Shown here in pieces: positions 1 to 46,493 of a stretch of DNA of 46,493 nt. Origin of the DNA: Sphingobacterium thalpophilum (GTDB lineage: Bacteria > Bacteroidota > Bacteroidia > Sphingobacteriales > Sphingobacteriaceae). Location of the stretch: positions 1 through 46,493 of the forward strand of contig CAMCTU010000006.1 of NCBI GenBank assembly GCA_945878525.1, written 5' to 3'. The position numbers and the translations under genes are program-made. Under the pieces are notes generated by a model. That model had not been told where the DNA came from, searched no databases, and saw only the letters and a program-made list of their open reading frames with translations. Numbering within the stretch: the first letter of the stretch is position 1; every line of letters begins with the position of its first letter.

Positions 1-607
1 GTCTGGCTTGCCATGCTTCTACATATTTTAATTGTTCAGGAAACCGTTTTGGATCAGCTGCAGCGATAAATGCTTCACGTGCAATAATCGCAGATGCGGC
101 ATGGTGACCATGTCCGGCGCGTTCATCTTCAGGGAAACGGGTAATTATGATGTCTGGTCTGAATTTCCTGATTACCCAAACGGCATCGGCAAGAACGTGT
201 TCTTTATTCCAGATTCGAAAGGTCTCATCCGAATTTTTTGAAAAACCAAAATCGACGGCTCTAGAAAAAAATTGTTCTGCACCATCCGTGCGTCTGGCTG
301 CAAGCAATTCCTGGGTACGTATGAGTCCGAGTAATTCAGATTGCTCATTTCCAATGAGATTTTGCCCGCCATCACCTCTGGTTAGGGATAAATACCCTGT
401 TCTGAATTTCTTTTCTTTGGCAAGAAATGCCAGCAGGCGGGTATTTTCATCATCAGGATGCGCGGCAATATATAATGCGGAGCCCACTGTATTTAATTTT
501 TGGATTCCAAGCTTAATTTCTGAGGAATTGAGTTGAATGGAGCTTTGCCCAAAGACAAAAAGAGGGAAAAACAGAATGAGGCTAAACCCTAAGTGGCGAA
601 AATTCAT
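1..607 (-). CDS. PIG-L (LmbE-like) deacetylase family protein, secreted, C-terminus cut by window edge
   Basis: The frame opens at the ATG at 605-607 and runs without a stop to the window edge, giving about 202 N-terminal residues. A signal peptide ends near residue 20 (LFVFGQ). The PIG-L metal-binding motif AHPDDE lies at residues 49-54 and a second histidine cluster HGHH at 166-169, as in zinc-dependent N-acetylglucosaminyl deacetylases of the LmbE/PIG-L fold. Family members remove acetyl groups from GlcNAc-type substrates, but large secreted Bacteroidota members have no settled substrate. It lies behind the terminator of the peptidase block, so it probably has its own promoter in 608-700. 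The total length cannot be seen. Family assignment is secure; substrate is unknown. Confidence 0.85.
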   Translation of the reverse strand, partial: MNFRHLGFSLILFFPLFVFGQSSIQLNSSEIKLGIQKLNTVGSALYIAAHPDDENTRLLAFLAKEKKFRTGYLSLTRGDGGQNLIGNEQSELLGLIRTQELLAARRTDGAEQFFSRAVDFGFSKNSDETFRIWNKEHVLADAVWVIRKFRPDIIITRFPEDERAGHGHHAASAIIAREAFIAAADPKRFPEQLKYVEAWQAR

Positions 608-971
608 AGTTTACAATCCATAATGCTCTAAAATATGGAAAAAACTATGCTCGAAAAGCATGAGACAAAAAATTTACCAAGGAAAGTGTATAAATGAAAA
701 AAACGGCCGGATATAAAATATCTGGCCGTTTCCTCAAAATTACAATTAAAAACTTGTAGAGCCTTAAAGCTATTTCCCGGATATCAGACTAGAATCACTG
801 CATGTCTGAAACTCGTTTTTACTTTAGTAAAACATTTGCCTTAAGGTTGATTAACCTTTATTTTATAAAATTACACTTTTTCATTATTTTTTTAAAATAA
901 GTTTTCCACATTTTTTATAATTATAAATAGTGAAAGTCATTCAATTACAGCAATTTATATTTCTGATGCAT
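608..971. other. Gene-free gap, 364 bp
   Basis: No reading frame with coding character is visible. It holds the terminator of the upstream peptidase block (about 694-731), an AT-rich stretch, and a 6-bp inverted repeat AAGGTT-GATT-AACCTT at 843-858 that is not followed by a T run on the minus strand. The part at 608-690 must hold the promoter of the PIG-L gene, but I see no convincing Bacteroidota promoter match there. Confidence 0.6.
694..731 (-). terminator. Rho-independent terminator of the peptidase block
   Basis: Read on the minus strand, a stem AAACGGCC-GATA-like arm pairs with its complement around a short AT loop (arms about 719-731 and 701-714), followed by a run of seven T. It sits 240 bp past the stop of the S9 peptidase gene and before the PIG-L gene, so it separates the two transcripts. 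Confidence 0.75.
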
Positions 972-3338
972 TCATTTAAGTGTTTTTTCAAATAACTTTA
1001 ATATCCGTTTATACTCGTCAGTCCAGCTCGATGACTCTGAAAATGCATGATCTTCAACAGGATAGACTGCAAGCTCCCAGTTCTCCTTTTTTAGTTCAAT
1101 TAGCCTTTGTGAAAGTCGTACGATATCCTGAAAATGAACATTCACATCTACCATTCCATGTGCCATCAACAGATTACCCTTTAATCCATTTGCAAAATAG
1201 ATCGGAGAACTTCTTTTATAAGCAATTTCATCATTGGCCGGTTCATTCAGGATATTTGCAGTATATCCATGATTGTAATGTGCCCAATCAGTTACTGAAC
1301 GCAGGGCAGCCCCCGATTTAAATACATTCGGTTCAGTGAATAAACCCATTAATGTCATGAATCCTCCATAAGAGCCTCCATAAATACCTACATTTTTAGG
1401 ATTGACATTATATTTTTCAATGAGTAATTTAACGCCATCTACCTGGTCAGACAGGTCTTTTCCACCCATATGACGGTAAATTCCGGTTCTATGATCCCGC
1501 CCATAGCCTGAACTTGCAGTATAATCGATGTCTATGACCGTATATCCCAAATCAGCAAGGAGGTTATTGAACATGTATTCCCTGAAATACTGGCTCCACC
1601 AATGATGTACATTCTGAAGGTAACCTGCACCATGGACAAATACTACTGCCGGTTTGGACGGAGCTGGTTTTTTTGGTTTGTAAACCCGTGCATATACATC
1701 TGAACCATAACGGTTTTTAAAACTAATTACTTCAGGTTCTCTCCATGTATAAGATTCGAATTCGGTACTGCCAGAGTTGGTGATCTTCTCTGCTTTAGCC
1801 CCTGCTTTATTCTCCTGCAGATATAATTCCCATGGTTTGTTTGATCTGGAATGACGGAACGCGAGCCATTTTTCATCCGGAGACAGACTGACTTCATTGC
1901 CTCCTTTCATGGAGGTGAGTTTTACAAAGCTTCCACCAACAACTGGGATCCGATAAAAATGTGTGATACCCGGATGCTCAATATTGGCGGTGAAATAAAA
2001 ATTTTTCTTATCGTTGGATAACTGAAGAGTCTGGACTTCATATTTTCCTATTGTGATTTGTTTTTTATCACCGGTAATTACATTGTGAACGTAAATATGA
2101 GAATAACCACTGGCTTCGCTTTGATAATAGATCGTAGTATTGTCAATCCATCCGATATTGCTTCCGCCAAAGAAACCACCTACCCCCGGGCCACCAATCC
2201 AGGCTTCATCCCGCTGCCTGTCAAGAGGTGATAACTTGCCGTTTTCGAGATTGAGCTTCATGATCCAGCGGTCTTTGTTATCCAGTGCAGAAACACTTAC
2301 TACTGCCGAAGAGCCATCATAATTCCAGAATGGGCCATTGATTGATACCTTACGGTCTTCATTTTTCTTTGTTCTTTCTTCCAGCTGTTTCGGATAATCC
2401 TTTACATAATCTGGTAGATCCTTAACTCCCGGAATATCTTTTGTAGAAATAGCATAAATCGTGTCCCTCTGTATGTCATAGAGATAACTTTCATAGTCGG
2501 GTAAAGCATTACCAACTTTCGTGCGACCGCTGATATCTTCAGTGTATCCGCTTGTGCTGATGTAGTTTGGAACAATGGTGTTTTTATTTCCATCTGCACG
2601 TTTCATAATCCGAAAGGCGATAAACTTTTCATCCGGACTAATTCGCAAACTGTTCATAAAACTACGATCGTCCAGGTAGAATTCTTTCGGAACTTTTGGC
2701 TCATTCGCTTTATTTTTTGCCTCCTGCTCTTTTCGGTCAGACTCCCTTTTTTTGATGATCTCAAATTCATTGATCTGATCCTGCCTAAGCCACTGATCCT
2801 GTTTTGATAATAGGTTTTCAGGCCTCTTTTTGGTACGGGTAAAATTACTTAGCTGTACCAGTTGTCCACCGTTTATGGAAATGCTGTAAAGGTTATCTCC
2901 GCGCTGAAACAGTACTTTACTTTCATTTTTGTCAAACACTGGGTTAGCTTCCCGTTCAAGGGTACTGGTTAGTGCCTGTTCTTCACCGGTGCTAATCGAT
3001 TTGATAAATAAGTCTCCTTTGCGCTCAAAAAGCACTTTTGTCCGGTCTTTTGTAAAAATGACTGCTCCTTTATCCAGATTTTTTGTTACTTCTTCGGATA
3101 ATTTTACTGGTTTAGGCATATCTGTAGAAATCCTGAACATAAGATCTTCCTCCAGCTTTTCAGGATTCCAGTTAAAATAGATGTTTTTGCTGTTCTCATC
3201 CCACTGGATGTTAGAAGGAGATACACCCATCCATTTCGGATCCCGCATAATTTTTTCCACGCTGAGGTTTCCAAGGTTCTGAGCAAAAGAGGCTAATGGT
3301 GTAATCAGAAAAAGGCAAAACAGGATTCTTTTCTTCAT
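972..3338 (-). CDS. S9 family peptidase (prolyl oligopeptidase / DPP-IV type), secreted
   Basis: A 788-residue serine exopeptidase expected to act in the periplasm or outside the cell on oligopeptides, often releasing dipeptides from N-termini. A signal peptide ends at about residue 20 (LASFAQ). Residues 25-540 look like the WD40/beta-propeller part, with repeated segments such as SPDEKWLAF. The C-terminal alpha/beta hydrolase domain has the catalytic triad: Ser656 in YGGSYGG, Asp731 in HGMVDVNVH and His764 in EDHAF, with the same spacing as in DPP-IV. The gene is last in a minus-strand block of secreted peptidases, 16 bp after the small unknown gene, and is followed by a terminator. Exact cleavage preference cannot be read from sequence. 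Confidence 0.93.
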   Translation of the reverse strand: MKKRILFCLFLITPLASFAQNLGNLSVEKIMRDPKWMGVSPSNIQWDENSKNIYFNWNPEKLEEDLMFRISTDMPKPVKLSEEVTKNLDKGAVIFTKDRTKVLFERKGDLFIKSISTGEEQALTSTLEREANPVFDKNESKVLFQRGDNLYSISINGGQLVQLSNFTRTKKRPENLLSKQDQWLRQDQINEFEIIKKRESDRKEQEAKNKANEPKVPKEFYLDDRSFMNSLRISPDEKFIAFRIMKRADGNKNTIVPNYISTSGYTEDISGRTKVGNALPDYESYLYDIQRDTIYAISTKDIPGVKDLPDYVKDYPKQLEERTKKNEDRKVSINGPFWNYDGSSAVVSVSALDNKDRWIMKLNLENGKLSPLDRQRDEAWIGGPGVGGFFGGSNIGWIDNTTIYYQSEASGYSHIYVHNVITGDKKQITIGKYEVQTLQLSNDKKNFYFTANIEHPGITHFYRIPVVGGSFVKLTSMKGGNEVSLSPDEKWLAFRHSRSNKPWELYLQENKAGAKAEKITNSGSTEFESYTWREPEVISFKNRYGSDVYARVYKPKKPAPSKPAVVFVHGAGYLQNVHHWWSQYFREYMFNNLLADLGYTVIDIDYTASSGYGRDHRTGIYRHMGGKDLSDQVDGVKLLIEKYNVNPKNVGIYGGSYGGFMTLMGLFTEPNVFKSGAALRSVTDWAHYNHGYTANILNEPANDEIAYKRSSPIYFANGLKGNLLMAHGMVDVNVHFQDIVRLSQRLIELKKENWELAVYPVEDHAFSESSSWTDEYKRILKLFEKTLK

Positions 3339-3354
3339 ATTTTCTTCAAATAAA

Positions 3355-3897
3355 TTATTTACTATTTAACTCTAAATTGAATTCTGCTTTAAATCGAAGC
3401 TCTTTATTACGCTCAAGAATGTAATAAAACTTCTTTTTATCATCACTGAACTCCATGATCCAACGGTTTGTTTTGGCTGCTAGAATTAAATTTGAGGTAA
3501 ACTCATCCGCAGGAAAGTATTGTATTAATCTGTTGCTGATTTTTTGATCAGAATCCCCTCCATAGTTAGTGATGCTATCAGGGCTGCCATCTGTATGACG
3601 ATGATCATGCTTCAGACGGATTCCACCCTTCGTTTTTTTGAGTACCCAGGTGCGGGTTTGGTTTTCACCAACATTAAAAGGGAGTTTCAACTTAGATTTA
3701 TTACTTCCATTGACCTTGAAGCTCAATTTTTTGCCCCAAAAATCATTTGCTTTTGTAGTATCTGGCATATATATCGCCTTGCCATAATAGGTTTTTCCTT
3801 CCAGAGAGCGAATTGCATCAAAAAATTCCTTGTCGCCTTGGCCGAATAAAAACTCGCTAAACAGAAGCAGACTTTCTGTGATGAAAATTATTTTCAT
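3355..3897 (-). CDS. Small secreted protein of unknown function within the peptidase block
   Basis: A 180-residue protein with a short hydrophobic leader ending near FLFGQ (residue 20). I do not recognise a named family. It has a conserved-looking centre, RLKHDHRHTDGSPD (about residues 94-107), followed by NYGGDSDQ and, later, YFPADEFTSNL and NRWIMEF, which reads like a compact beta-rich domain. The histidine/aspartate cluster could bind a metal, but this is inference. It starts 2 bp before the stop-side neighbour M14 gene ends and lies 16 bp before the S9 gene, so it is almost certainly cotranscribed with the peptidases. It might assist folding or inhibit one of them; nothing in the sequence proves this. 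Confidence 0.75.
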   Translation of the reverse strand: MKIIFITESLLLFSEFLFGQGDKEFFDAIRSLEGKTYYGKAIYMPDTTKANDFWGKKLSFKVNGSNKSKLKLPFNVGENQTRTWVLKKTKGGIRLKHDHRHTDGSPDSITNYGGDSDQKISNRLIQYFPADEFTSNLILAAKTNRWIMEFSDDKKKFYYILERNKELRFKAEFNLELNSK

Positions 3898-3899
3898 GC

Positions 3900-5636
3900 T
3901 TATTTTGTTCGACTTGCAATTCCACCTTTTTTGCTGTCGACGTTCACCTGGTATTTATCCCCGTTCTGGATGATCCATCTGACTGTAACAGTCCCATTTC
4001 CCGGAATATTGGGTACTTTGATGTTTTCAGGATCATTCTTTTGCTCCATGGTAATATTCAAATCACGATTACTCACGATCATGCCGGCTATTACTTTTGC
4101 ACCCTTTAGACTAACCAAATCCGGAACTTCAATTTTGTATTTCAGATCCTGGCTTGAATGTGTTGGCATCAGACGCTTATTGGCAATAACAGCAGTTACT
4201 TCCTTTAAACCGGCACCGAGATCTTTTTCTGAAATTTCTTCAACTGAAAGTTTTGGGGTATGATAAGCATGATATAAGGTAAAAGCCATATTGCGGTGTG
4301 CATCGCTTTCAAGCAAAAAACCGGGATGCAGACGACCAAATGATTTCTTAAATCCACCAATCTCTATATCACCGTATTGAGGGTGTTTAAATGCTTTCCA
4401 GTTAACAAAAGCATCATTAAAAAGCAAATTCCGGTCGAAAGAGTATTGTTCAGATTGGGAGTTTCTGTCGGCAGGTTTATTATATAACAGAAACTGTGTC
4501 CAAAGCTCATTTGAGAACGTATAAATACCCCTTCCGCCATAAAACCAGTCTAGTTCCCCGCCAAAAACAGAGTAAAGATCTTTGTATACAACCAGGTATT
4601 TATATCCCGGAATCAGTTCCTCGCCTTTTTTACCAAGGGCATCATAAACCTGAACATCCTGAGCATTGTAGGTATTTAGGTCTTCTAGTGCGCCAGGTCC
4701 ACGAAGTATCATTCCCCCATTATTATGATAGGACTGACCTGCTGCAATATTGGGATGCTTCATTACAAATTCAGAAATTGAACGATTTTCAGGCAATGAA
4801 AATGGATATTTATAAGCGCCGCTTTGTATGTAATTTGGCTGCCAGTTCCATGCCCAGTCCCGGTTTGGATCATAAAATCCTTCTCCATCTTCATTTACAT
4901 CCCCATCTCCATCATTATCAATACCTTCATAACCCAGAAGTTCATATTCGCCCTGCTGATCAACACCTACACTAATCATTCGTCTTGGATCTTCAGGATC
5001 AGGCTTTAAACGGCCATTTGGATTTTTCCTGCGCATGAAAACAATATGTCCGTCTCCATCAAGGTCATCAAAGCCATCTTCATTTATTTCTCCGTCGCGG
5101 TCATTGTCTACCGGAATCATACCAGAACGCGGAGAATTTGCATTATTTGCCTTGTGAATAAAATTGTCTCTTGCATCAGGATTGATGGTTGGTGCGATGT
5201 AAAAGGTTTTATCCTCCAATAAGTTCTGGATATGTTTGGTATCTGCAAAAGATTCAGCAAGATACCATGCCGTGTAGAGTGCGAATTCACTCCCTTGTAT
5301 TTCATTTGAGTGAATGTTCCCGTCAATATACATCGCAGGTTTTCTTCCCGGATCACCCTTCTTGAAATCAGAAATTGTCATCACCCACATTTCTTTTCCA
5401 AGGTGTGATTTCCCCATCGATTCAAGTTTTACTAGGTCAGGATAAGCTTTTGCTAGCTTTTTACAGATCTCAGAAATCGCGGCATAGTCATTATATCGGT
5501 TCCAGCTTACGGCTACTTTTGGGTTTGCCGGACTTCCAGAGGCTTTTAGGAATTGCTCTACCTGCTGTGCCTGCGAAGTAGTTGCCATTACAAATAATGA
5601 AATGGTAAAAAATATTTTCTTTAAGAATGCTTTCAT
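3900..5636 (-). CDS. M14 family zinc carboxypeptidase with calcium-loop inserts, secreted
   Basis: A 578-residue metallocarboxypeptidase with a signal peptide (residues 1-24, ending TTSQAQ). The active site is complete: zinc ligands His109 and Glu112 (DGNIHSNE), third ligand His304 (SYHNNGG), substrate-binding Asn258-Arg259 (DPNRDW), an earlier Arg156, and catalytic Glu377 (FSNELW). The distance between Glu112 and His304 is longer than in classical carboxypeptidase A because of an insert with Asp-rich loops (about 177-188, 190-197 and 240-251, DxDxDG pattern) resembling EF-hand or thrombospondin-type-3 calcium loops. It likely trims C-terminal residues from peptides outside the cytoplasm. It lies 36 bp after an inactive paralogue with the same layout and 2 bp before the small unknown gene. 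Confidence 0.93.
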   Translation of the reverse strand: MKAFLKKIFFTISLFVMATTSQAQQVEQFLKASGSPANPKVAVSWNRYNDYAAISEICKKLAKAYPDLVKLESMGKSHLGKEMWVMTISDFKKGDPGRKPAMYIDGNIHSNEIQGSEFALYTAWYLAESFADTKHIQNLLEDKTFYIAPTINPDARDNFIHKANNANSPRSGMIPVDNDRDGEINEDGFDDLDGDGHIVFMRRKNPNGRLKPDPEDPRRMISVGVDQQGEYELLGYEGIDNDGDGDVNEDGEGFYDPNRDWAWNWQPNYIQSGAYKYPFSLPENRSISEFVMKHPNIAAGQSYHNNGGMILRGPGALEDLNTYNAQDVQVYDALGKKGEELIPGYKYLVVYKDLYSVFGGELDWFYGGRGIYTFSNELWTQFLLYNKPADRNSQSEQYSFDRNLLFNDAFVNWKAFKHPQYGDIEIGGFKKSFGRLHPGFLLESDAHRNMAFTLYHAYHTPKLSVEEISEKDLGAGLKEVTAVIANKRLMPTHSSQDLKYKIEVPDLVSLKGAKVIAGMIVSNRDLNITMEQKNDPENIKVPNIPGNGTVTVRWIIQNGDKYQVNVDSKKGGIASRTK

Positions 5637-5672
5637 CTTTTTTAATTTAATTTTTCAAAACAAGTCCTGAGA

Positions 5673-7316
5673 TTATAATGAAACTTCGACTGTTTTTGTC
5701 CCGCTCATCGGACTCCCGACATTGATTGTCAGCTTACCTGAACCTTTGATCAGCCAGGAAATAGTTTGGTTTCCCTGACCCTGAATTGCATCAATTGTTT
5801 GATTTTTTCGGCCACTGATGATGGTCTGATTCAACTCCGGAATTAGTTTGACCGAGAGTTTCTTTACCCAGTAGCTTCGTTCGCCTACTTTTGTCTGGGT
5901 AGCTAAATTTCCTCTATTTATAATTCTGACGGTAACTCTATTCAGGTCATTACCCAGTTTCTCTTTTTTTATGTTTATGATATCTATTGAAGGAGTAAGC
6001 TTACTCAGCGCAATGATAAAGTCGCTGTGCTTCTTTACCAGATCCGAAACCAGTTTAAATGGTGGATTTTTTAATACAAATGGATCAACTCCACCAAGTT
6101 CAACTACTTGTCCCGGAAAATCAGGATGTTCAATTTTTTTCCATTCTGTAAAATTGTTTGTCAGTCCCTGGCTGTCTGCCCAGCGGAGGTAATTAGCCGT
6201 CGGATCTTCAATTTTCAGTTCCTTCACTTTTTTTGCCGTATCAGCTTTTGCTTTTGGCACCCACCAGCCCGGAGTACTGAAACTATTACGGCCGTAATGG
6301 AAATAGGCCCATTGAGCAAAATCGCCGCCTTCTGATTCATTTTTTGGAGCATCTTTAAGTCCGAGGGTTTTGTTATAAAGTTCAGAAACCAGTGAATTTG
6401 CCTTTGCATCAGCTTCAAAATAGCCGGTAATAATACGTTTTGAAACAGCCTGTTGATTAAAAGTAGCAGGTACAGAGAGGTTGTTATAAGGACCGAATGT
6501 TATAACTGAATGAATGTTAAACATCTCAAACAGGTTATCGAGTAAAGTACGGTTTTCAATTTCTGATACCATATGCTCTCCCGATCCAGGAACAAAATTC
6601 GGATAGTCATAGCTCATGTTTTTATTAAAATGAACTCCACCTTCAGCATCTTCATTATAATTCCCATCCTTATCGTTGTCTAAACCTTCAGAAAAAAGCA
6701 GGTATTTACCGCTTTCGCCTTTGGCTGGATCGGCTAGAATCATGGAGCGGGGTTCCTCAGGATTGATACGATATTTACCTGTCGGGTCTTCTATCCTGAT
6801 CCAGCTTATTTTACCATCCTTATTTAGATCATCAAACCCATCTTCATTAATTTTACCATCGCGGTCGTCATCTGTAGCTTTTGCGTTTCCACTTTTTGCA
6901 TAGCGAATCTGGGCGAAGTATTGTTCGGTTGCATCCGGACTCATGTTCGGAAACACATAAAAGGTATTTTTCTCAAGAATATTTCTTATGCTGTCCTGGG
7001 AGGAATCTTTGAGTATTTTTTCTGCAAACCCTAAGGCCAGTTCGGTACCTAAGAGGTGCGAACCTTCAACACCCCCAACAATTGCTATGGCAGGTTTTTG
7101 TTCGATCTTACCACTACCAATGCTTAGCATCCAAATGTCCTTTCCGCCAATTGTTTTAACAAGTGATTTAGCTTCTAACAGCGATGGATAGGATTTAATA
7201 AGGGAGTTTATCCGCTCAGAAACTTTGGAGTTATTGCTATAATCCTGGGCATATAGTTCTCCAAAAATTAAAAAAATCCCCGTTAGCAAAACTGAGGCTT
7301 TGTAAATATTATTCAT
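5673..7316 (-). CDS. M14 carboxypeptidase-like protein without an active site (probable pseudoenzyme), secreted
   Basis: A 547-residue paralogue of the downstream M14 enzyme, with a signal peptide ending at residue 24 (LYAQ) and the same Asp-rich calcium-type loops (about 149-160, 162-169, 212-223). Aligning it by eye with the neighbour shows that the key positions are replaced: the HxxE zinc motif is ExxH (Glu84, His87), the third zinc histidine is Tyr277 (GPYNN), the Arg of NPDAR is Thr (SPDAT), the Asn-Arg pair is Asn231-Lys232, and the catalytic Glu is Pro (FSTPGW). The frame is uninterrupted and full length, so the gene seems maintained rather than decaying. It may bind peptides or regulate its active partner. 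Fold is confident; lack of carboxypeptidase activity is strongly inferred. Confidence 0.88.
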   Translation of the reverse strand: MNNIYKASVLLTGIFLIFGELYAQDYSNNSKVSERINSLIKSYPSLLEAKSLVKTIGGKDIWMLSIGSGKIEQKPAIAIVGGVEGSHLLGTELALGFAEKILKDSSQDSIRNILEKNTFYVFPNMSPDATEQYFAQIRYAKSGNAKATDDDRDGKINEDGFDDLNKDGKISWIRIEDPTGKYRINPEEPRSMILADPAKGESGKYLLFSEGLDNDKDGNYNEDAEGGVHFNKNMSYDYPNFVPGSGEHMVSEIENRTLLDNLFEMFNIHSVITFGPYNNLSVPATFNQQAVSKRIITGYFEADAKANSLVSELYNKTLGLKDAPKNESEGGDFAQWAYFHYGRNSFSTPGWWVPKAKADTAKKVKELKIEDPTANYLRWADSQGLTNNFTEWKKIEHPDFPGQVVELGGVDPFVLKNPPFKLVSDLVKKHSDFIIALSKLTPSIDIINIKKEKLGNDLNRVTVRIINRGNLATQTKVGERSYWVKKLSVKLIPELNQTIISGRKNQTIDAIQGQGNQTISWLIKGSGKLTINVGSPMSGTKTVEVSL

Positions 7317-7397
7317 GAAAGAATTAGGTTAGTTTTAGTTGCTGAAAATACATAAATAATTTAAATCGGGGCTCTAACAAGAATTTCGCCCGAATTA

Positions 7398-10112
7398 CTA
7401 TTTTGAATAACCATAAAGCTGATTGAAAAGCAATTTAAATGTCCCATGGGTTTGAGCCCTGAATGTAATTTCAGGACCAAAAGCATAGAATTTACCTTTT
7501 CCAACCTGCGCTTCGAATGCGGTAATGCCATCTCTTAAATAGGCCTGACCCCATGCCCAGCCACTTCGCAGCGGGGTAGGATTTGAAAACCATAAAATGG
7601 GCTTAATATTTCCATTCGCAATGGCTTCAGTAGATATTTTGAACACCGGACTTCTATCAAAATAGAGATCTGATTTTGCAGGCATTCCCCAGGCTGCAGG
7701 AATTTTATTGTCAGTATCAGCACTCAATATACTTCCGGGAATATAGTATTTTTCGGCAGGCAGGCTTCGTTCTAAACCGTTTGTACCCAGTTCTACCATG
7801 GCATTCCTGACAGGCAGATTTAGGTGATAGCCAAGGTTCGTGCTACTTCCAATGCTCAAAATCTTCCCGCCCAGTTCTAAGAATTTTTTTAATTCAGGAA
7901 TTGATTTGTCAGCATTAATTCTGCCTAATTGTCCTCTAAATTCTGATGGAATTGACTCAGGATCAGGGCCTGTGTTTAAAGAGCTCCTTCTCGCTGCTCC
8001 TCCGGATAATGCAGGAATTGCTCCGGGGACAAATATCAGCACATCGTATTTTTCATTCAAATTTCCAGCTTCAATATCCTTCGCATAAATCAATGAAGCC
8101 TTAAAATTAAATTGTTCCATTAATAAGCGCACCCATCCAGACGACATAGAACCGCCATAAGTATCCCATAATCCTATGCGTAATTCTGAAAGTCTGGTCA
8201 AATTTTCCGGGGCTGCAGCGCTTTTTCTTATTTCCAGTCCTGCTTCATTTTTTACTTTATTCAGTAAATTTTTTGTTTTTGGATTTCCTGGGATATAGAA
8301 ATCCCCTGTATTGTCTCCTGAACTTATTCTGTAAACTCTTTCTCCTGATTTTAAAACTTCATTGACAGCAATATATGCATTGTTAGACTCTGCATTAATG
8401 AGGTAAGCTTTTGATGATGTCAGTAATTCGGGTTCGGGTCTTTGAAGTTCTCCGTATTTAATTCGCTGAAATGGGCCAGTGAAATCATCCTGAAGCCGGT
8501 CAAATTGCACATGCATCATATAAGCGAGCGTCCAGCCGGCAGCATCGTATGGAGCAACAGGAGGGCCACCTTCAAATTTAAAATCATTGGGATGATCCTG
8601 TGGTTCAAACATATCCAGTACATGTGGTCTGAACGCCTGATTTGTTTTTATAATGTAGGAACCTTTGGGGTATTTTTTTCTTGCCACATTGAATTCATCA
8701 GTTGCCTGATGTACCAGTATACCTGAACGGATCAAAGCATTTACAAACTTTACAGCAGTCTGAAAATCAGCTTGATCTGATGGAATAATATATCCCCTGG
8801 CATCCCGGTTGGCGGGGTTATTCATAACGGTATCAAAATACTTTTTTGGCAGGATCTGCTGATTTGAAATTTTTGCTCCGGGCTGATCCTTAAGGTATGC
8901 CTGATTGATGGCTTCCACTTTATTTGGAGAAAGTCCCCAGGTATCTTTACTTCCGCGCTCAATGGAATTTTTACCCATCCGGTAAATATTGAACAGTAGT
9001 TCATCGCGATAACGCACGGCATAATTCAGAACCGCATAGTTTAATGAAACCGAGTAATCTATAGACTGGCGGAAATGCCATTTTTGTGGGGTTACTGGAA
9101 AGGTTGTTCCCCCATTTGGAATCAGCCGTTGTGGAACCAGGGATATCTCTGATGGTGTTGGTCCTCCAATAGTTTCTGTAAGCAGTCCGATAATATTGTG
9201 AAAGTAAGTAGTAGTACGTAGTCCGCCGTTATACCATGTTGAGAACACAGAACCATATTTTTGGGTATAACCCGGTTTATTTTCAACATTAAGTCTTGAG
9301 TTCATGGCTGCGCCAACTGCATCTAAGCTGGACATCAGGATTGGGTCAAAAACATAATTGAATGGATCACGATAGGGTGCGCCTGCAACCACGGAACCTT
9401 CGGGGCCTCTTTGGTGGTGGTTATACATGATCTGAGGTAGCCATTCAACAAATAATTGCCTGCTCATATTTTGGGTTTCCTTCAGATTCATCATGAAAAA
9501 GTCGCGGTTATTATCATGGCCAGCGTATTTCTCATATAAACGCGGCAAATTTTCAAGTGAACGGTTTTCAGGTATTTCTTGACGCATGTACCAGTTGCTG
9601 ACCAATTCATGACCATCTGGATTAGCATGTGTCAATAAAATAATTGTGTTATCAAGTATGCGCATGGTTTCTGCATCTTTTCGGCTCAACAGATTCCATA
9701 AGGTTTCGATAAGCTGATGAATGCCCAGTGTTTCATTTGAATGCAATCCACCATCAATCCATACAATGGCTTTCCCTTTTTCTGAGAGTAGCCGCGCCTC
9801 AGCTTCAGATAAATTTTCTGCCCTGGCCAGTTTTTGGGAGATTTCTTTGTATTGCTCCAGATTTTTAAGGTTTTCAGGAGAAGAAACGATCAGCATGGGT
9901 TGTGTTCTTCCTTCTTCAGTCAAACCTATACTCATAAGTTTTACCCGATCAGATTGTTCGGATATCTTTTTGAAATACTCAGCCGTCTGGGTAAAATTGG
10001 CTAATTGATAATCATCCCCGATGGTGAAACCAAAATGTTCTTTTGGGGATATCTGTGCAAATAAATTATTGAGCAGAAAAATGCCGGCTACTAGCAGAAA
10101 AAATTTACGCAT
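7398..10112 (-). CDS. M14 family zinc carboxypeptidase with C-terminal glutaminase-like domain, secreted
   Basis: I place the start at the ATG at 10110-10112, because it begins a clear signal peptide (MRKFFLLVAGIFLLNNLFAQ); an in-frame ATG 96 bp upstream adds residues that do not look like part of it. The 904-residue protein has an M14 domain with zinc ligands His124 and Glu127 (GGLHSNE), a third ligand in NHH (His232/His233), and catalytic Glu313 (LLTETIG). From about residue 645 a flavodoxin-like segment begins (LRIGLWDTYGG), followed by DVLIFVPGA and LGGKILSIG, resembling the class I glutamine-amidotransferase-like tail of large M14 proteins. It is the first gene of the peptidase block, 81 bp before the pseudoenzyme gene. 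Confidence 0.9.
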   Translation of the reverse strand: MRKFFLLVAGIFLLNNLFAQISPKEHFGFTIGDDYQLANFTQTAEYFKKISEQSDRVKLMSIGLTEEGRTQPMLIVSSPENLKNLEQYKEISQKLARAENLSEAEARLLSEKGKAIVWIDGGLHSNETLGIHQLIETLWNLLSRKDAETMRILDNTIILLTHANPDGHELVSNWYMRQEIPENRSLENLPRLYEKYAGHDNNRDFFMMNLKETQNMSRQLFVEWLPQIMYNHHQRGPEGSVVAGAPYRDPFNYVFDPILMSSLDAVGAAMNSRLNVENKPGYTQKYGSVFSTWYNGGLRTTTYFHNIIGLLTETIGGPTPSEISLVPQRLIPNGGTTFPVTPQKWHFRQSIDYSVSLNYAVLNYAVRYRDELLFNIYRMGKNSIERGSKDTWGLSPNKVEAINQAYLKDQPGAKISNQQILPKKYFDTVMNNPANRDARGYIIPSDQADFQTAVKFVNALIRSGILVHQATDEFNVARKKYPKGSYIIKTNQAFRPHVLDMFEPQDHPNDFKFEGGPPVAPYDAAGWTLAYMMHVQFDRLQDDFTGPFQRIKYGELQRPEPELLTSSKAYLINAESNNAYIAVNEVLKSGERVYRISSGDNTGDFYIPGNPKTKNLLNKVKNEAGLEIRKSAAAPENLTRLSELRIGLWDTYGGSMSSGWVRLLMEQFNFKASLIYAKDIEAGNLNEKYDVLIFVPGAIPALSGGAARRSSLNTGPDPESIPSEFRGQLGRINADKSIPELKKFLELGGKILSIGSSTNLGYHLNLPVRNAMVELGTNGLERSLPAEKYYIPGSILSADTDNKIPAAWGMPAKSDLYFDRSPVFKISTEAIANGNIKPILWFSNPTPLRSGWAWGQAYLRDGITAFEAQVGKGKFYAFGPEITFRAQTHGTFKLLFNQLYGYSK

Positions 10113-10264
10113 AAAATTGGTTTGAATAGGCAAGGTAAGAGTTATGCCAATACGAACAAACTCAGTTATTCTGAAATTTTTATTAGGTATCTTGTGAAAA
10201 TGAACCATTTTTCAGTTGGGACTAAATTAACGTGTAATCGACATAATATTTTATAAACCACATA

Positions 10265-10284
10265 CCTGCCTGCCGGCTGGCAGG
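10265..10284. repeat. GC-rich imperfect palindrome, REP-like
   Basis: The 20-mer CCTGCCTGCCGGCTGGCAGG is a palindrome around a GCCGGC core, with one T:T mismatch in each arm. It stands out against AT-rich surroundings. Such short GC-rich palindromes are usually dispersed repeats in Bacteroidota genomes; only one copy lies in this window, so multiplicity is inferred. Confidence 0.55.
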
Positions 10285-10334
10285 GAAACATAGCATTTTA
10301 TGGCTGCTAGACTTCATTTTAGACAGAGATAGCC

Positions 10335-10351
10335 TTGAAGCTTCGCTTCAA
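10335..10351. repeat. Perfect short hairpin TTGAAGC-TTC-GCTTCAA
   Basis: Seven-base arms separated by three bases. It is not followed by a T run on either strand, so it is not an obvious terminator. It lies about 50 bp from the GC-rich palindrome and may belong to the same small dispersed element. Confidence 0.5.
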
Positions 10352-10443
10352 TCTATGCCCCCTTTAATGCTTAATATAAGTCAATCTATGTGGTTATTTA
10401 TTAATCTTTAGATATTTATATATCGAACTCACGTTAAATTATT

Positions 10444-11208
10444 TTGCTACCATACGAAGAACAGGCCCATATTGAACTCGAACTCTGGAAAAAGAAAATA
10501 CTAAAAAAGCCTGGCTTTTTTGATCTTGTATCTAAGGGAATTCAGAATCGATTGAATAAATTGATTCCTGAAAAAGTACACAATGCAATCACTGTGGCTG
10601 TTGAAAAAATGGTTAAAGCGGTACTTTTTGGTGCCAAATTTATCACAAAAGAACCGAGGGAAGATAGTTCATTGCAGCTTAGGGAGGCATTTGTAAAGGA
10701 GAGAATACAATTTTACAGAAAAACAGCCTCCGTCGAAGGTGCATTGATCGGAGCGGGTGGTTTTCTGTTGGGGCTGGCTGAATTTCCAGTTTTGATCGGG
10801 ATCAAGATGAAATTGCTTTTTGATGTAGCAGCTCTTTATGGATATGATGTCAAGGATTACAGGGAGCGTCTTTACATATTGTATATTTTCCAGCTGGCAT
10901 TTTCGAGTCAGCAAGGGAGGCATAAGGTTTTCAAGCAAATTTCAGACTGGGATTCTTATATAAATTCCCTTCCTGAAGATGTTGATCAGTTCGACTGGCG
11001 AACTTTTCAACAGGAATACCGCGATTATATTGACCTTGCCAAAATGGCACAACTCATTCCATTGATCGGAGCAGCTGTTGGTGCAATTGTGAATTACAAA
11101 CTAATTGAAAAGTTAGGTGAAACAGCAATTAACTGTTATCGGATAAGGAAAGTCAGTTCCCTTAAAATTATTGATCATCCTAAAAAGAGCAAATTCCGCC
11201 TAAAATAG
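10444..11208 (+). CDS. EcsC family protein
   Basis: A 254-residue protein matching the EcsC family (PF12787): amphipathic helices near the N-terminus (PEKVHNAITVAVEKM), a glycine-rich hydrophobic hairpin (EGALIGAGGFLLGLAEFPVL, about residues 99-118), a helical middle (RERLYILYIFQLAF) and a second hydrophobic segment (LIPLIGAAVGAIVNYKLI). EcsC in Bacillus lies beside an ABC transporter, but its biochemical role is unresolved. The start is a TTG at 10444, because a stop codon lies three codons upstream and no ATG fits; the only ATG inside comes too late. Its last 9 bp overlap the convergent DinB gene. Confidence 0.85.
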   Translation: MLPYEEQAHIELELWKKKILKKPGFFDLVSKGIQNRLNKLIPEKVHNAITVAVEKMVKAVLFGAKFITKEPREDSSLQLREAFVKERIQFYRKTASVEGALIGAGGFLLGLAEFPVLIGIKMKLLFDVAALYGYDVKDYRERLYILYIFQLAFSSQQGRHKVFKQISDWDSYINSLPEDVDQFDWRTFQQEYRDYIDLAKMAQLIPLIGAAVGAIVNYKLIEKLGETAINCYRIRKVSSLKIIDHPKKSKFRLK

Positions 11209-11745
11209 TTTTTCATTAGGAGGTTTGATCCCCTTTAACCGAAGATAAATTGTAGTCTGAGCGCGGTGATGGGTTTGATGCTCAAAGGCTTTATTCAGCC
11301 AGCCAAACTGGTCGGTTTCATATTTCCCGCGTTTGATCAGACTATCCATTTTTGTAGCATCCATGTTGCGTATGGACTGAATAGCATAATCATAACATTC
11401 CATTACTATTTTGGACAGTGCGGCTTTATTCTTGAATTCATCAGCTTTTTCAAGGACTTTACCCTGGTATATTGGAATTGTCCCGGTTGCACTGGAAACA
11501 AGGCCAATGGTCCCCTGCGACATATGCAGCATTTGCTCTGCAAAACTGCGTAGATCGGGAATTGGTTTAAAATTAATACCATCTTCAGGCATTGCATCCA
11601 GGTACTCTCTTGTGTAGAGCTTAGCCCTTTCCCAGTCAACAATCATGTTTGCTTTAACTACTTCATTGTTTAGTCCCTGTGCAAAAGTTGAACTGCTAAA
11701 CATCATTAAGCCAAAGATTATCAGTATTGATTTCAGTTTTTTCAT
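11200..11745 (-). CDS. Secreted DinB family protein
   Basis: A 181-residue four-helix-bundle DinB-type protein with a signal peptide (residues 1-23, ending SSTFAQ). The metal-binding triad is visible as His74 (QMLHMSQ) and His156/His160 (EHQTHHRAQ). Cytosolic relatives are thiol-dependent transferases or putative metal hydrolases; exported members are common in Bacteroidota and have no known reaction. The gene is convergent with the EcsC gene and overlaps it by 9 bp at the 3' ends. On the 5' side it follows the FAD oxidoreductase gene by only 21 bp, so the two are likely cotranscribed. Confidence 0.87.
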   Translation of the reverse strand: MKKLKSILIIFGLMMFSSSTFAQGLNNEVVKANMIVDWERAKLYTREYLDAMPEDGINFKPIPDLRSFAEQMLHMSQGTIGLVSSATGTIPIYQGKVLEKADEFKNKAALSKIVMECYDYAIQSIRNMDATKMDSLIKRGKYETDQFGWLNKAFEHQTHHRAQTTIYLRLKGIKPPNEKLF

Positions 11746-11766
11746 CAGTCTGTTAAATTAAATAAA

Positions 11767-13023
11767 TTAACGCAACAAATTTCCCGCCGGGTCTACTCTT
11801 ACATTAAATGGTTGAAGATAGCGGTCAGCAAGAATCCCGAATTCCTTTCTTGTGATGTTTCTCTTCATCTCAAATTTACTGCTAAACTTGAAACTTACTT
11901 TCCAGCCTTCTTCTATCTCTTTTTTCAGTTCTTCACCACGTGTTGCTGTAAACATAAATAAGCTGATCGCATCTCCTATAGTCAAGGTATCTGCCTTATT
12001 ATCAGCAAACCAGATTTGGCTTCTGGTATAAAATTCTTTCATTGGCGCTTTGATTTCTCCCGCAATGATAGTTGTGGCTGTATCAAATTTAATTTTATTG
12101 ATATTTCCTTCCTTCACAGTATTCAATTTCATAAGTCCGCCGAGCCCTAATTGCTGAAAGGCCTTAAAATTGGGGTCTTTAAGTTCAATATCAGAATAAG
12201 GAATAAGTGTAGCATTAAATGCCAGTAGTTCACCTTGAATTATTCTGACATTGATAGTTTTGGTGGTAGTTTTAAAGAATGAACAATAGGCTGCGACCGT
12301 TCCGGCAGCTTGTCCCATCTCCATTCTAATGGGTTTCACTTGGCCGATTTGTTTGGGTACCACAATAAAATTTTCAAATCCTGTCGGCATAAGTGCACCT
12401 GGTGGAATTGGAGCAATTGAGCGTTCCTTATTTGCAAGTTCCAAATATCCTGTTGCAACAGTGCTCCTGCTCAGCTTACTATCAAATGGATTTTCAAGTT
12501 TAACAGGTAAGGTCATTGCTTTTTTCAAATCTATTCTAAGTAAAGACGCTAAAAAGAAGTTGTCAGTTGCATCTATTATAACATCAGTCTTGATCTTCTG
12601 ACCTCCTTTAAGTCTGACCTCCCAGCCTTTACCATCTTTTTTAATCTCATCTACAACATTATTATGGTTAAGCGCCAAATTTTTAACTGTATCTGCTATA
12701 TTTTTTATCAGGTCAGTCGCTTTATCCAGGTTAATTTTTAAAGCTATGATTGAATCTGTTGCTTTGCTTTTTCTACGTTCTTTAAGGAAATAATGATTTC
12801 TAATATTCCTTAGATATGGAAGATCCTCTTCTGCAAAAGCGGGATTTACGGATAAAGATTGAGTTAGATAAGTTGTATTGGCACCGGAGCGTGCAGATTG
12901 AATAGCAGCAGAGACTCCAGCCGGCGTATTTCCAACTACCAAAACTCCGGTTTTGATGGTTTGTGCCTTCAAAGTCAGACACAAAATATTAAGAATTAGG
13001 AATAGATAAATATGTTTGATCAT
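11767..13023 (-). CDS. FAD-dependent oxidoreductase, exported
   Basis: I place the start at 13021-13023, which begins a signal peptide (MIKHIYLFLILNILCLTLKA); the longer frame to 13107 would overlap the divergent amidase gene. The 418-residue protein has an N-terminal dinucleotide-binding segment GVLVVGNTPAGVSAA with the G-x-T-P-x-G form seen in the FAD_oxidored group (PF12831). A second conserved strand, KTDVIIDATDNFFLASLL, fits the ATG-like motif of the FAD domain. A later segment MEMGQAAGTVAAYC matches the C-terminal FAD-contacting GxAAG-type motif. Substrate is unknown. It is divergent from the amidase, with 72 bp between starts, and sits 21 bp before the DinB gene. Confidence 0.8.
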   Translation of the reverse strand: MIKHIYLFLILNILCLTLKAQTIKTGVLVVGNTPAGVSAAIQSARSGANTTYLTQSLSVNPAFAEEDLPYLRNIRNHYFLKERRKSKATDSIIALKINLDKATDLIKNIADTVKNLALNHNNVVDEIKKDGKGWEVRLKGGQKIKTDVIIDATDNFFLASLLRIDLKKAMTLPVKLENPFDSKLSRSTVATGYLELANKERSIAPIPPGALMPTGFENFIVVPKQIGQVKPIRMEMGQAAGTVAAYCSFFKTTTKTINVRIIQGELLAFNATLIPYSDIELKDPNFKAFQQLGLGGLMKLNTVKEGNINKIKFDTATTIIAGEIKAPMKEFYTRSQIWFADNKADTLTIGDAISLFMFTATRGEELKKEIEEGWKVSFKFSSKFEMKRNITRKEFGILADRYLQPFNVRVDPAGNLLR

Positions 13024-13095
13024 AATTTTAATTATCAAAGGGCTTAATTTACTGTTTCTTTCACTAATTTTAGTCGGATTCAAACAACAACAAAT

Positions 13096-14769
13096 ATGAA
13101 ACTTCATTTACGTCGAAATAGTATTATTATCATTCTCTGCATTCTAAGTTTTACACTGGGAGGTTTTATTAGCCAAAAACTTGAGGAAGAGAAAATTACA
13201 GCAATCCTTGTTAAGCAGGCACAGAAAATTATTGGATTAGAATTCACTGACGCGGAGGCGGATACTATGCTTCAGGATTTGGAAAGAAGACGGAAAGGCT
13301 ATGCAGCACTTAGAAAGCTAAATATCTCAAATGCAACTGCTCCTGTCTTAAATTTTAATCCTGTGCCAGTTGGCTATCATTTCCCGGATCAGTCAAATTA
13401 TTTTAAAGTATCTGCTCAGGAGCAAATAAAGCTTCCCGCTGAAAGGGAGAAAATGGCTTTTTTTACCATTACTCAATTAGCCGCATTGATAGAAAGTAAA
13501 CAGATCAGTTCGGTAGAACTGACCCGATTTTTCATCGAAAGGGTTAAGAAGTATAATCCGTCTTTACTCTACGCGGTTAGTATTACCGAGGAGCGAGCCA
13601 TGAAGCAGGCCAAAAAGGCTGATGCAGAGATTGCGGCAGGAAAATACAGAGGATTATTGCATGGAATACCATTTGGTGCTAAGGATCTTTTGGCAACCAA
13701 AGATTACAAAACTACCTGGGGATCAGTTGCATATAAGGATCAGGTAATTGATGTGGATGCAACAGTTATCACACGTCTTGAGAATGCCGGAGCAGTATTA
13801 ATCGCTAAATTAACCCTGGGTGAATTGGCGATGGGGGATGTTTGGTTTGGTGGAATGACAAAAAACCCATGGGATATAAAGCGTGGGTCGAGCGGTTCTT
13901 CTGCAGGTTCTGCATCCGCTGTTGCAGCAGGTTGTATGCCATTTGCAATTGGTTCAGAAACGCTGGGTTCCATCGTTTCGCCGTCTACAGAATGTGGTAC
14001 AACAGGTCTCCGTCCAAGTTTTGGTCGTATTAGTAAACATGGAGCTATGGCATTGAGCTGGAGTATGGACAAATTAGGTCCGATTACCCGCAGTGTTGAA
14101 GATTGTGCAATTGTATTCAATGCCATTCAGGGTGAAGATGGAAAGGACCTCAGTGCAATTGAAGCGCCATTTAATTATAGTTCTCCAATTGGTACAAGTC
14201 TGAAAGGAACACGAATCGGTTACATTAGTTCTGAGTTTAAGCTTAAGTATCCAAATTCTTCGAATGACAGTATAACCTTGGTTAAGTTAAAGGAACTGGG
14301 TGCAGAATTGGTTCCTTTTGAGCTTCCTGCATTGCCTTATAATGATATGCTCATTGTTTTATCAGCTGAATCAGGTGCTGCATTTCAGGAACTCACTCTT
14401 TCAAACCGGGATGACCTGCTTGTCAGACAGAATAAAAATGCCTGGCCAAGCGGATTTCGTTCAGCAAACTTTATTCCTGCTGTAGAGTACATTCAGGCAA
14501 ACCGGGCAAGGGCATTGCTTATTGAGCAGTTGAACCAGAAGATGAAAGATGTGGATCTATTTATTGCGCCGGCTTTTGGTATGAATTTGCGCGCAAGTAA
14601 TTTAAGTGGTCATCCTTGTGTTGTTTTACCAAACGGATTTAGAAATGGCCTGCCGGGTAGCATTACCTTTACCGGACAGCTTTTTGGCGAAGGTAAATTA
14701 TTAAAGGTTGCTCAGGCTTATCAAAAGGCAACAGATTTTCATCAAAAGCATCCATCATTAAATTTTTAG
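13096..14769 (+). CDS. Amidase (amidase signature family), membrane-anchored or exported
   Basis: A 557-residue amidase-signature hydrolase. The Ser-cisSer-Lys triad is visible: Lys196 in IPFGAKDLL, the cis-serine in GSSGSSAGSA (residues 264-272, probably Ser268), and nucleophile Ser292 in GSETLGSIVSPS, with family spacing (96 residues Lys to Ser). An N-terminal hydrophobic segment (about 9-27) followed by a helical linker suggests export or anchoring rather than the cytosolic GatA type. No gatB/gatC neighbours occur, so a role in tRNA amidation is unlikely. It heads a plus-strand run with aldehyde dehydrogenase (33 bp gap) and two DinB-fold genes. Substrate is unknown. Confidence 0.9.
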   Translation: MKLHLRRNSIIIILCILSFTLGGFISQKLEEEKITAILVKQAQKIIGLEFTDAEADTMLQDLERRRKGYAALRKLNISNATAPVLNFNPVPVGYHFPDQSNYFKVSAQEQIKLPAEREKMAFFTITQLAALIESKQISSVELTRFFIERVKKYNPSLLYAVSITEERAMKQAKKADAEIAAGKYRGLLHGIPFGAKDLLATKDYKTTWGSVAYKDQVIDVDATVITRLENAGAVLIAKLTLGELAMGDVWFGGMTKNPWDIKRGSSGSSAGSASAVAAGCMPFAIGSETLGSIVSPSTECGTTGLRPSFGRISKHGAMALSWSMDKLGPITRSVEDCAIVFNAIQGEDGKDLSAIEAPFNYSSPIGTSLKGTRIGYISSEFKLKYPNSSNDSITLVKLKELGAELVPFELPALPYNDMLIVLSAESGAAFQELTLSNRDDLLVRQNKNAWPSGFRSANFIPAVEYIQANRARALLIEQLNQKMKDVDLFIAPAFGMNLRASNLSGHPCVVLPNGFRNGLPGSITFTGQLFGEGKLLKVAQAYQKATDFHQKHPSLNF

Positions 14770-14802
14770 AAGTACCATAATTTATTACAGTACATAGTCT
14801 AC

Positions 14803-16200
14803 ATGCAAAAAAGCATCACCGAAATTTTTGAACTACAAAAGTTTCATAGCATCAGTCTGCGTAGTTCAGTTGCACATGAACGAAAGGAAAAGCTGAGGAA
14901 GCTGAAGCTTCTGATTCAGCAAAATGAACAATTGATTTTTGAGGCCCTTCAAAAGGATCTTAGGAAATCTGAATTTGAGGCGGCCCTGACTGAAGTATAT
15001 TTTGTGTATGCGGAAATAGATTTTGCGATAAAAAATCTTTCTAATTGGTTAAAGCCCCGTAGGGTCGCTGCAGGCTTAAGTAGCTTTTTCACAAAAAACA
15101 GAATATTTTACGAGCCAAAGGGAGTGTCTTTGATTATTTCCCCATGGAATTATCCTTTTCAATTACTGATCGCGCCACTGGTTTCGGCAATTGCAGCAGG
15201 TAACTGTGCTATGCTTAAGCCTTCTGAATTGAGTCCCGCTACTACATCTTTGTTATTAAAATTGATCAATGATAATTTTGATTCAAAGGAAGTTGCTTGT
15301 TTTGAAGGAGATGTTGAAGTATCAGAAGCTTTGTTGGAATTGCCCTTTGATCATATTTTTTTCACCGGAAGTCCGAAGGTTGGCAAGGTAATAATGGCTG
15401 CCGCGGCCCGTCATCTGAGTTCTGTCACGCTTGAACTTGGGGGTAAATCGCCTGCCATCATTACGGAAGACGCAGATCTTCAGAAGTCTGCAGAAAAAAT
15501 TGTTTGGGGCAAGTTTATCAATTCCGGACAGACCTGTATTGCTCCTGATTATGTTTTGATTCATTCTAGCAAGGAACAAGAATTTCTGAGCCTCGCCAAA
15601 TTAAAGATTGAGCAATTATTTTACAACAAGGCTGAGCTGGATAAGGGCAGTTATGGTAAAATTATTAATGCAGGTCATTTTCAGCGCTTACAATCATTAC
15701 GGGACAAAGCAGTGGACGATGGAGCATTAGTTGTAATGGGAGGTACTGACAGTGTTGAAGACCAGACCATTGCCCCTGTTTTGTTAAGCAATGTTTCGGC
15801 ATCTTCAGCGATTATGCAGGAGGAAATATTCGGTCCGCTTCTGCCAGTGATCAGCTATGAATCTATTGACAAAGCAATAGAGTTTATTAATCAGAGACCA
15901 AAACCGCTCGCGCTATATGTTTTTTCGGGTTCAGGGAACACAATCAGAGATACCATCAGGCAAACCTCGGCAGGGGGTACTTGTGTAAACGACGTGGTCA
16001 TCCATATTTCAAACCCAAATTTACCTTTTGGAGGAATTGGAAATAGTGGTTCAGGAAGCTGTCATGGATTCTTCGGATTCAAGGCCTTTTCCCATGAGCG
16101 GGCAGTGATGTTTCAGTCAAAAATGGATTTTAGTAAAATTGCATATCCGCCGTATTCAGAGAAAAGGAGCTTACTCAAATGGCTTAAAAAGATTATGTAA
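14803..16200 (+). CDS. Aldehyde dehydrogenase family protein
   Basis: A 465-residue NAD(P)-dependent aldehyde dehydrogenase of the shorter, class-3/fatty-aldehyde type. The catalytic cysteine is Cys245 (SGQTCIAPDY) and the general-base glutamate is Glu211 (TLELGGKSP). The conserved NISPWNYPF-like segment appears as IISPWNYPFQ, and EEIFGPLLPV closes the active-site part. It oxidises an aldehyde to the acid in the cytosol; the substrate is not evident. The stop codon overlaps the ATG of the next gene (TAATG), which means translational coupling to the maleylpyruvate-isomerase-like protein. Confidence 0.93.
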   Translation: MQKSITEIFELQKFHSISLRSSVAHERKEKLRKLKLLIQQNEQLIFEALQKDLRKSEFEAALTEVYFVYAEIDFAIKNLSNWLKPRRVAAGLSSFFTKNRIFYEPKGVSLIISPWNYPFQLLIAPLVSAIAAGNCAMLKPSELSPATTSLLLKLINDNFDSKEVACFEGDVEVSEALLELPFDHIFFTGSPKVGKVIMAAAARHLSSVTLELGGKSPAIITEDADLQKSAEKIVWGKFINSGQTCIAPDYVLIHSSKEQEFLSLAKLKIEQLFYNKAELDKGSYGKIINAGHFQRLQSLRDKAVDDGALVVMGGTDSVEDQTIAPVLLSNVSASSAIMQEEIFGPLLPVISYESIDKAIEFINQRPKPLALYVFSGSGNTIRDTIRQTSAGGTCVNDVVIHISNPNLPFGGIGNSGSGSCHGFFGFKAFSHERAVMFQSKMDFSKIAYPPYSEKRSLLKWLKKIM

Positions 16201-17015
16201 TGATTGATGTTTTACATCTTTTTCCGGCACTCAACACCTCGCTCATTGAGGTTCTCGCCGGACTTGATCGGAAGCAATGGAATAATGACACCTTATGTAA
16301 GCAATGGAAGGTAAAGGATATAGCAGCTCACTTACTGGACAGTGCAATAAGACGTTTAGCGATTGGCAGGGATGCTTATCAGACTGAATTTCCTGAAATA
16401 AAATCTGAACAGGGTCTTCTAAACTATATTAATGAGCTCAATGCAGACTGGGTGCAAGCTTATAAAAGAGTAAGTCCTGAAATCCTTATTGAACAGTTGC
16501 AGCTTACTCAGGTACAAATGCTTGAATATCTACATAGTCTTGATTTGGATGCAAAAGCCATTTTCCCTGTTTCATGGGCAGGTGAAGATATATCCACAAA
16601 CCGTTTTGACTTTGCACGTGAATACACTGAAAGATGGCATCATCAGCAACAGATCAGGCAGGCGGTTGGAGCAAAATCTATAACGGGCAGAGAATTGTAT
16701 AATCCCTTTCTTCAGATTTGTATGCAGGCTTTACCTTATCATTTTAGAAATTTTGAGTATCCTGAAGGTACATTAATCCGGTTAGAGATAGTTGGAGATG
16801 CCGGAGGAGTATGGTCGATTAAAAGAAGAGGATCAGGATGGGAATTCAGCAATGAGTCGGGAGAAATAGCATCTCAGATTTATATTGATCAGAATATTGC
16901 CTGGATACTTTTATCTAAGGGAATAGAAATAAACGAGGCCAAACAATACTGGCAGGTAATTGGTGATCAGGAGATAGGCATGCATGCACTGGACTTACAT
17001 ACATTTATAGTTTAA
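16200..17015 (+). CDS. Maleylpyruvate isomerase N-terminal / DinB-fold family protein
   Basis: A 271-residue cytosolic protein. The N-terminal half is a DinB-like helical bundle of the mycothiol-dependent maleylpyruvate isomerase group, with a metal triad pattern of His44 (AAHLLD) and Glu144...His148 (TERWHHQQ). The C-terminal part (about 180-271) resembles the small domain that follows in these proteins (SCP2-like segment VWSIKRRGSGWEF). In actinobacteria such proteins use mycothiol; Bacteroidota do not make it, so another thiol, possibly bacillithiol, would be the partner. Its start overlaps the aldehyde dehydrogenase stop by one base, and the BstA-like gene follows after 11 bp. Confidence 0.82.
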   Translation: MIDVLHLFPALNTSLIEVLAGLDRKQWNNDTLCKQWKVKDIAAHLLDSAIRRLAIGRDAYQTEFPEIKSEQGLLNYINELNADWVQAYKRVSPEILIEQLQLTQVQMLEYLHSLDLDAKAIFPVSWAGEDISTNRFDFAREYTERWHHQQQIRQAVGAKSITGRELYNPFLQICMQALPYHFRNFEYPEGTLIRLEIVGDAGGVWSIKRRGSGWEFSNESGEIASQIYIDQNIAWILLSKGIEINEAKQYWQVIGDQEIGMHALDLHTFIV

Positions 17016-17026
17016 TAAAAATTATT

Positions 17027-17566
17027 ATGAGCGTTGACTTAGAAATGCTAAGGTTTCCGATTGGGAAATTTAAAATTGAGCCTGTTAAGGAAGAAGACTA
17101 TCCTGGTTTGATTGAGGAATTAGCTGTATTGCCTGGCAAAATAAGGGCCGCAGTAAATGGATTAACAGTCGAACAGCTGGATACTCCATACCGTGAAGGT
17201 GGTTGGACTTTAAGGCAGGTGGTTCATCATTTACCGGATAGTCATTTAAACGCCTATATCCGTTTTAAGTTGGCATTAACCGAAGATGTTCCGGTTATAA
17301 AGCCTTATGAAGAAGGTCTATGGGCTGAATGTTCAGAAGCAAAATATGGGCAGTTAATTGATTCGCTTGATCTTCTTGATAGTTTGCACAGGAGGTGGGT
17401 TTCATTTTTGAAAACCTTGAAACATCAGGATTTTCAAAGGGAATATTTTCATCCTGCTCAGGGAAAGAATTATTTTTTGAGCACAGTCCTTAGTCTGTAT
17501 GTATGGCATGGTAAACATCACCTTGCTCATATAACCGAGACAAAGCAAGCAAATGGGTGGAAATAA
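17027..17566 (+). CDS. BstA/YfiT-like putative bacillithiol transferase or metal-dependent hydrolase
   Basis: A 179-residue DinB-superfamily protein that matches the YfiT/BstA group in length and motif order: LRFPIGKF at the N-terminus, GGWTLRQVVHHLPDSHLN with His67, and LYVWHGKHHLAHI with His161 and His165. In Bacillus YfiT the corresponding three histidines bind a metal, and the BstA group transfers bacillithiol to electrophiles. This supports, but does not prove, that the organism makes bacillithiol. It is the last gene of the amidase-ALDH run and ends at a terminator shared with the convergent OmpA gene. Confidence 0.85.
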   Translation: MSVDLEMLRFPIGKFKIEPVKEEDYPGLIEELAVLPGKIRAAVNGLTVEQLDTPYREGGWTLRQVVHHLPDSHLNAYIRFKLALTEDVPVIKPYEEGLWAECSEAKYGQLIDSLDLLDSLHRRWVSFLKTLKHQDFQREYFHPAQGKNYFLSTVLSLYVWHGKHHLAHITETKQANGWK

Positions 17567-17612
17567 AATGCCCCCATTGCTTTTATCCAACGGGAGCATT
17601 TTTATTTTTTTT
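17565..17612. terminator. Bidirectional terminator between convergent genes
   Basis: The stem AAAATGC-C-CCC pairs with GGG-A-GCATTTT around an 18-base loop and is followed on the plus strand by TTTATTTTTTTT. On the minus strand the AAAATG arm gives a T run as well. It ends both the thiol-transferase run (plus) and the OmpA lipoprotein gene (minus), whose stop lies immediately beyond. Confidence 0.7.
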
Positions 17613-17614
17613 AA

Positions 17615-18295
17615 TTATTGAGCACCTGTTTTAGCTTCGTGTTTCATGGTCTCATTAGCAACGATAACAATTTCAACTCGACGGTTTTGAGCTTTACCTG
17701 CAGCGGTTGAATTATCAGCAATTGGCTCAGTTTCGCCTCTTCCTTCGGTAGTCAAACGGTTAAAGCTGATACCTTGACTATAGGCATAGGCTTTAACTGT
17801 TTCAGCACGTTGTTCTGATAAGCGTTTGTTGTATTCATCAGAACCACTTGAATCGGTATGTCCAACCACTAAGATTGTAGTTTCAGGATTATTTTTAAAC
17901 GTTGTTGCAAGATTTTCGATGTTCATTCGTGCAGCTGATTTCAGGGTATACTGGTTAATATCGAATAATATACCGGATTCAAATTTAACGATGATACCTT
18001 CTCCTTCACGAATTACCTCAGCACTGCGAACTGCATTTTTAATTTCTTCTACCTGGCGGTCCATTTTATGACCTATAATTGCGCCTGCAGTGCCACCGAT
18101 TGCGCCTCCTAGTATTGCACCAACAGCAGTATTTCCAGCTTTTTTACCAATAATTGCACCGATTGTACCACCCGTAGCCGCACCAATTACTGTGCCTTTT
18201 TGCGTTTTAGTTGTGGTAGCACAACTTTGAAATAACATTGACGAAGCAGCGATCGCTAGTCCGAGTGTAGCTATTTTAATCTTTGTATTTTTCAT
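17615..18295 (-). CDS. OmpA family lipoprotein with glycine-zipper segment
   Basis: A 226-residue outer-membrane lipoprotein. The lipobox LFQSC places the lipidated cysteine at residue 25. A glycine-zipper segment follows (about 34-75; GTIGAIIGKKAG, GAIGGTAGAIIG), then a C-terminal OmpA peptidoglycan-binding domain (about 105-210) with the typical VVGHTDSSGSDEYNKRLSEQ and NRRVEIVI motifs. It tethers the outer membrane to peptidoglycan. It is transcribed alone, divergent from the YeeZ-like gene with an 86-bp spacer, and convergent with the BstA-like gene. Confidence 0.93.
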   Translation of the reverse strand: MKNTKIKIATLGLAIAASSMLFQSCATTTKTQKGTVIGAATGGTIGAIIGKKAGNTAVGAILGGAIGGTAGAIIGHKMDRQVEEIKNAVRSAEVIREGEGIIVKFESGILFDINQYTLKSAARMNIENLATTFKNNPETTILVVGHTDSSGSDEYNKRLSEQRAETVKAYAYSQGISFNRLTTEGRGETEPIADNSTAAGKAQNRRVEIVIVANETMKHEAKTGAQ

Positions 18296-18381
18296 GATTA
18301 TTTTTTGTCTTCTTCAATTAAGTCAAACGATATACCAAATTGGATTTAGTTTTTTAGAATGTACTTTTACACTAAACATAT

Positions 18382-19209
18382 ATGAATACTAAGAAGGAAA
18401 TAAACTTATTGGGATGCGGTTGGTTGGGCTTTCCTTTAGCGCTCAATCTAATTTCGCGAGGTTTTGCTATTAAGGGAAGCACAACAAGCCCTGAAAAAAT
18501 GCGGGTGCTAAAAGTAGCAGGTATTGACCCATTTTTAGTACAGTTTGATCAAACTCTTCCTGAACCTAAACTTGAGTCCCTCTTAGATGGAGAAATTCTC
18601 ATTGTTTCTGTGCCTCCGGGAAGAAGAACTGCTGAGGGCCCGGATAATTATAAAAGAATGGGGGAGATACTTTCCTCACAGATACCAAAAAGTAGAGTTT
18701 CGAAATTAATTTTTATTAGCTCAACATCTGTATACTCTGATGGCAATCAGGAATACACAGAAAGCTCTGAGATCTCACCTGAAACATTATCCGGAAAGGT
18801 AATTGCAGAAGTGGAAAAAAGTTTGTTAGCACTTCCAATGAATGTAATAATTTTAAGGTTAGCAGGATTATTTGGGCCTGGTAGGTCACCCGGAAGATTT
18901 TTCTCGGGGAAAACCAATATTCCCAATGGCTTAGCACCTGTAAATATGATACATCAGGATGAGGTCATAGGCATAATCAATGCACTTATTGATTCTGATA
19001 CTGCCAAAGGAGTTTTCATAGGTTCAACGCCTTCTCATCCAAGCAAACAAGAATTCTACACTCTGGCAGCCAGACTTGATAAACTTCCCGAACCGAATTT
19101 CATTCAAGAGAAGTTAAATTGGAAAATTGTGGAAAGTGAAAGGGTGGAAAAGGAATTGGGTTTTTCATATAAATTTCCAAGTCTGATGGCTCGCCTAAAC
19201 CATCCCTGA
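18382..19209 (+). CDS. YeeZ-like NAD(P)-binding protein, SDR/epimerase superfamily
   Basis: A 275-residue cytosolic protein with an N-terminal nucleotide-binding motif LLGCGWLGFPLA (residues 9-20), as in the YeeZ-like group of the extended SDR superfamily. Further motifs are LIFISSTSVYS, the strand with catalytic-type Ser, and ILRLAGLFGPGR. The Tyr-x-x-x-Lys of true epimerases is not clear (SGKVIAEVEK follows where it would lie). Its reaction is unknown. It has its own promoter region in the 86-bp divergent spacer with the OmpA gene. Confidence 0.8.
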   Translation: MNTKKEINLLGCGWLGFPLALNLISRGFAIKGSTTSPEKMRVLKVAGIDPFLVQFDQTLPEPKLESLLDGEILIVSVPPGRRTAEGPDNYKRMGEILSSQIPKSRVSKLIFISSTSVYSDGNQEYTESSEISPETLSGKVIAEVEKSLLALPMNVIILRLAGLFGPGRSPGRFFSGKTNIPNGLAPVNMIHQDEVIGIINALIDSDTAKGVFIGSTPSHPSKQEFYTLAARLDKLPEPNFIQEKLNWKIVESERVEKELGFSYKFPSLMARLNHP

Positions 19210-19398
19210 ATTTTTAATAAGCAGATGAAGCTAAAGATTTTTGATGAACTGGCTTAAAGAAGATCGGGCATCATAGAAATTTGCCTACCCAAATTTTTAT
19301 ACATCTTTCATATTCTTTACTTAAATTTATATCTTAACTAATTATAAGGAATGTCGAAGATTTGATTTCTCCAATGCATTTCTCGTTTGGGTATTTAT

Positions 19399-20622
19399 AT
19401 GAATAAGTTTTTTACTTTTTTTAGCCTTCTATTCTTTTTTAGCACCTATTCTGAGGCCGTTCAACCAGATTCTTCAGTAATTAGGCGCTTAAATGAATTG
19501 TCGGTGATGGTTCATAAAAAGTACGCACCTGACAGAAGAGTAGAATTTTATCAATTAATACAGCAAAATTCAAATCCATTAACTTTTAAGCTTGAATTTA
19601 GCAGGCCTGAATCGGCAACTGAGTTAAAGGCTTTATTGAGTGCCGAAAACCTTCCTGTTCAAATTAATGAAGTGCTTCTTCCTTCAAAAGATCTTGGAGA
19701 AAAGATTTACGGTATTGCAAATTTATCAGTCATAAATACAAGATATGGTCCTGATCATGCAGCAGAAATGGCTACTCAGGCCGGATTAGGAACACCACTT
19801 AAGATTCTAAAAAAGGAAAGGGGACATTATTTTGTACGCACACCTGACAATTACCTTTCCTGGACAGAATCTGCCGGTGTGACTCTTTTAACTAAAACAG
19901 AATTTGAGAACTGGCAAACATCAGAAAAATTAATTTATACTGATCTATACGGTCAGGCTTATTCGGAGGCATCTGAGACATCTTTACCTGTTTCTGATCT
20001 TGTTGCGGGTAATATCATGCAATTAATCAGTGAATCGAACGGGTTTTATAAGATTTCCTTTCCCGATAAACGACTGGCTTATATCTCAGTAAAAAAGGCC
20101 CGGTTGTTTGATCAGTGGAAAGATCTTCCTGATCCGAGTGCAGAAGAGATTCTAACAACTGCAAGGAATTTCTTAGGTATTCCATATCTGTGGGGCGGTA
20201 CTTCAATAAAGGGTTTGGATTGTAGTGGTTTTACAAAAACAAGCTATTTTCTGAATGGTATTATAATTCCAAGGGATGCTTCACAACAGGCATTGGTGGG
20301 TGACAAATTAGACATCCATGAGGGAGACACTGTAAATATTGCCAAATCATTGAAAACCCTTAAAGCTGGTGATCTATTATTTTTTGCTGTAAATAAGCAA
20401 ACCAAGCGTGTAACTCATACAGCTATTTATATTGGCAATGGTGAATTTATTCAGGCTGCTGGTTTGGTACGAATTAACAGTATGATCAAGGGGGCTAAAA
20501 ATTACGATGATTTTCAATCCAGAACAATGGTGGGTGCTCGCAGGATGCTTACTGCAATTGGTGAACCTGAAGTTACAAGAGTAAATAAACATCCTTATTA
20601 TCAGAGGATTATCAATCAATAA
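19399..20622 (+). CDS. NlpC/P60 family cell-wall hydrolase with SH3-like region, exported
   Basis: The ATG at 19399 begins a signal peptide (MNKFFTFFSLLFFFSTYSEA); a TTG 12 bp upstream is a weaker option. The 407-residue protein has two SH3-like stretches (about 105-240, including VINTRYGPDHAAEM and VSDLVAGNIMQLI) and a C-terminal C40 peptidase domain. The catalytic cysteine is Cys275 (LDCSGF) and the histidine is His340 (RVTHTAIYIG); the third position, usually His, is Gln in GEFIQAAG, which is allowed in some members. It likely cleaves D-Glu-diaminopimelate bonds in peptidoglycan stems, in turnover or recycling. The RRM gene follows after 24 bp. Confidence 0.9.
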   Translation: MNKFFTFFSLLFFFSTYSEAVQPDSSVIRRLNELSVMVHKKYAPDRRVEFYQLIQQNSNPLTFKLEFSRPESATELKALLSAENLPVQINEVLLPSKDLGEKIYGIANLSVINTRYGPDHAAEMATQAGLGTPLKILKKERGHYFVRTPDNYLSWTESAGVTLLTKTEFENWQTSEKLIYTDLYGQAYSEASETSLPVSDLVAGNIMQLISESNGFYKISFPDKRLAYISVKKARLFDQWKDLPDPSAEEILTTARNFLGIPYLWGGTSIKGLDCSGFTKTSYFLNGIIIPRDASQQALVGDKLDIHEGDTVNIAKSLKTLKAGDLLFFAVNKQTKRVTHTAIYIGNGEFIQAAGLVRINSMIKGAKNYDDFQSRTMVGARRMLTAIGEPEVTRVNKHPYYQRIINQ

Positions 20623-20646
20623 TTATAAACTAATCAAATAAATTAT

Positions 20647-20907
20647 ATGAACATTTTCGTTGGAGGACTTCCTTTTAAAGTAGATGAAAGAGAGTTAAGA
20701 GAAATTTTTGAAAAATACGGTGAACTTACTTCCGTAAAACTGATCATTGATAAGCAAAGCGGACGCAGTAAAGGCTTTGGTTTTGTTGAAATGGCAGATG
20801 ATGAAGCTGGGCAGCAGGCAATTTCTGCTCTTGATGGTACTGAATTATATGGCCGTACCATTGGAGTAAGAGTTTCTGAAGATAAAAAACCGGATAAAAG
20901 GTATTGA
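20647..20907 (+). CDS. Single-RRM RNA-binding protein
   Basis: An 86-residue protein that is one RNA-recognition motif: RNP2 IFVGGL at residues 3-8 and RNP1 KGFGFVEM at 42-49, with aromatic residues at the RNA-stacking positions. Such small RRM proteins are abundant in Bacteroidota and cyanobacteria, bind single-stranded RNA and have been linked to post-transcriptional control. The short acidic-basic tail (EDKKPDKRY) is typical. It lies 24 bp behind the NlpC gene and is followed by a weak A/T-only hairpin at about 20909-20925 with a T-rich stretch, which may end the transcript. Confidence 0.93.
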   Translation: MNIFVGGLPFKVDERELREIFEKYGELTSVKLIIDKQSGRSKGFGFVEMADDEAGQQAISALDGTELYGRTIGVRVSEDKKPDKRY

Positions 20908-20908
20908 G

Positions 20909-20940
20909 TTATTAATCTTTAATAATTTTATATTTTTATT
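20909..20940 (+). terminator. Weak terminator behind the RRM gene
   Basis: TTATTAA and TTAATAA form a 7-bp A/T-only stem around TCT, followed by TTTTATATTTTTATTT. The missing GC pairs make it weak. Confidence 0.4.
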
Positions 20941-21086
20941 TGGGAACAGAAATTGATACAATAGTTACAGATTTGATTTTAGAATTGTCAACTTGGATGG
21001 TGCTATTTTTTGGGTTCTAGAATCATATTTATGGTAACATTTGAATAGCAATTGCCAAAAATTTAAATTCAAACCAAGTAAATTAC

Positions 21087-21094
21087 TATTTTTG
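21087..21094 (+). promoter_or_regulatory. Candidate -7 box TATTTTTG upstream of the DUF1573 gene
   Basis: The octamer fits the Bacteroidota TAnnTTTG -7 consensus. A partial -33 match (TTTA at 21062-21065) lies 21 bp upstream. The leader would be about 70 nt. The spacing is acceptable but the -33 element is imperfect. Confidence 0.35.
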
Positions 21095-21173
21095 ATTACT
21101 AGGATTCTGATTGATAAATAACTGCAGATTCCTGTTTAATTGACAAACAATTATAAAAAACTGTTTAATCATT

Positions 21174-21566
21174 ATGAAAAAATTAATCATTCTTTGCAGC
21201 GTCGTATTTTCATTTGCAGCTGTGACAGCATTTAATGTTGTCGAAAAGGCTGAGTTCAAATTCGAGAAAGAAACGCATGATTTTGGCAAAATTCCTCAGG
21301 GAAAGCCGGTAAATGTTGAGTTCAAATTTGCCAATATAGGCGACGAGCCGTTAATCATAAGTAATATTGAGAGTGTATGTGGCTGTACTGTACCTAAATA
21401 TACCAGCACACCGGTATTGAAAGGACAATCAGGTTCAATAACTGTTACTTACAATGCAGCGGCGATTGCCCCATTTAGTAAAGGTTTAACGATCAAGTCG
21501 AATGCCAAGACTCCAATAAAAGTGATTTACATCAAAGGTGAAGTTGTCTCTGCGCCTGCAGAGTAA
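21174..21566 (+). CDS. DUF1573 domain protein, exported
   Basis: A 130-residue protein with a signal peptide (about residues 1-19, MKKLIILCSVVFSFAAVTA) and one DUF1573 domain: THDFGKIPQGKPVNVEFKF, then NIESVCGCTVP, which holds the conserved Cys pair, and GLTIKSNAKTP. The fold is an immunoglobulin-like ASH/MSP-type beta sandwich. Function is unknown; the family is very common in Bacteroidota. It stands alone, with a terminator directly behind it. Confidence 0.9.
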   Translation: MKKLIILCSVVFSFAAVTAFNVVEKAEFKFEKETHDFGKIPQGKPVNVEFKFANIGDEPLIISNIESVCGCTVPKYTSTPVLKGQSGSITVTYNAAAIAPFSKGLTIKSNAKTPIKVIYIKGEVVSAPAE

Positions 21567-21583
21567 TTCCAATTTTTAAGGAC

Positions 21584-21618
21584 AAGACCTGTGAATAGAT
21601 TTCATAGGTCTTTTTTGT
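21584..21618 (+). terminator. Rho-independent terminator of the DUF1573 gene
   Basis: AAGACCT-G-TGAA pairs with TTCA-T-AGGTCTT around a five-base loop, followed by TTTTTTGTT. It starts 18 bp behind the stop codon. Confidence 0.8.
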
Positions 21619-22073
21619 TGTCTAAAGCTGAATTCGACATAAGATTGTCCTCATCTTACTGACACTGCAAAATTCTATCGTGGTTTAGTAAGCAGTGTCT
21701 GTAACTCTTCGATCGTACCAATCCCGTGAGCTACTGTTATTTTTAATACGGATTTAGCAAATATCATGAAATTCAGTGCTGCTAAAAATGCACCACTGAA
21801 ACACCCTGAGGTGTATACCAGATGTTAATCCTAATCTGCCGGGTTGTACGTCCCAAATGAAAAAAAGGTTTGGGTAAAATAAACCTTGCCGGAGGAGATA
21901 GCTTCCGGCCATTCGTAATTTGAAATGGAACGCAATTTTTTACCGGAACTATTCCGTAGGAAAGGGCTGGTGCAACCTATAAGACACAGAATTTGGTTTC
22001 AAAAATCAAATATTTTGTTTCAAGAGCCTTACCTGAACAATTATTGCCATTCCTTAAATCGGATTCAGAAATC
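21619..22073. other. Convergent gap, no intact gene
   Basis: Between the DUF1573 terminator and the SMP-30 stop there is no intact gene. The gap holds copy A of the diverged dispersed repeat (21734-22062) and a separate 8-bp inverted repeat GACACTGC...GCAGTGTC at 21661-21699. A 49-codon open stretch on the minus strand (21675-21824) overlaps the repeat; I treat it as a possible coding relic, not a gene. Confidence 0.6.
21734..22062 (-). repeat. Diverged dispersed repeat, copy A
   Basis: About 329 bp aligned by eye with copy B at 35821-36155. Shared blocks are a 17-mer starting TAAAATAAACC at 21875, the 17-mer ATTCGTAATTTGAAATG at 21911, CCGTAGGAAAGG at 21954, GAGCCTTA, CCTTAAA, and, at the left side, CATGAAATT-type sequence. 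A hairpin with arms GCCGGA/TCCGGC (21888-21893, 21904-21909) is present in both copies although the sequence between differs. On the minus strand it begins 12 bp behind the SMP-30 stop. Confidence 0.75.
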
Positions 22074-22982
22074 TTAAATTCCCCTGACCTTCATTTTCAG
22101 GGTGTACACTGATTTGCTGGCAGTGATGAACAAAACATCCCTGTTTTTTCCTCCAAAACAAACATTTGCGGTTGACGCAGGAATTTCAATATGCTCTATT
22201 TTTTTACCCTCTGGATTAATAACTGTTACCCCACCCCTGCCGGTTAAATAAAGATTACCCCGATTGTCTAAAGTCATTCCGTCTGATCCCTGATCAAAAA
22301 ATAAGCGTCGGTTAAATAATTTCCCTTTTTTTCCGATATCATATTTATACGTTTTTTTATCACCTATATCAGCAACAAATAGGTTTTTCCCATCAGCTGA
22401 ACCTATTATTCCATTAGGTCTTACAAAATTACTGTCAAGTAGAAAGGCTGTTTTTGAACCTTTAGGAAAGTAGTAAACACTCTGGTTACTCAGATCGGGT
22501 TTTTTTCGTTCCCAATATGGCCGCTGATAATATGGGTCTGTAAAAAATATTCCTCCTTTGGTATCTATCCAGAGATCATTTGGACCATTAAAGCGTTTGC
22601 CTTCAAAATTATCAAGCAAGACTTTTACTTTTTTATCGGGACTTATCTGCCAGATTTCATTTTTTTCATCTGCGGCAGTAATCAAATTCCCCTTTTTATC
22701 GAAATACATTCCGTCGGAATGCCCCGTTTTATCCATGAAAAGACTTAATTCACCTTCAGTACTGTATTTCCAGATCTTTCCTTCAACGATATCGGTAAAG
22801 AAAACATCCCCGTTTTTATTTACAGCTGGTCCTTCAGTAAATTTGAACTGATCTGATATTAAAACCGGTTTTGCGTTTTCTGCAATAATACCTGACTTTT
22901 CATCCTGTGGATTTTTAAAGGTGGAAGCGCTTAAATTCCAGAAGGTAAGTGGTATTAGCATGCTTTGGAATAAGAATCTCAT
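22074..22982 (-). CDS. SMP-30/gluconolactonase-type protein, exported
   Basis: A 302-residue six-bladed beta-propeller of the SMP-30/gluconolaconase/LRE group, with an N-terminal hydrophobic leader (about residues 1-20). Repeated blade motifs are visible: FTEGPAVNKNGDVFFTD, NGPNDLWIDTKGGIFFTDP and VRPNGIIGSADGKNLFVAD; these hold the Glu, Asn and Asp positions used for the divalent metal in lactonases. It probably opens a sugar lactone in the periplasm. It is last in the cphA-led minus-strand run, 19 bp behind the SDR gene. Confidence 0.88.
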   Translation of the reverse strand: MRFLFQSMLIPLTFWNLSASTFKNPQDEKSGIIAENAKPVLISDQFKFTEGPAVNKNGDVFFTDIVEGKIWKYSTEGELSLFMDKTGHSDGMYFDKKGNLITAADEKNEIWQISPDKKVKVLLDNFEGKRFNGPNDLWIDTKGGIFFTDPYYQRPYWERKKPDLSNQSVYYFPKGSKTAFLLDSNFVRPNGIIGSADGKNLFVADIGDKKTYKYDIGKKGKLFNRRLFFDQGSDGMTLDNRGNLYLTGRGGVTVINPEGKKIEHIEIPASTANVCFGGKNRDVLFITASKSVYTLKMKVRGI

Positions 22983-23001
22983 AATGCTTATAATTTATTG
23001 G

Positions 23002-23787
23002 TTATAATGAAGGAGTTTTACCGCCATCAACAGGTAAATTGATGCCATTAATATAGGAAGCAGCAGGGCTTGCCAGAAATGCAATTGCTGCTGCCACCTC
23101 GTTAGAATCAGCTATTCTGCCTGCAGGTATAGTACTGATCATGTCAATTTGTACCTCTTCCTTTGTTTTACTCTCGCGTTTCGCAATAGTAGAGATGATC
23201 GATTCCAGTCTGCCAGTCATGGTATAACCTGGTAAAATATTATTCACCGTAATCCCAAATGGTCCCAGCTCAAGCGCCAGTGTTTTAGCCCAGCTCGCAA
23301 CAGCACCCCGAATAGTATTAGAAACTCCCAGACCTTTTAATGGTGTTTTTACTGAAGTAGATATAATATTGATAATACGTCCGAATTTATTTTTTTTCAT
23401 GCCCGGCGAAATGGCCTGTACCAGTATTTGGTTACAGACCAGATGCATGTTAAATGCATTGATAAACTCATCCGTTCCGGCATCAATAGCCTGCCCACCT
23501 GCAGGGCCTCCGGTATTATTGATTAAGATATCGATTGGATTATTGATTAAATACTCATTAATGATATTTTTCAGCTGATTCTGATCCTGGAAATCGGCAA
23601 CCAGATAGTGGTGATTCTGATTCTGATTTACAGGCAAATCCTGAAGCACTTCCTTGAGTTTATCTTCATTGCGGGACAAAAGTGTAATATCAGCGCCAAG
23701 TAAAGCAAGTTCCATGGCACTGGATCTACCAATTCCTTGGGTGCTACCACATACCAAGGCTCTTTTTCCGGTCAAATCTAAATTCAT
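23002..23787 (-). CDS. SDR family protein with atypical catalytic site
   Basis: A 261-residue classical short-chain dehydrogenase/reductase fold. The cofactor motif GSTQGIG (residues 14-20) and NNTGG (90-94) are intact, and the catalytic serine is Ser143 (IISTS). At the place of the YxxxK motif the sequence is SNTIR: Ser156 replaces Tyr and Arg160 replaces Lys. The tail PVDGGKTPSL is normal. This substitution defines a subgroup of SDR proteins that are often annotated as oxidoreductases; normal hydride chemistry with Tyr as acid/base is unlikely. Spacing of 21 bp to the ABC gene and 19 bp to the SMP-30 gene indicates an operon. Confidence 0.85.
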   Translation of the reverse strand: MNLDLTGKRALVCGSTQGIGRSSAMELALLGADITLLSRNEDKLKEVLQDLPVNQNQNHHYLVADFQDQNQLKNIINEYLINNPIDILINNTGGPAGGQAIDAGTDEFINAFNMHLVCNQILVQAISPGMKKNKFGRIINIISTSVKTPLKGLGVSNTIRGAVASWAKTLALELGPFGITVNNILPGYTMTGRLESIISTIAKRESKTKEEVQIDMISTIPAGRIADSNEVAAAIAFLASPAASYINGINLPVDGGKTPSL

Positions 23788-23808
23788 ATCAATGGCGCTA
23801 CAGACAGG

Positions 23809-24510
23809 TTAAGATAATACTGAAAAATACTGCTCCAATTCCTGAAGCGTATTTGAGTTTGTCGCAATATCTTTGATTATTTTTCCTTTTTCCATTAATA
23901 AAATGCGTTCACAAACATCCGTTAAATGATTAAGGTCGTGGCTGGAAATGATTGTTGTAATCTGCTTCTCTTTGCAGATATCTTTAACCATATTCTTCAA
24001 GCGGATTTGAGTACTGGGATCTATATTTGCGAAGGGCTCATCAAGCATTAGAATTTGAGGGTTCTGAATCATACACGAAGCAACCCCAACTTTAGTTTGG
24101 TTACCTTTAGAAAGGTCGCGGATATATTTTCCTTTCTTTAAGATCTCACCATTAAAAAAATCTGCAAATGCAGGGAGTTCAGAATCAACCTGAACTTTGC
24201 TTTTATTATGGAGGCCACCAATAAAATGAAAATATTCTTCTGGTGTCAAATAGTCAATCAGAAATCCTTCATCAAGATATGAGGCGGTATAGTCTTTCCA
24301 TGATTCATTTTCTGCAACATTTTTTTCATCCGAAAGGACTTCACCTGAATCAGGTCTGATCAAATCGAGCATCATCCGGAAAAGGGTTGTTTTACCTGCC
24401 CCATTATTTCCAACAAGTCCGATCGTTTCTCCTCTTTTAATCGTTAATTCTGGAATATTGACAACCGTTACTCCGTTATATTGCTTTTTTAGATTACTTA
24501 TCCCAATCAT
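23809..24510 (-). CDS. ABC transporter ATP-binding protein
   Basis: A 233-residue ATPase with Walker A GNNGAGKTT (34-42), signature LSKGNQTKVG (133-142), Walker B ILMLDEP (153-159), the D-loop ANIDPS and the switch histidine in SSHDLNHL. It belongs with the DUF5687 membrane protein encoded 1 bp upstream, forming an ABC-2-like exporter or membrane-modifying complex. The cargo is unknown. Confidence 0.93.
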   Translation of the reverse strand: MIGISNLKKQYNGVTVVNIPELTIKRGETIGLVGNNGAGKTTLFRMMLDLIRPDSGEVLSDEKNVAENESWKDYTASYLDEGFLIDYLTPEEYFHFIGGLHNKSKVQVDSELPAFADFFNGEILKKGKYIRDLSKGNQTKVGVASCMIQNPQILMLDEPFANIDPSTQIRLKNMVKDICKEKQITTIISSHDLNHLTDVCERILLMEKGKIIKDIATNSNTLQELEQYFSVLS

Positions 24511-24511
24511 A

Positions 24512-25987
24512 TTATTTATTTCTAAAACCTTCTGCTATTAAATATCTTTTTTCCTGAAACCTCTTTACCAGTTTATTGAGCCAAAACTCCCTGCTAATGA
24601 TAAATATCATACCGATGACCGCAATCAGAGTCAATCCCACTTCCGGGTAACCTAAAAGATCAAGCGGAAAATAAATGACGAATGGGGCAAGGAGGAGTGG
24701 AACACTAAGTATCCATTGAGATGCTCCAACACCCTCCCAGTTAAATGTAGACGCCTTGCTGAGGTCAATTCTGCGATAGTTTTGGTTAGCAAAATAAAGC
24801 ACCAGTAATGTATTTACTCCCAGATTCCATATGAACATAATGAAATGCACAATCAAAACCTTCCAGCCAAAGTATACATAGGGAATAGTCAATAAAAAAC
24901 AGACGGAAGAGAAAAAAGTGAACAACAGGAATTTTGATCGAAAAAAGTCTAGGGCACTGACTTTACTTACCAAAATTCCATCGAAATGGGCACTTTGCCA
25001 GCTAAACATAAACTGACCATAATTGATGATGAATATGCCGGTCATGAACATTCCGCAGAATACAATAGGTGCATATCCTGAAATGGCAGGGTTATTATAG
25101 AAAAGTAGTCCGTAAAACATAAATAGCAGGCTCATGGTTATAACAGAGCGCGGACGTTTATTTCTAAGAATCAGCTTTAACTCATTTGCTACAAGATCTC
25201 CTGCCTTTCCAAACCTGCTCAGATAAGGAATTTCAGTACTTGATTTATGCGAATTATCTGCTGTATGAAGTTCCTCTAAATAGAGGTTTGATTTAAGGTA
25301 ACGATAATTGATTATGTAGATTACTAAGGCTAACAACATAAACAGTATGCAGTAAAGCGGTTTAGCCAATACAATCTTGAATAATTCCGCAGAAACTGTT
25401 GAGATGGAAAAGAGTTTGAAGTAAAAATCAAGTGAGGCTAGTAATATCAAAGTGCCGAAGAAGATCAACATCCAGATTGCATTCAGATTCACTTTTCTTT
25501 TAATCCAGAGACTAAAAAAATGATTGGAAAGCGTGAGACCGATTATTGAAACAAGCAAACTCCAGAATTCGGCAAGACCATATTGTGGTATAACAGTTTT
25601 TATGAGTAATGGCAATGACAATAAAATTGGGGTCAGGTTAAAGGTTGACCATAGAGATGTTATAGAAAGATAATTAATAAGCTGATTTTTCTTAATTCGA
25701 AGATGCAGATAGGGTCTTACACTCAATGTGGGTAACTCCTGCATTTGAAAACGAAAGAGGAGATCCAGTAAAAAATAGTAAAGAATATAGCTATTGAATG
25801 AGTAAAGAACATCCTGCTCTGGGTTTGTATTGCTCAAAATCTTGTCTAGAAAAAAAGCAACGACAAGTACATTTAGAAGTAGGTATAGAATAAGAATTCC
25901 CATGACCACTCTCATGGCAATACTTTTTCCTGTATTCTTCGATCGCCAGAATGCTTTAGACTGGTGAATTAAAAAAGTTAAATTCAT
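24512..25987 (-). CDS. DUF5687 family ABC-2-type membrane protein
   Basis: A 491-residue polytopic membrane protein with about ten hydrophobic segments (for example VVMGILILYLLLNVLVVAFF, LYCILFMLLALVIYIINY, FLLFTFFSSVCFLLTIPYVY). The amino end MNLTFLIHQSKAFWRSK fits DUF5687, a Bacteroidota family that pairs with one ATPase. The 1-bp gap to the ATPase gene supports a shared complex. Substrate unknown. Confidence 0.82.
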   Translation of the reverse strand: MNLTFLIHQSKAFWRSKNTGKSIAMRVVMGILILYLLLNVLVVAFFLDKILSNTNPEQDVLYSFNSYILYYFLLDLLFRFQMQELPTLSVRPYLHLRIKKNQLINYLSITSLWSTFNLTPILLSLPLLIKTVIPQYGLAEFWSLLVSIIGLTLSNHFFSLWIKRKVNLNAIWMLIFFGTLILLASLDFYFKLFSISTVSAELFKIVLAKPLYCILFMLLALVIYIINYRYLKSNLYLEELHTADNSHKSSTEIPYLSRFGKAGDLVANELKLILRNKRPRSVITMSLLFMFYGLLFYNNPAISGYAPIVFCGMFMTGIFIINYGQFMFSWQSAHFDGILVSKVSALDFFRSKFLLFTFFSSVCFLLTIPYVYFGWKVLIVHFIMFIWNLGVNTLLVLYFANQNYRRIDLSKASTFNWEGVGASQWILSVPLLLAPFVIYFPLDLLGYPEVGLTLIAVIGMIFIISREFWLNKLVKRFQEKRYLIAEGFRNK

Positions 25988-26015
25988 ATTTGAAATTAAA
26001 TAAATTCATACAAAA

Positions 26016-27296
26016 TTAATATTTATACTTCCCCTTCCACAGGAATTCAAGTCGTTCACGAAGTTTTTCTTCTGCAGCATTATGTCCTGGGTCGTATAGC
26101 AGGGTCCCAGTCAGATTTTCAGGCATGTATTCCTGTGGGGTAAAATTATCTTTATAGGCATGAGAATATTCATATTCCTTGCCATAACCTATATTTTTCA
26201 TGAGTTTAGTTGGGGCATTTCGGAGGTGCAGTGGCACCGACTGGTCACCGGTTCTAGCCACAAGCTCCTGGGCTTTACTAATTGCCTCATAGCTTGCATT
26301 ACTTTTTGGGGATGATGCAAGGTAAGTAACAGTTTGTGAGAGAATAATTCTTGACTCGGGCCAGCCGATTACGTTAACAGCCTGAAAACAATTGTTAGCC
26401 AGAAGTAGCGCATTTGGGTTCGCATTTCCGATATCTTCAGATGCAAGAATTAATAAGCGACGGGCGATAAATGACGGATCTTCTCCCCCTGCAATCATTC
26501 GGGCCAGCCAATAGACTGCTGCGTTCGGATCACTTCCGCGGATAGATTTTATGAAAGCGGAGATAATATCATAATGCTGTTCGCCGGCTTTATCATAAAT
26601 AGCCATATTTTGCTGAACATATTTCATTACCAATTCATTGGTGATGCTTACATCCTGTTTACCCGTAGCATTAACTACAAGTTCCAATACATTCAATAGC
26701 TTCCTTGCATCTCCACCGGATAGACGCAACAGGGCTTCATGTTCTTTAAAAAAGATTTTCCTAACTTTCAGGTAGCTGTCTTCTTTAATTGCTTTGTTCA
26801 GTAATTCCAGCAAATCTTCTTCCGTAAGGTTTTGCAGAATGTAAACTTGGCTTCTGGATAGAAGAGCTGAAATAACCTCAAATGAAGGATTTTCAGTTGT
26901 TGCACCAATTAATGTAACTAAGCCCCGCTCAACTGCGCCTAGTAATGAATCTTGTTGGGATTTTGAGAAACGGTGAATCTCGTCAATGAAGAGTACAGGT
27001 AGATTTTCATTTTTCTCCTTTAAGATGGATGCCTTTTCAATCACCTCCCTGATGTCTTTGACACCCGAATTTATTGCACTCAGACTAAAAAATGGCCTTT
27101 TTAGTTGCTTTGAAATAATTAAAGCCAGTGTGGTTTTCCCAACTCCCGGCGGCCCCCAGAGAATCAGAGAAGGAAGCATCCCACTTTCAATTGCGAGTCG
27201 CAATATCGCTTCCTTGCCAACCAAATGCTTCTGTCCTACATAGTCATCCAGGCTATATGGGCGCATTCTCTCTGCTAAAGGAGGTATTGTTGCCAT
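26016..27296 (-). CDS. rarA: Replication-associated recombination protein RarA (MgsA)
   Basis: A 426-residue AAA+ ATPase of the RarA/MgsA/WRNIP1 group, which acts at stalled replication forks and interacts with single-strand-binding protein. N-terminal PLAERMRPYSLDDYVGQ is family-typical; Walker A GPPGVGKT is at 48-55, Walker B VLFIDEIHRF at 101-110, sensor 1 in LIGATTENPSF, and the C-terminal part contains the RGSDPNAAVYWLARM segment characteristic of the tetramerisation region. Length is normal. It lies 39 bp behind cphA and 28 bp before the DUF5687 gene; a link to cyanophycin is not expected, so readthrough from the cphA promoter is plausible. Confidence 0.96.
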   Translation of the reverse strand: MATIPPLAERMRPYSLDDYVGQKHLVGKEAILRLAIESGMLPSLILWGPPGVGKTTLALIISKQLKRPFFSLSAINSGVKDIREVIEKASILKEKNENLPVLFIDEIHRFSKSQQDSLLGAVERGLVTLIGATTENPSFEVISALLSRSQVYILQNLTEEDLLELLNKAIKEDSYLKVRKIFFKEHEALLRLSGGDARKLLNVLELVVNATGKQDVSITNELVMKYVQQNMAIYDKAGEQHYDIISAFIKSIRGSDPNAAVYWLARMIAGGEDPSFIARRLLILASEDIGNANPNALLLANNCFQAVNVIGWPESRIILSQTVTYLASSPKSNASYEAISKAQELVARTGDQSVPLHLRNAPTKLMKNIGYGKEYEYSHAYKDNFTPQEYMPENLTGTLLYDPGHNAAEEKLRERLEFLWKGKYKY

Positions 27297-27335
27297 TTTA
27301 TAAATGTTAGTTCAATTTGTTCATTTCAAGTAAGT

Positions 27336-29951
27336 TTAAAGACCAACTTCTTTGTCCTGAAAATTCTGAACCAGACCCACTGCATCGGTAACCGAATCGC
27401 CAATAATTGTGATAAAAGACCCCATTTGTTTATTTTTTACTGCATAGTTAAAGGCATCTTTACCTTTATTGATAATTTGAATATCAATTTCTGGCTTTAC
27501 TTCCTTCAAACCATCTAACAGTAAATTAATTATTTCCTCCCTGCTTCTGCCCCTTAGGTACTTCTCCTGACAGATAATCACGTTGTCGAACATTTGTGCT
27601 GAAATTCTTCCAATTTCCCTGAGATCCTCATCCCGCCGGTCGCCGGTTCCCGAAATTATTCCGATACTTTGTTTAATGTCTAAGGTGGATAGAAAATCCT
27701 TGATGCCCCGCAAACCATCAGGATTATGGGCAAAGTCAACCATTATTTTACAGTCTTTTAAATCGAAAATATTCATCCGGCCGGGTGTCTGTGCTACAGA
27801 TGGAATGAATGTTTCTAGAGATAAGCGTATGTCTTCAATTTTAAAACCCCAGACGAATGTCGCAAGACTTGCTGCCAGTACATTCTGTGTCATGAAACTC
27901 ACAGTGCCGTTAAAAGTGATTGGAACATGAGTTACCTTCTCTATTCTTATTTTCCAGTCGCCTTTTTTGATGGTAATGAAACCATTCTCATAAATAGCGG
28001 CTATACCACCTTTTTGACAATGATCCTTTATAACCTTATTTTTCTCATCGAGTGAAAAGTAGGCAATATTGCAGCGGGCATCTTGTGCAAGTTTAACACA
28101 ATTTTTATTATCTGCATTTAAAATAGCCCAGCCATCATTTTTTACAGATTTTAACACAACTCCTTTGACGCGTGCAAGATCATCAAGTGTATGAATATCT
28201 GAAATTCCTAAATGGTCCTCTTGAATATTTGTTATTACAGCAATATCACAATGACCAAAGCCCAGGCCTGATCTCAAAATCCCTCCCCTTGCGGTTTCCA
28301 GGACAGCGAATTCCACTGTCGGATCTTTCAACACAAATTCAGCGCTAACCGGACCTGTGGTATCTCCCTTTAGTAACATAGAATTCTGAATATATACCCC
28401 GTCTGTTGTCGTAAAACCAACTCGGTATCCATTATTTTTTACAATATGTGCGATAAGCCTGGTCGTTGTGGTCTTACCATTTGTACCTGTTACTGCGATA
28501 ATTGGTATTCGAGCTGACTTTCCCGGGGGATAAAGCATGTCTATTACAGGTGCAGCAACATTTCTAGGAAGGCCTTCACTGGGAGCAAGATGCATTCTAA
28601 AGCCTGGAGCGGCATTCACTTCGAGAACAACTCCTCCGTTATCAGTCAGGAGTTCAGTTAAATTTTTTGCCATGATATCAATTCCACAAATATCCAGGCC
28701 AATTACCCGGGCTATTCGTTCGCACATGAAAACATTTTGGGGATGTACCAAATCAGTAACATCAATTGATGTACCACCTGTGCTTAAATTGGCCGTAGAT
28801 TTTAAATATACGATCTCAGATTTTTCAGGAATGGAATCCAGGGCATAACCTTTTTTATCAAGCAGGTCGAGAGTATCACGGTCAATTCCTATCTCAGTTA
28901 ACACATTTTCATGGCCATAGCCCCGGCGTGGATCGCTATTTTCAATTTCAATTAATCTATTAACCGTATTTATACCATCTCCTACAACATGTGCAGGAAC
29001 ACGTTGAGCTGCTGCAACCATGCGATTATCTATCACCAAAACCCTGAAATCATGGCCAGTTATAAATCGTTCAGCGATAACCCGATGCGAATATTTTTGT
29101 GCGTAAGCAAACGCTGCTATAGCCTCTTCTTTACTATTTACATTAATAGTGGCTCCTTTTCCGTGATTCCCATTCAAAGGTTTAAAAACTAAGGGAAATC
29201 CAATTTGATCAAGAGCAATTTCTAAGTCTTCAATAGTGGAAATTGTTAAGCCCTTTGCAACCGGTATGGCTTGTTCCTGTAAAATACGCTTGGTTTCATC
29301 TTTGTTTCCGGCCAGGTCAACAGCAATACTACTTGTTTTAGCAGTCATAGTAGCTCTGAATCGAACCTGGTTTACTCCATATCCCAGCTGAACCAGCGAA
29401 CTTTTGTTTAAACGGATGAATGGAATTTTCCTCGCAACAGCTTCTTCCACGATTGAAGCGGTACTTGGACCAAAACGTTCCCGTTCCCGCATTTTTTTCA
29501 TGGTCATAATATCATTTTCAATATCATAATCTTCACCTGTAATTAATTGTTCAGCAATTCGAACAGAAGCTTCTGCAGCATAAACACCAACGGTCTCTTC
29601 AATATAGCTGAATACTACATTGTAAATTCCCGAGGTTTTTGTCTCTCGTGTGCGCCCAAAGCCTGTCTCCATTCCTGCCAGGGATTGTAGCTCAAGTGCG
29701 ATATGCTCAATAACATGACCCATCCATGTACCCATTTCTACCCTTTCAAAAAATCCGCCTTGATAGCCCGGTGAACAGCGGTGAGTATATAGGCTTGGTA
29801 TTAACTTTTCAATTCTATCTCTGAATCCATCAATTTTATTGGTTGGTCTCTGTTCCAGGTCTTCAAGATCAAGACGCATTTGAATCAATTTTCTGCGATT
29901 TACAGACCATATGTTTGGTCCTTTTAAAACCTGTATACCCAATATTTTCAT
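27336..29951 (-). CDS. cphA: Cyanophycin synthetase CphA
   Basis: An 871-residue enzyme that builds multi-L-arginyl-poly-L-aspartate from Asp, Arg and ATP, storing nitrogen as insoluble granules. The three parts of CphA1 are visible: an N-terminal domain with the typical HRCSPGYQGGF and GTWMGHVIEHIALELQ segments, an ATP-grasp domain with FKPLNGNHGKGATI and ICGIDIMAK (Asp-to-chain amidation), and a Mur-ligase-like domain with P-loop VTGTNGKTTTT (Lys493) and DFAHNPDGL (Arg addition). Length matches CphA1. It diverges from cphB-iaaA, so one locus codes for building and breakdown of the polymer. It starts a minus-strand run with rarA and others. Confidence 0.95.
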   Translation of the reverse strand: MKILGIQVLKGPNIWSVNRRKLIQMRLDLEDLEQRPTNKIDGFRDRIEKLIPSLYTHRCSPGYQGGFFERVEMGTWMGHVIEHIALELQSLAGMETGFGRTRETKTSGIYNVVFSYIEETVGVYAAEASVRIAEQLITGEDYDIENDIMTMKKMRERERFGPSTASIVEEAVARKIPFIRLNKSSLVQLGYGVNQVRFRATMTAKTSSIAVDLAGNKDETKRILQEQAIPVAKGLTISTIEDLEIALDQIGFPLVFKPLNGNHGKGATINVNSKEEAIAAFAYAQKYSHRVIAERFITGHDFRVLVIDNRMVAAAQRVPAHVVGDGINTVNRLIEIENSDPRRGYGHENVLTEIGIDRDTLDLLDKKGYALDSIPEKSEIVYLKSTANLSTGGTSIDVTDLVHPQNVFMCERIARVIGLDICGIDIMAKNLTELLTDNGGVVLEVNAAPGFRMHLAPSEGLPRNVAAPVIDMLYPPGKSARIPIIAVTGTNGKTTTTRLIAHIVKNNGYRVGFTTTDGVYIQNSMLLKGDTTGPVSAEFVLKDPTVEFAVLETARGGILRSGLGFGHCDIAVITNIQEDHLGISDIHTLDDLARVKGVVLKSVKNDGWAILNADNKNCVKLAQDARCNIAYFSLDEKNKVIKDHCQKGGIAAIYENGFITIKKGDWKIRIEKVTHVPITFNGTVSFMTQNVLAASLATFVWGFKIEDIRLSLETFIPSVAQTPGRMNIFDLKDCKIMVDFAHNPDGLRGIKDFLSTLDIKQSIGIISGTGDRRDEDLREIGRISAQMFDNVIICQEKYLRGRSREEIINLLLDGLKEVKPEIDIQIINKGKDAFNYAVKNKQMGSFITIIGDSVTDAVGLVQNFQDKEVGL

Positions 29952-29978
29952 GTAGTATTTTTAATTTTTAATGATTAG

Positions 29979-29994
29979 TAACAAACCTTTGTTA
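29979..29994. promoter_or_regulatory. Palindrome TAACAAA-CC-TTTGTTA, operator candidate for cphA
   Basis: Perfect 7-bp arms with a 2-bp spacer, 28 bp upstream of the cphA ATG. It also provides a TTTG on the minus strand. Position and symmetry suit a repressor dimer site, but no consensus is recognised. Confidence 0.4.
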
Positions 29995-30098
29995 AAAGTT
30001 ACTTCAGGATTCAATGAATTTGTATTTACTCAATTTATGCTAAATCTATCCGGCATCTTTCTAAGGTATTTATAAGATGTTTATTTATCTGCCGTGTG

Positions 30099-30113
30099 TC
30101 AGCATAATGCTGA
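30099..30113. promoter_or_regulatory. Palindrome TCAGCAT-A-ATGCTGA in the cphA/cphB spacer
   Basis: Perfect 7-bp arms with a single central base, about midway between the two divergent genes. No T run follows, so a terminator is unlikely; a DNA-binding protein site is the simplest reading. Confidence 0.45.
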
Positions 30114-30372
30114 TAAATACGCTAATATCGTTCGAAAAAATGAAAATGAGCAAACTTAATTGTGGTATAGCTCAGTTTCTGATGATAGTATGAATTGGAA
30201 TTCTTGCTAATTCTCCATGTGAATTAAACCAACAACAAGATATAGAGAGATACGAATGTATTAAATTTTGACCCAATTAAATGATACAATTTTTTCGGTA
30301 AATATGTTTTAAAATCGCCCATTATGTTGAAAAGTTTAGCAATAAATTTCTGAACATATTATGATGGTAGTA

Positions 30373-30380
30373 TATATTTG
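30373..30380 (+). promoter_or_regulatory. Candidate -7 box TATATTTG of cphB-iaaA
   Basis: An exact TAnnTTTG match, 30 bp before the cphB ATG, with a partial -33 element (TTTC at 30347-30350) 22 bp upstream. Spacing is within the Bacteroidota sigma-A range. Confidence 0.5.
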
Positions 30381-30410
30381 ATATTAAAGTAACGAGATCT
30401 TAATATTACT

Positions 30411-31322
30411 ATGGTTCCAAAGGGCAAACTTCTTATAATTGGTGGCGCGGTTGATCTGGGAAGTTCACTAAATTACAACGAAAATATCAGTCATCCGCAT
30501 TATATAAAATTCTTCGAACTTGGGATTCTTAAGCGAATTATAAGGGAATCAGCAAAAGCGGAAGATTCTATTGTAGAAGTTATTACTACGGCATCAAAAA
30601 TACCCGAAATAGTGGGTAAGGAGTATATTAATTCATTCAAACAGCTTCAGGTTAATAATGTTCATGTAATGGATATCCGATCAAGAAGTGATGCTAATAT
30701 CCCTGAATATTTGGAACGCATTGCAAATGCAGATGTAGTGATGTTTACTGGTGGAGATCAGCTGCGTTTGAGTTCGATATTTGGCGGTGCCCCCTTTCTG
30801 CATTTGTTGAAAAAACGGTACCATGAAGATAATTTTCTGATTGCCGGAACATCTGCTGGAGCTGCCGCCGCGTCTACAAATATGATCTATCGTGGCAGCA
30901 GTAGCGAGGCATTAATCAAAGGGGAAGTTCAGATTACCGCAGGTTTGGGTTTTATTGACTCAGTAATCGTAGATACTCATTTTGTGCAGCGTGGCAGAAT
31001 AGGACGCTTATTTTATGCTGTTGCCAGTAATCCGGGGATGCTAGGTATTGGCCTTGGAGAGGATGCCGGCCTGTTAATTACTGAAGGAAATTGTCTGGAA
31101 GCCATTGGTTCAGGCCTGACAATTTTGGTTGACGGCCGCTTTATCAGCGAAACAAGTATTTATGAAGTAGAGTTAGGATCGCCGGTTTCGATAGGTGGCC
31201 TGAAGGTCCATGTGATGTCTATATTTGATAAATACGATCTCGAAAGGCATGAACTAACCATTCAAAAAACAATAAAGATGGAAGAAGGGGTATTTTTGAA
31301 GGTTAAAAATGAAGATTATTAA
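30411..31322 (+). CDS. cphB: Cyanophycinase CphB
   Basis: A 303-residue serine exopeptidase (S51 family) that cuts cyanophycin into beta-Asp-Arg dipeptides. The nucleophile is Ser148 in the GTSAGAAA elbow, preceded by the VVMFTGGDQ strand; a conserved VDTHFVQRGR segment and GLGEDAGLLI follow as in other cyanophycinases. The start MVPKGKLLIIGG fits the family. The lack of a signal peptide places it in the cytosol, matching intracellular granule use. The stop codon overlaps the start of iaaA by one base, so the degradation pair is translationally coupled. Confidence 0.95.
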   Translation: MVPKGKLLIIGGAVDLGSSLNYNENISHPHYIKFFELGILKRIIRESAKAEDSIVEVITTASKIPEIVGKEYINSFKQLQVNNVHVMDIRSRSDANIPEYLERIANADVVMFTGGDQLRLSSIFGGAPFLHLLKKRYHEDNFLIAGTSAGAAAASTNMIYRGSSSEALIKGEVQITAGLGFIDSVIVDTHFVQRGRIGRLFYAVASNPGMLGIGLGEDAGLLITEGNCLEAIGSGLTILVDGRFISETSIYEVELGSPVSIGGLKVHVMSIFDKYDLERHELTIQKTIKMEEGVFLKVKNEDY

Positions 31323-32170
31323 TGCATTCTAAATTAATTATCCACGGTGGATTTTTTAGTGAATCCCATACAAATTCTCAGGTTAAACTAGCTAAACAGA
31401 AAGCTCTTTCTGACATTGTAAATAAGTCTTTCAACTATTTAAATTCCCATTCTGCCCTGGAAACTTCAGTTTATGCTGTTTCTCTGCTCGAAGATTGCGA
31501 ACTCTTTAATGCAGGGATCGGATCTCAAATTCAAAGTGATGGAAAAATCAGACTTAGTGCAGGTTTAATGGATGGAAGCAGTGGCAAGTTTTCGGGAGTG
31601 ATAAATATTGAGGATGTAAAGAATCCAATATTAATCGCTGAGAAGCTGATGTCAGTAGATGACCGGGTACTGAGTGGTAAAGGGGCATTGGACTTTGCCA
31701 GAATAAATGGATTCGAATACTTTAATACAGAAACCCAGCAACGAAGAGAAGAATATACCAAGAAGTTAAATGCCTCTATTGGCCTAGGTACAGTTGGATG
31801 TGTTGCTTTAGATGACAAAGGTAATATTGCAGCGGCCACATCAACAGGAGGTAAGGGTTTTGAAATTCCAGGACGTGTCAGTGATTCTGCTACAGCAGCA
31901 GGCAATTTTGCCAATCAATTTGCAGGTATATCTTGTACAGGGGTTGGTGAAGATATTGTAAGTGCCGGACTAGCAGTAAAAATTGTAACACGGATCAGTG
32001 ACGGCATGAGTCTCAAAGCCGCTTCTGATAAGTCATTTCAGGAACTCAAAGTAAATGACGGTTTTGCTGGAATAATCGGAATTTCTTCAAATGGAGACTT
32101 ATATCATTGTGATTCACATCCATATATGGTTTGGGCGGCATATGACAGGGAATTATCAGTTTTTTCTTGA
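31322..32170 (+). CDS. iaaA: Isoaspartyl dipeptidase / plant-type asparaginase (IaaA-like)
   Basis: A 282-residue Ntn-hydrolase of the plant-type asparaginase family. It is expected to cleave itself before Thr157 in GLGTVGCVALD, which then becomes the nucleophile. Further motifs are KLIIHGG at the start, ATSTGGKGFEIPGRVSDS (substrate carboxylate binding) and GVGEDIVSAG. Coupled to cphB by a one-base overlap, it most likely splits beta-Asp-Arg dipeptides made by CphB into Asp and Arg, which completes cyanophycin breakdown. The protein is cytosolic. It is somewhat shorter than E. coli IaaA (about 320 residues). Confidence 0.93.
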   Translation: MHSKLIIHGGFFSESHTNSQVKLAKQKALSDIVNKSFNYLNSHSALETSVYAVSLLEDCELFNAGIGSQIQSDGKIRLSAGLMDGSSGKFSGVINIEDVKNPILIAEKLMSVDDRVLSGKGALDFARINGFEYFNTETQQRREEYTKKLNASIGLGTVGCVALDDKGNIAAATSTGGKGFEIPGRVSDSATAAGNFANQFAGISCTGVGEDIVSAGLAVKIVTRISDGMSLKAASDKSFQELKVNDGFAGIIGISSNGDLYHCDSHPYMVWAAYDRELSVFS

Positions 32171-32283
32171 TCTTTATATTGGCATATAATTTTAGAACTC
32201 TTTTTACGTTTCAATCTCACAATATCGTTTTACGAGAGAAAAATTAGGCTTTAGTCGATCCCAACTCCTGACAGTAAAATAGA

Positions 32284-33378
32284 ATGAACTTAAGATTAGC
32301 TGCTTTTGTATTGCTATTTGTGAACAATCCTGAAAGCAGAAGTAAGGTAGGGTTTCCTATTTTAGAAACCACAGCTGATACCACATTTTACCCTAACATT
32401 GTATCTAAATATTCCGGTCTTGATACATTAAAGCAAGAACTTAGCAGGCAATGGTCTGGCCCGGGAATTGCTGCATTCAGGCAATATCTTGACGCTGTTA
32501 AGTTCCACGAGCAGTTAAAGGCTTCTGATAATATTCCTTTTGTGTTTCCAAGTTCAGCCGGAATATACAATGGGTCGTTAAAGTCTGATTCATTGAGTGC
32601 CTTTGATCAGCTTCTTTTTCTTTCCAGGAATCTTGGTGATCGTAAAACGGAAGCAGGGGTTCTTAATTCTTATGCGCTCAGTCATGCTTTAAATGGAAAA
32701 ATGGATTATGCAATTAATTTGTTAAATAGCGCGATAGCATTGAATCTAGGAATAAATAATATGGTTTCGCTCAGAAGTAATTATTTAACACTACAACGGA
32801 TTAACAGATATAAAGGAAATCTTGTTGAGGCTCTAAAATATAGTCAAGCCATAATTCTAATTGATCAACACACAAAAAATAATAGATTACTTGCAGAAGC
32901 TTTTATGGATCAGGCAGAAATTCTTACTAGTCAGAGAAGCTATACAGATGCAGAATCACTGGTTCTAAGGAAGGCTTTGCCTTTATACTATTATGGCTTG
33001 AAAGATAAGAATGGTATAATCCGTTGCTATGATCAGCTCGCAGATACCTATCACAAGCAAAAAAAATTTACACAGGCTAAATGGTTTTACATTCAGTCGA
33101 ATATGCTTGCACGTAAAATAAACAGCCCTTTGGATATTGTGAAATCCTTGATCAACTTAGCGCATGTCAAAATGTCAATAGGGGATTATCAGCTTGCCCT
33201 GTTAGATTACAAAGAAGCAGAACAAATAGCTTTAAAAAATAAATTCAAAGACCAGTTAATTGAAATTAAGAGTCACCTTTCGGATGTTCATGATAAATTA
33301 GGCAACTCAGGTGCCGCTAGTTCTGCTTTTTATGAGTTTAAGGTCATGAGGGAGACATTTTTGAGAACAATCCAATAA
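32284..33378 (+). CDS. TPR repeat protein with N-terminal leader
   Basis: A 364-residue protein whose residues 100-350 are helical pairs of tetratricopeptide type: LNSYALSHALNGKMDYAIN, YLTLQRINRYKGNLVEAL, CYDQLADTYHKQKKFTQA and LINLAHVKMSIGDYQLALL. The first 18 residues are hydrophobic (MNLRLAAFVLLFV) but the leader is short. The arrangement resembles the sensor part of Bacteroidota TPR-histidine kinases, but there is no kinase or DNA-binding domain. Function unknown; probably a protein-interaction scaffold in the periplasm. Neighbours give no further clue. Confidence 0.75.
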   Translation: MNLRLAAFVLLFVNNPESRSKVGFPILETTADTTFYPNIVSKYSGLDTLKQELSRQWSGPGIAAFRQYLDAVKFHEQLKASDNIPFVFPSSAGIYNGSLKSDSLSAFDQLLFLSRNLGDRKTEAGVLNSYALSHALNGKMDYAINLLNSAIALNLGINNMVSLRSNYLTLQRINRYKGNLVEALKYSQAIILIDQHTKNNRLLAEAFMDQAEILTSQRSYTDAESLVLRKALPLYYYGLKDKNGIIRCYDQLADTYHKQKKFTQAKWFYIQSNMLARKINSPLDIVKSLINLAHVKMSIGDYQLALLDYKEAEQIALKNKFKDQLIEIKSHLSDVHDKLGNSGAASSAFYEFKVMRETFLRTIQ

Positions 33379-33500
33379 TTAAAGGTGTGTTTTTTTCTCT
33401 GATTCCTTTTTTAGGTATATTTAGAGTCTTTAAAAAAAATACATAAACATGTTACATGGATTTTCCGCTTATCAGGTACTTTCCATGATTATAGTTAGTT

Positions 33501-33512
33501 TTTGGTACCAAA
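33501..33512. promoter_or_regulatory. Palindrome TTTGGTACCAAA before the protease gene
   Basis: A perfect 12-bp palindrome 22 bp upstream of the S41 protease ATG. It may be an operator or chance; it is too close to the start to be a -33 element. Confidence 0.3.
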
Positions 33513-33533
33513 TTAGATACCGTAGATTCTGAA

Positions 33534-35672
33534 ATGAAGTTAAAATCAGTTAAAGAGATGTTAAAGAGATTTTGTCTGGCCTTATTTATTGTTTTTGCAT
33601 TAGCATGTCAGGCCGACCCAAGGGTCAATATAGTTGTTTCAACGAGTGATCTGAAACCTGAGCTCCAACAATCAGTTATTGCAAAGTCGCTGGTTGAACT
33701 CATGGAAAACTTTCACTACCAGAAAGTTGTGGTGGATGATGTCTTCTCCTCAATAGTTTTTGATGAGTATTTAAAAGCATTGGATAATGGAAAAAGCTAT
33801 TTCCTCCAGAGTGATATTGCTGATTTTGAAAAGTATCGCTTAACAATGGATGATGATATGCGCTCCGGAGACCTGAGTGTTCCATTTTACATCTTCAATG
33901 TTTATCAGAAAAGATACAGTGACAGAGTTGCCTTTGCATCAAAAGAAATCGATAAGAAGTTCGATTTTACAAGTAATGAAAGCTATACATACGACCGGGA
34001 GAAACTTCCCTGGCTAAAATCTGAAGCTGAATCAAATAACCTTTGGTCTAAGCGGGTGAAATATGAGATGCTTAACCTGAAGGTTACTGGCACTGAGGAA
34101 TCAAAAATTAAGGAGACCCTGAAAAAAAGATATGAGAATCTGGTTTCTCAATCTAGCAAATTCAATAGTCAGGATGTTTTTCAGATTTTTATGAATTCCT
34201 TCACAGGTACTGTCGATCCGCATACCAATTACTTTGTACCAAACAAAGCACAGGAATTCAATGAAGACCTTGCCCGCACCTTTGAGGGTATAGGTGCAAG
34301 ATTACAGCTAGAAAATGAAGTTGTAAAAATTGCTGAAATTATCCCCGGAGGTCCAGCCTTTAAAGCTAAAACTCTTGAAGTTAGTGATCGGATTGTGGCA
34401 GTTGCTCAGGGAAAAGACGGGGAGTTTGTAGATGTAATAGGATGGCGTCTAGATGTTACTGTTACTAAAATAAAAGGCCCGAAAGGAACTATTGTTCGAT
34501 TAAAAGTTATACCTGCGGGTCAGGAATTATCTGCCACTCCAAAGATAGTTGAACTCGTGCGTGACAAGGTTGTGCTTGAAGATCAGTCGGCAAAAAGAAC
34601 AATAAAAACCGTAATACAGAATGGTAAATCATACAAGATTGGAATTATCCAGATCCCGGCATTTTATGCAGATTTTAAGGCAATGCAGGCCAGGGATCCT
34701 AATTATAAGAGTACCACAAGAGATGTAAAGCTTCTGCTTGACACCTTAAAGCGTGAAAATGTAGATGCTGTAGTGATTGATTTGAGAAGTAATGGTGGAG
34801 GTTCTTTACCTGAGGCTATTAGTCTGAGTGGTTTATTCATAAAATCCGGACCCGTTGTGCAAGTGCGTGACAGAAGAAATAATGTTGATATTGAGGAGGA
34901 TGAAGACGAGGCTGTTGCGTGGACTGGTCCTTTAGGTGTACTGCAGGATCGTTTCAGTGCATCAGCGTCTGAGATATTTGCAGGTGCAATTCAGGATTAT
35001 GGACGTGGAATCATCATTGGAAATCAATCATATGGTAAGGGAACTGTTCAGCAGGGAATTGACATGGGAAGGGTCATTGGTACTGCTGATAAATTAATGC
35101 TTAAAACTGCGCAGACAGCCGGTAATAAGTCGGGCGCAGCTGTTGGAGTTGGTGCCAATGCGCCTGAATTCGGGCAGATCAATTTAACCATGGCGAAGTT
35201 CTACAGGGTTAATGGGAGTACTACCCAACATAAGGGCGTAGTTCCTGATATCGAACTTCCAACTATTTTTCCTAAAGATAAATATGGTGAGAGTTCTGAG
35301 CCGCGGGCACTTCCATGGGATACCATTGCTCCAAGCAAATATTCATTAGTTACTAACCTCAACGATGTGAAGCGCAAATTACTCATCATGCATAAGGAAC
35401 GTATGAAAAGCTCCTTGGGTTATGAGAATCTGCAGCAGGATATAGCTGAATTCGCCAAACGTGAATCAGAGACAACAATTACTTTGAATGAAGTTCAGTT
35501 GAAGAAAGAACGTGATGATCAGGAAGTAAAAGTTTTGGAAAGAGAAAATCAGCGACGAGCTTTAAAAGGACTTCCTCCATTAAAAAAAGGCGAAGCCAAA
35601 CCCAAAGATGATGTCGATTTTATCCGTGACGAAGGTTTACAGATTATGGCTGATTACATTAATATCAAATAA
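33534..35672 (+). CDS. prc: Carboxy-terminal processing protease (Prc/Tsp type, S41), lipoprotein
   Basis: A 712-residue periplasmic serine protease. The leader ends in FALAC, with the probable lipidated Cys at residue 25. A large N-terminal helical domain (about 40-225), a PDZ domain (about 225-325; EGIGARLQLENEVVKIAEI, GGPAFKA) and the S41 core follow. The Ser-Lys dyad of E. coli Prc is conserved: Ser477 in FSASASEIF and Lys502 in SYGKGTVQQ, exactly 25 residues apart. A C-terminal helical domain with charged segments completes the Prc layout. It degrades or trims cell-envelope proteins from the C-terminus. It is transcribed alone. Confidence 0.93.
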   Translation: MKLKSVKEMLKRFCLALFIVFALACQADPRVNIVVSTSDLKPELQQSVIAKSLVELMENFHYQKVVVDDVFSSIVFDEYLKALDNGKSYFLQSDIADFEKYRLTMDDDMRSGDLSVPFYIFNVYQKRYSDRVAFASKEIDKKFDFTSNESYTYDREKLPWLKSEAESNNLWSKRVKYEMLNLKVTGTEESKIKETLKKRYENLVSQSSKFNSQDVFQIFMNSFTGTVDPHTNYFVPNKAQEFNEDLARTFEGIGARLQLENEVVKIAEIIPGGPAFKAKTLEVSDRIVAVAQGKDGEFVDVIGWRLDVTVTKIKGPKGTIVRLKVIPAGQELSATPKIVELVRDKVVLEDQSAKRTIKTVIQNGKSYKIGIIQIPAFYADFKAMQARDPNYKSTTRDVKLLLDTLKRENVDAVVIDLRSNGGGSLPEAISLSGLFIKSGPVVQVRDRRNNVDIEEDEDEAVAWTGPLGVLQDRFSASASEIFAGAIQDYGRGIIIGNQSYGKGTVQQGIDMGRVIGTADKLMLKTAQTAGNKSGAAVGVGANAPEFGQINLTMAKFYRVNGSTTQHKGVVPDIELPTIFPKDKYGESSEPRALPWDTIAPSKYSLVTNLNDVKRKLLIMHKERMKSSLGYENLQQDIAEFAKRESETTITLNEVQLKKERDDQEVKVLERENQRRALKGLPPLKKGEAKPKDDVDFIRDEGLQIMADYINIK

Positions 35673-36191
35673 AGAGGCCGATTGTGCTGGGGTAAATATT
35701 TAGTTTAAGGTGATTGAGTTCATTTTAAAATGATTCGGGGTTCAATTTAGATTGAAGATTTTCTATTGTTTTAGGAAGAAGGCTCTGTTTCTCTTCTGTC
35801 CTTCCGGTCCCGCGTTCTGCCTGGTTTTTTCATCAGATTTGATAGATATGATGAAATTAAGTAGCGCAAAAAAGCTAGACTTGCCACCCTGTTTTATTTG
35901 AAATGGCAAATGTTCCTTTTCTCGAGCTGCCCTTCCCTATAAAAAACAACACCGTTTAAAATAAACCTTGCCGAGGGAAGTATCTTCCGGCAATTCGTAA
36001 TTTGAAATGTCACGCGATTTGTCTCCGGAAATAGCCCGTAGGAAAGGACTGAACTAAGCTATAATAGACGGCTATAGCTTTCCAAAATCGATTAGTTCGG
36101 CTCCAGAGCCTTATCAGATCAATTATATCCGTATTTTAATCCCTTCCTTAAACCGCATGGATGATATAAGATTAATTGAATCTAACCTGTT
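35673..36191. other. Convergent gap, no intact gene
   Basis: A 519-bp gap between the protease and the SPFH gene. It contains copy B of the dispersed repeat (35821-36155). The remaining 150 bp behind the protease show no strong terminator or coding frame. Confidence 0.6.
35821..36155 (-). repeat. Diverged dispersed repeat, copy B
   Basis: About 335 bp, aligned with copy A at 21734-22062. Shared blocks: TAAAATAAACCTTGCCG at 35957-35973, ATTCGTAATTTGAAATG at 35993-36009, CCGTAGGAAAGG at 36036-36047, GAGCCTTA, and CCTTCCTTAAA near the right end. The hairpin region reads GCCG...GAAG-TAT-CTTC...CGGC (35970-35991), differing in sequence from copy A but still pairing. On the minus strand it begins 37 bp behind the SPFH gene stop. 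Confidence 0.75.
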
Positions 36192-37148
36192 TTACCCTTT
36201 AGAGTTCTTCTTATTCTCAGTTTCCATAATATTGATACTCATCATCTGCTCCATGGTTCGCTTCATACCTTCTGGAGAACCATCAAGGAATATGACATTC
36301 CCCTTGCCATTTTCTGAGAAATGTTTGATTGCCTCGGTCCACATGGTGAACATAATCACTGAAGTATCAAGATCTGCAGTTTGCATCTCTTTAGCTGCCT
36401 GGGTCATACCCTTGGCTACTTCTTCTCTGAAAAGTGCGATACCCTGCCCGCGTAATTGAGCAGCTTCACGCTCGGCATTTGCTGCGATCTTTATGGCATT
36501 GCCTTCTGCTTCAGCAGCTTTGGTTTTGGTAATTAGTAAAGCCTGTCCTTCATTTTCAGCTGCCGCTTTCAGATTATTAGATGCAACCACGCGGCTCATA
36601 GAGGTTAAGATTACCTCGTCAAATGTGATATCATTGAGCTGAAGATCCTGTAAATGATAACCCCAGCTTTCTAATACTACATCTATTTCTTCTTTCACAT
36701 GATCTACAATATCCTTGCGAAGGCTCAGGACTTCAGATTGTTTTTTACTTGCAACAAATGAGCGTATCGTTCCTTCAATAGTACGAATGAGAGCCTGCAT
36801 CAAATTCTGCTCATTAATGAATTTAAAAGCCACATTTTTTATAGTCTCCTCATCCGGATTGTTGACCGAATAAAGCACCATAGCTTTAAAATATACATTT
36901 GCCTGATCTATCGTTACTGCTTGAAATTCTAGTTCAACCGAACGGTTCTGAATGGAAACCCTAGAGTGAATAACCTCGATCAGAGGAATCTTTAGGCTGA
37001 GTCCAGGCTTTAAAAGCCTTCTATACTTACCAAATATGGTTACAACTGCTATAGTTCCCTGTTTAACCGTTACAAATGAGCTAAACAAGATAACCAATGC
37101 AATAAAAAATAAAATATAGCTTGTGTACATAGCGATAGAATTTCTCAA
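36192..37148 (-). CDS. SPFH/Band 7 domain membrane protein (stomatin/slipin-like)
   Basis: A 318-residue protein with one N-terminal membrane segment (about residues 8-27) followed by the SPFH domain: TIFGKYRRLLKPGLSLKIP, NRSVELEFQAVTIDQANVYF and FVASKKQSEVLSLR. A coiled-coil flotillin-type region rich in Ala and Glu follows (AAEAEGNAIKIAANAEREAA, about 215-240). Such proteins form large ring assemblies at the membrane and act as scaffolds for proteases or lipid domains. The likely start is the first Met; Met7 is also possible. Divergent from the small membrane protein gene. Confidence 0.9.
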   Translation of the reverse strand: MRNSIAMYTSYILFFIALVILFSSFVTVKQGTIAVVTIFGKYRRLLKPGLSLKIPLIEVIHSRVSIQNRSVELEFQAVTIDQANVYFKAMVLYSVNNPDEETIKNVAFKFINEQNLMQALIRTIEGTIRSFVASKKQSEVLSLRKDIVDHVKEEIDVVLESWGYHLQDLQLNDITFDEVILTSMSRVVASNNLKAAAENEGQALLITKTKAAEAEGNAIKIAANAEREAAQLRGQGIALFREEVAKGMTQAAKEMQTADLDTSVIMFTMWTEAIKHFSENGKGNVIFLDGSPEGMKRTMEQMMSINIMETENKKNSKG

Positions 37149-37276
37149 AGATACGTAACAAAGTTTATTTTCTGATAGTAATGTTTGGTATGGGTCATAG
37201 GTATTAGGTACTCTTTACAAAATCACATGTATAAAATACTGGCAGCTTTATTGTATAAGCTAATAAAACGCAGCAG

Positions 37277-37675
37277 ATGAACTTAAAAAGAGATTTCGGG
37301 ACAATACCAACTGTATTGGGAATATTAGGGCTTATTTACGCCGCAATAGGCATTGTACAGAATAGTGAAGGCTATAAAATGTTGATTGTTTTCGCTTTAC
37401 CAGGGACTGTTTTTTTCTTTACGGGAATAGGTTTGGTCAGAATTACCATTTCCAGACTAAATAATAAAATATCGTACTGTAAACAGTACGGTGTTAAATA
37501 TTTAAAACAAATGAAACATTATATAATTATTAATCTCTCAAAGATGCAAGCAAACGACCACCTTTGTAATAGTATTTTCTCCAGTATGCCTCGTCAAGAT
37601 CGCTTATCATTACACCTTTACTGGTTGATGCATGCGCAAACTTGTTATTCCCCATATAAACACCCACGTGTGTAA
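37277..37675 (+). CDS. Small membrane protein with a questionable antisense tail
   Basis: The first 65 residues look like a real small membrane protein: MNLKRDFGTIPTVLGILGLI, a second hydrophobic segment MLIVFALPGTVFFFTGIGLV and a short charged end. The following 67 residues carry no membrane or domain character. Of these, about 50 are encoded antisense to the convergent NlpC/P60 gene (37530-37675 overlap) and pass through a hairpin at 37473-37490. The original stop may have been lost by a small frameshift near 37463, where other frames end at once (CTAAATAATAA). I trust the gene but not its 3' end. Confidence 0.5.
   Translation: MNLKRDFGTIPTVLGILGLIYAAIGIVQNSEGYKMLIVFALPGTVFFFTGIGLVRITISRLNNKISYCKQYGVKYLKQMKHYIIINLSKMQANDHLCNSIFSSMPRQDRLSLHLYWLMHAQTCYSPYKHPRV
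37455..37490 (-). terminator. Hairpin terminator of the minus-strand NlpC/P60 gene
   Basis: Read on the minus strand, CGTACTGT-TT-ACAGTACG is a perfect 8-bp inverted repeat followed by ATATTTTATTATTT. It lies 40 bp past the NlpC stop and inside the plus-strand small gene. Confidence 0.55.
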
Positions 37676-38078
37676 TCGAGCGACTTCCTATCTTGAAAAA
37701 TACAAGATCACCCTCTTTTAACTCTGATTTGTTAATTGGGTTGACCATGCTGAAAATATTTCTTGAATTATTACCAATCAGGGTATTAAAAACTTTGTTA
37801 TACAGCTCAAACGCGAAGCCCGAGCAGTCAATGCCTTTTTTGGTTCCACCGCCTAATCTGTAGGGAGTACCAATCCAGTCGTATACAAACTGATAAAGTT
37901 TAAGATTTGAGGTGGCTGAGAGTGCTACACCCATTATTTGTGAAAAGTACTCGGAGGCAAGATTGTCTGGGTCCTCAATTTTCTCCACTGGTTTTTGGTC
38001 CTTATCAATGCCTTGTGCCTGTACGAACAAGCAAGAAAGAGCTAGCAGCAATGCTAAAATTACTTTTTTCCCCATCAT
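37530..38078 (-). CDS. NlpC/P60 family cell-wall hydrolase (C40), exported
   Basis: A 182-residue secreted peptidoglycan hydrolase. The signal peptide ends near residue 22 (LFVQAQG); the start may be Met1 or Met2. The C40 domain covers residues 60-180, with the triad Cys85 (IDCSGF), His137 (SITHVGVYMG) and His149 (KFAHAS). It probably cuts D-Glu-diaminopimelate links in stem peptides. Unlike the hydrolase at 19.4 kb it has no SH3-like region. It is divergent from pdhA with a 250-bp spacer. Confidence 0.92.
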   Translation of the reverse strand: MMGKKVILALLLALSCLFVQAQGIDKDQKPVEKIEDPDNLASEYFSQIMGVALSATSNLKLYQFVYDWIGTPYRLGGGTKKGIDCSGFAFELYNKVFNTLIGNNSRNIFSMVNPINKSELKEGDLVFFKIGSRSITHVGVYMGNNKFAHASTSKGVMISDLDEAYWRKYYYKGGRLLASLRD

Positions 38079-38275
38079 TTTTGATCTTTCGTTTATAAAT
38101 AAACAGCGTGGGTATGATCGTCTGTTTACGATTTATATTCTAAGAATGTTGCAAAAGTATGAATAAATAAAATAAAAACAAGAAATCAGATTTGTTTCAG
38201 CAATTATTTAGGGATATTCTGGCATTAATACGTTTAAACAAGCCAAATGGTATTCTTTTTTTGGGAAGATATGGT

Positions 38276-38308
38276 TAGATTTGTCATCCTTTGTAAAGGG
38301 TTTATTTG
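38276..38308 (+). promoter_or_regulatory. Candidate promoter of pdhA-aceF
   Basis: An exact TAnnTTTG box (TAGATTTG, 38276-38283) and a second TTTATTTG at 38301-38308 lie before the pdhA ATG. In one reading the TTTG at 38280-38283 is the -33 element and TTTATTTG, 17 bp later, is the -7 box. Which one is used cannot be decided by sight. Confidence 0.35.
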
Positions 38309-38328
38309 TTTAAAAGAAACGATTATTA

Positions 38329-39324
38329 ATGAGTTCAATAGAAATTACTAAAGACACCTATCTTCAATGGTACGAGTCTATGCTCTTGATGCGCAAGTTC
38401 GAAGAAAAGGCTGGTCAACTTTACGGGCAACAAAAAATCAGAGGTTTTTGCCACTTGTATATTGGCCAGGAAGCTGTGATGGCTGGTACAATGTCAGTTA
38501 TCCGCCCTGAGGATTCACTTATTACAGCCTATCGTGATCACGCACACGCTCTTGCAAAAGGTATGAGTGCCAACGAAGTGATGGCTGAATTGTACGGTAA
38601 GGCTACCGGATGTTCCAAAGGAAAGGGAGGTTCAATGCATATGTTCAGTAAGGAAAAGAAGTTTTTTGGTGGGCATGGTATCGTTGGAGGTCAGATTCCA
38701 CTTGGTGCCGGAATTGCATTTGCAGAGCAATATAATGGAACCGACAATGTTTGCATATGTTATATGGGTGATGGTGCTGTTCGTCAGGGGGCACTTAATG
38801 AAACCTTCAATATGGCCATGCTATGGAATCTTCCTGTAATTTTTGTTTGTGAGAATAATGGTTATGCAATGGGTACCTCTGTTTCAAGAACAACAAATAT
38901 GGTTGATATCTATAAAATAGGTTTAGGTTTTGATATGCCATGTGCACCTGTTGACGGAATGGATCCGGTTGCTGTACATAATGCATTGGATGAAGCTGTA
39001 CAGAGAGCCCGCCGTGGCGATGGCCCTACTTTTTTAGAGATAAGAACCTACCGTTACAAAGGACATTCAATGTCTGATCCTGCAAAATACCGTACAAAGG
39101 AAGAAGTTGAAGGTTACAAAGCCAAAGACCCGATAGATGTAGTAAGGGCAACAATAGAAGAAAAAAAATATGCTGATAAAGCATGGTTTGATTTAATAAA
39201 TGATAAAGTAAAGGCTATTGTAGACGAATCAGTTAAATTTTCTGAAGAATCACCCTGGCCGGATCCGTCCGAATTATATACAGATGTTTATATCCAATCT
39301 GATTACCCATACATCCGAGACTAA
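38329..39324 (+). CDS. pdhA: Pyruvate dehydrogenase E1 component subunit alpha
   Basis: A 331-residue thiamine-diphosphate enzyme subunit that decarboxylates pyruvate and passes the acetyl group to the lipoyl arm of E2. The TPP motif spans GDGAVRQGALNE to LPVIFVCENN (about 146-180), and RTYRYKGHSMSDP is the phosphorylation-loop-like segment conserved in the alpha subunit family. Length matches the pyruvate-specific alpha subunit. The beta subunit gene is not next to it; the E2 gene follows after 33 bp. The alpha subunit needs the beta subunit, which must be encoded elsewhere. Confidence 0.96.
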   Translation: MSSIEITKDTYLQWYESMLLMRKFEEKAGQLYGQQKIRGFCHLYIGQEAVMAGTMSVIRPEDSLITAYRDHAHALAKGMSANEVMAELYGKATGCSKGKGGSMHMFSKEKKFFGGHGIVGGQIPLGAGIAFAEQYNGTDNVCICYMGDGAVRQGALNETFNMAMLWNLPVIFVCENNGYAMGTSVSRTTNMVDIYKIGLGFDMPCAPVDGMDPVAVHNALDEAVQRARRGDGPTFLEIRTYRYKGHSMSDPAKYRTKEEVEGYKAKDPIDVVRATIEEKKYADKAWFDLINDKVKAIVDESVKFSEESPWPDPSELYTDVYIQSDYPYIRD

Positions 39325-39357
39325 ATTTTAATTTTAATATTCTAATCTGAAAATAAA

Positions 39358-41088
39358 ATGGCTGAAGTAGTGAAAATGCCTAAAATGAGCGATACGATGA
39401 CGGAGGGAGTTATCGCGAAATGGCATAAAAAAGTTGGTGATAAAGTTAGTTCAGGGGAATTGATTGCCGAAGTGGAAACAGATAAGGCGACTATGGACTT
39501 TGAGTCTTTTCAGGATGGAACGTTACTATATATAGGTGCTAAAGAAGGTGAAGCGGCAGCTGTTGATGCGGTAATAGCTATTCTTGGTAAAAAGGGAGAA
39601 GATTACCAGGCTCTTTTGAACGATTCTGGAAGTCAGAAGGAACTTGCAGCACCTGCGAAAGTCTCTGATTTACCTGTAGAAGTATCAGCAAAACCTGCAA
39701 AAGAAAATATGCCAAGTGTTGCTAATCTGGAAGCCAATTCCTCCGGAGGTAGCGATGCAGAGGCAGAAGCTATGGGTGCCACTATTATTCGTATGCCTTT
39801 ATTAAGTGATACAATGACGGAGGGTGTAATAGCTGAATGGCATAAAAAAGTTGGAGATCAGGTTAAAAGTGATGATGGATTAGCAGATGTTGAAACTGAT
39901 AAAGCAACAATGGAAGTTACTGCCTACGCAGATGGAGTTCTTTTATATGTTGGAGTTGAAAAAGGACAGGCAGCTAAGGTAAATGATATAATTGCCATCG
40001 TTGGTAAAGCAGGTACAGATATTTCTGCCTTGCTAAAATCAAGTTCTAAACCAGCCCTTTTAGAGCTTAAAGTAGAATCTCAACCTGTAAAAACCAATCA
40101 AGTAACAACACCAAAAGCTGATATAGAGACACAACATGTAGAAAGTGATTCTACTTACCGTTCGAAAGCCTCACCATTAGCTCGTAAAATTGCAAAAGAT
40201 AGGGGAATCGATATTTCACAGGTAAAAGGTAGCGCTGAAGGTGGCCGAATTGTTAAAAAAGATATAGAAAGCTTCAAGCCTGCTGCCCAAACACAGATTT
40301 CAAAAGCAACAGGCCCAGTTCCTTCATCAGCGGCACCAGCTTTCCCTGTAACATCGTCTTCTGCTCCAGAAACAAATCCGGTTGCTATTCCTAAATTTAT
40401 AGGTGAAGAGAAATTTACTGAGAAACCGGTGTCTCAAATGCGTAAGGTAATTGCCAAACGTCTTTCTGAAAGTCTCTTTACTTCACCACATTTTTATTTA
40501 ACCATGTCAATAGATATGGATAGTGCAATGCAAGCCCGTACTAAGATCAATGAATTTACATCTGTAAAGATCTCATTCAATGATATGGTGCTTAAAGCGG
40601 TTGCTGTTGCTCTAAAACGGCATCCAAACGTTAACTCTTCCTGGTTAGGAGACAAAATTCGTTATAATGAGCATGTAAATATCGGTGTGGCAGTCGCAGT
40701 TGAAGACGGATTACTGGTTCCAGTAGTTCGTTTTGCAGATGGAAAATCACTTTCACATATTTCAGTAGAAGTTAAAGACTTTGCACAGCGTGCTAAATCT
40801 AAGAAATTACAGCCATCAGACTGGGAGGGATCAACTTTTACAATTTCCAACCTTGGAATGTTCGGTATAGATGAGTTTACTGCAATCATTAACCCGCCTG
40901 ATGCATGTATTCTTGCTGTAGGTGGAATCCAGCAGGTTCCTGTTGTAAAAAATGGAGCAGTTGTACCGGGAAATGTAATGAAAGTTACTTTAAGTTGTGA
41001 CCATCGGGTTGTTGATGGAGCTACCGGCGCAGCATTTCTGCAAACATTAAAAGCATTACTGGAAGAGCCTGTAAGGTTGTTGGTGTAA
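39358..41088 (+). CDS. aceF: Pyruvate dehydrogenase E2 (dihydrolipoyl acetyltransferase) with two lipoyl domains
   Basis: A 576-residue acyltransferase that forms the complex core. Two lipoyl domains lie in tandem: lipoylated Lys43 (VETDKATMDF) and Lys182 (VETDKATMEV), each preceded by the MPxLSDTMTEGVIA-type motif. An Ala/Pro-rich linker, a peripheral-subunit-binding domain (about 265-305; SPLARKIAKDRGIDIS) and the catalytic domain (about 345-576) follow, with active-site His549 and Asp553 (SCDHRVVDG). It makes acetyl-CoA. The gene forms a pair with pdhA; REP-like repeats begin 9 bp behind its stop. Confidence 0.96.
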   Translation: MAEVVKMPKMSDTMTEGVIAKWHKKVGDKVSSGELIAEVETDKATMDFESFQDGTLLYIGAKEGEAAAVDAVIAILGKKGEDYQALLNDSGSQKELAAPAKVSDLPVEVSAKPAKENMPSVANLEANSSGGSDAEAEAMGATIIRMPLLSDTMTEGVIAEWHKKVGDQVKSDDGLADVETDKATMEVTAYADGVLLYVGVEKGQAAKVNDIIAIVGKAGTDISALLKSSSKPALLELKVESQPVKTNQVTTPKADIETQHVESDSTYRSKASPLARKIAKDRGIDISQVKGSAEGGRIVKKDIESFKPAAQTQISKATGPVPSSAAPAFPVTSSSAPETNPVAIPKFIGEEKFTEKPVSQMRKVIAKRLSESLFTSPHFYLTMSIDMDSAMQARTKINEFTSVKISFNDMVLKAVAVALKRHPNVNSSWLGDKIRYNEHVNIGVAVAVEDGLLVPVVRFADGKSLSHISVEVKDFAQRAKSKKLQPSDWEGSTFTISNLGMFGIDEFTAIINPPDACILAVGGIQQVPVVKNGAVVPGNVMKVTLSCDHRVVDGATGAAFLQTLKALLEEPVRLLV

Positions 41089-41097
41089 TTATCTTCC

Positions 41098-41143
41098 GGA
41101 TCAAGTCCGGAATGATAGTTGGATCAAGTCCGGAATGACAGTT
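41098..41143. repeat. Tandem duplication of a 23-bp REP-like unit
   Basis: GGATCAAGTCCGGAATGATAGTT at 41098-41120 is followed directly by the same unit with one change (T to C) at 41121-41143. The unit contains the CCGGAATGACA core that is the reverse complement of the repeat 20 bp further on. Confidence 0.85.
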
Positions 41144-41153
41144 GGATATAGCT

Positions 41154-41210
41154 AAAGCCCTTGTGTCATTCCGGCGAAAGCCCTTGTGTCATTCCGGCGA
41201 AAGCCGGAAT
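41154..41210. repeat. Tandem duplication of a second 23-bp unit ending in a GNRA hairpin
   Basis: The unit AAAGCCC-TTGTGTCATTCCGGCG occurs at 41154-41176 and again at 41177-41199. The second copy runs into the perfect hairpin ATTCCGGC-GAAA-GCCGGAAT (41191-41210). TGTCATTCCGG (41164-41174) is complementary to CCGGAATGACA (41130-41140), so a larger 11-bp stem across both arrays is also possible. It lies between convergent aceF and DUF4197 genes and may act as a terminator, though no long T run follows. Confidence 0.85.
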
Positions 41211-41965
41211 CAACGTAAGCTTACCCCATTTTTATTTTTATCAGCAAAACCAAATACCTTTTTTAAAAGCGGGCTATTTCGCATTCCGGAGTTTTCCCGA
41301 ATTTTTAATTCCTCCTGAGCTATTTCTAGAAATAATCCCTCCATTGCTTTTTGTGTTGCATAATCAGCGAGGTCAGTATTTATCTTTCCGGCAAGTGGAA
41401 TTTGATTGTATGTTGTGCTGAGGTCCGACCAATATTTTGTTGCTTGAGTTTTATCCAGCGAACCCTTAATAACCGGATTGAATTTTGCAGACAATGCTGT
41501 GCTTGTAACACGCTGAAAATAACTTGTAGCAGCATTTTTTTGATCGCTCATCAAAATGTTTGAAGCATCCTGAACACTCATTTCTTTTAATGCAGAGATA
41601 AAAATAGGCTTGGCTTCTTTAGCTGCAAGTTCTGCAGCACGGTTCATACTCAGAATAAAATCATCACAGGCTTTATTCATGCCTATCCCTCGAAGTGCCT
41701 TTTCAACTTTCCTTGCTTCAGGTGGAAAAAGCAATTTTATTGCAGAGTTTCCAAGAAATCCATTTTCAATGGACAGTCGGTCTGTACCAGCTGAAACTCC
41801 TTTTTCAAGGGCTTCTTTTATTGCATCGCCAATTTCTAGCTGACTTGGACTTCCAGGTTTAATGGCATTGGCTGCCTCCTTCAAAACTTGTGGTAACTTA
41901 AGCTGAGCAAATAAAGATGCGGAGCTAAATATAATCGCACAGAATAATACAAGACGTAATTTCAT
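41210..41965 (-). CDS. DUF4197 family protein, exported
   Basis: A 251-residue protein with a signal peptide (residues 1-20, ending ASLFAQ) and one DUF4197 domain: EIGDAIKEALEKGVSAGTDRL, then NSAIKLLFPPEARKVEKAL, FILSMNRAAELAAKEAKPIF, and near the end DYATQKAMEGLFLEIAQEE. The family is helical, periplasmic and of unknown role. The stop codon TGA (41210-41212) overlaps the outer base of the REP-like hairpin. The last residues (NGVSLR) are missing in the neighbouring broken copy, which ends after DKNKS, so the C-terminus may have been extended by the repeat. Confidence 0.9.
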   Translation of the reverse strand: MKLRLVLFCAIIFSSASLFAQLKLPQVLKEAANAIKPGSPSQLEIGDAIKEALEKGVSAGTDRLSIENGFLGNSAIKLLFPPEARKVEKALRGIGMNKACDDFILSMNRAAELAAKEAKPIFISALKEMSVQDASNILMSDQKNAATSYFQRVTSTALSAKFNPVIKGSLDKTQATKYWSDLSTTYNQIPLAGKINTDLADYATQKAMEGLFLEIAQEELKIRENSGMRNSPLLKKVFGFADKNKNGVSLR

Positions 41966-42060
41966 AATTTAATTTTTTTAAATAAACGGATCTAATGGCG
42001 TTTAATTATGGCATATATTCAATGATATACGATGTTTAGTCAATAGAGGGTTTTTATATT

Positions 42061-42515
42061 TTAACTCTTATTTTTATCTCCGTATACAAGGACTTTCTGT
42101 AATAAAGGACTTGTTCTGGCTGTTATTGTCGAGCGTATTTTTAATTCTTCCTGAGCTATTTCAATAAAAATTCTTTCAATTACTTTTAGTGTGACATATG
42201 TACCAAGATCGGGATTTACTTCCCCGACAAACGGGAAACGGTTTTTAGTGGTTATTAACATCATTCCAGTATCTTATAGCACCTACTTTGCTCAAACTGT
42301 TTTGTATTATTGTTTGAAATTTCGGCAGCTCTGTTAATCCTAAGTATAACATTATCTGCCAGTTTAGTTAAACCTGCACTTCGAAGTATACACTCAACTT
42401 TTTGAGCCTCTTCCGGGAACAGAATTTTTAAAGCAGCATTTGCAAAAATTCCATTTGGTTGGGATAATCTATCTGATCCCCTAGAGGTTCCCAAATCATT
42501 GCCTACTTTAGTCCG
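42061..42515 (-). pseudogene. Broken tandem copy of the DUF4197 gene
   Basis: Two fragments in different frames match the intact neighbour. The first (about 42261-42515) covers KVGNDLGTSRGSDRLS to INRAAEISNNNTKQ, equivalent to residues 48-120. After a jump over about 55 residues a second part continues with AIRYWNDVNNH, stop, then a shifted frame with FPFVGEVNPDLGTYVTLKV to IAQEELKIRS and DKNKS (ending at 42061). The signal peptide and first 45 residues are not found upstream. So the 5' end is lost, there is an internal deletion, one stop and one frameshift. It lies 95 bp upstream of the intact gene. Confidence 0.85.
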
Positions 42516-42717
42516 GGTGAGGTCTCAGTTCCGCGGGACAAATTCTTTCACAAACAAGCCTTGGTAATCTGAGTAAAGACAAATTCAAAGTAAATTTCAA
42601 TAAAGTTTCTTAACCCTTTTTTTGCTTTTTATTCCATATTCCTTTTTATTAGCATTCAAAACTCCTGTCAATTTCATAAATAATAATTATACTTGATTAG
42701 CTTAAAAATCGGCAACC
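42516..42717. other. Divergent spacer before the sigma factor gene
   Basis: About 200 bp, AT-rich, between the DUF4197 pseudogene and the ECF sigma gene. No coding frame is convincing. It should hold the sigma operon promoter, but no clear TAnnTTTG box is seen. Confidence 0.4.
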
Positions 42718-43296
42718 TTGAAATTTAAAAAGAATCCATCGGGTATTACGGCAGTAAAGGAGCTTGAAATGCTTGCTGAATACCGCAGCACAGGAAACAT
42801 TGAATTGCTTGGCCTACTTTATGAGCAATACATGCCTCTGATTTTCGGATTATGTCTCAAATATTTTCGGGATGAAGAACAGAGCAAGGATGCAGTGATG
42901 CAGATCTTTGAGGAGTTGGTAAATAAGCTTAAAGTTCATGAAGTAACGAATTTCAAAGCCTGGCTATATACTCTCAGCAGGAATCATTGTCTGATGATTC
43001 TAAGAACATCATCTAAACATCAAATGATAAACATTGATGAAAATATTATGGAAAGTGAAGCTTTTGTGCATCTTAATCTTGAGGATGATACCGAAGAAAA
43101 GCTAAACATAATGGCAAAATGTATTGAAATACTACAGCCTGAACAGAGAACTACTATTAATCTGTTTTATATGGAGCAAAAATGCTATAAAGAGGTTGCG
43201 GATTTAACCGGCTTTGATCTTAAAAAGGTTAAAAGCTACATACAGAACGGTAAAAGAAATTTGAAAAATTGTATAGATAAGAATAGTGAGCACTGA
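42718..43296 (+). CDS. ECF-type RNA polymerase sigma factor
   Basis: A 192-residue sigma-70 family regulator. Region 2 covers about residues 30-95 (LYEQYMPLIFGLCLKYFRDE, SKDAVMQIFEELVNKL, NFKAWLYTLSRNHCLMIL) and region 4 about 130-185 (LQPEQRTTINLFYMEQKCYKEVADLTG, KVKSYIQNGKRNLKNC). The start used is a TTG at 42718, giving a full-length region 2; an ATG at 42769 would remove 17 residues and is the alternative. The gene overlaps the following anti-sigma-like gene by 11 bp, the usual sign of a sigma/anti-sigma pair. Confidence 0.9.
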   Translation: MKFKKNPSGITAVKELEMLAEYRSTGNIELLGLLYEQYMPLIFGLCLKYFRDEEQSKDAVMQIFEELVNKLKVHEVTNFKAWLYTLSRNHCLMILRTSSKHQMINIDENIMESEAFVHLNLEDDTEEKLNIMAKCIEILQPEQRTTINLFYMEQKCYKEVADLTGFDLKKVKSYIQNGKRNLKNCIDKNSEH

Positions 43297-44188
43297 GCAC
43301 CCGGATAGTCTGATGATTAATGCTTACCTGGATGGAAGGCTAAATCAAGAAGAGATGCACAGGCTTGAAAAACAAGCCCTCTCTGATCCTTTCCTTTGGG
43401 ATGCATTGGAAGGATATGAATATACCTCAGATCCTGGGATACAACTAAGCATATTGCAGAGGCAGTTGCAGGAGCGCATTGTTCATTTGCAGGAAAATAA
43501 AAAGATATATGATTTTACCTGGCAGCGTTTAAGTGTTGCGGCATCAGCATCTGTATTGTTTATTACTGCTGGAATTCTATTTTGGTTGAGTATTAACAGA
43601 CCTGGAACAATGGCAGAAAGGCAGGTAGAAGTTTCTTTAATTGATCGGGATTCGGTCAATAATGAGATTCAGACTTACGTAAATCGGCCGGTTTTCAGAG
43701 AAAAGAAATATCCTGGCTCATCAGATCAATCAAGAACTTCCGATTATGCCATAGCTTTCGATTCCAATGCTGGCTCTAAATTGAATAATTCCCCAAAAGA
43801 ACAAAATGCTGAGATTACCTCCTCTGGCACGATTAGTTGGAATAATAAAGTCCGAATTCAAAATCAAGGAACTGTTGGCAAAGTTCGGAATTTACCCATT
43901 GTTAAAGCAGATTTTGAACAATCAGTTCAACCCGCATCTGGATGGGACAAATACCGCGAATATATGGAAGAAAATATAATCAGACCCTATGACGATGCAA
44001 AATTTGGTGGCTCAGTACTTTTATCCTTTGAACTTGACAAGGGGGGTAAGCCTGTTAAGTTCCATATTTTGAAAAGTTTGACGAAGGCCTGTGATGAAGA
44101 GGCAATCCGTCTGATAAAAAATGGACCTGCCTGGAAATCACTCGATGGAAGTAAAATCGCCAGCGGTAAGATTGAAGTCTGGTTTTAG
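43286..44188 (+). CDS. Membrane anti-sigma-like protein with C-terminal TonB-C-like domain
   Basis: A 300-residue protein starting with GTG at 43286. The first 80 residues are cytosolic and acidic-helical (INAYLDGRLNQEEMHRLEKQ, DPFLWDALEGYE), as in the anti-sigma domain of Bacteroidota sigma regulators. One membrane segment follows (about 83-103, VAASASVLFITAGILFWL). After a low-complexity periplasmic linker (about 104-215) the C-terminal 80 residues resemble the TonB C-terminal fold: YREYMEENIIRPYDDAKFGG, SVLLSFELDKGGKPVKFHI, DEEAIRLIKNGPAWK. It probably holds the sigma factor until a periplasmic or outer-membrane partner is sensed. Function is inferred from layout and the 11-bp overlap. Confidence 0.82.
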   Translation: MSTEHPDSLMINAYLDGRLNQEEMHRLEKQALSDPFLWDALEGYEYTSDPGIQLSILQRQLQERIVHLQENKKIYDFTWQRLSVAASASVLFITAGILFWLSINRPGTMAERQVEVSLIDRDSVNNEIQTYVNRPVFREKKYPGSSDQSRTSDYAIAFDSNAGSKLNNSPKEQNAEITSSGTISWNNKVRIQNQGTVGKVRNLPIVKADFEQSVQPASGWDKYREYMEENIIRPYDDAKFGGSVLLSFELDKGGKPVKFHILKSLTKACDEEAIRLIKNGPAWKSLDGSKIASGKIEVWF

Positions 44189-44269
44189 GTGAATTATAAA
44201 CTTAAAATATGAAGAAAGCTATAAGTTTTGCGTCTTAAATTAAATTGTACTTTAATAGAAATCTAGCAA

Positions 44270-44989
44270 ATGAAAAGATTGATTTTCCTGGTTTTTTTGT
44301 CGTTTATTTATTCTTCCTGCAATGAACCTAAGCCTCAAGTAATTGTAGATAAAAGTATTGCATTTTATAAAATGGATAAGCTTAAAAATGCAACTCTGGA
44401 ATTTAAGTTTAGAACGGCTAAGTTTAAAGTTATGCAAAATGGTGGCCAGTATAAATATGAACGTTTTTTCGCTGATTCTACAGGAAATGTTCATGATGTA
44501 CTAAGTAATGAAGGTTTTAAGCGGATTTTGGATGGTAAAGAACTGAAGCTTGATCAGATTGATTCAGATAAGTACAGGCAGTCTCTTAATGCAGTTGTTT
44601 ATTTTTTATACTTACCCTTAAAGTTAAATGATGCCTCAGTGATAAAAAAATATTTGGGCGAAAGTCAGATCAGAGATAAGAGATATCATAAAATTGAGAT
44701 TTCTTTTGAAAATTCAAAGGAAGCAGGTGATCACAGTGACGTGTTTTATTATTGGTTCGATACCGGGGATTATAGTATGGATCATTTTGGTTATAGTTCA
44801 GGAGGCAATCGTTTTAGGGAAGTGCTCAGATTTCAGGAAGCAGGTGGTGTAATTTTTCAGGATTATGTTAATTATCAAATGCCACTTGATGATTCAACAA
44901 CCACGGTTGATAAGTACGATAGCTTGTATGAGGCGGGCAGACTTAGGGTTTTATCTCAGATTGAATTAAAAAATATTGTTTTGAAATAA
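44270..44989 (+). CDS. Lipoprotein, probably DUF6503 family
   Basis: A 239-residue protein with a lipobox (FIYSSC, Cys17). The start of the mature part, VDKSIAFYKMDKLKNATLEF, the RTAKFKVMQNGGQYKYERFF segment and the later FYYWFDTGDYSMDHFGYSSGG repeat-free beta strands resemble DUF6503 proteins, which have an outer-membrane lipoprotein-type beta fold. No function is known. It stands 81 bp behind the anti-sigma-like gene and may be part of the same transcript. Confidence 0.65.
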   Translation: MKRLIFLVFLSFIYSSCNEPKPQVIVDKSIAFYKMDKLKNATLEFKFRTAKFKVMQNGGQYKYERFFADSTGNVHDVLSNEGFKRILDGKELKLDQIDSDKYRQSLNAVVYFLYLPLKLNDASVIKKYLGESQIRDKRYHKIEISFENSKEAGDHSDVFYYWFDTGDYSMDHFGYSSGGNRFREVLRFQEAGGVIFQDYVNYQMPLDDSTTTVDKYDSLYEAGRLRVLSQIELKNIVLK

Positions 44990-45005
44990 GCTATCTGATG
45001 TTGGA

Positions 45006-46061
45006 TCAGAGGAATAAACTTAAAATAAAATAGAGTGCAGCTGCAAGTATAGCAGATACCGGAATGGTTAGTATCCATGCCCATAACAGGCTTATCGTAA
45101 CTCCCCAACGTACAGCAGATACACGCTTACTTAATCCAACACCTATAATTGCGCCTGTAATGGTATGTGTTGTTGAAACAGGTATTTTAAAATGTTCGGT
45201 CATGAATAATGTAATTGCTCCGGCAGTTTCTGCTGCAACACCTTCTAAAGGAGTAACTTTAGTAATTTTAGTACCCATGGTTTTTACAATTTTCCACCCG
45301 CCGCTCATAGTCCCGGCCGCTATTGAAGTGTAACATGCTATTGGGATCCATTCAGGAATATGATTGATTTTTACTTTACCATCAATAACTGTGTAACCTA
45401 CATGGAGCCAAGACGCCATGGTATCAACACTTAGGTTAGCATCCTTTAGGTATACAATGATTGCTGCTGCGATAATACCCATTACTTTCTGGGCATCATT
45501 ACCTCCGTGACCGAGACTGAATAAGGCTGAAGATACTAGCTGGAGTTTTTTGAACCACCATTCAGCCCTTGAGGGATTGGCATACCGGCAGATATTAACA
45601 ATGATCACAGTAATAAAATACGCCATGATCATACCAATAATTGGAGCTAGGACAATAAAAGAAGCAACTTTGCCTATTACACCGAGATTAACTACATTTA
45701 GTCCGCCATGAGCAATTGCAGCACCCGCAAATCCACCAATCAATGTATGTGATGAGCTTGAAGGAATTCCAAACCACCAGGTTAATAAATTCCAGCATAT
45801 TGCTGCTAATACACCTGCCAGGATTACTACCAGATTAATGTTCATAGTATCAGCAGTCTTTGCTACCGTATCAGCAACATTCAAATGGAATATCCAGTAA
45901 GCAAGAAAATTGAAAAATGCCGCCCAAACTACTGCCTGAAAAGGGGTTAAAACCTTCGTAGAAACAACGGTTGCGATAGAATTCGCAGCATCATGAAAAC
46001 CATTGATATAATCGAATACCAATGCTAAAACAATGATTACAATTAATAGTGTAAAACCCAT
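45006..46061 (-). CDS. Inorganic phosphate transporter, Pit family
   Basis: A 351-residue transporter with about ten membrane segments. The two inverted Pit signature repeats are visible: GFHDAANSIATVVSTKVLTP near residue 21 and GHGGNDAQKVMGI near residue 184, and the region STTHTITGAIIGVGLSKR near the C-terminus. It takes up metal-phosphate complexes with protons. It is coded 30 bp downstream of the DUF47 gene, the usual pair in bacteria, so the two proteins very likely act together. Confidence 0.94.
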   Translation of the reverse strand: MGFTLLIVIIVLALVFDYINGFHDAANSIATVVSTKVLTPFQAVVWAAFFNFLAYWIFHLNVADTVAKTADTMNINLVVILAGVLAAICWNLLTWWFGIPSSSSHTLIGGFAGAAIAHGGLNVVNLGVIGKVASFIVLAPIIGMIMAYFITVIIVNICRYANPSRAEWWFKKLQLVSSALFSLGHGGNDAQKVMGIIAAAIIVYLKDANLSVDTMASWLHVGYTVIDGKVKINHIPEWIPIACYTSIAAGTMSGGWKIVKTMGTKITKVTPLEGVAAETAGAITLFMTEHFKIPVSTTHTITGAIIGVGLSKRVSAVRWGVTISLLWAWILTIPVSAILAAALYFILSLFL

Positions 46062-46091
46062 ATAGGTGGTGTAATATCTTTAATGATGTAG

Positions 46092-46493
46092 TTATGCGTT
46101 TTTCACCAGAATAGATTCAAGTACGTTCGCTGCATCTTCACACATATCGGTGGCAGTCTCTAAGCCAGCTAGTACCTCCTTGTATTTGATCAGGTTTACT
46201 GCATCTTTTTCATTATCGAAAAGCTCACCTACTGCCTTGTCAAAGATATAATCAGCCTGATTTTCAATGCTATTTATACGTATACAGCAGTCTGCAATTA
46301 AACGGATATTTTTTAAATTTCTTAGTTCATGAATTGCTTTATGAAGATCCTGGCAAGCCTGTAAGATCAAGTTGGCCAAGTCTTTAATAGGAGGGGTTAT
46401 AATTGTGACATTATACAGATCCATACGACTTGCTGAGCCATGTATATAATCGGCAATATCATCTATTGCACTTGCAAGTCTGTGGATATCTTC
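46092..46493 (-). CDS. DUF47 / PhoU-like Pit accessory protein, N-terminus cut by window edge
   Basis: The frame stays open from 46493 (EDIHRLASAIDDIADYIHGS) down to the stop at 46092, giving 133 residues of the C-terminal part. The helical sequence with repeated E/DxxxD motifs (DIADY, CCIRINSIENQADYIFD, LETATDMCEDAANVLE) is that of DUF47 proteins, PhoU-like regulators that bind metals and control Pit transporters. The pit gene follows after 30 bp. The N-terminal 80-90 residues lie outside the window. Confidence 0.9.
   Translation of the reverse strand, partial: EDIHRLASAIDDIADYIHGSASRMDLYNVTIITPPIKDLANLILQACQDLHKAIHELRNLKNIRLIADCCIRINSIENQADYIFDKAVGELFDNEKDAVNLIKYKEVLAGLETATDMCEDAANVLESILVKNA

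Follow-up and report, generated by a model that had tools for sequence, protein, structure and literature searches.

An M14 pseudopeptidase without zinc ligands is co-retained with its live sister gene across bacterial families

The gene pair and its surroundings

The window (the whole analysed stretch of 46,493 nucleotides) carries two neighbouring genes for proteins of the M14 carboxypeptidase family, both on the minus strand, as are all features of the window described below. The upstream gene, referred to here as dead, is an open, unbroken frame of 547 amino acids (5673..7316). It encodes a leader, the whole of an M14 carboxypeptidase fold, which contains a calcium-loop insert, and a beta-rich domain at the C-terminus. 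The downstream gene, the live sister (3900..5636, 578 amino acids), has the zinc ligands His109, Glu112 and His304, the catalytic Glu377, Arg156, the Asn258-Arg259 pair and Tyr355. From the dead stop codon to the live start codon there are 36 bp (5637..5672), both genes are in one frame, and the two proteins share 29% identity over 554 alignment columns. A preliminary description of this DNA had proposed a full-length M14 pseudoenzyme beside its active sister, and this is the arrangement we find, with the site of the sister intact.

Assignment of the dead protein to M14 was supported both by profile and by structure. The Pfam M14 profile (PF00246) matched it with 55.9 bits, against a curated cut-off of 21.6 and 131 bits for the live sister; M14 was the sole Pfam domain found, and the same profile matched all 39 aligned members. 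Neither the dead protein nor any of the 38 orthologues aligned with it matched an NCBIfam family. For the dead protein alone, AlphaFold2 predicts the fold of a full M14 domain (mean pLDDT 90.8, pTM 0.89). The best PDB structural match of this model was carboxypeptidase T (Z 31.1 over 290 residues, rmsd 2.7), all structural matches listed were M14 carboxypeptidases, and by sequence the live sister, too, matched carboxypeptidase T best among PDB entries. Membership of M16B, marked by an M16 fold with the HxxEH motif in one subunit, was considered and rejected, since Pfam gives M14 alone and the listed structural matches are all M14 carboxypeptidases.

The signal peptide is evident from the sequence of residues 1-23 (7248..7316), and a hydrophobic N-terminus was present in 30 of 32 dead orthologues. 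The calcium-loop insert is retained nearly residue for residue in the dead and live clades. Its first loop, of the DxDxDG type (residues 149-168, 6813..6872), keeps its acidic positions in both clades, and the second (residues 213-223, 6648..6680) is likewise conserved in both. Altogether eleven acidic residues (D149, D151, D153, E158, D159, D163, D213, D215, D217, E222 and D223) are common to the dead protein and its sister and conserved in both clades. Calcium loops and leader are kept, as first described.

In the window the pair lies within a same-strand run of genes that includes other peptidase genes. A third M14 protein of 936 amino acids (7398-10208) is encoded directly upstream of the pair in Daejeonella; it also occurs in L019, L021 and L028, and in other families it does not adjoin the pair. 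Behind the live gene an S9-type peptidase (788 amino acids) and a 180-amino-acid protein, the latter without a Pfam match, are packed at 2-16 bp (972-3897); these likely belong to a peptidase gene cluster of the window's genus. Counts of promoters and terminators were no better than those from shuffles.

Loss of the active site and selection on the dead gene

In carboxypeptidase A, where the roles of the active-site residues are established, His69, Glu72 and His196 are the zinc ligands, Glu270 is catalytic, and the Asn144-Arg145 pair holds the C-terminal carboxylate of the substrate. Equivalents of carboxypeptidase A residues were numbered by alignment; the Tyr248 equivalent, which is Tyr355 in the sister, and the specificity loop were placed by matching to the carboxypeptidase A sequence. 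None of the three zinc ligands of the sister survives in the dead protein, and neither do its catalytic Glu or its equivalents of Arg127 and Tyr248. Zinc His109 is replaced by Glu84, zinc Glu112 by His87, Arg156 by Thr130, Arg259 by Lys232 and the catalytic Glu377 by Pro349, and the position of Tyr355 is lost. The loss is universal: none of the three zinc ligands was kept in any of the 32 dead orthologues, whereas all three and the catalytic Glu were present in 35 of 35 live sisters.

The residues that took their place differ in how well they are conserved. The zinc motif HxxE is replaced by Glu84-Gly-Ser-His87 (codons at 7056..7067), and among the 32 dead proteins His never occurs at position 84, nor Glu at position 87. 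Position 84 is E in 22, D in 5, K in 3, A in 1 and R in 1, and position 87 is H in 17, the rest having Y, Q, L, I, D, R or S. In the third-ligand region, Gly275-Pro276-Tyr277 (6486..6494), the zinc His304 of the sister aligns with Gly275, and this column holds G in 22, S in 8, T in 1 and E in 1, never His. Arg is absent in all 32 from the position of Thr130 (6927..6929), which corresponds to Arg127. The carboxylate anchor, by comparison, survives in altered form as Asn231-Lys232 (6621..6626), with Asn in 27 and Lys or Arg in 30 of the 32. At the former catalytic site the segment Ser345-Trp352 (SFSTPGWW, 6261..6284) forms a signature of the dead clade, in which Pro349 was found in 26 of 32 proteins and Glu in none. 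Other conserved residues are likewise specific to this clade, e.g. Tyr338, His340, Trp351 and Arg460.

Most of the substitutions had been read from the single sequence already, and those to Glu84, His87, Thr130, Lys232 and Pro349 are borne out by the alignment with the sister. The list was incomplete, as it lacked the loss of the Tyr248 equivalent, and it placed the third zinc His at Tyr277, which the alignments do not support; Tyr277 comes to this position only if a two-residue gap is shifted. The proposed exchange of HxxE for ExxH is literally present in the window's protein. As a conserved or meaningful swap it did not hold up when homologues were aligned, the check that had been suggested for it, because H87 is found in only 17 and E84 in 22 of the 32 dead proteins.

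Purifying selection acts strongly on the dead gene, though for the most part a little less so than on its sister. In Daejeonella, pairwise dN/dS was 0.06-0.10 for the dead gene and 0.025-0.084 for the live gene. Amino-acid changes in the dead protein outnumber those in its sister by a factor of 1.3-3.4, and its sequence is thus less tightly held. By fold and residue loss the dead protein is an M14 pseudopeptidase retained by selection, and judged from its residues it is presumably inactive as a peptidase.

The tree separates dead from live proteins as two clades, each with 97% SH-aLRT support against an archaeal outgroup and with broadly matching inner branching; in a wider tree the support for the dead clade was 84%. 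These trees are quick searches without bootstrap in which some dead branches are long, and the second of the two omits two long-branched dead rows. Two haloarchaeal homologues from a plasmid of Halomontanus rarus (L176:5980-7614 and L177:5010-6671) served as the outgroup; both are unpaired and full-length, and their active-site motifs are intact. By parsimony, a single duplication and a single loss of the site would have been followed by long retention of the two copies together.

Co-retention and gene order across genomes

Among the genomes searched, orthologues were found in 15 families of the same phylum, in Daejeonella, Hufsiella, Segetibacter, Ferruginibacter and Cyclobacteriaceae among others. 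Co-occurrence was scored in two overlapping samples, one at class level and one at phylum level, of 395 genomes each. In the class sample 13 genomes had the live clade and the same 13 had the dead one, with none having one alone. In the phylum sample the live clade was present in 37 genomes and the dead partner in 36 of these; in the exception (G528) the contig ends just upstream of the live gene. Dead and live genes therefore co-occur in every evaluable genome of both samples. Within the window's genus both genes were present in 7 of 20 genomes and neither in the other 13.

Two of the 36 dead partners are incomplete, one split into two frames (G514) and one cut by a contig end (G701). The two frames of the split gene (L108:6233-7863) overlap and are followed by two live copies, and the split reflects either an assembly error or a real break. 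In G701, a live-clade member with Leu for the third zinc His (SQLYLNTGG, L109:508-2229) lies beside a second, intact live copy; its sequence makes a second, recent loss of the site possible. A further M14 relative in G274 (L151:1270-3183) keeps HSGE, without the Arg after NPDG and with no obvious third His, and is perhaps another, unpaired pseudopeptidase line, to judge by these residues. In G044 an M14 domain with Asp for the first zinc His is joined to an apparent 2-hydroxyacid dehydrogenase domain (L010:1-1659), at a contig start and possibly through misassembly.

The two genes are normally adjacent. Wherever they are linked the dead gene precedes the live one; over 35 linked pairs the gap has a median of 11 bp, and three pairs overlap by 4 bp. 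The same dead-first arrangement was seen in a deeper subfamily (G491, G669, G496 and G650). One of these genomes, G496, has two separate dead-live pairs, one of the main and one of the deeper subfamily (C1:187538-190898 and C3:95144-98838). In three genomes (G211, G316 and G576) the dead and live genes are on different contigs, and because the flank beside each gene lacks the other, the pair is unlinked there and yet both members are kept. Comparison of flanks revealed no neighbour beyond the pair that was common across families, hence no wider conserved operon. No plasmid carrying the pair was found, and no natural dead-live fusion was present among the frames matched in either sample, the longest of which had 781 amino acids.

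Proposed role of the dead protein and alternatives

Retention of the dead gene beside its live sister in at least 15 families suggests that the live enzyme needs the dead protein as a partner. We consider it rather probable that it is a secreted, zinc-free M14 pseudopeptidase which arose by one ancient duplication, was kept together with the live sister and serves as its non-catalytic partner. The window alone had prompted the proposal that selection maintains a non-catalytic protein in connection with the sister; it now has strong support from the purifying selection on the dead gene, its single origin, the loss of the site in every orthologue examined and the co-occurrence of the two genes, whose adjacency is conserved. 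In such a course of events an ancient duplication of a live M14 carboxypeptidase would have produced the dead copy, normally the first gene of a two-gene unit, and the dead protein, with both proteins putatively secreted, would work, either in the periplasm or extracellularly, together with its sister. There it could stabilise or shape the live enzyme, regulate it, or hold substrate peptides by their C-termini for the sister.

Adjacent genes can be co-inherited without their products forming a complex. Since the dead and live genes share a frame, we could fold the pair with AlphaFold2 as a single read-through chain of 1138 residues, using 14 paired and 33 unpaired alignment rows. The resulting pTM was 0.78, for one linked chain rather than a multimer prediction and without a negative control. 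As two well-folded halves with no defined arrangement would give about 0.5, estimated from the pTM formula, the model appears to see a preferred dead-live arrangement. Much of residues 867-958, the region of the live pocket, had low pLDDT. We take the model as a hint of a physical complex.

A similar division of labour has been described in another peptidase family. In the M16B heterodimers TTHA1264/TTHA1265 and SPH2681/SPH2682, a subunit without the zinc motif and a live subunit are encoded by neighbouring genes (PMC12731061), and TTHA1264 is inactive without its partner (PMC12731061). As in these pairs and in mitochondrial processing peptidase, a zinc-motif-free and a live member of one peptidase family are found together here, and as in the bacterial M16B pairs the genes are adjacent and co-retained. 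The M16 proteins differ in fold, family and reaction, being clam-shell endopeptidases, and their complex is proven whereas that of the M14 pair is inferred. By analogy, the dead-live M14 pair may work like an M16B pair. We tentatively go one step further, in a reading that we hold at somewhat under even chances: the pair would be an obligate heterodimeric metallocarboxypeptidase in Bacteroidota and relatives, with the M14 pseudopeptidase as a required regulatory or substrate-presenting subunit, perhaps anchoring peptide C-termini via Asn-Lys/Arg, and so an M14 counterpart, independently arisen, of the M16B alpha/beta arrangement.

Possibly the dead protein is instead a free capture protein that binds peptides or glycans and feeds the sister without a stable complex. 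The retained Asn-Lys/Arg carboxylate anchor, the conservation of the SFSTPGWW loop where the catalytic site used to be, the leader, and the location in the window among other peptidase genes on one strand would all suit such a function. Capture alone explains neither the strict tie to one live clade, which holds even where the genes are unlinked, nor the pTM of the pair model, and the protein no longer has equivalents of Arg127 and Tyr248. We regard this alternative as unlikely. Still less probable is a neofunctionalised enzyme, in which the former pocket would have a different, non-zinc activity in the same pathway as the sister. The conserved loop and dead-only residues such as Tyr338, His340, Trp351 and Arg460 could be read in this way, but there is no recognisable new catalytic set, the old-site residues differ between families, and such an enzyme would not predict the strict tie to the live sister.

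A zinc enzyme with an altered ligand set is very unlikely. Glu84 and His87 could, as far as their side chains go, bind a metal in the window's own protein, or other residues might do so, but orthologues vary freely at these positions (K, R or A at 84; L, I, Y, Q or S at 87), too much for ligands, the third ligand aligns with Gly275 and is never His, and the catalytic Glu is gone. A zinc site rebuilt from Glu84 and His87, raised at the outset as a way in which the pseudoenzyme proposal might fail, is thus not what the homologues indicate, and neither is the random decay raised alongside it, as the loss of the site is universal and under purifying selection. A decaying pseudogene or chance relic of duplication, which the lost site and the faster evolution of the dead gene might bring to mind, is rejected by the full-length open frame, dN/dS of 0.06-0.10 and orthologues in 15 families that are all dead in the same way and form one clade.

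Besides the M16B pairs, the nearest precedent for the non-catalytic partner that we favour is domain III of carboxypeptidase D. It is an animal M14 pseudopeptidase domain that has lost nearly all active-site residues and lies beside live M14 domains (PMC11266112); it is proposed to bind proteins or present substrates, and its absence lowers viability in Drosophila (PMC11266112). Here too a dead M14 fold accompanies a live one. Domain III is the third domain of one animal polypeptide (with H69/A72/D196), whereas the dead protein is the product of a separate bacterial gene, has the calcium-loop insert and carries other substitutions. AEBP1/ACLP, CPXM1, CPXM2 and Ecm14 are eukaryotic secreted M14 pseudopeptidases without activity (PMC11266112), and resemble the dead protein in having an M14 fold predicted here to be secreted and inactive. 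They differ in keeping most zinc ligands, in having discoidin or pro-domains and in forming no gene unit with a live sister. Carboxypeptidase T of Thermoactinomyces vulgaris is a live single enzyme with 18% identity, lacking this insert and the C-terminal domain. No bacterial M14 pseudopeptidase or dead-live M14 pair was described in the literature searched, but most subscription journals lay outside that search, which makes its negative outcome a weak argument for novelty.

Those M14 pseudopeptidases that the literature reviews are eukaryotic, and little is known of their mode of action. The compact, ancient and strictly co-retained bacterial pair would offer a simple system in which to measure what a dead carboxypeptidase does beside its live sister. 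Our results also imply that, in the genomes that carry the pair, many of the proteins whose sole match is to zinc carboxypeptidases are unlikely to be enzymes.
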